IMG/VR virus record: IMGVR_UViG_3300038305_000075
Location: 1 to 30,163 of that record
DNA: 30,163 nt
DNA from: a virus
Reading direction: 5' to 3' (one strand)
Shown here: piece by piece, positions 1 through 30,163 of the stretch
Layout of the letters: the number at the start of each line of letters is the position of its first letter
Position numbering within the stretch: the stretch's first letter is position 1
Notes under the pieces: model-generated
Seen by the model: only the letters and a program-made list of their open reading frames with translations
The model's database searches: none
What the model was told of the DNA's origin: nothing
Position numbers and translations under genes: made by a program

Positions 1-52
1 ATACCAAAACTTCTTGTTTCTTTGTCATTTCAATTGTTGTTTCCTTGTTCAT
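1..52 (-). CDS. 5' end of a leftward gene (partial)
   Basis: An ATG on the minus strand at 52 opens a frame that stays open to the window edge, encoding about 17 residues (MNKETTIEMTKKQEVLV). The lead-in is A-rich with repeated AACAA, which is usual for Bacteroidetes-type translation starts lacking a Shine-Dalgarno. It faces away from the late genes and would be the first gene of a leftward transcript starting in the control region. Function cannot be judged from this fragment. Confidence 0.5.
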   Translation of the reverse strand, partial: MNKETTIEMTKKQEVLV

Positions 53-72
53 CTTGTTGTTATTTTGTTGTT

Positions 73-88
73 ATTAGATATGTCTAAT
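73..88. repeat. inverted repeat ATTAGA-N4-TCTAAT
   Basis: Perfect 6-bp arms (73-78 and 83-88) flank TATG, about 20 bp upstream of the leftward start codon at 52. Symmetry and place fit an operator for a dimeric repressor controlling the leftward transcript. No repressor gene is seen in this window, so the role is inferred. Confidence 0.35.
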
Positions 89-127
89 ATACGAATTGTC
101 AGCCGTTCCCGCAAATTATAACCGACT

Positions 128-144
128 TATTTTTGACAAATTTA
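128..144. promoter_or_regulatory. back-to-back TAnnTTTG elements (candidate divergent promoters)
   Basis: TATTTTTG on the plus strand (128-135) and TAAATTTG on the minus strand (137-144) both match the Bacteroidetes primary-sigma -7 consensus TAnnTTTG and are separated by one base. They point outward toward the two divergent transcripts. No TTG at the normal -33 spacing is visible for either, so they could be activator-dependent or fortuitous. Confidence 0.35.
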
Positions 145-220
145 TAGTGCAATTTTTCCCGCAGAGCTTGGCCTGGCAACTGACCGAAAAAATACGAATC
201 CTTTTCTACGCTGGTTGCTC

Positions 221-276
221 GGAGGGGGCGGGGGATTTTGAATGCTGGACTTGGGAAATTGTCCACTTGGGGGAAG
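221..276 (+). other. G-rich island
   Basis: In an otherwise AT-rich genome this stretch has four G runs of three or more: GGGGGCGGGGG at 224-234, GGG near 253-255 and GGGGG near 269-273. It also has a short inverted repeat TGGAC...GTCCA (246-250/261-265). It could fold into a long-loop G-quadruplex or hairpin, or be part of a packaging/terminase recognition site, as it sits upstream of the terminase genes. The role is unproven. Confidence 0.35.
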
Positions 277-319
277 AGTCATCTCCTTATACTATTATAA
301 TAATAGTAGAAGAGTAAAG

Positions 320-368
320 TAATACTATTATTATAATACTTTTACTATGGAAGTAAAAGTATAATACT
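320..368. repeat. TAATACT repeats with an 11-bp perfect hairpin
   Basis: TAATACT occurs at 320-326, 334-340 and 362-368, so the starts are 14 and 28 bp apart. ATACTTTTACT (336-346) pairs perfectly with AGTAAAAGTAT (352-362) around ATGGA. Immediately upstream (near 290-307) is another near-palindrome of TACTATTAT/AATAATAGTA. Regularly spaced short repeats in AT-rich DNA suggest a protein-binding array (operator, terminase site or origin iterons). Confidence 0.45.
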
Positions 369-450
369 AGTTTATTATAATAAAGGGGTTGTTTAGTGTG
401 ATGAATGGAAAAATTCATTATCTTGTACATTGATTTAAATACACTTTGCT

Positions 451-741
451 ATGGACTATGAAGACTTGTTTGTTTACTTAACTATGGGGCCGTTGCCCAA
501 GGGAAATATGAAGGCTAAGATGTTTGAACTGCACAATTCTCTTTACGGGAAGAGTAGGTACATCAGGAGCGTGGAGAACCCTAAGACGTTTTGCGGAAGT
601 TGCATACAGAGGGTGAAGGCGAACCTATGGAAGTGGTATCACTTTGATGAGAGCGCACCGAACTATGACAGCATCGTATTTGATAACAGGATGGGTATAC
701 ACAATATGCCAATCTATATCCAGAAGAAGTATGCCAAGTAA
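451..741 (+). CDS. small protein before terminase, CxxC motif
   Basis: 96 residues, first gene of the rightward block. A CGSC motif (C48, C51) is followed by basic and Trp-rich residues (QRVKANLWKWYHF), which suggests a small metal-binding or nucleic-acid-binding protein, but only one Cys pair is present. Its last 11 bases overlap the TerS-like gene, so the two are probably translated together. Small CxxC proteins just before terminase genes recur in Bacteroidetes phages as far as I recall. A role in packaging is inferred from position only. Confidence 0.75.
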   Translation: MDYEDLFVYLTMGPLPKGNMKAKMFELHNSLYGKSRYIRSVENPKTFCGSCIQRVKANLWKWYHFDESAPNYDSIVFDNRMGIHNMPIYIQKKYAK

Positions 742-1183
742 AAGAAACAGGAAAGGGGATGTCGTTAAGGGTAGCGGTAGCTCACTAACCACCCTACAAG
801 AAGAGTTCCTTCAGAGGTTATCGGAGGAAGGCTTTGATGCATCGTCTAAGATTGCAAGAGATTTGAATTACACATCGTACTATCGTGATCGTAGGAATCA
901 AGGCACGGCATTCCACAGAGAGTTGATGGCGATGGCGAACTCAGAGATGAAGTCTATAGAGGCAGCGAAGGGCACTAACCTGGCAGCACTGATTAAGATT
1001 CGTGACTTAGCTCTTTCGGAAGGGGATATGAAAGCTGCTATGGATTCAATTAGGATTATAAACGATATGCAAGGGTACAAGGCTCCGACTAAGGTGGAGC
1101 AGACTAAGATTGACATTACTGCTACGATTGACCTAACGGCTCCCACTGAAGAGCAAGACTATTTAGATATAGATGCAGATTAA
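731..1183 (+). CDS. terS: terminase small subunit-like protein
   Basis: 150 residues from ATG 731; an earlier in-frame ATG at 644 lies deep inside the preceding gene and is less likely. The N-terminal part (about 20-60) has a helix-turn-helix-like stretch around SSKIARDLNYTSYYRDRRN. Helical segments rich in Ala and Met follow (65-110), suitable for oligomerisation, and then an acidic tail. This is the usual TerS build: DNA-recognition HTH, ring-forming helices and a C-terminus that contacts TerL. It lies directly before TerL with an 11-base overlap. The sequence is too divergent to name the family, so the call rests mainly on layout and neighbours. Confidence 0.65.
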   Translation: MPSKRNRKGDVVKGSGSSLTTLQEEFLQRLSEEGFDASSKIARDLNYTSYYRDRRNQGTAFHRELMAMANSEMKSIEAAKGTNLAALIKIRDLALSEGDMKAAMDSIRIINDMQGYKAPTKVEQTKIDITATIDLTAPTEEQDYLDIDAD

Positions 1184-2420
1184 ATTATACACGCCTACCA
1201 AACCTCAAGTGGATTTCCATAAGCTTATACACGATCACCAGCCTTTCATAAGCTGTATCGTTGCGGGGAGGCAAACGGGCAAGACTTTCTTCATGCAGAA
1301 CGATTGTGTGATGAGAGCATTGAACAACCCTAAACACCGAATGTTCTGGGTAAGCCCAATACAAGACCAAGCAAACAAAGTGATGAAGGATATTGAAGCA
1401 ATGTTCAGTAATCACCAAGATGTATGGAACCAGATAGTCAAGCGTTATGACAGAAAGGCAAACGAACTTTATTTTTACAATGGCAGCTTTATTAAGTTTA
1501 GGTCTGCTGACAGTGGTGATAATTTGCGTGGTGCAACACTAGACTTCATCTACTTGGATGAAGCAGCATACATGAAGTTGGATTTCATAAACGAGGTACT
1601 ATTACCTATGGTCACACGTACCAACGGAAATGTATGTGCGGCCTCGACATTCAACGGCCCGAATTGGTTTTACGAATGGTACAAGGATGGACAAGTGGAA
1701 GATAATTGGGAACAAGTAAGAAGCATTAAGCGTACCTACTTAGACTTAAACGACAGCAAGGTGTCCAAGACTGTACTTGGTATAAAGAAGTCAATGACTC
1801 GATCACAGTTTGACCAGGAGTTTCTATGCAAGCCTGTAAGTTCGAGCACTCTTTTCAGCAACATAGAGGAGTGTACATCCACAGAGAAGAAGGAGTACGA
1901 GAGATTGTACATCGGTATGGATATCGGTGTGGCTCAAGATTACACTGTACTCACAGCAATCACTGAGAACTACGATGTGATAGACATAGACCGCTTCAAT
2001 TACAAAGAGGAGAACATGGATAGCGAAGAGTTCAAGGATAGAATAAAGGGATTCTACTTAAAGCACGATGATAAGTTAGCAGCCGTGTACTTCGAGGTCA
2101 ACAATAACGACTTGCTGTTTGATGACATCACGGATGACGATAGACTGTACAAGATGATACCGTTCCTTACAACAACCAAGAGCAAGCCAGAGATGGTCAA
2201 GAACTTGGTAAAGCTGTTCGAGGACAAGGAGATTACTATTCCTGTAAACGATGAGCTAACGAAAGAACTCTATGACTTCAAGTCAAAGAGGAATCCGATA
2301 ACAGGAAACCTTCAATTTTCTAACACTGAAGGGAAGCATGATGATATGGTCATGAGTTTAGCTATTGCGGCTTATTGTGCAAGAGAAGAACAAGATGGGG
2401 GTGTAACAATGTTCCTATGA
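1173..2420 (+). CDS. terL: terminase large subunit (packaging ATPase/nuclease)
   Basis: 415 residues. The ATPase half shows Walker A AGRQTGKT (31-38), Walker B IYLDE with D129 and catalytic E130, and the coupling motif ASTF (157-160). The nuclease half has the RNase H-like acidic set: D250 in GMDIG, E308 in YFEV, and D390/D391 in KHDDMVMS. The protein pumps DNA into the prohead through the portal and cuts the concatemer. All key residues are present, so it should be active. Length is normal for compact TerL proteins. The start overlaps the TerS-like gene by 11 bases and the stop overlaps the next start as ATGA. Confidence 0.95.
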   Translation: MQIKLYTPTKPQVDFHKLIHDHQPFISCIVAGRQTGKTFFMQNDCVMRALNNPKHRMFWVSPIQDQANKVMKDIEAMFSNHQDVWNQIVKRYDRKANELYFYNGSFIKFRSADSGDNLRGATLDFIYLDEAAYMKLDFINEVLLPMVTRTNGNVCAASTFNGPNWFYEWYKDGQVEDNWEQVRSIKRTYLDLNDSKVSKTVLGIKKSMTRSQFDQEFLCKPVSSSTLFSNIEECTSTEKKEYERLYIGMDIGVAQDYTVLTAITENYDVIDIDRFNYKEENMDSEEFKDRIKGFYLKHDDKLAAVYFEVNNNDLLFDDITDDDRLYKMIPFLTTTKSKPEMVKNLVKLFEDKEITIPVNDELTKELYDFKSKRNPITGNLQFSNTEGKHDDMVMSLAIAAYCAREEQDGGVTMFL

Positions 2421-3133
2421 TAACGTTTAAGGAACATATAAGCTATTCTAAGAGCTTAACTATAGACGATGATGGTATCGTGTCGGCTGAAGATTTAGAT
2501 GGCTTAGAGAAGCTTGATTTGCTTCGAAGGATGGCAGAGGTGTATCCCATTAAGGAAAGCAGAAGGATAACACCGTACATCAAAGAGAACTTCAATGTGA
2601 ATAAAGGGGTCATGGATTTAGTTCTTGGTCAGTTCATAATGATAGAACAGATACTCACGGGCAAGGCTAAGTTCAAATCAGACGAGGAAATGGAACTTGC
2701 CATACTAGAACTCGTCCTTAGACCTAAGCACCATGAGGAGTTTGACAACGTAAACCCTATTGAGAAACAACAGCACCGTGAAAAACTGCTAAACTCACCT
2801 GTGCAAGACTTGTACAATGTGCTTCAAAGGTATTTAGGTGATAGGGAACACATATTGTTCAATAAATTTAAAGGGGTTTTTTACGAGGTAAACGAAGAAA
2901 CTGATGAAATTGAGGAGAAGGTAGATAATACTAGCGAAACTGGTGCACAGTTTTACTCTCAATGGTACTGGTATTCTATAGTTCGTATGCTTGGGCAAGA
3001 AGATATAAGGAGATACTCGGAGATTTATATGTTGAGTATGTCTGATGTTTTACCAGAGATGAGCTACCTAGCTCAGAAGAACAAGGTTGAGTCAGCACAG
3101 CAAAGACAGAACGCAGCCCTTAGTAAATTGTAA
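2417..3133 (+). CDS. unknown, possible tail assembly chaperone
   Basis: 238 residues, starting at the ATGA overlap with terL (ATG 2417); a longer frame from GTG 2375 would lie inside terL. It is mostly helical and acidic. The C-terminal 60 residues (SQWYWYSIVRMLGQEDI, then SEIYMLSMSDVLPEMSYLAQ) resemble in spacing the second part of tail assembly chaperones, which have W/Y-rich helices followed by a LA.+NK-type helix. Two genes later comes the tape measure, which fits a chaperone that coats it. I see no frameshift extension of the kind many chaperones have. The family assignment is tentative. Confidence 0.45.
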   Translation: MITFKEHISYSKSLTIDDDGIVSAEDLDGLEKLDLLRRMAEVYPIKESRRITPYIKENFNVNKGVMDLVLGQFIMIEQILTGKAKFKSDEEMELAILELVLRPKHHEEFDNVNPIEKQQHREKLLNSPVQDLYNVLQRYLGDREHILFNKFKGVFYEVNEETDEIEEKVDNTSETGAQFYSQWYWYSIVRMLGQEDIRRYSEIYMLSMSDVLPEMSYLAQKNKVESAQQRQNAALSKL

Positions 3134-3138
3134 ATTAA
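3128..3138 (+). repeat. TTGTAAATTAA motif, copy 1
   Basis: Overlaps the TAA stop of the preceding gene (3131-3133) and ends 12 bases before the ATG at 3151. First of seven late-region copies discussed in the findings. Confidence 0.5.
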
Positions 3139-3150
3139 ATAAATGTAATT

Positions 3151-3588
3151 ATGAATAACCTATTGTCTTTTTACGATAAGGTGAAGGAGTTTTGTACGGC
3201 CCATCACATGATTAACGAGTTCATGCTACTTGGATCAGCAGAAGAATTAGGTAGTAGAGAATTTGGTTATAGAAGTTTTATAATGATACCCTCTCGCTCA
3301 AACATCTCAAGAGATTTAAGCAGACCTATATACACATTAACGTTTAATTGCACTATACTAGACCGCTGTGAAGTTTCTAACGAGCAAGGGTATGTTATCT
3401 CTACAGAAGAGAATCTGTTTGTAGTGGGTCAATTACAAGACTATCTCATACAAGATGACGAGAATTGTTACATCGATGACGTAGAGGTAGGATCGTTTTA
3501 TAATGAAGATGAAAATGTCACAGCTGCTTACTTTGATTTGACGATTTCATTTGCTAGAAAAAATTATAACGTAGCCATAAACAATTAA
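3151..3588 (+). CDS. putative neck/tail completion protein
   Basis: 145 residues, mixed alpha/beta with an acidic middle (DDENCYIDDVEVGSFY). There is no signal peptide or membrane span. It sits between the terminase block and the tape measure and overlaps the next gene by one base (TAATG), forming a pair with it. Small alpha/beta proteins at this place in siphoviruses are usually tail terminator or head-tail joining proteins, and the size fits. No diagnostic motif is visible, so this is a positional call. Confidence 0.5.
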   Translation: MNNLLSFYDKVKEFCTAHHMINEFMLLGSAEELGSREFGYRSFIMIPSRSNISRDLSRPIYTLTFNCTILDRCEVSNEQGYVISTEENLFVVGQLQDYLIQDDENCYIDDVEVGSFYNEDENVTAAYFDLTISFARKNYNVAINN

Positions 3589-4214
3589 TGTTAAGCGCAC
3601 CCCAACAGAGAGGACGGCTAAGATCCATAATAGTCAGAAGACTAAAGGAGTACAATATAGGCTATCAGCTTAGAAGCAATCTATCTGCATACGGACAGAC
3701 CGCTACTGGCTCTCTAGGAAGAAGAATAAGCTACGAGGCTAGAAATTTAAATGTATCAGTCTCTTCAGACATCGATGGAGGTACGGGATATATAGATAAC
3801 GTAGTTGTAACCATAGACCTTCCGTGGGAAAATAATTATGCTAGGAAATTAGACACTGAAGCTGGTGCTTCGGAGAATGCTGAGAGACAAATGATGCCCA
3901 GTATTGATGCTCTTGTACAATGGATTAATGCCAAGAACATTAAGACAACAATGACAGTCACATCTTCTTTAAAGTCTGGCGGTAGAAAAGAATATACTTA
4001 CACAGATACATTGTCATCCAAAAGAAGAATGGCTTGGTTTGTACAGCAAAACATAATAGAAGAAAACGAATTAAGAACTAGAAACGACTACGCAGAAGAA
4101 CTTCGTATTGAATTAGAGGACTTGTTAAATGAAGCAACTGAAGAGTGGTTCGATGAGATAAGTGTAGATTTCATGGGAGAGGTTTATGTAGAAATAGGAA
4201 ATATACTAGCATAA
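3588..4214 (+). CDS. putative HK97 gp10-like neck or tail completion protein
   Basis: 208 residues. The N-terminus is basic and helical (QQRGRLRSIIVRRLKEYNIG). A middle beta-rich part follows (VSSDIDGGTGYIDNVVVTIDLP), then a helix with a Trp (IDALVQWINAK), and an acidic helical C-terminus. The order of a basic N-terminal helix, a beta meander and a helical module with conserved Trp resembles gp10-like neck proteins that sit directly before tail genes. It starts at a TAATG overlap and ends two bases before the tape measure. Family membership is not certain. Confidence 0.45.
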   Translation: MLSAPQQRGRLRSIIVRRLKEYNIGYQLRSNLSAYGQTATGSLGRRISYEARNLNVSVSSDIDGGTGYIDNVVVTIDLPWENNYARKLDTEAGASENAERQMMPSIDALVQWINAKNIKTTMTVTSSLKSGGRKEYTYTDTLSSKRRMAWFVQQNIIEENELRTRNDYAEELRIELEDLLNEATEEWFDEISVDFMGEVYVEIGNILA

Positions 4215-4215
4215 A

Positions 4216-7200
4216 ATGGCAGAAAAAACGAATAGCACTCAAAACTTAAAGTATCAAGTAGCTGAGATAAAATCAGCGATGTCTGACCTTCAAAGAGAAA
4301 TCAGAGGTCTTTCAGAAGAAGGGGTAGAAGTCGTAAAGATATTTGAGAAAGTTGGCCAAGCAGTAAAGGGAAACGTTGCTGAAACCGAAAGGGTCACTGC
4401 TGAGATTCAGAAGTCTAAGCAAGCTATTATTGACTTCATAGCTCAAAAAGAAAAAGAAGGAACGATAGACGATGAATTGAGGTCTGGGCAAGCTTCTGCA
4501 TTAGAAGCATTAATAGGTCTAGAAAACAAGCTTAACCGATCTAAGCAAGGTGTACTACGCACTCTTTCTGAAACAGCAAAGGAAGAAAATAGAAAAAGGA
4601 AGCTTCAACAACAAGCTGCTGAGGAGAAGTTTAACGCTGACCAAAATGCAAAAGCTGCAATACAAGAGCAGTCAGCTGGTGAGAAAGAAATAAACAGAAT
4701 CCTAAGAGAGAAAGCCGCTCAAACAGCAGACATAAACGAGGAGGTATATAAGAGACAGCAAGCTGAGAGAGATGCTGTAGCTAGAGAAAAAGAATCTGCA
4801 CAGCTAAAGAAGCAGTCACTTAAAGAGCAGAAAGAGTTAGAGCAGTTCATGCTTGAGCAAAGCCTTCGTAGACAAGGCGAAAAGTATGACGAGGAAGAAC
4901 GCCTTGAGCAAGAGGCTCTAGAAAGAAAAAAGCAAGCAATTGCAGAACAAGCTAGGCTAGAGAAACAAGAAGCTCTAGCAGCTATTGAGAATGCTCAGAA
5001 AGAAAAAGCTGCCGATGACAAACTCAATCTTGCTAAGATAAGAAACAGTAAGCTATCGGTAAACAGAAGAGCAAAATTAGAAAATGATTATTGGACTGAT
5101 TTACAGTCGAACTACAGTGAGGACTCAGCAGAATACAAAGAGCTTGAAGTAAAGAAGTTAGCTGCCACCAAAAAATACGAAAGAGAAAGAGCCTCGGTAG
5201 TTAAGAAATTTAGAGGATCAAGAATAAAAGCTACTAAGGAAGAACAGAAAGGATTCTTTTCTCAGTTTAAAGATGGACTATTTAGCAAAGGACTAGGTAA
5301 ATCGCTAGGTAGATTAGCTGGTTTAGGAGGTATTGTACAAGCTGCTAGAAAAATTTTCCAAGGATTAAAGAAAGCTATAGTTGGTTCTTTTAAGGCATCC
5401 GTAGACTTCGAAGCACAACTTGCTCAGTTGCAAGCAGTTACTGGTATAAACAATAAGGAGTTAGCTCGTCTAGAGAAAAATGTACTTTCTGTTGCTGGTA
5501 GTACGAAGTTTACATCTGAGGAAATTGTACAGCTACAAACTGAACTTGGTAAGTTAGGGTTTAGTGTTAGTGAAATCGAAGCGGCTACCTTGGCTGTTGC
5601 ACGTACAGCTCAAGCACTTGGTGAAAAGGTTGGGCCTGTAGCCCAAAGAATTGGACAGATACTTAATCAGTTCAATCTTGCAGCGGCAGAGACTTCTAGA
5701 GTTTCGGATTCACTTGTGTCTGTAATAAACTCTTCTGCACTTTCATTCGAGGGATTTAGTACAGCACTACAGTACATTGGCCCATTGGGAGCTGAAGTAG
5801 GTACGACCTTTGAGGAAACTTCAGTTGCTATGGCACTCTTGGCTGATAATGGTTTTACAGCATCTCGTATCGGTACAGGTCTTCGTGGTATACTTACTGA
5901 GCTATCTAAAACTGGTAAAGACCTAAACACCGTAATAGAGGATTTGGCCAAAGAAGAGTTAACACTTGCTGAAGCGGTTGACCTAGTTGGCAAGCGTAAC
6001 GCTGCTCAGTTGATAACACTAGTAAGAACAGCAAAAGCTCAACAAGAAGTAGGTAGATCATTAAGTGATTTAACTAATGAATACTTCGATACAGGTTCCG
6101 CAGCAATCGCTGCATCTCAACAAGTAGATACCTTTCAAGGTAACTTAGACTTATTGAAGTCAGCTGTTAACCGTGTTCAAATTGCCTTTGGTAACTTTTT
6201 AAAAACTAGTAAGTTACTGAAACTAGCTCTAAGGTTTATTGATGAAGAGGGTTATAACGCTGCACTTTCAGCAGAGGCTATTGCCTCAGCAGATCCCGTT
6301 CTGTTCAGTAAGGGTATGCAAGAAGCTGCTGAAGCAGTGGGTGAGTTAAAAGGTAATTTAGCAGAGACAGCTGATGTAGAAAAAGTAGCGGCAGAACAAG
6401 CTGCTAAACTTTTAAAGAACGCAATCCTTGAACCTCAACAAGCAATATTAGACGGAGCAGCGGCAAGACTTGAACTTCTTGAAAAAGAGAGGGACAATTT
6501 AGTTGATGTAGAAATAATTAAAGCAAAGGCCGCTGGTGATGCGGATAGAGTAGCTAAGTTAGAAGCAAAACGAAGTGCTGATAATCTTACTGCAGAAGCT
6601 AAGTCTGGCTATGCTTTGAGGGACGTTAACAAATTCAATATAGCTGCTGCGGAGGTAGGTCGTGAGATAAATGAAAAGCGTTTAGTAATATCAGCAAGAA
6701 TAACTAAAGCAAAAGAAGAGCAAATTGCTGCCCAAAAGATAATAAACATAGCTACATCCGATGAGGTTAAAGCTCAAGAAAAGGCATTGGCTTTATTGAT
6801 AATGGAAGCTGGTCTAAATGAGGCTTTAGAAAATGAAAGGAAAAAAGTTTCTCAGGAAAGAGAGGCTGATTTAAAGAGGCTTCAGAATCTTAGAGACAAA
6901 GACTTGGATAGTCTTAAAAAAGCGAATGACTTTAATGTTGATGTTCAGAGTGAATACGCAGAGGTAGAAGCGAAAATAAATGGACTCCTTGATAAACAAA
7001 AGAAATTAAAAGCAGAAGGACAAGAATTAGAAGGAGAAGAGCTTCTTCTGTTTAATGCAAAGCTGGATCAGTACAAACAAGAAAGCAACTCTTTAGCAAA
7101 CTTAATAGTACAAAAAGGCGATTTAGAAAAGTTAGCTCAAAAAGAATTTGAAAAGGAGTTCAAGCAGTTAGCAAATAGGATAACGGCTAGAAAACAAGAA

Positions 7201-8646
7201 TTAGAAGACAAGCAAGCACTTTTAGATATTGAAATAAAAACTCAAGAAAACCTTTCTAAAAATGCAAGAACTGAAGAGGAACGTAGGGAAGCTACGGAAG
7301 CTCTTACAGAGTTAAATAAAGAGAGAACTCAAAACGAAGTTGATGCATTTAACGAACTAAATGATATAACCGATGAGTACGGAACGTTAATTAAAACTAT
7401 AGGCGTAGAAATAGGGAGGGCACAATTAGACGGCAGATTCATTGAGAAGGCTGAGGAAAGATTAAAGTCTTTTAGACTGTCGTTTAAAGGATTGGATTTA
7501 GACTTTGGAGATTTAGCAAAGCAGATAGATGGATTAGCGAAAGGTCTTGCGAACACTTATAAGGACACCTTAGATAGCGGTCTTGAATTGAGTGATTCAG
7601 AGAAAGCGGATGTAGCAAACAAAGCTGCTGCATTAGCAAAGAGCTTCTTGCAACAAACAACAGGTGTAGAGTTTCCAGAGGTGTTTCTGCCAGAACAGTT
7701 TGATGAGTTAAAAGAACGTATACAAGCTCAGTTAGATTCTGTACTTATACCTGATCCCGATAAAGATAGAAAGGAACAGATAAAGAAAGTATTAGGTGCG
7801 GTTTTAAAAGAACTAGCCGATGCGGCAAAAGAATATAACGACACAGCATTGCAAAATACTCAAGGTCGTTTAGATGCTGAACTAGATGCTATAAAGAACA
7901 GATACAAGACTGAAGAGGACATTCTTAAATCTCAGCTAGATAATCAGCTAATAACAGAGTCTCAGTTTAGGGTCAAGTCTAACGAGCTTAAAAGAAAGCA
8001 GATACAAGAAGAGAATGAGATTAACAAAAAGAAGTTTGAGGCAGAGAAAAAAGCTGACTTGATAAACGTTGCTATAGATACCGCTGAGGCGATTGCTTCC
8101 AACTTGATAAACAACTATGGCAAGACAGACACTGTTACGGCTACAGGTTTGACATTAGCTGGTAACGCTGCATTGGTTGCTGGGGGTGCTTTAAAAGCTG
8201 ATGCTATTCGTAGACGTAAATTCTTCCCGGTTACGTTTGAAGAGGGTGGTGTGGTACAAGGCCCGTCACATGACCAAGGAGGTGTACCGTTTTCTGTACA
8301 AGGTCAAGGTGGCTACGAAATGGAAGGTGGAGAGTTTATTATTAACAAGAAAGCAGCTGCATTCCATAGAAGTCTTTTAGAGAGAATAAATGGTTCTGTT
8401 AAACCAAACACTTCGGTAAGTGACCATAAATTTGCCATGGGTGGATTAGTAAACAATGACAATAACACATCTATAAACGTAAAAACAGACAATAGAGAAA
8501 GTGTAAATTACCTAAAAGCTATTGCAGAAGCAAGTGTTTCAACAGCTATAAACAGCAACAAGCCTTTAAGAGCTTTTGTGTCTCAGAGAGATTTGAGAAA
8601 CAGCGAGAATGAAAGAAGACTAAGAGAAAGAAACGATAGAATATGA
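4216..8646 (+). CDS. tail tape measure protein
   Basis: 1476 residues, the longest gene here. The N-terminal ~350 residues are almost continuous charged coiled coil. From about 350 comes a hydrophobic Gly/Leu-rich helix set (LGRLAGLGGIVQAARKIF), then a PhageMin_Tail/TP901-type core at about 390-690 (ASVDFEAQLAQL, FTSEEIVQLQTELGKLGF, GPLGAEVGTTFEE). More coiled coil covers about 700-1310. The C-terminal EGGVVQGPSHDQGGVPF and MEGGEFIIN motifs (about 1342-1375) are typical of tape measures in Bacteroidetes phages. It fixes tail length and may help DNA enter the cell. At about 1.5 angstrom per residue the tail would be roughly 220 nm. It overlaps the next gene as ATGA. Confidence 0.93.
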   Translation: MAEKTNSTQNLKYQVAEIKSAMSDLQREIRGLSEEGVEVVKIFEKVGQAVKGNVAETERVTAEIQKSKQAIIDFIAQKEKEGTIDDELRSGQASALEALIGLENKLNRSKQGVLRTLSETAKEENRKRKLQQQAAEEKFNADQNAKAAIQEQSAGEKEINRILREKAAQTADINEEVYKRQQAERDAVAREKESAQLKKQSLKEQKELEQFMLEQSLRRQGEKYDEEERLEQEALERKKQAIAEQARLEKQEALAAIENAQKEKAADDKLNLAKIRNSKLSVNRRAKLENDYWTDLQSNYSEDSAEYKELEVKKLAATKKYERERASVVKKFRGSRIKATKEEQKGFFSQFKDGLFSKGLGKSLGRLAGLGGIVQAARKIFQGLKKAIVGSFKASVDFEAQLAQLQAVTGINNKELARLEKNVLSVAGSTKFTSEEIVQLQTELGKLGFSVSEIEAATLAVARTAQALGEKVGPVAQRIGQILNQFNLAAAETSRVSDSLVSVINSSALSFEGFSTALQYIGPLGAEVGTTFEETSVAMALLADNGFTASRIGTGLRGILTELSKTGKDLNTVIEDLAKEELTLAEAVDLVGKRNAAQLITLVRTAKAQQEVGRSLSDLTNEYFDTGSAAIAASQQVDTFQGNLDLLKSAVNRVQIAFGNFLKTSKLLKLALRFIDEEGYNAALSAEAIASADPVLFSKGMQEAAEAVGELKGNLAETADVEKVAAEQAAKLLKNAILEPQQAILDGAAARLELLEKERDNLVDVEIIKAKAAGDADRVAKLEAKRSADNLTAEAKSGYALRDVNKFNIAAAEVGREINEKRLVISARITKAKEEQIAAQKIINIATSDEVKAQEKALALLIMEAGLNEALENERKKVSQEREADLKRLQNLRDKDLDSLKKANDFNVDVQSEYAEVEAKINGLLDKQKKLKAEGQELEGEELLLFNAKLDQYKQESNSLANLIVQKGDLEKLAQKEFEKEFKQLANRITARKQELEDKQALLDIEIKTQENLSKNARTEEERREATEALTELNKERTQNEVDAFNELNDITDEYGTLIKTIGVEIGRAQLDGRFIEKAEERLKSFRLSFKGLDLDFGDLAKQIDGLAKGLANTYKDTLDSGLELSDSEKADVANKAAALAKSFLQQTTGVEFPEVFLPEQFDELKERIQAQLDSVLIPDPDKDRKEQIKKVLGAVLKELADAAKEYNDTALQNTQGRLDAELDAIKNRYKTEEDILKSQLDNQLITESQFRVKSNELKRKQIQEENEINKKKFEAEKKADLINVAIDTAEAIASNLINNYGKTDTVTATGLTLAGNAALVAGGALKADAIRRRKFFPVTFEEGGVVQGPSHDQGGVPFSVQGQGGYEMEGGEFIINKKAAAFHRSLLERINGSVKPNTSVSDHKFAMGGLVNNDNNTSINVKTDNRESVNYLKAIAEASVSTAINSNKPLRAFVSQRDLRNSENERRLRERNDRI

Positions 8647-9233
8647 CATTTCAATTTATAACAAATCCTCAATTTTCAATAGCCGCAAATGGTTTAACAG
8701 CACCAGTAGACGTTGATGGAGAATCAGCTACGGTTTTCGTGCCTGGTGTTACTATGCAAGTTAATGATGTTGTTCATCTTTCATACAAGCTAAACGACAT
8801 ACCTCAAGGGGTATATGGCGTATGCACTCAAGTTAAAGCTGGTGCGGCCCAGCCTAACTTTGTTTTTAAGTTTGATTCTAAAGTGTATAGCCTTTTAGCG
8901 GATATACCTCAGAATAATGTGACTGAAATAACTGTATACAGGGGTAGTGCTTACGATAAGATATCGCAGTATGAGATAGTGCCCACTGTAACCAGAGCTG
9001 TTTATTCGGATCAGTTAAAGTCTTACAACACGACTATAGATTATAATCTAACTATAAATCAAGAGAATAGAAAATTCTTTTCTGGGTTTAAGTCTGTGGT
9101 TATAGCAGACAAAATATTGTTTGCAGATTTATGTGATAATTATGCGTATGGTGTATCTTTATCCGAAGCTACATTTAACAATATAAATAATGTGTTTAGT
9201 CAAGCCATAAATTTTAACATAGCAAAACGATGA
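8643..9233 (+). CDS. putative distal tail (Dit-position) protein
   Basis: 196 residues, beta-rich, no membrane span. It lies between the tape measure and the large tail-tip protein, with ATGA overlaps at both ends. This is where siphoviruses encode the distal tail ring on which the tail tip is built. The sequence (VPGVTMQVNDVVHLSYKL, then TVTRAVYSDQLKSYNTTIDY) shows no motif I can tie to a family. The role rests on position and size. Confidence 0.5.
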   Translation: MTFQFITNPQFSIAANGLTAPVDVDGESATVFVPGVTMQVNDVVHLSYKLNDIPQGVYGVCTQVKAGAAQPNFVFKFDSKVYSLLADIPQNNVTEITVYRGSAYDKISQYEIVPTVTRAVYSDQLKSYNTTIDYNLTINQENRKFFSGFKSVVIADKILFADLCDNYAYGVSLSEATFNNINNVFSQAINFNIAKR

Positions 9234-11920
9234 GTTTTACCTTATCTATAAGTTCCGATAATGCTACCTTTTACGAAGTTGATTTATTTGAAGAGCAAGA
9301 GCTTTTTTATGAGGCTTCGTTTTATGACGATGTGGACGCTGATAAAATTAAGATACCTTTTTACACAACGTTAAACGTACCATTAACAGGCACAAACAAA
9401 AGCGTACTAGGATACAATCCCATTACGCAAGACACATCTGATTATCCTTTATCTTACTATTACTTTAAGGTAAAGGTTCATAATAGTGTTGGCACTACAA
9501 TAAACGGAGTGATGACTGTTTTGTCATACGAGTTTAACTCATACGCTCCATTCATTGAGATTGAACTCAAAGACTTTGTAACAGTGTTTATGAGCGATTT
9601 AAGCTCTATAGGAATAGGAGATGTACTGACAGATTCTTATTACAGCACTCAGCATTCCTTTGAAGACTTTTTACTGACTACTGCTAATGGTGGTGAAGCG
9701 GGAACTGCAAACACCAATCCCGACTACACTAGGCCAGTAAACTTTCCATACGTTGACTTAGCAAATGACACGCTTAAATACACTTATGAAGCTAGACACT
9801 TTGTGGAGTATGGTGCTGGAATGGACAGAACCGCATTTGTCCCGACTCTTTCTGTAAAAAACTATTTAGACGCTATAGGAGACTATTTAACAAATAGTAA
9901 CAGAAGTGTTGAAGTTAGGTCTAAGCTTTTTGGTATAAATGACACCGTGCATGACACAGACTTTCAGCCAGAAAAATTACAAGTAGTTGTTCCAGCAAAA
10001 CTACAAGCGGTAAAAGAAGTCAACACCAGACAGTTTCAGCTTACTCAAGCACAACAGAGAGCTAGACCTAACGAAGACATGGACTTAGGCACTAATATAG
10101 ACGGTAGCACTAAGCTGATGAGAACGATAGCCTACGGCAATGGAGATATATTTGGAAATTATAACTCCACAGCTAACACAAGTTATCAAAAGTATGGTAT
10201 AAAAAACAACAGTGATAGGGCTTTTGCTTTGTACGATTCTGTAAATCAAACTTGGGAAAACGAGCTAGGATATTTCTGTCCTCATATGTCATTTAAGGGT
10301 AGGGTTCAGTTTATTAATGGAGCTGCTTTTAAAAACACTGGAGATCTTGAGTATGATATACCAGTAATTACTGAAGATAAAATGGTGAAGAAGATAAACT
10401 TGTCTTCTAGCACTATGAAATTTGGTTTGTTCATATGTATTTATGAAGACAAATATCTTAAAAAAGAAATCAGGCTAAACGATTTAAACGGAAATCCAAT
10501 AGAGTTAAACGCTTCTGACGGTACAGCTATCAGAGGTAATACTTCTAAGACTGAAAATGATACTACTGGTGGCAGTGACTTCTTAAATCCAAATGGAGGG
10601 TCTACCCTAATGAGGATGAACTCGCAAGCTCCTATTTTCCCAACAGGGGGAGTAAAGGACAAGATTCAATTTAATGGTGTAGATGCTTATCTACCTACAG
10701 ATGATTCAATAAGATTTGATGTTTCGGGTGAGAGTAGGTACGGTACGTCAATTGTTTTAAAGCCTATATTTGGAGAGATAAACATAGAGCACGTTTCGGC
10801 ATTCGGAACATCCGTAGTTAACAATACTATATTTGCATCTGCTTACAATACAGATAACTTTGAGGTTGAAGATATTCGTAAAGCATCAACAGAACTCGCA
10901 AACTACAATGACTTTGGATTATTAATTAAATCATACGAAGACAATAATATATATTTTACAAACGATGAATTTGTAATAAAGGATTCGTTAAACGAAACAA
11001 CAGAGTTAAGCCCTATAGACATCTTAAAGTCTATTGCCAAAAGATTTGGTTGTGGATTATTTTATGAGTTTGAATCTAATACTCATATACTTAGAATTGA
11101 TCCTATACACATACTAAGAGACAATACGGTTGATGGAGATTCATATCTAGATGATTCTGTATCTATAAAAATATCTAGACCTACAGACATAATAAGAAAT
11201 CTCATTGTTTCTAACGAAGACAAAGGATTGTTCAATGACAAGTATAGGGAGTATGATGAAGAAACTGCTGGCACAATAAATCAGCCTATAAACGATAACG
11301 GTCTAAATGATTTAAAAATAGAATTAAAATCTTCTGTTTATAGAAATTCTCTGTGTGGTGATATATTCTTTGAAACAAATTCTAATATTGACTTGGGTAT
11401 CATCTCTCCTTCTGAAGCTGGTATAACTGATAATGTTTTTACTAGATACTTTGATATAGGACTTAGATATGCTTACTTGATTGAGCCTTTGTACAGAACA
11501 AATTTAAAAGCTCCTTTTAGTATAGAAACAAACAGAAGACCTAACCTACAGACAACTACTCAGCGTATATACATAAATATGTACAACTATGACACACAGG
11601 TAGAACTTAATAAGCACACCTTTAACGGTAGGCTAACTAACAAAAACTCTAGCGGTTACGATTTACTAGGCGAAGATGATAATGGTAATACTAGTGATTA
11701 CTACGATTTGATATCTTCTACAGAACAAGTCACATCTAAAGGCAAGGCATCCGCTGAGATATCTCTAGTGCTTCCAGTATCTTCTATGAATACCACAAGG
11801 TTCATGCTAGACAAGTATACCTTATCACTTATTAATGGTCAAAAATTATTAATAAAATCAGCAGAGGGACAAGTGTATAATGACAACGCTTATCTAAATG
11901 TAAAAGGTTTAATAGAATAA
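9230..11920 (+). CDS. tail tip/hub protein (Tal-like)
   Basis: 896 residues, rich in Tyr, Asn and Asp, mostly beta. The N-terminal part (about 1-130) resembles a tail-tip platform. The middle (about 400-520) has Gly/Asn/Ser-rich loops. The stretch near 595-640 (LKSIAKRFGCGLFYEF, then LRIDPIHILRDN) looks like the hub domain of tail-associated lysin/baseplate hub proteins, where a helix is followed by a beta strand carrying I-x-P. The position after tape measure and Dit-type genes fits the central hub at the tail end. I see no lytic-domain active site. The stop directly abuts a TTGTAAATTA motif. Confidence 0.65.
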   Translation: MSFTLSISSDNATFYEVDLFEEQELFYEASFYDDVDADKIKIPFYTTLNVPLTGTNKSVLGYNPITQDTSDYPLSYYYFKVKVHNSVGTTINGVMTVLSYEFNSYAPFIEIELKDFVTVFMSDLSSIGIGDVLTDSYYSTQHSFEDFLLTTANGGEAGTANTNPDYTRPVNFPYVDLANDTLKYTYEARHFVEYGAGMDRTAFVPTLSVKNYLDAIGDYLTNSNRSVEVRSKLFGINDTVHDTDFQPEKLQVVVPAKLQAVKEVNTRQFQLTQAQQRARPNEDMDLGTNIDGSTKLMRTIAYGNGDIFGNYNSTANTSYQKYGIKNNSDRAFALYDSVNQTWENELGYFCPHMSFKGRVQFINGAAFKNTGDLEYDIPVITEDKMVKKINLSSSTMKFGLFICIYEDKYLKKEIRLNDLNGNPIELNASDGTAIRGNTSKTENDTTGGSDFLNPNGGSTLMRMNSQAPIFPTGGVKDKIQFNGVDAYLPTDDSIRFDVSGESRYGTSIVLKPIFGEINIEHVSAFGTSVVNNTIFASAYNTDNFEVEDIRKASTELANYNDFGLLIKSYEDNNIYFTNDEFVIKDSLNETTELSPIDILKSIAKRFGCGLFYEFESNTHILRIDPIHILRDNTVDGDSYLDDSVSIKISRPTDIIRNLIVSNEDKGLFNDKYREYDEETAGTINQPINDNGLNDLKIELKSSVYRNSLCGDIFFETNSNIDLGIISPSEAGITDNVFTRYFDIGLRYAYLIEPLYRTNLKAPFSIETNRRPNLQTTTQRIYINMYNYDTQVELNKHTFNGRLTNKNSSGYDLLGEDDNGNTSDYYDLISSTEQVTSKGKASAEISLVLPVSSMNTTRFMLDKYTLSLINGQKLLIKSAEGQVYNDNAYLNVKGLIE

Positions 11921-11930
11921 TTGTAAATTA
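11921..11930 (+). repeat. TTGTAAATTA motif, copy 2
   Basis: Begins on the base right after the TAA stop at 11918-11920 and ends five bases before the ATG at 11936. Here the last A is replaced by T. Confidence 0.5.
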
Positions 11931-11935
11931 TTTAT

Positions 11936-12328
11936 ATGGCTACTTACAACGATTACCCATCATCCGCATCTAACAACGCCAAGAAAGTTCTTGAGTGGAA
12001 GAAGAAGTACAAGAATGAAGTTAAAGGAATGACTTCTGTGGGATGGACTCGTGCAAACCAATTAGCTAACAAAAGAAAACTAAGCTATGAAACTATTGCC
12101 AGGATGGCTGCTTTTAATCGTCACAAAAAAAATTCTGCAATTGACCCGAAGTATAAAGACACGCCTTGGAAAGATAGAGGCTATGTTGCTTGGCTTGGTT
12201 GGGGAGGAACAAGCGGAGTTAATTGGGCAATTAGAAAAGCTGAAAGCATTAGAAAAGGAAATGTCAAAGCCGGAGTAGATATAGCTGATCTACCATATGG
12301 AGACAGAAAAAAGAAAGACAATGGATAA
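11936..12328 (+). CDS. small basic protein with a GWTRANQLA / PWKDRGYVAWLGWGG fold
   Basis: 130 residues, strongly basic. Recognisable pieces are NNAKKVLEWKKKY (15-27), GMTSVGWTRANQLA (about 30-44), a helix ending in AAFNRHKKNS, then DTPWKDRGYVAWLGWGGTSG. This arrangement is familiar as a stand-alone protein or as a domain fused to phage portal, protease or head genes, where its role is unknown. DNA or capsid contact is a guess from charge and context. The C-terminal VDIADLPYGDR (114-124) closely matches the N-terminus of the major capsid protein here. It overlaps the protease gene by 8 bases. Confidence 0.75.
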   Translation: MATYNDYPSSASNNAKKVLEWKKKYKNEVKGMTSVGWTRANQLANKRKLSYETIARMAAFNRHKKNSAIDPKYKDTPWKDRGYVAWLGWGGTSGVNWAIRKAESIRKGNVKAGVDIADLPYGDRKKKDNG

Positions 12329-13382
12329 AGATTTCCCATTATACGATATTACACTTGAGGATTTTGAACAAGGTATGTACAAGATTTCTTTAGTGGACAA
12401 ACCAGCGATAGAAGAAAACTTCATCTACTTCGATAAAACTGAGGTTGTAGAGATGTTTGCTAATGACGAAAAGAAAGAAGTTGTTGGGCCAATTATGATC
12501 CCTAACAAACAAATCCTACGTCACTCGCCAGAGAATGGTTACTACTATGTAAGGTTCACGGAAGAAACAATCCGTGACATTATGTATAACTACTCTAAGA
12601 AAGGTTTGTTTAACCAATTTGGTATTCACCATGAGTACGACACAAGCGAAGTGGTGATGCTTGAAGTTTGGATGAAAGAGTCTAAGAACGATAAGTCTAC
12701 GGACTATGGTTATGACCTTCCAAACGGAACCGTATTCGTTAAGGCTAAGATTGAGTCTGATGAATTGTTTAGTGCGATTAAAGAAGGAGAGGTAAATGGC
12801 TTCTCTATCGAAATTCAAGCTGATATTAAACCCGTAATAAAAGAAGAACACATGAACGAATTTAATTTTGCTAAAGAACTAGGTAAGATGGAGGCTCAAC
12901 AAGAGGCTTCAGCTGCTAAGTTTGAGGCTAAGATTGTCGCTTTGGAAGAGGAGAATGCTACTCTTCTAGAAGTGTTGACCTCTTTTGAAGAAAAGTTCGC
13001 TGGCGTTGAAGACCTAAAGTCTGCTGTCGAAATGATTCAAAAGCACATCTCTGCAATGGCTGATACTCACGAAGAAGAAAAAGAAGAAGAGGAGAATCCC
13101 GAGGAAGAGAAGGAAGAAAAGGAAGAGGAAATGGTTGAAAAGAAAGAGAAGTACATTGCTCCTCCAACCTCAGCTACAGACCTTTCTGAAGAAAAAGACG
13201 AAGAGAAAGAGTACGAAGCCGTTGAGGAAGAAGTAACTCAATCTGAAGTCGAAGAAGCTTTTGCTGCTGAACAAAAAGCAGAGGAAGCGGAAGAAACAGT
13301 AGAAGATAAAACCGTTGTTTTCAATGCTATCACAGCAGAGAAAGTAGACATGGTAAATGATTTCTTCAATCGTTTCAAGTAA
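12321..13382 (+). CDS. XkdF-like prohead protease fused to scaffold
   Basis: 353 residues from ATG 12321; an upstream in-frame ATG at 12297 is inside the previous gene. Residues 1-175 show an XkdF-type pattern, with SLVDKPAIEENF (about 24-35) and later PNGTVFVKAKI and GEVNGFSIEI. From about 178 a long coiled coil begins (EFNFAKELGKMEAQQ), followed by a strongly acidic Glu/Lys tract (about 250-330) and a short hydrophobic end. The likely job is to shape the prohead with the scaffold half and then digest the scaffold. It lies directly before the major capsid gene, as expected. An internal ATG at 12852 could yield scaffold alone. Confidence 0.75.
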   Translation: MDKDFPLYDITLEDFEQGMYKISLVDKPAIEENFIYFDKTEVVEMFANDEKKEVVGPIMIPNKQILRHSPENGYYYVRFTEETIRDIMYNYSKKGLFNQFGIHHEYDTSEVVMLEVWMKESKNDKSTDYGYDLPNGTVFVKAKIESDELFSAIKEGEVNGFSIEIQADIKPVIKEEHMNEFNFAKELGKMEAQQEASAAKFEAKIVALEEENATLLEVLTSFEEKFAGVEDLKSAVEMIQKHISAMADTHEEEKEEEENPEEEKEEKEEEMVEKKEKYIAPPTSATDLSEEKDEEKEYEAVEEEVTQSEVEEAFAAEQKAEEAEETVEDKTVVFNAITAEKVDMVNDFFNRFK

Positions 13383-13383
13383 A

Positions 13384-13394
13384 TTGTAAATTAA
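13384..13394 (+). repeat. TTGTAAATTAA motif, copy 3
   Basis: Starts two bases after the TAA stop of the protease/scaffold gene and lies 30 bases before the ATG of the major capsid gene, in a 42-base AT-rich gap. Confidence 0.5.
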
Positions 13395-13424
13395 TAAAAA
13401 CGTAACTCTTTAAATTTAAATAAA

Positions 13425-14309
13425 ATGAGTGTATCTATTGCATCTTTACCATATGGTGACCGCAGACAAAATCTGTTTATCGACTCTATGGTTAAAAGCG
13501 CAGCGGTTTTAAACCGTTTCCGCTTAATCGATGGCGTAAAAGCCAAAGTAAACGTACCTATCTTTGACGCTTCATTGACGTTTGGTACAGACCTATGTGT
13601 CTTCACACCAGCTTCTGCTGCTTCTGTCAGAGAGAAAGAAATGACTGTTGACACTTACAAGTGGGCATTCCTAAACTGTAAGAACGTTCTCGAAGCATCT
13701 TACCGTGGACTTCTTTTGAAGAAAGGTCAGCACAACCCAGAGACTATGGACGCTGAGTTCAAGGATTGGGTATTTGACTACTTCTCTAAATTAGCTGCTG
13801 AGAAAGCTTTGACTCTTGCTGGAGCTGAAATTGAATTAGAATTAGGCAATGACGCTGACGTTATTGACGTTACAATTCAAACTTTGACTGCTGCAAACAT
13901 CCTAGACCAGATGGAGATAGCATATCAAGGAATGAGTTCTGATATGTTGGCTGCTATCTACGGAGACGCAGATCGTGATTTCAAGCCAGCGTTCTTCATG
14001 AACACTGTGAACTTGCAAAAGTATCAGATTGCTATTGCTGAGAAATTCACAACTACTCCAGAAGGTATCATCGAAGGTAACATCCCTCCGTACTACGGAA
14101 TGGAAGTTATCCACATGGCATCTCTTGTTAACGATTCTTTCTTTATCTCTGCTCCACAGAACTTATGTATGTTGACTGATGACTACAATGATGTGAAAGC
14201 TATCGACATGAAGTACGAAGCTGAGTTGTCAAGCGACAAGATTTGGGGTCAGTTCAAGTTAGGTTTCTCTTACTTGAAAGGCGAGGAAATCGTTTACGCT
14301 CAAGTATAA
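13425..14309 (+). CDS. major capsid protein
   Basis: 294 residues, about the length of small HK97-fold capsid proteins. It follows the protease/scaffold gene and precedes the tail-tube-like genes. It has an N-terminal arm (MSVSIASLPYGDRR), a P-domain-like helix region (about 100-160, TMDAEFKDWVFDYFSKLAAEK) and an A-domain-like end with AFFMNTVNLQKYQ and YGMEVIHMASL. Codon choice is less AT-biased than in neighbouring genes, as expected for the most expressed protein. A strong hairpin follows the stop. The HK97 fold is inferred from order and pattern. Confidence 0.8.
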   Translation: MSVSIASLPYGDRRQNLFIDSMVKSAAVLNRFRLIDGVKAKVNVPIFDASLTFGTDLCVFTPASAASVREKEMTVDTYKWAFLNCKNVLEASYRGLLLKKGQHNPETMDAEFKDWVFDYFSKLAAEKALTLAGAEIELELGNDADVIDVTIQTLTAANILDQMEIAYQGMSSDMLAAIYGDADRDFKPAFFMNTVNLQKYQIAIAEKFTTTPEGIIEGNIPPYYGMEVIHMASLVNDSFFISAPQNLCMLTDDYNDVKAIDMKYEAELSSDKIWGQFKLGFSYLKGEEIVYAQV

Positions 14310-14319
14310 TTAAATTAAT

Positions 14320-14343
14320 GGAGGGGCTTAGTCCCCTCCCTTT
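14320..14343 (+). terminator. hairpin after the capsid gene (weak terminator or mRNA stabiliser)
   Basis: GGAGGGG (14320-14326) pairs with CCCCTCC (14333-14339) around CTTAGT, followed by only CTTTAACCTT. The stem is strong but the T-run is short, so partial termination or protection of the capsid mRNA 3' end is more likely than full stop. Confidence 0.6.
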
Positions 14344-14364
14344 AACCTTAAAAAAAATAAAAAA

Positions 14365-15003
14365 ATGGCTTGTGAATTAGATTTAGCTGATGTAACATAC
14401 GACTGTACTGATTTAGGTATCGGTGGTCTAAAGTCTGTATACATCGCAAACCGTGGCCCGTTAGTGGCTAACTACGAAGGCAATGATAGCAGTGCTTCAG
14501 CATGGACTCCTATATCTGTTGCTGGTGACGTTGTAACTGTAACAGCCGATCCTAGCATCACTGTAGCAGGTACTAACAACAGTGTATTGGATACACTGGG
14601 TGCTTCTCCAAACTCAGGTGCTAACTCAGCTCAGATTAACTTCAACTTAAAAGATGGATTCTCTGTCTTTACTGATGTTAAGACTGTAACTGCGGATGGT
14701 ATCGTATCGAGTGTACCTACTGTAGCTGTAGAAGTTCCTTCTATGTCTTTGGCTCACCGTAACGCTTTGAACGCTCTTGCTTCTGGTGGTTCTGAATTGG
14801 TTGCTTTTATAGAGACTGCTGCTGGTACTTACCATATGCTAGGCTTCGATTACGGAATGTATGCTGCTACAATTGACGGAACATCAGGTTCTGGTCGTGG
14901 TGAGAAAAACCGTTTCCAAGTAACCCTAACGGGTGACGAGGATGCTTTGGCGTACAGCCTTACTTCTGCTCAGTGGGCAGACCTTACTGCTTCTGTCGCA
15001 TAA
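14365..15003 (+). CDS. structural protein, probable major tail (tube) protein
   Basis: 212 residues, beta-rich with low charge and many Ser/Thr/Ala. It begins CELDLADVTYDC (C3, C14) then GIGGLKSVYIAN. The C-terminal half has DGFSVFTDVKTVTADG, VAVEVPSMS, a helix NALNALASGGSELVAF and SGSGRGEKNRFQVTLTGDE. Size and composition suit a tail tube protein that stacks around the tape measure. It lies after the capsid gene between two GC-rich hairpins, suggesting an abundant separate mRNA. The next gene encodes a shorter relative. It could instead be a head decoration protein. Confidence 0.6.
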   Translation: MACELDLADVTYDCTDLGIGGLKSVYIANRGPLVANYEGNDSSASAWTPISVAGDVVTVTADPSITVAGTNNSVLDTLGASPNSGANSAQINFNLKDGFSVFTDVKTVTADGIVSSVPTVAVEVPSMSLAHRNALNALASGGSELVAFIETAAGTYHMLGFDYGMYAATIDGTSGSGRGEKNRFQVTLTGDEDALAYSLTSAQWADLTASVA

Positions 15004-15013
15004 TAACAGAATC

Positions 15014-15024
15014 TTGTAAATTAA
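15014..15024 (+). repeat. TTGTAAATTAA motif, copy 4
   Basis: Lies between the stop at 15001-15003 and the terminator at 15028. It is the copy farthest from a stop codon (10 bases) and is upstream of a terminator, which argues against a simple promoter role. Confidence 0.5.
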
Positions 15025-15027
15025 CAC

Positions 15028-15060
15028 AAGGGGAGGGACTAATACCCCTCCCCTTTTTTT
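15028..15060 (+). terminator. Rho-independent terminator
   Basis: A ten-pair stem AAGGGGAGGG (15028-15037) / CCCTCCCCTT (15046-15055) with an 8-base loop ACTAATAC is followed by a run of T to 15060. This is the best terminator inside the late region and would end the capsid/tail-tube mRNA, leaving downstream genes dependent on read-through or a new start. Confidence 0.85.
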
Positions 15061-15071
15061 ATATCTATTAT

Positions 15072-15581
15072 ATGAGTTTTAGCTGTAGTATTTTACTTGA
15101 AGATTTAGACATCAACTGCAACAAAAATGTTGGTGGTATTACCAAAGTAGTATTAGGTCTTCAGAAAGATTTAGACATGGTGTTTGACGCTACTGATGAA
15201 ACAATTATAACTCAAGCTCAATTAACAGACCACGTTGTATTCGAGCATAATACTAAGGATTCGACAACAGTTTTTACAGAGCAAAAACAAACAAGTAATG
15301 GATTAGGTCTTATATCTACAGAGATATTAATTAGAATACCATTGCTAGATAGAAAAATGAACCAAATAGATTATATGTCTAGAAGACAAGATTTGGTTTG
15401 TATAATGTACCACAATAACGGAACAGCAACTATTAGCGGTTGGATGGATGCTTTGACTATGAACTACACTGCTACTAGTGGAGCATCAAGAAAAGAATTG
15501 TCTTATATAGATATAAGCTTAGTTACAGATAGTTGGATTGCATCAATGGCTTGTAGTCAATCCGTAATTGATTTGAATTAA
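15072..15581 (+). CDS. paralogue of the preceding tail-tube-like protein
   Basis: 169 residues from ATG 15072, just after the terminator. It starts with SCSILLEDLDINC (C5, C17) then VGGITKVVLGL, matching in order the opening of the gene before it. Further matches are a D..-VFT-x-x-K segment (DSTTVFTEQKQ), a beta strand ending in IP, an Asn-containing helix, DLV, GT, and SGASRKELSYIDISLV. It is shorter because the first-third loop is missing. One of the pair may form the tube and the other a terminal ring or minor ring, but which is which is unknown. It overlaps the next gene by one base. Confidence 0.65.
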   Translation: MSFSCSILLEDLDINCNKNVGGITKVVLGLQKDLDMVFDATDETIITQAQLTDHVVFEHNTKDSTTVFTEQKQTSNGLGLISTEILIRIPLLDRKMNQIDYMSRRQDLVCIMYHNNGTATISGWMDALTMNYTATSGASRKELSYIDISLVTDSWIASMACSQSVIDLN

Positions 15582-15844
15582 TGAGCTATGCCCCTATAAA
15601 AACAGGGTACAGTCGTAACTCTCAACAAGTAAACTCTAGTATAGTTGATTACTTAATTGGGGGTATAGAGCCTTACAGCTCTAATGGTATTACTATAATA
15701 ACGGGGAGAGTAGATTATCTTATAGGAAATAAGAGCTACTCTTCTGGAGCAGATTTAGAACAAACTGATGCTGGTTTTTCTAACTTGCAATGGGAACAAA
15801 TAGAAGCACTTTGGGAAACTATTAATGAATTTTGGAACGTATAA
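15581..15844 (+). CDS. small protein with Trp-rich QW..I...WETI...W tail
   Basis: 87 residues starting at a TAATG overlap. The N-terminal part is Tyr/Ser/Gly-rich (RNSQQVNSSIVDYLIGG, then a second VDYLIGN), suggesting an internal repeat around DYLIG. The C-terminal 22 residues (FSNLQWEQIEALWETI and on to the end) form an amphipathic helix with Trp every 7-8 residues. Nearly the same tail is found in the 48-residue product of the gene at 16107. Function is unknown; virion assembly or tail-fibre attachment is suggested by place. Confidence 0.65.
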   Translation: MSYAPIKTGYSRNSQQVNSSIVDYLIGGIEPYSSNGITIITGRVDYLIGNKSYSSGADLEQTDAGFSNLQWEQIEALWETINEFWNV

Positions 15845-16107
15845 TGAGCAACATTACTAAAGATAGAAACTACTATCAAGCAACAACAGGAGACTCGGGT
15901 TTCCGTAAACTTTCTGCTGGGCAGACTACTCCTAGTGGAGAAAAATATCGTTTTATCGTTTGTCTTCAAGAGGCTAATGTAAATGTAGAAAGTGAAGTAG
16001 GAGATTCTCTAACGGGACAAATTTTGCCAACAGGGATGACTTTGTTTGGGAGGTTTAGTGAGGTGCAATGTTATGAGGGAGTTGTTCTGGCATACATATC
16101 AGAGTAA
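15844..16107 (+). CDS. small unknown virion-region protein
   Basis: 87 residues from ATG 15844, overlapping its neighbours by one base on each side (TAATG at both ends), so it is coupled to both. It is beta-rich: an N-terminal YYQATTGDSGFRKLSAGQ, then EKYRFIVCLQEANVNVE and a C-terminal GMTLFGRFSEVQCYEGVVLAY. It resembles a compact beta-sandwich with no catalytic motif. It sits between the two genes that share the Trp-rich tail, possibly as their partner. Confidence 0.65.
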   Translation: MSNITKDRNYYQATTGDSGFRKLSAGQTTPSGEKYRFIVCLQEANVNVESEVGDSLTGQILPTGMTLFGRFSEVQCYEGVVLAYISE

Positions 16108-16253
16108 TGATAAACCTTGCTCTATCTGTACTATCTATATCAACACGATCTGCTGCTTTAATTAATCAGCGAAACGAGTTTGATAACGTACAGTGGAACA
16201 CTATACAGATGCGTTGGGAGACAATTCAAGATACTTGGGAAGCAGAATTGTAA
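16107..16253 (+). CDS. 48-residue protein sharing the Trp-rich WETI tail
   Basis: ATG 16107 overlaps the previous TAA by one base, and TAA is at 16251-16253. The product begins MINLALSVLSISTRSAALI and ends FDNVQWNTIQMRWETI then QDTWEAEL. The end matches the 87-residue gene at 15581 as F-[SD]-N-[LV]-QW-x2-I-x3-WETI-x3-W. Tight coupling and a shared motif support a real gene despite the small size. The hydrophobic N-terminus is too short for a confident membrane span. Confidence 0.6.
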   Translation: MINLALSVLSISTRSAALINQRNEFDNVQWNTIQMRWETIQDTWEAEL

Positions 16254-16258
16254 ATTAA
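16248..16258 (+). repeat. TTGTAAATTAA motif, copy 5
   Basis: Contains the TAA stop of the 48-residue gene (16251-16253) and ends four bases before the ATG at 16263. Confidence 0.5.
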
Positions 16259-16262
16259 AGAG

Positions 16263-16694
16263 ATGGCTACACTAACTGGAAATAAACCAAAGGATACATA
16301 CAAAGGTCTTATAAAGACCTCCGATTCTAACGAGCTAACTTCAGAGAAGCAACTCTCAGATGGTAACGGAAATAACATACCACTTCACGTAAGTACAGAT
16401 GGTGTAAGATTCTCTGGCCAAGTCAAGGATTCTTCGTCTTCTGCTGGTTCTGAAGGACAGTCACTACTTGTTAATTCTAGCGGTACGGTTCAATGGACAG
16501 ACGTAAAATATTCACATAACCAATCTGTCGGTTCAGACCGATGGACGGTACAACATAACTTAGGTTTTAAGCCAAGTGTAACTGTGTTAGATTCTAGTAA
16601 TAATGAAGTCTATGCAGAAATACAGCATTCTAGCAACAATCAGCTTGATGTTAGATTTAAGAACGCCCAAACAGGCAAAGCATATTTAGTTTAA
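16263..16694 (+). CDS. tail fibre-associated protein
   Basis: 143 residues. The N-terminal half is Gly/Ser/Asn-rich (ELTSEKQLSDGNGNNIPL, then FSGQVKDSSSSAGSEGQ), typical of phage fibre stems. The C-terminal part has WTVQHNLGFKPSVTVLDSS followed by EVYAEIQHSS, a beta-fold common at the ends of tail fibres. It opens the fibre gene block and probably forms a short fibre or a connector on the tail tip. Confidence 0.7.
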   Translation: MATLTGNKPKDTYKGLIKTSDSNELTSEKQLSDGNGNNIPLHVSTDGVRFSGQVKDSSSSAGSEGQSLLVNSSGTVQWTDVKYSHNQSVGSDRWTVQHNLGFKPSVTVLDSSNNEVYAEIQHSSNNQLDVRFKNAQTGKAYLV

Positions 16695-16711
16695 TTTATA
16701 TATAAAAAAGA

Positions 16712-18154
16712 ATGGCAATTAAATTTTTAGCTGACTTAAACCTCTCAGGATCAGAGCTGGTTTCAGCAGCATTAGAAACAAGAGCAAGTGCTCAAGAAGA
16801 AGGAAACGTAACGGGTCAAGTCTACTTTAACACTACCAATAATCAAGTAGAAATATTCAACGGTTCGGGTTACATTGTAGTTGGTAAGGAGTATTCTGCG
16901 GGTAATGGTATCACACTTACAGGTACTGTATTTTCTGCAAATGCTAATGATGGTATTAGCGTAGATGCAAACGGTATCAGTGTTGATAATACAGTAATTC
17001 GTACTAGCGGAGCACAGACCAAGGGCGGGAACATGACGTTCTCTAATGACGTTACTGTAACTGGTAACTTGACTGTAAACGGTACACAGACTATCTTAAA
17101 CACTGCGGAACTAGCAGTAGAAGACACTAACATTACATTGAACTCTGGATCTAGTGAGGGTGCTGATAGTGGTATCTCTGTAAATAGAGGTCAAGGTGAA
17201 GATATACCTGTATTACAATGGAATGAAACTAATGATCGTTGGGAATTTACTAACGATGGATCAACGTTCTACAACATACCGCTTTCTTCTGAGTACGGCA
17301 TTTACTCTTTACCAATTGCAAGCACATCTGTTTTAGGTGGTGTTAAGGATGGTGCTAGAATTACTATCTCTGCGGATGGTACAATCTCGGCTGATACGCA
17401 AACAGCAAACGACTTTACTGATGTTTTGCAAACCAAGCTTAATGGCATTGCTGCTGGAGCAGATGCTTACGGATCATGGACTGTATCTGATGGTACAAAC
17501 TCTGAGTCAATAGGTAGCGGAGCCACGTTAGCATTCCGTGGTGGTACAAACACTACTGTAGCATATGATGATAGTACAAATCAGTTTACATTCTCTTCTA
17601 CAGATACTAACACTCAGTTGTCTACTGCTGATGTTCGTGGTAAAATCTCTGCGAGTGGTTTAGTTAGCTACAATAGTACCACGGGTGTAATCACTACTAC
17701 TGCCAATAACTTCACTTTATCTGCGGCTACCGCAGCAGCTTTGGGTGGAATTAAAGTAGGTTCAAACCTTACAGTTGCTGCTGATGGTACACTTTCGGGT
17801 ACTGCGAATACTCAATTGAGTGCAGAAACCGTAAAAGACTACGTTGCTGATGTAATGGTAGGAAGCGCAACACACGTTGGTATTAGTGCACAGGATGCAG
17901 ATAGCAGCAATGCTGTTAACCTTACCAACAACTTCAACACTTACACTGCTTCAATTACTAACCATGCTGGCGGTGATTTCGCTATAGCACAAAGCACTAG
18001 TTCAGTACGCCACCCTGCAAATATCTCACTGTATGACACTGATGGCAACCATGTTATTCCAGAGATTGTTTATACTTCTGGTTCAACTAAGTACACTTTA
18101 GTTGGTTTGCCAGCGGGTTCTTACGAAGTAGTAGTTTCAGGTAAAAGAGTGTAG
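16712..18154 (+). CDS. tail fibre protein
   Basis: 480 residues. The N-terminus MAIKFLADLNLSGSEL is a known style of fibre start in marine phages and is echoed by the next gene (MAIKILGDIDVTGS). A long Thr/Asn/Gly-rich beta region follows, with recurring GISV, TVSDGT, SADG and GGIKVGSN units typical of trimeric beta-helical fibres. The C-terminus (HPANISLYDTDGNHVIPEIV, ending LVGLPAGSYEVVVSG) is a small beta domain that could cap the fibre or bind the receptor. The role is adsorption to the host surface. The lead-in is AT-rich (TTATATATAAAAAAG). Confidence 0.8.
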   Translation: MAIKFLADLNLSGSELVSAALETRASAQEEGNVTGQVYFNTTNNQVEIFNGSGYIVVGKEYSAGNGITLTGTVFSANANDGISVDANGISVDNTVIRTSGAQTKGGNMTFSNDVTVTGNLTVNGTQTILNTAELAVEDTNITLNSGSSEGADSGISVNRGQGEDIPVLQWNETNDRWEFTNDGSTFYNIPLSSEYGIYSLPIASTSVLGGVKDGARITISADGTISADTQTANDFTDVLQTKLNGIAAGADAYGSWTVSDGTNSESIGSGATLAFRGGTNTTVAYDDSTNQFTFSSTDTNTQLSTADVRGKISASGLVSYNSTTGVITTTANNFTLSAATAAALGGIKVGSNLTVAADGTLSGTANTQLSAETVKDYVADVMVGSATHVGISAQDADSSNAVNLTNNFNTYTASITNHAGGDFAIAQSTSSVRHPANISLYDTDGNHVIPEIVYTSGSTKYTLVGLPAGSYEVVVSGKRV

Positions 18155-18173
18155 TATTCAAGTATAATAATTT

Positions 18174-18187
18174 ATTATATTTGTTAT
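18174..18187 (+). promoter_or_regulatory. candidate host-type promoter, 14-mer copy 1
   Basis: ATTATATTTGTTAT contains TATATTTG (18176-18183), a full match to the Bacteroidetes -7 element TAnnTTTG. It starts 29 bases before ATG 18203. The same 14-mer recurs at 21742-21755. No TTG at -33 is seen. Confidence 0.5.
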
Positions 18188-18202
18188 TAAAATAATAATT
18201 GT

Positions 18203-20668
18203 ATGGCCATTAAGATATTAGGAGATATTGACGTTACAGGGAGTCACCAACTAGGTACTTCTGATATTCCAAATCTAGCGGCAAGTAAGATTACGAGTGG
18301 TACATTGGGTACTGCTCGTATTCCTTCTTTAGCTGCCTCTAAAATTACAAGTGGCACATTCGATGCGGCTCGCATACCCGACTTGTCTGCGACTTATCAA
18401 GTTGCGGGGAGTTACCAAGCTTCAGGCAGTTACCAAGCAGCGGGTAATTATTTTACTGATGGCGATACTGTCATCAATATGGCTAATAACGATGGGTTTA
18501 GTTATAATGACACTACAAATGTAATGTCTGTAAAGCTAGATGGAACTCTTCGTGAACTATACCATACAGGTAACCTAACACCTTTAACAATAGGAACCTC
18601 TGCTACAACAGCAATGGCGGGTAACACATCTTTATTTGATGGTGCTTACGATTCTCTTAGCGGTAAGCCAGAATTGTTTGATGGTGCATACAGCTCACTA
18701 AGTGGTCTGCCCACTTTGGGTACAGCAGCAGCAACGGCTTCTTCTGCTTACGCTACAGCAGCGCAAGGCACATTAGCAGATGGAGCATTGCAAAAAACAG
18801 GTGGTACTGTACAAGGAAATTTAGTTGTTGGAAATGTCGACACAGCTTCTGACAGAGTAGTAAGAGTTCTTGCTGACCAAAGCTATAAGGCTGGGTTCGA
18901 GGCTTATGGGGATGGTCAAGGAACGGGTTACTTATTTGTCGGTCAGTCAGGTGGTTATGGTGGTGGTGTTTCTTACAATGGAGACAATTCTCCTGGATTT
19001 ATAACGGGGGAAACTGCTGATAATATAACCTTCTTTAGAAGATCCAACGGTACAAACACAGAAGTGTTTCATTACTCTCATTCTAACAATGACGTTTACT
19101 TTAACGGAACAATAACGGCTAGTGGAAGTCACTCTGGTAATTGGAATACTGCTTATGGATGGGGAGATCACGCACAAGCGGGATACGGATCATCAAGTTT
19201 TGATGGTGATTACGCTTCACTAGCTAATAAGCCTACTTTATTTGATGGTGCTTATGGTTCATTAACAGGTACACCGACTTTATTTGACGGAACTTATGAT
19301 GCTCTTGAAGGCAAGCCCACACTAGGAACTGCTGCTGCAACTGCTTCCTCAGCATACGCAACCTCAGCGCAAGGAACAAGAGCTGACGGTGCATTGCCAA
19401 AGACGGGTGGAACAATGACGGGTTCACTTACTATCGGAGATGGTTCAGCAGCTACTAGATTAATTATCAAAAGAGTAGATAGTACCACATCTGATGACAT
19501 TCAGTTTTTTAACGGAACTACAAGAATGGGTGAGATTGGAACTCAAGACACTACATGGCTAAGAATAAATCAAAACACAAGTAAAAACATATACACTCCT
19601 AGATATATACGTGCTGACAGCGGATTCTTTGTAGACGGCACGGATAAGGGGATTAACGGTAGTGGTAACTTCATAGGCGGTACTATTACAGGAGCAAGTG
19701 ATGCTAATGTATCCAATTGGGACACGGCATACGGATGGGGTAATCACGCAACTAGAGACTACGTTACGGTTGAGGCTTTGGGTGAATATGGATTCCTTAC
19801 CTCTGAAACAGATAGCCAAACATTATCTATAAGTGGTACTACGCTTTCGTTAACTAATGGAGGTTCTGTTACGCTACCCACAAGCACAGGACCTGCGGGT
19901 GCAGATGGTTCTAATGGTGCAGATGGTTCTAATGGTACTAATGGTACTAATGGCTCTAATGGTAGTGACGGAGCTGACGGAGATTCAATCACAGGTGTGA
20001 GCCTAGTTAACTACGAATTAATTGTAGAGATTGAAGGCACGGAAGTTAATCTAGGTAATGTTCGTGGTGCAGCGGGAAGTAATGGTACTGATGGTACTAA
20101 TGGTAGTAATGGTGCTGATGGAGCTGACGGTGCTGACGGTGCTGACGGTGCGGAAGGCCCACGGGGGCCACAAGGGGAACCCGGTGCCGATGGTGCTAAT
20201 GGGACAAACGGTTCAAACGGATCAGCCGGGCCAGAAGGGCCGCAAGGCCCAGCCGGGCCAGCGGGGGCTAACGGGACTAATGGAGCTGATGGAGCTGATG
20301 GAGACGCTAACTTAGATAACCTATCTAACAATGGTAACAGTCTAGCGGGTACGTTTACTGCCACAGGTGACCTTATTGCTTACTCTGATGAAAGAGTTAA
20401 AGAGAACATAGAAACTATCCCTAACGCTATTGAAAAGGTTACAGCCTTACGAGGTGTTAACTTTAATAAGATAGGTGAGGAGAAACGCTCTACGGGTGTT
20501 ATAGCGCAAGAAGTTGTTGAGGTTTTGCCTGAAGTTGTACACGAAACAGAAGAGGGAATGTTAGCTGTCGCATATGGAAACATTACGGGGCTTCTTATCG
20601 AGGCTATTAAGGATCAGCAAAAACAAATTGAGGAACTAAAAGCAAGACTAGATGGCTCTACAAAGTAG
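18203..20668 (+). CDS. tail fibre with collagen-like repeats and S74 auto-cleaving chaperone
   Basis: 821 residues. The N-terminus carries repeated AASKITSGT and ARIP units, followed by two long copies of a fibre module (LFDGAY..L, TAAATASSAYAT, ADGAL.KTGGT, then NW.TAYGWG.HA). Collagen-like Gly-X-Y tracts lie at 563-594 and 622-701. The C-terminus is a peptidase S74 intramolecular chaperone starting at S728 (SDERVKENIE), with GVIAQEVVEVLPEVV, VAYGNITGLLIEAI and a final coiled coil. S728 and K733 match the Ser/Lys pair that cuts the chaperone off after the trimer folds. It is probably the main receptor-binding fibre. A TATATTTG promoter candidate lies 20 bases upstream. Confidence 0.92.
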   Translation: MAIKILGDIDVTGSHQLGTSDIPNLAASKITSGTLGTARIPSLAASKITSGTFDAARIPDLSATYQVAGSYQASGSYQAAGNYFTDGDTVINMANNDGFSYNDTTNVMSVKLDGTLRELYHTGNLTPLTIGTSATTAMAGNTSLFDGAYDSLSGKPELFDGAYSSLSGLPTLGTAAATASSAYATAAQGTLADGALQKTGGTVQGNLVVGNVDTASDRVVRVLADQSYKAGFEAYGDGQGTGYLFVGQSGGYGGGVSYNGDNSPGFITGETADNITFFRRSNGTNTEVFHYSHSNNDVYFNGTITASGSHSGNWNTAYGWGDHAQAGYGSSSFDGDYASLANKPTLFDGAYGSLTGTPTLFDGTYDALEGKPTLGTAAATASSAYATSAQGTRADGALPKTGGTMTGSLTIGDGSAATRLIIKRVDSTTSDDIQFFNGTTRMGEIGTQDTTWLRINQNTSKNIYTPRYIRADSGFFVDGTDKGINGSGNFIGGTITGASDANVSNWDTAYGWGNHATRDYVTVEALGEYGFLTSETDSQTLSISGTTLSLTNGGSVTLPTSTGPAGADGSNGADGSNGTNGTNGSNGSDGADGDSITGVSLVNYELIVEIEGTEVNLGNVRGAAGSNGTDGTNGSNGADGADGADGADGAEGPRGPQGEPGADGANGTNGSNGSAGPEGPQGPAGPAGANGTNGADGADGDANLDNLSNNGNSLAGTFTATGDLIAYSDERVKENIETIPNAIEKVTALRGVNFNKIGEEKRSTGVIAQEVVEVLPEVVHETEEGMLAVAYGNITGLLIEAIKDQQKQIEELKARLDGSTK
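19889..19984 (+). repeat. collagen-like coding repeat, short tract
   Basis: Encodes about 32 residues of Gly-X-Y (residues 563-594), mostly GSN, GTN and GAD triplets, using repeated GGTACTAAT/GGTTCTAAT codons. It forms a rigid triple-helical stalk segment. Confidence 0.8.
20066..20305 (+). repeat. collagen-like coding repeat, long tract
   Basis: Encodes about 80 residues of Gly-X-Y (622-701), beginning with GSN/GAD types and including a Pro-rich part (GPRGPQGEPG, GPEGPQGPAGPAG). The Pro-rich part is visibly GC-richer (GGCCCACGGGGGCCACAAGG) than its surroundings, which may reflect separate acquisition. Tract length can change by slippage or recombination. Confidence 0.8.
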
Positions 20669-21605
20669 TGGAAAAATTAAGTTTTCAGAGTTAGCTGCTG
20701 AATTAAACCAACCGCTAGAAGAGATTTCAATTTCATTTGCGGCAGAAGGGGGTTACGAAACTATTAATACAAACAGCACTAGTAGACCTAACGCCAATTC
20801 GCCTCACGCTATTAGCGAGTGGTATAGCTATGACCATGATGCAGCTGCCGCATATAGCAACACAAAGTATTATCAAAACGATGGTACAAGCGATTACATA
20901 GACTGTACTACAGGAACATCTCCGTTTAGCATAAACACCACACAAGATTTAAGCTTTAGTATGTGGGTGCGTAACACAGGTGCGTTAAAAAATCAATTGC
21001 TTTTTAACTTTGGTAACACAAATTCAAACGGAAACAACCGTATATTCCTTACATATAGCTCAAACTTAAATAGACTTATTGCTAGGGTAAGAACTAATAG
21101 CTCAAACTTTGACAGACAGTTTCCGCTACACGACAACTCCTCTGCAACAGGTATTAATAGTAGTACAAAATGGAGAAGCTCTGCTAGAGGAAATGTCAAT
21201 AGTGATGGATTCTGTATGATCACAATGACATACGATGCTTCACAAACAAATGCAAGTAGTGCATTTAAGCTGTATTGGAATGCTACAGAATGTACTTCTC
21301 AGTCAAACGCAAATAACGGAACAAGAACTGCTATTAACGCTACTAAAGGACGCATAGGAGAAAACTTACACGTCACTAATAGTGCGGGTAATGCTACTCT
21401 AGACTATGATGAATTTAAAATATATAACAAGATTTTATCCTCAAGCGAAATAAGCACACTATACAACAGTGGTGTTATAGCAGATAGTAGCCAAACAGTT
21501 ACAAGTGGTCTTATAACAGAGTGGACTTTTGAAGGTGGCAACGCTAATGATAGCAATAGCAAATACACTAACTCAATTGTAAACGGCAACATAGCAACAT
21601 ACTAA
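20652..21605 (+). CDS. virion protein with LamG/concanavalin-like domain
   Basis: 317 residues, overlapping the S74 fibre gene by 17 bases. The N-terminal SGKIKFSELAAELN is a frequent opening of phage tail-fibre or baseplate proteins. Residues about 75-295 form a LamG-like beta-sandwich (GTSDYIDCTTGTSPF, LSFSMWVRNTG, GFCMITMTYDASQ, YDEFKIYNKILSSSEI, GLITEWTFEGG). Such domains bind sugars, so this is likely an accessory adhesin that recognises host or environmental polysaccharide. It has no signal peptide. Confidence 0.8.
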   Translation: MALQSSGKIKFSELAAELNQPLEEISISFAAEGGYETINTNSTSRPNANSPHAISEWYSYDHDAAAAYSNTKYYQNDGTSDYIDCTTGTSPFSINTTQDLSFSMWVRNTGALKNQLLFNFGNTNSNGNNRIFLTYSSNLNRLIARVRTNSSNFDRQFPLHDNSSATGINSSTKWRSSARGNVNSDGFCMITMTYDASQTNASSAFKLYWNATECTSQSNANNGTRTAINATKGRIGENLHVTNSAGNATLDYDEFKIYNKILSSSEISTLYNSGVIADSSQTVTSGLITEWTFEGGNANDSNSKYTNSIVNGNIATY

Positions 21606-21742
21606 TGGGATACGATGTACAACCTTACGATGAAGAAGAAACAATTTTTGAAGCTGTCAATGATGGAATACCTGAGTTTTACGGCACGTTTGAAGAGTGT
21701 TTAATATATATAGAAGATGTTAGCCGAGGTAGATATAATTAA
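21605..21742 (+). CDS. 45-residue acidic protein
   Basis: ATG 21605 overlaps the preceding TAA by one base and TAA is at 21740-21742. The product (MGYDVQPYDEEETIFE through to ECLIYIEDVSRGRYN) is acidic with aromatic residues. No family is recognised. The start coupling and even codon use suggest a real gene, perhaps a small fibre-assembly helper. Confidence 0.5.
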   Translation: MGYDVQPYDEEETIFEAVNDGIPEFYGTFEECLIYIEDVSRGRYN

Positions 21743-21755
21743 TTATATTTGTTAT
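21742..21755 (+). promoter_or_regulatory. candidate host-type promoter, 14-mer copy 2
   Basis: ATTATATTTGTTAT identical to the copy at 18174-18187, with TATATTTG at 21744-21751. It starts 36 bases before ATG 21778. It overlaps the end of the 45-residue gene by one base. Confidence 0.5.
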
Positions 21756-21777
21756 AGTTAACTAAAATATATTTTGT

Positions 21778-22014
21778 ATGGCTAAGGCTAAAAAACTAAC
21801 AAAAAAAGAACACGAAACAATGGAATCTATTGTGTCCATTATTCGTAAAATGGAAGGTGCGATTGTTGAAGCTTCTATCGTAAGCATGAAAGCAACTACT
21901 GAACTTGTCAGCGCAAAAGATGCTTGGCAAAAACTTAGTGAGGATTTAGAAAAAAAGTACGGATCTGTTCAAATAGACATGAGCACTGGTGTTTTTCAAG
22001 ATTCTCCTGAATAA
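21778..22014 (+). CDS. small helical protein
   Basis: 78 residues. A Lys-rich N-terminus (AKAKKLTKKEHE) is followed by two long amphipathic helices (MESIVSIIRKMEGAIVEASI and TTELVSAKDAWQKLSEDLEK) likely to form a coiled-coil dimer. It sits between the fibre block and the portal gene, with its own promoter candidate. Unknown function; a host-takeover or assembly-helper role is possible. Confidence 0.65.
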   Translation: MAKAKKLTKKEHETMESIVSIIRKMEGAIVEASIVSMKATTELVSAKDAWQKLSEDLEKKYGSVQIDMSTGVFQDSPE

Positions 22015-22015
22015 A

Positions 22016-22025
22016 TGTAAATTAA
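22016..22025 (+). repeat. TGTAAATTAA motif, copy 6
   Basis: Starts one base after the TAA stop at 22012-22014 (preceded by A instead of T) and ends 12 bases before ATG 22038. Confidence 0.45.
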
Positions 22026-22037
22026 CTAAAGGGCAAG

Positions 22038-22373
22038 ATGAAAAAAATTAAGTCTGAAATTATTAATACTATTTCTTTTGTAAAGTCGATAGATTGGGTA
22101 ATCAATTCTTTTGACGTTAGATTAGAAAAAGTTGTTGGTAATGGCAACAGATTGTTTGTGGACTTACAAGACTTAAATAACCTTAATTCTTGCAGCGACT
22201 TTATTCGTCTTAACATAGATTTAATTGACACTTCGTTAGAAGGCGGTGAGTATTTTCTCACCCTTTCTAATGGAGGTTCTAATTACAGATATTCTTGCCA
22301 TTTAGAAGACTATACGATAACTCAAGCTGGAACAGGTGTTTATGCTGACACTGTTAAGTTTTCAACGTATTAA
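22038..22373 (+). CDS. unknown small structural-type protein
   Basis: 111 residues, mainly beta after an N-terminal helix. The stretch LEGGEYFLTLSNGGSNYRYSC followed by GTGVYADTVKF resembles the GEY-type beta motif of small phage virion proteins. It directly precedes the portal gene, with a TTGTAGATTA element between. A head or neck accessory protein is likely, but I cannot assign a family. Confidence 0.6.
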   Translation: MKKIKSEIINTISFVKSIDWVINSFDVRLEKVVGNGNRLFVDLQDLNNLNSCSDFIRLNIDLIDTSLEGGEYFLTLSNGGSNYRYSCHLEDYTITQAGTGVYADTVKFSTY

Positions 22374-22374
22374 T

Positions 22375-22384
22375 TTGTAGATTA
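22375..22384 (+). repeat. TTGTAGATTA, variant copy 7
   Basis: One mismatch from TTGTAAATTA. It starts one base after the TAA stop at 22371-22373 and ends five bases before the portal ATG at 22390. Confidence 0.35.
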
Positions 22385-22389
22385 TAGTA

Positions 22390-23622
22390 ATGGGATTATT
22401 CAACAACATAGTAGACTTTTTTGCATCTAAGACAGATGTTCAAGCAACTGAACAGACTATAGCTACAAACGAGCTAGAAAACTCTATCAGAAACTTAAAC
22501 AACCGATATCAATTAGGTCACACTCTATTAGGTGACTATATAAAATTTGGTGTTAACGATGACTTTCCTATTATCCTGGAAAAGATGCTACGTCAGTCTC
22601 CTGTTCACTCTGGTATCTTAACAAAGAAATCTAAGATGATTGCTGGCAAGGACATCAAATATGATGATTCCTTTCTTAAAACAAACAAATCTAAACAAGA
22701 GCTTAAAGTATTCTTAGGAAACTGTGCTGGTAACAACAAGGGAATGTATGATGTAATCTTACACGCAGCATTTCAGTACGAATCAAAAGGAGCATCTGCT
22801 TTCTACATAAGATGGAACAAAGGTAGAAGTAAGATACTAGAGCTTAAATCCCTAGACGTAAAAGGAGTAAGAGCAGCTGAACCCAACGAAAAGGGAGAGG
22901 TTACTCACTACATTATAAGAAGAACTTTTGGGTACGGAGCAAGCTCAGTGCAGCACAATGATCCTAAAAGAGTTAAAGCTTTTGATAAGTTTGACAAGAC
23001 TGGTACAGAGGCTGTCTTATATATATCTAACCCTTATAGTGGTAACCCATACTATGGTGTTCCTAACTATATCTCTGCGTTTCACTATATAGAGTCTGAT
23101 TTTGCCTTTGGTAAACACATTAAAAACTCTGCTGAAAATGGATTCTCGCCAAAAGTTCTCGCTACTTTCATTGGTCGGAATATGTCTAATGAGCAGAAAG
23201 CCACTGAGTACAAAAATTTTAAAGAGTCTTTCATCGGCCCAGAAGCGGATAACTTCGTAGTATCTTGGGTTAAGAAACAAGAAGATGCACCAAAGTTCAC
23301 ACCTTTAGATATCGCTAATTTAGATAAAACAGTAGATGTTCTGTCAAGACTGAATGATGCTAAAATACTTACAGCACATAATATTACTAGCCCCACTTTG
23401 TTTGGTGTTATGGTTAGTGGTAAGCTTGGAGGTACAGGTAACGAGCTTGTTACGGCCTACCAAATATTCAGAGCTACTGAAACGCTACCGAACAGAGAGA
23501 TTATTCTAAGTGGACTTACTAGAGTATTGTCTACAGTTGGGTACAACCAAATGAATCTGAATGTTGTAGAAGAAGAAGTAAACCTTGAAAGCATCAAGGG
23601 CGCAAATACTGAAGATATTTAA
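22390..23622 (+). CDS. portal protein
   Basis: 410 residues, an HK97-type portal length. Features include KFGVNDDFPIILEKMLRQSP near the N-terminus, HSGILTKKSKMIAGK, a middle part with GNPYYGVPNYISAF, and the clip/stem-side helix SRLNDAKILTAHNITSPTLFGV followed by GTGNELVTAYQIFRATE. It forms the twelve-subunit ring at the capsid vertex through which TerL pumps DNA and to which the neck binds. It is about 20 kb from terL, an unusual distance, but is followed by an adaptor-like gene as expected. Confidence 0.85.
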   Translation: MGLFNNIVDFFASKTDVQATEQTIATNELENSIRNLNNRYQLGHTLLGDYIKFGVNDDFPIILEKMLRQSPVHSGILTKKSKMIAGKDIKYDDSFLKTNKSKQELKVFLGNCAGNNKGMYDVILHAAFQYESKGASAFYIRWNKGRSKILELKSLDVKGVRAAEPNEKGEVTHYIIRRTFGYGASSVQHNDPKRVKAFDKFDKTGTEAVLYISNPYSGNPYYGVPNYISAFHYIESDFAFGKHIKNSAENGFSPKVLATFIGRNMSNEQKATEYKNFKESFIGPEADNFVVSWVKKQEDAPKFTPLDIANLDKTVDVLSRLNDAKILTAHNITSPTLFGVMVSGKLGGTGNELVTAYQIFRATETLPNREIILSGLTRVLSTVGYNQMNLNVVEEEVNLESIKGANTEDI

Positions 23623-23623
23623 G

Positions 23624-24145
23624 ATGGTTGAGGTAATATTTATAGATGACAATTTTCTTTATCAGAACTTCCCTTTACCTAAGAGATTAGATCGTGCTTC
23701 GTTGCTGTCTATAATCCAATTAGAGCAGTTCACGTCTATTCAAGACCTACTAGGTACTTGTCTGTATGAACATATGGAATCTGGTGTAAGCAATCAAACG
23801 TTAACGACAGACGAAATAAGCTTGTTTAAGCTAATAAAATACTCTTTGGCTATGTACTCGGCCAAAGCAACGATAACTATGCTTAGAACGCAAGCAGCGA
23901 ACACTAAGAAGGAGGAATCGGTACAAGACCAATACATAATAGATGCCCTTGCCACTCAGATAGAAGGCAAAGTATCTTACATTAACAGACGAATTGCTGA
24001 TTTCGTTAAAGCTACGGCCTCCTTAAAAGCCATAATTGATAATGAAGATTGTTCTGGAGACTTGTTTAATGAAGACGAGATTTATAGTAGCTCTGTGTAC
24101 TACCCTTATTCTGCAAAAATTAATGATGAGTGTGAAGAATCATGA
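23624..24145 (+). CDS. head-tail adaptor-like protein
   Basis: 173 residues from ATG 23624, two bases after the portal stop; a longer in-frame start at 23585 lies within the portal gene. It is all helical, with FIDDNFLYQNFPLPKRLD, then SIIQLEQFTSIQDLLGTCLYE, a Lys/Ala helix SLAMYSAKATITMLRTQ, and an acidic C-terminus. The pattern of an N-terminal sheet-breaking strand, Gln-rich helix and LLG..LY resembles gp6-like connectors in Bacteroidetes phages. It would dock under the portal. The stop overlaps the endolysin start as ATGA. Confidence 0.6.
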   Translation: MVEVIFIDDNFLYQNFPLPKRLDRASLLSIIQLEQFTSIQDLLGTCLYEHMESGVSNQTLTTDEISLFKLIKYSLAMYSAKATITMLRTQAANTKKEESVQDQYIIDALATQIEGKVSYINRRIADFVKATASLKAIIDNEDCSGDLFNEDEIYSSSVYYPYSAKINDECEES

Positions 24146-24606
24146 GACTAACTGCAAACCTAACTCTTGCGGAACTAACGAAGTCTGCCACTGCAAAGAG
24201 GTTGGGGATCGAAAACGAGCCTACAGTAGAGCACTTAATAAATCTAAAGTCTACTGCTCTAAATATTTTTCAACCTTTAAGAAACCACTTCGGACATCCA
24301 ATAGCGGTTACTTCGGGTTATAGATCAGAAGCTTTAAATAAGCAAATCAAAGGAAGTTTAAAATCACAACACACAAAGGGAGAGGCGATAGACGTTGACG
24401 CTCATGTCTTTGGGGGTATGACTAACGTAGAGATATTCCTTTTTATAAAAGACCATTTATATTTTGACCAATTAATAGGAGAGTTCCCAGACAAAGATGG
24501 TGAGTTTGCATGGGTTCATGTAAGTTATATGAAAGAGAACAATAGAGGCGAGGTTCTTATAGCTTATAAATCTGAAGACAATAGAACGATGTACAAAAAA
24601 TATTAA
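24142..24606 (+). CDS. M15-family peptidase endolysin
   Basis: 154 residues, a single peptidase M15 (VanY/L-alanyl-D-glutamate type) domain with no separate wall-binding domain. Zinc ligands are H77 and D84 in SQHTKGEAIDVD and H126 in WVHVS; E114 in DQLIGEF is the probable catalytic base. TSGYRSEALN (57-66) is the family's substrate-side motif. It cuts peptide cross-links of peptidoglycan at the end of infection. There is no signal peptide, so export needs a holin; small membrane proteins follow immediately. It starts in an ATGA overlap with the adaptor gene. Confidence 0.92.
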   Translation: MRLTANLTLAELTKSATAKRLGIENEPTVEHLINLKSTALNIFQPLRNHFGHPIAVTSGYRSEALNKQIKGSLKSQHTKGEAIDVDAHVFGGMTNVEIFLFIKDHLYFDQLIGEFPDKDGEFAWVHVSYMKENNRGEVLIAYKSEDNRTMYKKY

Positions 24607-24607
24607 G

Positions 24608-24775
24608 ATGAACAACTCCGACCTCAAAGTATTGTTAATGAATAGTGCTACGTTCAGCATAACTATGTCTCAAATAGAAACCTCCTTGAAACTTTTACTT
24701 CTAGTTGTATCGATAGGGTACACACTCCAGAGATGGTACTATATGAATAAGAAAAACGATGGCACAGGAAAATAA
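24608..24775 (+). CDS. 55-residue single-span membrane protein, holin/lysis candidate
   Basis: ATG 24608 lies one base after the endolysin stop, and TAA is at 24773-24775. The product has one hydrophobic helix (SLKLLLLVVSIGYTLQRWYY, about 27-46) after a polar Ser/Thr/Asn-rich N-terminus and ends with a Lys-rich tail. The size, topology and place after the endolysin suit a class III-like holin or a spanin-type helper. It overlaps the next gene by 17 bases. Confidence 0.6.
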   Translation: MNNSDLKVLLMNSATFSITMSQIETSLKLLLLVVSIGYTLQRWYYMNKKNDGTGK

Positions 24776-25010
24776 ATCTTTTGTTAAAGAAAACTGGTCT
24801 ATGTTGATATGGCTAGTTGCAGCAGTTTTTGCAGCGGGTGGAATCTACGCAGAGTTTTCTTCTTTAAAAATGGAACTATACACTGTACATGATAGACTTG
24901 ATAAAAAGATTACTGTAATCAACAATATGGAGGAAAGGATTTACTTTCTTGAAAAGAACGTTGAATACCAAAGAGGATATAAAGAAGCTAAAAAAGAAAA
25001 GGGGAACTAA
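24759..25010 (+). CDS. single-span membrane protein with coiled coil, lysis-associated
   Basis: 83 residues: short polar N-terminus, one membrane span (about 13-31, WSMLIWLVAAVFAAGGIYA), then a charged coiled coil (33-75) and Lys-rich tail. This is the layout of inner-membrane spanins (Rz-like) and of some phage holin partners. No lipobox gene (Rz1 partner) is seen nested or next to it. Its TAA stop (25008-25010) sits in the loop of the terminator hairpin, so the gene ends the rightward transcript. Confidence 0.7.
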   Translation: MAQENKSFVKENWSMLIWLVAAVFAAGGIYAEFSSLKMELYTVHDRLDKKITVINNMEERIYFLEKNVEYQRGYKEAKKEKGN

Positions 25011-25024
25011 CGTTCCCCCTTTTT
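24997..25024. terminator. bidirectional terminator between converging transcripts
   Basis: GGGGAAC (25001-25007) pairs with GTTCCCC (25012-25018) around TAAC. AAAA precedes and CTTTTT follows (25019-25024), and A-rich sequence lies to the left, so it gives a U-tail in both directions. The right-hand genes end here from one side and the leftward holin transcript from the other. Confidence 0.85.
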
Positions 25025-25025
25025 A

Positions 25026-25072
25026 TTACAAGTACCTTTACAAGTACATTCTATTGGTGCAGATTCGCACCA
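25026..25072. repeat. direct repeat and small hairpin after the leftward holin gene
   Basis: TTACAAGTAC occurs twice (25026-25035 and 25038-25047). A 6-bp stem TGGTGC/GCACCA (25055-25060/25067-25072) stands three bases beyond the holin stop codon. It lacks a T-run, so it may protect the 3' end or pause transcription before the bidirectional terminator. Confidence 0.4.
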
Positions 25073-25074
25073 CT

Positions 25075-25440
25075 TTACTTTAGACGGCCTCTCTTGTCCA
25101 CGCTTCTCACTGCGAAGTACCCGCCTATCACTGTTACGCTTACCATTTCCCATAAACCGATCCATCTTTCACTTACACTACTAATACCAAAGCCTTCAAA
25201 GAAGGTCATTAATACTAAGAAAATAATCACTGTGGCGAGAGTGAGTGGCCTTACGTTCTTGGATAACCAAGAATCAGAAGACATATCAGACTTCCACCTC
25301 TTGCTAATTTCAGCTTCTACGGATTGTCTTATCTCCTCCTTTTCTTCAGGAGTGGTTACGAATTTGTCTACAGCGTTTGTTACAGCATTTATGGTTTCTG
25401 CTGCACCTCCGCTAAATAATTTTTTCAGTGGATTTCCCAT
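25075..25440 (-). CDS. 3TM-type holin
   Basis: 121 residues. An amphipathic N-terminal part (GGAAETINAVTNAVDKFVTT, then a charged helix to 60) is followed by two clear membrane spans: 65-83 (PLTLATVIIFLVLMTFFEG) and 95-111 (GLWEMVSVTVIGGYFAV). It ends in a basic tail. This matches the Holin_3TMs family, which often shows only two strong spans. It would form membrane lesions that release the endolysin made from the opposite strand. It is the last gene of the leftward block. The start lies two bases after the previous stop. Confidence 0.75.
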   Translation of the reverse strand: MGNPLKKLFSGGAAETINAVTNAVDKFVTTPEEKEEIRQSVEAEISKRWKSDMSSDSWLSKNVRPLTLATVIIFLVLMTFFEGFGISSVSERWIGLWEMVSVTVIGGYFAVRSVDKRGRLK

Positions 25441-25442
25441 CT

Positions 25443-25568
25443 TTAACTACCGCAAGCTTCGCAATCCTCTGGATTATCAATGGAGCATTGAGCGTTATCG
25501 TTCTTCGATGAACCTTCAAGTTCATCAATAAAGTCTTGGAAGTCATCCTGTGTGTCAATGTCGTTCAT
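25443..25568 (-). CDS. 41-residue acidic protein with CxxC tail
   Basis: ATG at 25568 and TAA at 25443-25445, two bases before the holin start. The product begins MNDIDTQDDFQDFIDELEGS and ends CSIDNPEDCEACGS, with Cys at 28, 36 and 39. An acidic helix with a Cys-rich tail could bind a metal or mimic DNA. No known family is recognised. Confidence 0.5.
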   Translation of the reverse strand: MNDIDTQDDFQDFIDELEGSSKNDNAQCSIDNPEDCEACGS

Positions 25569-25569
25569 G

Positions 25570-25680
25570 TTATTTAGTTTTTTTAGCTTCCTTAACAAAA
25601 GTCTGAGCACATAGACTCTTATCCTCTATACCTACTGATTTACAGCGTTGGATAAATTGTTTTCTGGTCTCGTTCTTCAT
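25570..25680 (-). CDS. 36-residue basic protein
   Basis: ATG at 25680, TAA at 25570-25572. The product (MKNETRKQFIQRCKSVGIED, then KSLCAQTFVKEAKKTK) is basic with two Cys (13 and 24). Similar very small FI.RCK...C proteins seem familiar from marine phages, but I cannot name a family. It overlaps the upstream 45-residue frame by 41 bases in another frame, so one of the two may not be real. Confidence 0.4.
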   Translation of the reverse strand: MKNETRKQFIQRCKSVGIEDKSLCAQTFVKEAKKTK

Positions 25681-25777
25681 CGGTGTTGGAATCATTCTTT
25701 TTAGAATTAGAGTTAGTAAAAATAGGTTCGTCCCAGTACAGAAATACTTGGTCGCTTTTATAATTTACATTACTCAT
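25640..25777 (-). CDS. 45-residue polar protein
   Basis: ATG at 25777, TAA at 25640-25642; the start overlaps the end of the membrane protein gene. The product begins MSNVNYKSDQVFLYWDEPIF and continues Asn/Ser/Lys-rich. Coding support is the tight packing and a normal start. Its early codons contain TGTAAATTATAA, close to the recurring late-region motif, so this may instead be a leader. Confidence 0.4.
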   Translation of the reverse strand: MSNVNYKSDQVFLYWDEPIFTNSNSKKNDSNTDEERDQKTIYPTL

Positions 25778-26018
25778 TAACTAGCTTTCTATAAGTGAGT
25801 TCCGCAATTAGACTTGAATAAATTGCGTGCATTGGATGCAAGTCCATTGCTGCAAATATAATTAAGCAACTCCAGAACGACAAACACAATACACAATTAA
25901 AAGGTTTATAAGGTAGTATGTTCTCTATGATCCAGCCCCAAGGCTCAAACACAAATAGATAAGCAAATAAAAACCCCATTCCAATGGCAAAGAACCACCC
26001 TTCATAAATACTAATCAT
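25770..26018 (-). CDS. small membrane protein with CxxCxxFW motif
   Basis: 82 residues with two clear membrane spans (about 8-25 and 43-60) and perhaps a third weak one (63-76). Between them is PFNCVLCLSFWSC (C42, C45), recalling the short CxxCxxFW stretch of DUF1360-like membrane proteins. It overlaps the sigma-like gene as ATGA. Possible roles are membrane modification or superinfection exclusion; neither is shown. Confidence 0.6.
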   Translation of the reverse strand: MISIYEGWFFAIGMGFLFAYLFVFEPWGWIIENILPYKPFNCVLCLSFWSCLIIFAAMDLHPMHAIYSSLIAELTYRKLVNE

Positions 26019-26422
26019 AATTTTTTACTTGTATAATCATCACGAATATAACGAACAAGTTTTAATTTAACCTCTCCGTCTTCTATTATATATATTCTTC
26101 CTTTAATTTTCTGCCCATATACATCCCTCCACTTTAATGACACTATCTTATTATTCATTGTAGAATATATTATAGATATAATAAGATTAGCAGCGGACTT
26201 TCCTGGTGTGTAATAATACAGAAACTTTTCGCACACTCTCATCACAGCTTCATCTACAAGAGACTGTCTAAGCTCTTCGTTGCCATTGGTTATAAATGAG
26301 TAGTAAGATATTTCTTTAGCACGAGCTAGTATAAATCGACCAAGTACATCGGTGATTTTACCTTGCTTTGCAGAGAGCGTTGATTCTTTCTCTATTAATT
26401 CTTTATCGTATTTCTTCTTCAA
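26015..26422 (-). CDS. possible T4 gp55-like late sigma factor
   Basis: 135 residues, basic. Residues 50-105 resemble sigma region 2 as seen in small phage late sigma factors: ELRQSLVDEAVMRVCEKFLYYY, then SAANLIISIIYSTMNNKIVS and KWRDVYGQK. Shared points with gp55 are the D-E-A/V helix, K-F-aromatic, an Asn-containing core helix (MNNKI) and a following basic segment. No sigma region 4 is present, as in gp55. It may direct host RNA polymerase to the late rightward genes. Evidence is pattern-level only. It overlaps both neighbours. Confidence 0.5.
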   Translation of the reverse strand: MKKKYDKELIEKESTLSAKQGKITDVLGRFILARAKEISYYSFITNGNEELRQSLVDEAVMRVCEKFLYYYTPGKSAANLIISIIYSTMNNKIVSLKWRDVYGQKIKGRIYIIEDGEVKLKLVRYIRDDYTSKKL

Positions 26423-26615
26423 TACGATCTACTATTCGTACAATGTCAAAGAGATAGTCTGAAAGTTCTTTGGTGCTAATGTTGAGTTCATAACCCAACC
26501 GCACCAGTGTAACCTTGTTCCCTTGGTGTACCAGTTCTCTAATTGTTTCATACAGTGTTATTAAGAAGTCAGCTTCTTGCTCTGTTATATCTGAATATGT
26601 TTCATCAATTTGCAT
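26403..26615 (-). CDS. small HTH-like protein
   Basis: 70 residues. The segment KVTLVRLGYELNISTKELSDYLFDI (about 34-58) has helix-turn-helix spacing, with a turn at NIST and a probable recognition helix after it. Acidic helices flank it. It overlaps the sigma-like gene by 20 bases and its upstream neighbour by 11. It could be a DNA-binding regulator working with the sigma-like protein, but no family is recognised. Confidence 0.55.
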   Translation of the reverse strand: MQIDETYSDITEQEADFLITLYETIRELVHQGNKVTLVRLGYELNISTKELSDYLFDIVRIVDRIEEEIR

Positions 26616-26817
26616 AAGGTCTAATAGATAAAGCCTTGGCGGGATCTAGTTCGGCTATCTTATCTATCATCTGATTTTCTTTTTTATAAGCAGCTTGAAT
26701 TTCTTCAAGAGTAGAGTCCGTTCCAAGGTTCGCAAATAACTGTGCCATTTCATAAAGGTACAAGTCTATGCGATTCTTAATTAATTTACAATTATGGTAG
26801 TTACGATTACTCAGCAT
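26605..26817 (-). CDS. small helical protein (MAQLFANLGTDST type)
   Basis: 70 residues from ATG 26817, overlapping the RusA-like gene by 11 bases. The body LYLYEMAQLFANLGTDSTLEE then a Lys/Glu helix (AYKKENQMIDKIAELD) matches a type of short phage protein I associate with marine phages, function unknown. ATG 26748 (the Met of MAQLF) is an alternative start. In favour of the later start, the minus-strand motif AATTGTAAATTAA lies at 26781-26793, after the RusA-like stop. Against it, the LYLYE residues before the Met look conserved in type. Confidence 0.55.
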   Translation of the reverse strand: MLSNRNYHNCKLIKNRIDLYLYEMAQLFANLGTDSTLEEIQAAYKKENQMIDKIAELDPAKALSIRPYAN

Positions 26818-27178
26818 ACTTTAAATTTTTACAAATAAGAGTTACTTTATATGTGTCTTTAGGCAACTCTGAGTCATATGTTATTGTTACTTGCGTGTAA
26901 TATTTTTTGTTATCATCTGGAACAATACCTTCAGAAACAAGGGTATCCGCAAGAAATTTTGAAACAAGAATACCATTGTCAATATCAAGGCGGCTGTTAT
27001 AGTCAATAGCCATCTTAAAACTTTCAAAAGTAAACTTGTCATACTTTGATAAAGCTTCTTGACAAATGATTTTGTATTCATCTTTCTTCTTCTTTCTATA
27101 CGTCCAGTGCTTACCCGCATAAATCATATTTAAGCTAGGAGGCTTTGGTAGGATCAGTTCTATTTCGGTGATACCCAT
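26807..27178 (-). CDS. rusA: RusA-like Holliday junction resolvase
   Basis: 123 residues from ATG 27178; a GTG two codons earlier (27184) is possible. The N-terminus LPKPPSLNMIYAGKHW is the RusA opening. Acidic residues in RLDIDNG (D65, D67) and VPDDN (D88, D89) match the catalytic Asp set of E. coli RusA (D70, D72, D91). It cuts branched DNA during recombination-dependent replication or before packaging. Basic residues at 28-32 (RKKKK) fit DNA binding. It overlaps the PD-(D/E)XK-like gene by 19 bases. Confidence 0.8.
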   Translation of the reverse strand: MGITEIELILPKPPSLNMIYAGKHWTYRKKKKDEYKIICQEALSKYDKFTFESFKMAIDYNSRLDIDNGILVSKFLADTLVSEGIVPDDNKKYYTQVTITYDSELPKDTYKVTLICKNLKYAE

Positions 27179-27615
27179 CTGCACAAATCTTTTGGAACAC
27201 GATAGAATGCATCAAGTCCGTTACGATGGCTTGTTTTTATTCTTCTGACTTCTCTAAATTCTTCCTTAAATATCTCAGAGGAATGTGCTATACAGAGTGC
27301 TTTTGTTTCTGCACAAACTAGCGCATAAAAAAAACCCTTGCCTTCCCACTTCTTCTTTCTACCAAGAAAGGACACAGTGCTGAAAGGAAAGGATTCTTTG
27401 TCCGACCAAGGATAATTTCCCTTGACCTCTGCCTCAAAGAAATGAGACTTACCTTCTTTATCAATAGCTTCTAGGTCAATCCCGAAGTCTTCTTCATCTA
27501 TTATTTCTTCTACCCAATCTTGGTCTTTGAGCCAAGCAGTGACAATAGCTTTTCCGTATGCATCGTTAGTGTCGTATGATTCTTGATTGAATATCCTGGC
27601 TTTAAACTTGCTCAT
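27160..27615 (-). CDS. PD-(D/E)XK-like nuclease
   Basis: 151 residues. GIDLEAID with D47 and the downstream EAEVKG (E61, E63, K65) give the D-x15-E-x-K pattern of PD-(D/E)XK nucleases, with a nearby helix (YGKAIVTAWL, 20-29) where such folds usually have one. The C-terminal half is alpha/beta, with several basic residues (RREVRRIKTSH-like stretch at 121-130). It lies between RusA-like and DUF1599 genes in the replication/recombination block. It could process DNA ends, degrade host DNA or act as a resolvase partner. Active-site geometry is inferred. Confidence 0.6.
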   Translation of the reverse strand: MSKFKARIFNQESYDTNDAYGKAIVTAWLKDQDWVEEIIDEEDFGIDLEAIDKEGKSHFFEAEVKGNYPWSDKESFPFSTVSFLGRKKKWEGKGFFYALVCAETKALCIAHSSEIFKEEFREVRRIKTSHRNGLDAFYRVPKDLCRWVSPK

Positions 27616-27875
27616 GATTTGTTTCTTATAGCTATCTTCAAAAGAATAAGATAGCCTATCAAATCTTGAACAGTATCTTCAGTAGCGTCAGTTATCCCTC
27701 TAGACTTGATACGCATAAGCTTATCATCTATCCTTGCACATAAGCTATCTACGGCTTCTCCTTTCGAGAAGATACCCACGGGGTAAAGGGCTGAGTCCCC
27801 GTAGGCATCATTCTTCTCTAAAAGCAAGTTTGTAACTTCCGTAGAAACTTCGATAATTAAATCTCTTGTTTCCAT
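27612..27875 (-). CDS. DUF1599 / nucleotide-modification associated domain 1 protein
   Basis: 87 residues. KNDAYGDSAL (21-30), IFSKGEAVDSLCARIDDKLMRI (35-56) and TEDTVQDLIGYLILL (65-79) are the family's signature segments. All-alpha, MazG-like fold by family knowledge. The E/D residues could bind metal and a nucleotide. Members are found in phages, often near DNA-modification or nucleotide-pool genes, but their reaction is unknown. It overlaps the downstream nuclease gene by four bases (ATGA). Confidence 0.8.
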   Translation of the reverse strand: METRDLIIEVSTEVTNLLLEKNDAYGDSALYPVGIFSKGEAVDSLCARIDDKLMRIKSRGITDATEDTVQDLIGYLILLKIAIRNKS

Positions 27876-27884
27876 AAAACTAAG

Positions 27885-28196
27885 TTAGTCTATTTCATCT
27901 AACAAATTAACTTCTAATTTATAAATCTTTTTAACATTATTCCCTTGCAAAACTAATCTGCCCGAAGAAGGGTTAAAGAATATGTATCTCTCTGTACAAC
28001 CAGTGTAATCAGACACATCAAACTTATAAAGGTTTCCGTTGATAGAAATGTTGCCATCTTTTTCAACAACTATATTGAGCGCATCATCCACGTTGAATCT
28101 CATATAAGCCCTTACTAAATTAGCAAAGGCAATCTTACGATCAAGAATTAGACTGTGGACTTGCGAATACTTTGTTTCCTTGTTTGTCGAGTTCAT
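27885..28196 (-). CDS. unknown protein
   Basis: 103 residues from ATG 28196, overlapping the ATPase gene by 56 bases; no good later start is present before residue 32. It has an N-terminal helix with ILDRKIAFANLVRAYMRFN, then a beta-rich half (ISINGNLYKFDVSDYTG, RLVLQGNNVKKIYKLEV). A long overlap hints that the first residues might be unneeded, but the frame is well maintained. It probably acts with the neighbouring helicase-type ATPase. Confidence 0.55.
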   Translation of the reverse strand: MNSTNKETKYSQVHSLILDRKIAFANLVRAYMRFNVDDALNIVVEKDGNISINGNLYKFDVSDYTGCTERYIFFNPSSGRLVLQGNNVKKIYKLEVNLLDEID

Positions 28197-29076
28197 AGTA
28201 TCTGTTCATTAATTTATCATAGAATAGTGTTACCGATCCAAGCTTACCTACAATCTTAGGCTTGGCCTTAACGACAGTAATCTCGACTTGATTAGGCTCA
28301 TACGGAACTCCGTTCCCATCTTCCAAACCGAATGGACATCTCCATACGTTTATAACCATCATACCTTTACGGCTCCACTGCATCCCCCCGGCTATGTCAT
28401 TCATAGTAGGCTTATCCATATAGGGTACTCCGTTCTTGTACTTCGCTTGTTGGTGTTTAGTGTGTACTGTAACAATCGAATGATAGTCCCTTTCGGAAGA
28501 GTGCTTTCTAACCTTAGTCAGTATCTGCCCAATAGCAATATCATCTCTTACTCCAGAAGAGACATCGGTTTTTATCTCCGTAAACGGATCGACAAAACAA
28601 CCATCTATCTCTGTGAACTGAGACTCTTCAATCTCTTGAACACACGTATAGAAACCTTCTATAGTAAGGTCTTGAAGACCACTATCTATTATAAAGAAAT
28701 GCTCATTGATAAAGTCTAAGGCTTTCTCTGTCTCCTCATCTGTAGCGGTCATATGGTCGTTGATAAGGAAGGGCTTACGAAGATATACCCATAGTAGTTC
28801 TGCGAACACTTCTGTTGGCGAACCTGTCTCTGGGCTATAGACTGCCCACTTCCACCCCGAATACTGAGCCGTATTCATCATCAACTCAAAACCGAATTGT
28901 GATTTACCTTGATGAGCACCCGCATAAATATATGTGGTGCTTCCTTTCTTCATAGAGTATTTATCGAACAAGGAATCAAATCCTGTCCACGTTCCTTTCT
29001 TTACTCCTTCTTTTCTCAGCGAGGTCAAACTGCCCTTAACCTCTTTCGCTGTGTATACAAACTTACTTAATGCCAT
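28141..29076 (-). CDS. DnaB/RecA-type ATPase (replicative helicase-like)
   Basis: 311 residues, a single RecA-fold domain. Walker A is AGAHQGKS (52-59), a Glu follows a strand at YSPETG (E83), Walker B is CFVDPF with D163, and motifs TVHTKH (203-208) and IAGGMQWSRKGMMVI (228-242) follow, as in the DnaB C-terminal helicase domain. The primase-binding N-terminal domain of full DnaB is missing; instead about 50 residues precede Walker A. It could be the phage replication helicase or a recombination ATPase. It overlaps neighbours by TAATG and by 56 bases. Confidence 0.75.
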   Translation of the reverse strand: MALSKFVYTAKEVKGSLTSLRKEGVKKGTWTGFDSLFDKYSMKKGSTTYIYAGAHQGKSQFGFELMMNTAQYSGWKWAVYSPETGSPTEVFAELLWVYLRKPFLINDHMTATDEETEKALDFINEHFFIIDSGLQDLTIEGFYTCVQEIEESQFTEIDGCFVDPFTEIKTDVSSGVRDDIAIGQILTKVRKHSSERDYHSIVTVHTKHQQAKYKNGVPYMDKPTMNDIAGGMQWSRKGMMVINVWRCPFGLEDGNGVPYEPNQVEITVVKAKPKIVGKLGSVTLFYDKLMNRYYELDKQGNKVFASPQSNS

Positions 29077-29369
29077 TACTCTTTTTCTTTTAGATAATCT
29101 TTTTCTTTATGTGTAAATGATTCACTTAGTTCTTTTCTGTGCAGTTCTTCGTACACGTGAAAATCGTAAATCTTTTTACTTGTCAACTTTAAAGCGGCCA
29201 TCAAATTCATTATCATCTCTGGCTGCCGATTGATATCATCAATGGTTTTCATCCTAGTGGGGAACTCCATTGTTCTGTAGTGATTAACGTAACCATTACC
29301 CTTCTTTACCTTGTAGGCAATCTTAACACCTACATAGTAAATCATTTGTCCATCATCTCCATCTGTCAT
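29076..29369 (-). CDS. unknown protein upstream of the ATPase
   Basis: 97 residues. The N-terminal half is beta-like (MIYYVGVKIAYKVKKGN, then YVNHYRTMEFPTRMKTID), with a helical, charged C-terminus rich in Lys/Glu. The start is coupled by ATGA to the DUF3820-like gene and the end by TAATG to the ATPase. No family is recognised; the context suggests replication. Confidence 0.6.
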   Translation of the reverse strand: MTDGDDGQMIYYVGVKIAYKVKKGNGYVNHYRTMEFPTRMKTIDDINRQPEMIMNLMAALKLTSKKIYDFHVYEELHRKELSESFTHKEKDYLKEKE

Positions 29370-29596
29370 TTTAGAATATCTTTTATAGCATTCTTATAGT
29401 GGTTAGCTATGTCCATCTTTTCGACCATCCACTCTAAATAACTTCTTGGAACTTCCGACAACTTCTTACCCTTGTGTTTACCAATCTTCATTACACCATC
29501 TGTAATTCTAAAAGGAGTAAGCTTTACTTTCTTGGTAACCTCTGCGTTGTTAGATCCAGACCTGTTGGCCATCATCAACTTTGTTTTTCTTCCCAT
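29366..29596 (-). CDS. DUF3820-like protein
   Basis: 76 residues from ATG 29596, or 69 from ATG 29575, where the upstream TGA overlaps as TGATG; the latter is attractive for this tightly coupled block. The core VMKIGKHKGKKLSEVPRSYL followed by EWMVEK is the DUF3820 pattern (GKxxGxxlxxvPxxYLxW), a small domain often attached to phage or plasmid exonucleases and replication proteins. The basic N-terminus suits DNA contact. Confidence 0.65.
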   Translation of the reverse strand: MGRKTKLMMANRSGSNNAEVTKKVKLTPFRITDGVMKIGKHKGKKLSEVPRSYLEWMVEKMDIANHYKNAIKDILK

Positions 29597-29877
29597 CTCT
29601 CTTTGGTGTTAAAGGTTTCCAATATATGCAGAGCAAAGTCCGCCATCATATCATAATGGTAGTGTGCATAGGTTTGTCCTTCACTACGATTAGACTCAAC
29701 AAACTCATCAGTCATAGATAGAATCTTGTCGTGTGTATCAGTACCATATTCTGCTAATACTTTATCCCATTCCTCCTTCAGTGCCTCTTTAGGTGTTGTC
29801 TTAACGATGTATTGCATCTCTTCACCAAAGTTCTTGAAATCTGCTTGTGGATTGTAATTTGGATTTACTTCACTCAT
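29575..29877 (-). CDS. unknown small helical protein
   Basis: 100 residues, acidic. The segments NFGEEMQYIVKTTPKEALKE and SEGQTYAHYHYDMMADFALHI suggest two long helices with His/Tyr-rich middle. No known family. Its stop overlaps the next gene's likely start. Confidence 0.6.
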   Translation of the reverse strand: MSEVNPNYNPQADFKNFGEEMQYIVKTTPKEALKEEWDKVLAEYGTDTHDKILSMTDEFVESNRSEGQTYAHYHYDMMADFALHILETFNTKERWEEKQS

Positions 29878-29882
29878 TTCTC

Positions 29883-30032
29883 TTATTTTTGAAAATACGC
29901 TCTATTCAAATAAGTCATTGCTGAATCTATTTGCTCTCTTGCTTCACGAGATTCAGTCATCTCGTACAATCTTTGTAATGTGCTTTGCGCTGCAAAACTT
30001 AAATCAAGGATTTCTTTTTCTTTTGGTGTCAT
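29883..30032 (-). CDS. 49-residue helical protein
   Basis: ATG at 30032, TAA at 29883-29885, five bases before the next start. The product (MTPKEKEILDLSFAAQSTL through MTESREAREQIDSAMTYLNR) reads as two amphipathic helices, likely a helical hairpin. Function unknown. Confidence 0.55.
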   Translation of the reverse strand: MTPKEKEILDLSFAAQSTLQRLYEMTESREAREQIDSAMTYLNRAYFQK

Positions 30033-30034
30033 TT

Positions 30035-30163
30035 TTATTTTGTTTTAAAAGTTTCTATACATTGAATTATATCTGCTTCAAGTTCTTTAATTGCTATCAC
30101 TTGAGATTCACACCACTCATCATCGCACCGCATACAATGCAGTTTACATTCATCAAACTGATG
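30035..30163 (-). CDS. 3' part of a Cys-rich small protein (partial)
   Basis: An open frame enters from the window edge and ends at TAA 30035-30037, two bases before the next start. The visible 42 residues include ECKLHCMRCDDEWC, a Cx3Cx2Cx4C cluster suggesting zinc binding, followed by a helix. The 5' end lies outside the window. Confidence 0.5.
   Translation of the reverse strand, partial: HQFDECKLHCMRCDDEWCESQVIAIKELEADIIQCIETFKTK

Follow-up and report, generated by a model that had tools for sequence, protein, structure and literature searches.

A distant homologue of the T4 late sigma factor gp55 and a candidate late promoter motif in a family of small phages

Late transcription of the gp55 type has been described for T4-related phages, where it is tied to the replication clamp. 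Three acidic residues in helix 3 of gp55, E70, D74 and E77, bind the clamp helices of RNA polymerase. Sigma function can also be shared between two polypeptides, as in SigO-RsoA of Bacillus subtilis, a two-protein sigma factor. In T4 gp55 a sigma region 2 domain is accompanied by a helix-loop-helix, which guides the template strand, and by a clamp-binding motif at the C-terminus; residues Y97 and T99 line the pockets for -12A and -8A (PMC7892883). T4 late promoters have no -35 element and consist of a -10-like element only (PMC7892883, PMC2988020).

We analysed one IMG/VR virus record of 30,163 bases, referred to below as the window. A sequence-only reading of it had proposed a possible gp55-like late sigma factor, encoded leftward and lacking region 4. 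The two genes concerned are:

26015..26422, minus strand: gp55-like sigma region 2 protein, 135 aa, TTG start
26403..26615, minus strand: acidic helix-turn-helix (HTH) protein, 70 aa, overlapping the start of the sigma gene by 20 nt

A conserved 135-residue protein related to gp55

The first open reading frame has exactly the position, strand and length that the sequence-only reading gave, and contains both DEAVMRVCEKF and STMNNKIVSLKWRD. Its block runs leftward and the virion genes rightward, so the division of strands was borne out in the window as well. A single-sequence scan of IMG/VR retrieved 49 relatives encoding the protein, and a profile scan retrieved 89, of which 80 were kept. These IMG/VR relatives have identities of 60-95%, and at least 46 columns are invariant in the family alignment of 28 sequences; such conservation shows that this is not a chance reading frame. 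The gene is present in all 14 sigma-locus contigs and in 5 of 5 capsid-locus contigs of at least 35 kb. A search through the capsid protein for family phages without the gene found none; since shorter capsid-locus contigs without it may be fragments, they do not provide a natural negative. Neither the gene nor the proposed regulon had been annotated in the databases searched.

None of the isolate phages is close to the window phage. Its portal protein matches that of Nonlabens phage P12024S/L (24% identity) and its DnaB-like ATPase matches those of Flavobacterium, Riemerella, Tenacibaculum and Maribacter phages. Both matches support a flavobacterial host, and this small marine phage probably infects flavobacteria. 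Related contigs reach 39.6 kb, compared with 169 kb for the T4 genome. A scan of bacterial and archaeal genomes also yielded a 3.8-kb contig in a Euryarchaeota MAG (JABJFP010000307.1), which encodes the HTH-sigma pair with 65% identity. Archaea are not known to use sigma factors, so an archaeal origin was rejected and the contig is read as a probably mis-binned phage contig.

When the 135-residue protein was used alone in searches of Pfam, PHROG and PDB, no sigma match was obtained, and no curated family matched it. Weak matches to MxiM, DUF3978 and cysteine desulfurase cover small parts of the protein and, with the profile, vanish or remain insignificant. The AlphaFold (AF2) model built with the family alignment (pLDDT 83.5) has four helices followed by a beta hairpin. 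Its top structural match in the PDB is T4 gp55 as present in an open promoter complex (7d7c_F), with a Z of 12.5 and an rmsd of 4.1 Å across 103 residues, and the ranks below are mostly sigma region 2 domains. In BFVD, a library of viral structures, the matches are headed by a protein from Tenacibaculum phage pT24 that carries no annotation, with several named late sigma factors next. The region 2 fold ends near residue 95 of the model and the hairpin follows, which agrees with the proposed absence of region 4.

The pT24 protein also provides the link at the level of sequence profiles. It is the single protein picked by the family HMM in the pT24 genome (E 7e-4), with the best score among the ORFs of three flavobacterial phage records and ten gp55 proteins. 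Alignment of the family with pT24-like proteins by hhalign gave a score of 44.5, against 14.3 for the best of 40 column shuffles and 12.7 for the reversed control. The pT24-like proteins in turn match gp55 with a profile probability of 98.8%, and the pT24 protein matches phrog_234, the late sigma family that includes T4 gp55, with an E value of 5e-7. The direct comparison of the family with gp55 is weak (25.3) but exceeds all controls (best shuffle 17.6, reversed 15.6). Taken together, the fold and the profile chain through the pT24-like intermediate establish a distant but real homology: the 135-residue family is a distant homologue of gp55. The gp55-like assignment is thus supported by fold and by family profile, although single-sequence HMM searches came back blank.

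The closest detectable relatives of the family are gp55-related proteins of the large phages pT24, PTm1, MA9V-1/2, PAU, XacN1 and Lak, with genomes of 213-735 kb, several of which infect Bacteroidota; these proteins are mostly annotated as hypothetical. They share with the family an N-terminal S-x-x-Q-G-x-(I/L)-T block and region 2. Unlike the family, they keep the gp55-like F-x-Y/F-F-T block, and in pT24 the translated neighbour gene is not an HTH. The proteins of pT24 (148402-148761, BAV39297), PAU (gp112), PTm1, MA9V-1 and Lak can be recognized as gp55 relatives by profile or BLAST; most are annotated as hypothetical or not at all, and their phages are those of Bacteroidota and others.

The 135-residue protein resembles T4 gp55 in having sigma region 2 as its sole recognisable sigma domain, and differs from it in what follows. 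In place of the helix-loop-helix, the AF2 model predicts, with moderate confidence, a beta hairpin with strands at 103-114 and 117-127. The T4 C-terminal tail, SLDFLYEAND, has no counterpart: the hydrophobic-acidic clamp-binding tip is absent from 28 of 28 family members, whose conserved C-terminus ends with KYxxDDxxSxxL or RYxxDDxxSxxL. With a hairpin for the helix-loop-helix and no clamp tail, the protein lies outside the strict clamp-coupled T4 type. In the helix matching gp55 helix 3, E50, D57 and mostly D/E58 are conserved, with a register uncertain by one turn. The position of T4 Y97 is aliphatic in either plausible register of an ambiguous alignment (L80 or I81), and that of T99 is I82 or S83, depending on the register. 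A -10 pocket altered in this way would fit a changed promoter specificity, within the ambiguity of the alignment.

Six related phages encode a second sigma-like protein of about 240 aa in their early region (L097:2794-3525, minus strand; L249, L250, L251, L252 and L253). The protein from relative G003 has a region 4 match (E 3e-6). The five that could be read to the end finish with (A/E)A(M/L)SF(L/V), mostly then Y, after a variable linker, an ending that resembles the gp55 clamp-binding tail. G007 and G015-G019 yielded no such second gene.

A motif upstream of the late genes

De novo motif analysis of nine related genomes, the window included, gave TTGTAAATTA as the top motif upstream of late genes, among them those for capsid, portal and tail. 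Of 51 occurrences, 46 lie within 70 nt upstream of late genes; since sites in different genomes are homologous and not independent, the nine gene classes and the within-genome shuffle statistics are the safer measures. The exact core, TGTAAATTA, occurs nine times in the window, seven times on the late strand and twice on the early strand, against 0.37 expected per strand, and six of the seven late-strand copies directly precede late genes. The late-strand count is 5-8 in each of the nine genomes, with 0.33-0.47 expected. An exact TTGTAAATTA precedes the presumed major capsid gene in all 79 loci with upstream sequence, and it is invariant in 46 distinct upstream sequences with varying flanks, which were collected through the motif.

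The sequence-only reading had seen no T4-type late promoter and had suggested that a new specificity could exist, possibly linked to TTGTAAATTAA. Both statements stood. The T4 element TATAAATA occurs at expectation (3 found, 3.0 expected) and was rejected as the late promoter, and the new specificity is supported by the excess of the exact core and its placement before late genes. When two mismatches were allowed, TTGTAAATTAA fell to chance level (30 versus 30); its signal lies in exact matches and position.

No -35 signal was detected between -45 and -5 (at most 0.44 bits over nine gene classes of equal weight). The base five positions downstream of TTGTAAATTA is most commonly A in 9 of 9 classes and is A at 54 of 57 sites, consistent with a start site and likely to be +1. 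The candidate promoters at TTGTAAATTA are -10-only like T4 late promoters, and use of host RNA polymerase would be expected for both; they differ from the T4 system in the element itself, TTGTAAATTA instead of TATAAATA, and in the presence of the overlapping acidic HTH gene. The sites in the window, and the gene that follows one of the leftward copies, are:

423..432, plus strand: possible late promoter variant TTGTACATTG (weak), before gene 451
3128..3137, plus strand: candidate late promoter TTGTAAATTA, 13 nt before ATG 3151
11921..11930, plus strand: candidate late promoter TTGTAAATTA, 5 nt before ATG 11936, predicted leaderless
13384..13393, plus strand: candidate late promoter TTGTAAATTA, 31 nt before the presumed major capsid gene 13425
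15014..15023, plus strand: candidate late promoter TTGTAAATTA, 48 nt before the MSFSCSIL gene, with GC hairpin 15030-15053 between
16248..16257, plus strand: candidate late promoter TTGTAAATTA, 5 nt before ATG 16263
22015..22024, plus strand: candidate late promoter variant ATGTAAATTA, 13 nt before ATG 22038
22375..22384, plus strand: candidate late promoter variant TTGTAGATTA, 5 nt before portal gene 22390
25075..25440, minus strand: holin-like gene downstream of a leftward motif (phrog_3427 holin, E 2.7e-18)
25761..25769, minus strand: TGTAAATTA, upstream of the leftward lysis gene(s)
26782..26791, minus strand: TTGTAAATTA, 166 nt before the HTH gene of the HTH-sigma pair

At homologous genes the spacing of TTGTAAATTA to the start codon is 12-13 nt (MNNL), 5 nt (MATYNDYP), 4-5 nt (portal), 30-33 nt (presumed capsid) and 48-50 nt with a GC hairpin between (MSFNCSI); in several genomes the motif also precedes MAVKFL. 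The portal gene, which has a variant in the window, is preceded by an exact TTGTAAATTA in G003, G004, G005, G007, G008 and G009. The weak variant TTGTACATTG was compared with TTGTACATTA, found before the MTTKQLL gene in G003 and G004. At three genes the conserved A is the first base of the ATG, which predicts leaderless or nearly leaderless mRNAs. The leftward copy at 26782..26791 lies inside an upstream 70-aa ORF (26605-26817), so that coding constraint may contribute to the motif there; in relative G008 the motif core stands 4 nt before the HTH ATG. The lysis gene after the other leftward copy is a holin in the window and an amidase in relatives.

Two stable GC hairpins followed by T or A runs were noted in the window, at 15030-15053 (-18.7 kcal/mol) and at about 14320-14340 (-13.8 kcal/mol). 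Since the first begins only 6 nt after the motif, RNA initiated at that site would have a terminator-like hairpin at its 5' end.

The motif often overlaps the upstream stop codon and lies 5 or 13 nt before several starts, as might be expected of an RNA-level signal, either a translation enhancer or an mRNA processing site, with the sigma-like protein using another element. We regard this as highly improbable: the distance to the start codon ranges from 4 to 55 nt, a GC-rich hairpin intervenes in two classes, the spacing between motif and A is constant both where the A falls within an ATG and where it does not, and copies of the motif precede leftward transcription units too.

The promoters of the presumed host provide another comparison. 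Their sigmaA box, TAnnTTTG at -12 to -5 (PMC9723704), is AT-rich, lies as far from the start site as TTGTAAATTA does and has TA and TT in common with it. In start-site register the motif reads TAAATTA, and a region 2 domain alone suffices to compete for the clamp helices. The sigma-like protein could thus be an anti-host factor that shuts off host transcription by occupying the beta' clamp helices, with sigmaA or another phage factor recognizing TTGTAAATTA; the second sigma-like protein with its region 4 match is present in six relatives. However, the motif does not include the TG that the host box has at -6/-5, its core follows an almost invariant TTG, and no -35 is visible, unlike in flavobacterial sigmaA promoters. 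In the same genomes, host-type TATATTTG boxes precede different genes, in no case alongside TTGTAAATTA, and G007, which has the motif, yielded no second sigma gene. An anti-host role is therefore considered improbable, and promoter recognition by the gp55-like protein is preferred.

In phages outside the family, P12024S has a different region 2 protein and a single TTGTAAATTA, and the first 50 kb of pT24, examined by the same k-mer method, yielded host-type TATATTTG and not TTGTAAATTA. Within the window, the rightward gene starts at 18203 and 21778 have a host-type TATATTTG box instead of TTGTAAATTA, and such a box recurs before the 21778-type gene in several relatives. The 821-aa product of the gene at 18203-20668 is tail-fibre-like and contains collagen-like GxY repeats, and its C-terminus looks like an intramolecular chaperone (Peptidase_S74-like) end.

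The overlapping acidic HTH gene

In every examined locus that includes the region, among them 34 of 34 in the second of two sets, the HTH gene stands immediately upstream of the sigma gene. The AF2 model of its product (pLDDT 89.4) has a compact HTH fold; its better matches among known structures, with Z of about 6-7, are to TetR-type HTHs and to sigma-A chains. The segment of E. coli sigma70 aligned to it, 448-502, may be read as region 3, and the full-length sigma-A chains aligned over this part reach Z of about 6-6.7; since TetR-type HTHs score the same or better, the model match is too low to decide. Sequence comparison with regions 2, 3 and 4 of E. coli rpoD gave no match. The net charge of the HTH protein is -6 to -12 among 37 members, and the sigma-like protein is basic. 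Such strong acidity argues against DNA binding alone and is compatible with a cofactor that binds the polymerase or the sigma protein; the HTH protein is probably such a cofactor. In SigO-RsoA the sigma regions are distributed over two adjacent genes, and they may possibly be split likewise here, although the HTH partner is acidic and has no sequence match to rpoD regions 3 or 4.

Sigma and anti-sigma genes are often co-transcribed, and the overlap of the two genes in all loci examined, together with the opposite charges of their products, would suit an anti-sigma factor or a repressor of the sigma protein as well. In T4, moreover, gp33 alone represses basal transcription by gp55 (PMC7892883). 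Against this role, the HTH protein has no match to known anti-sigma families and its compact HTH finds sigma-A chains as well as TetR-type HTHs among its better matches. We therefore judge an anti-sigma function unlikely and keep to the cofactor reading.

A proposed late transcription system

Conservation of the protein, its fold and distant homology, the pairing of the two genes, and the motif with its placement are established by computation. From these we infer that a gp55-type sigma factor directs host RNA polymerase to -10-only TTGTAAATTA late promoters, probably with the HTH protein as cofactor, and put the probability of this reading at roughly 0.78. Since no family phage without the gene was found, the link between protein and motif rests on co-occurrence.

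In the proposed scheme the sigma-like protein would work like gp55, its single region 2 domain docking on the beta' clamp helices of host RNA polymerase. The 135-residue minimal sigma would read one -10-like element, TTGTAAATTA, and initiate at the A five bases after it, without a -35 element. Portal, MATYNDYP and MATLTGNKP would then be transcribed from the start codon or from within one base of it. Rightward copies of the motif would drive the main transcription units for virion genes, and leftward copies the HTH-sigma pair, with possible positive feedback, and the lysis gene(s). The acidic HTH protein would probably be an obligate cofactor, standing in for gp33 or for the absent sigma regions, and T4-like clamp coupling through the 135-residue protein is not expected. 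The inferred parts of this scheme are binding of the protein to the polymerase, its recognition of the motif, the timing, the start sites and what the HTH protein does. The full version, in which small, probably flavobacterial phages would use a two-protein, clamp-independent late sigma system of region 2 and an acidic HTH, with -10-only TTGTAAATTA promoters and partly leaderless mRNAs, is put forward tentatively.

Since the promoter consensus is short and complete and the cassette has two genes, the system lends itself to testing in vitro. The proposed presence of a much reduced, divergent gp55 and a promoter sequence of its own in an abundant family of marine phages points to a sigma region 2 switch that either predates the T4 machinery around it or moves more readily than that machinery does.
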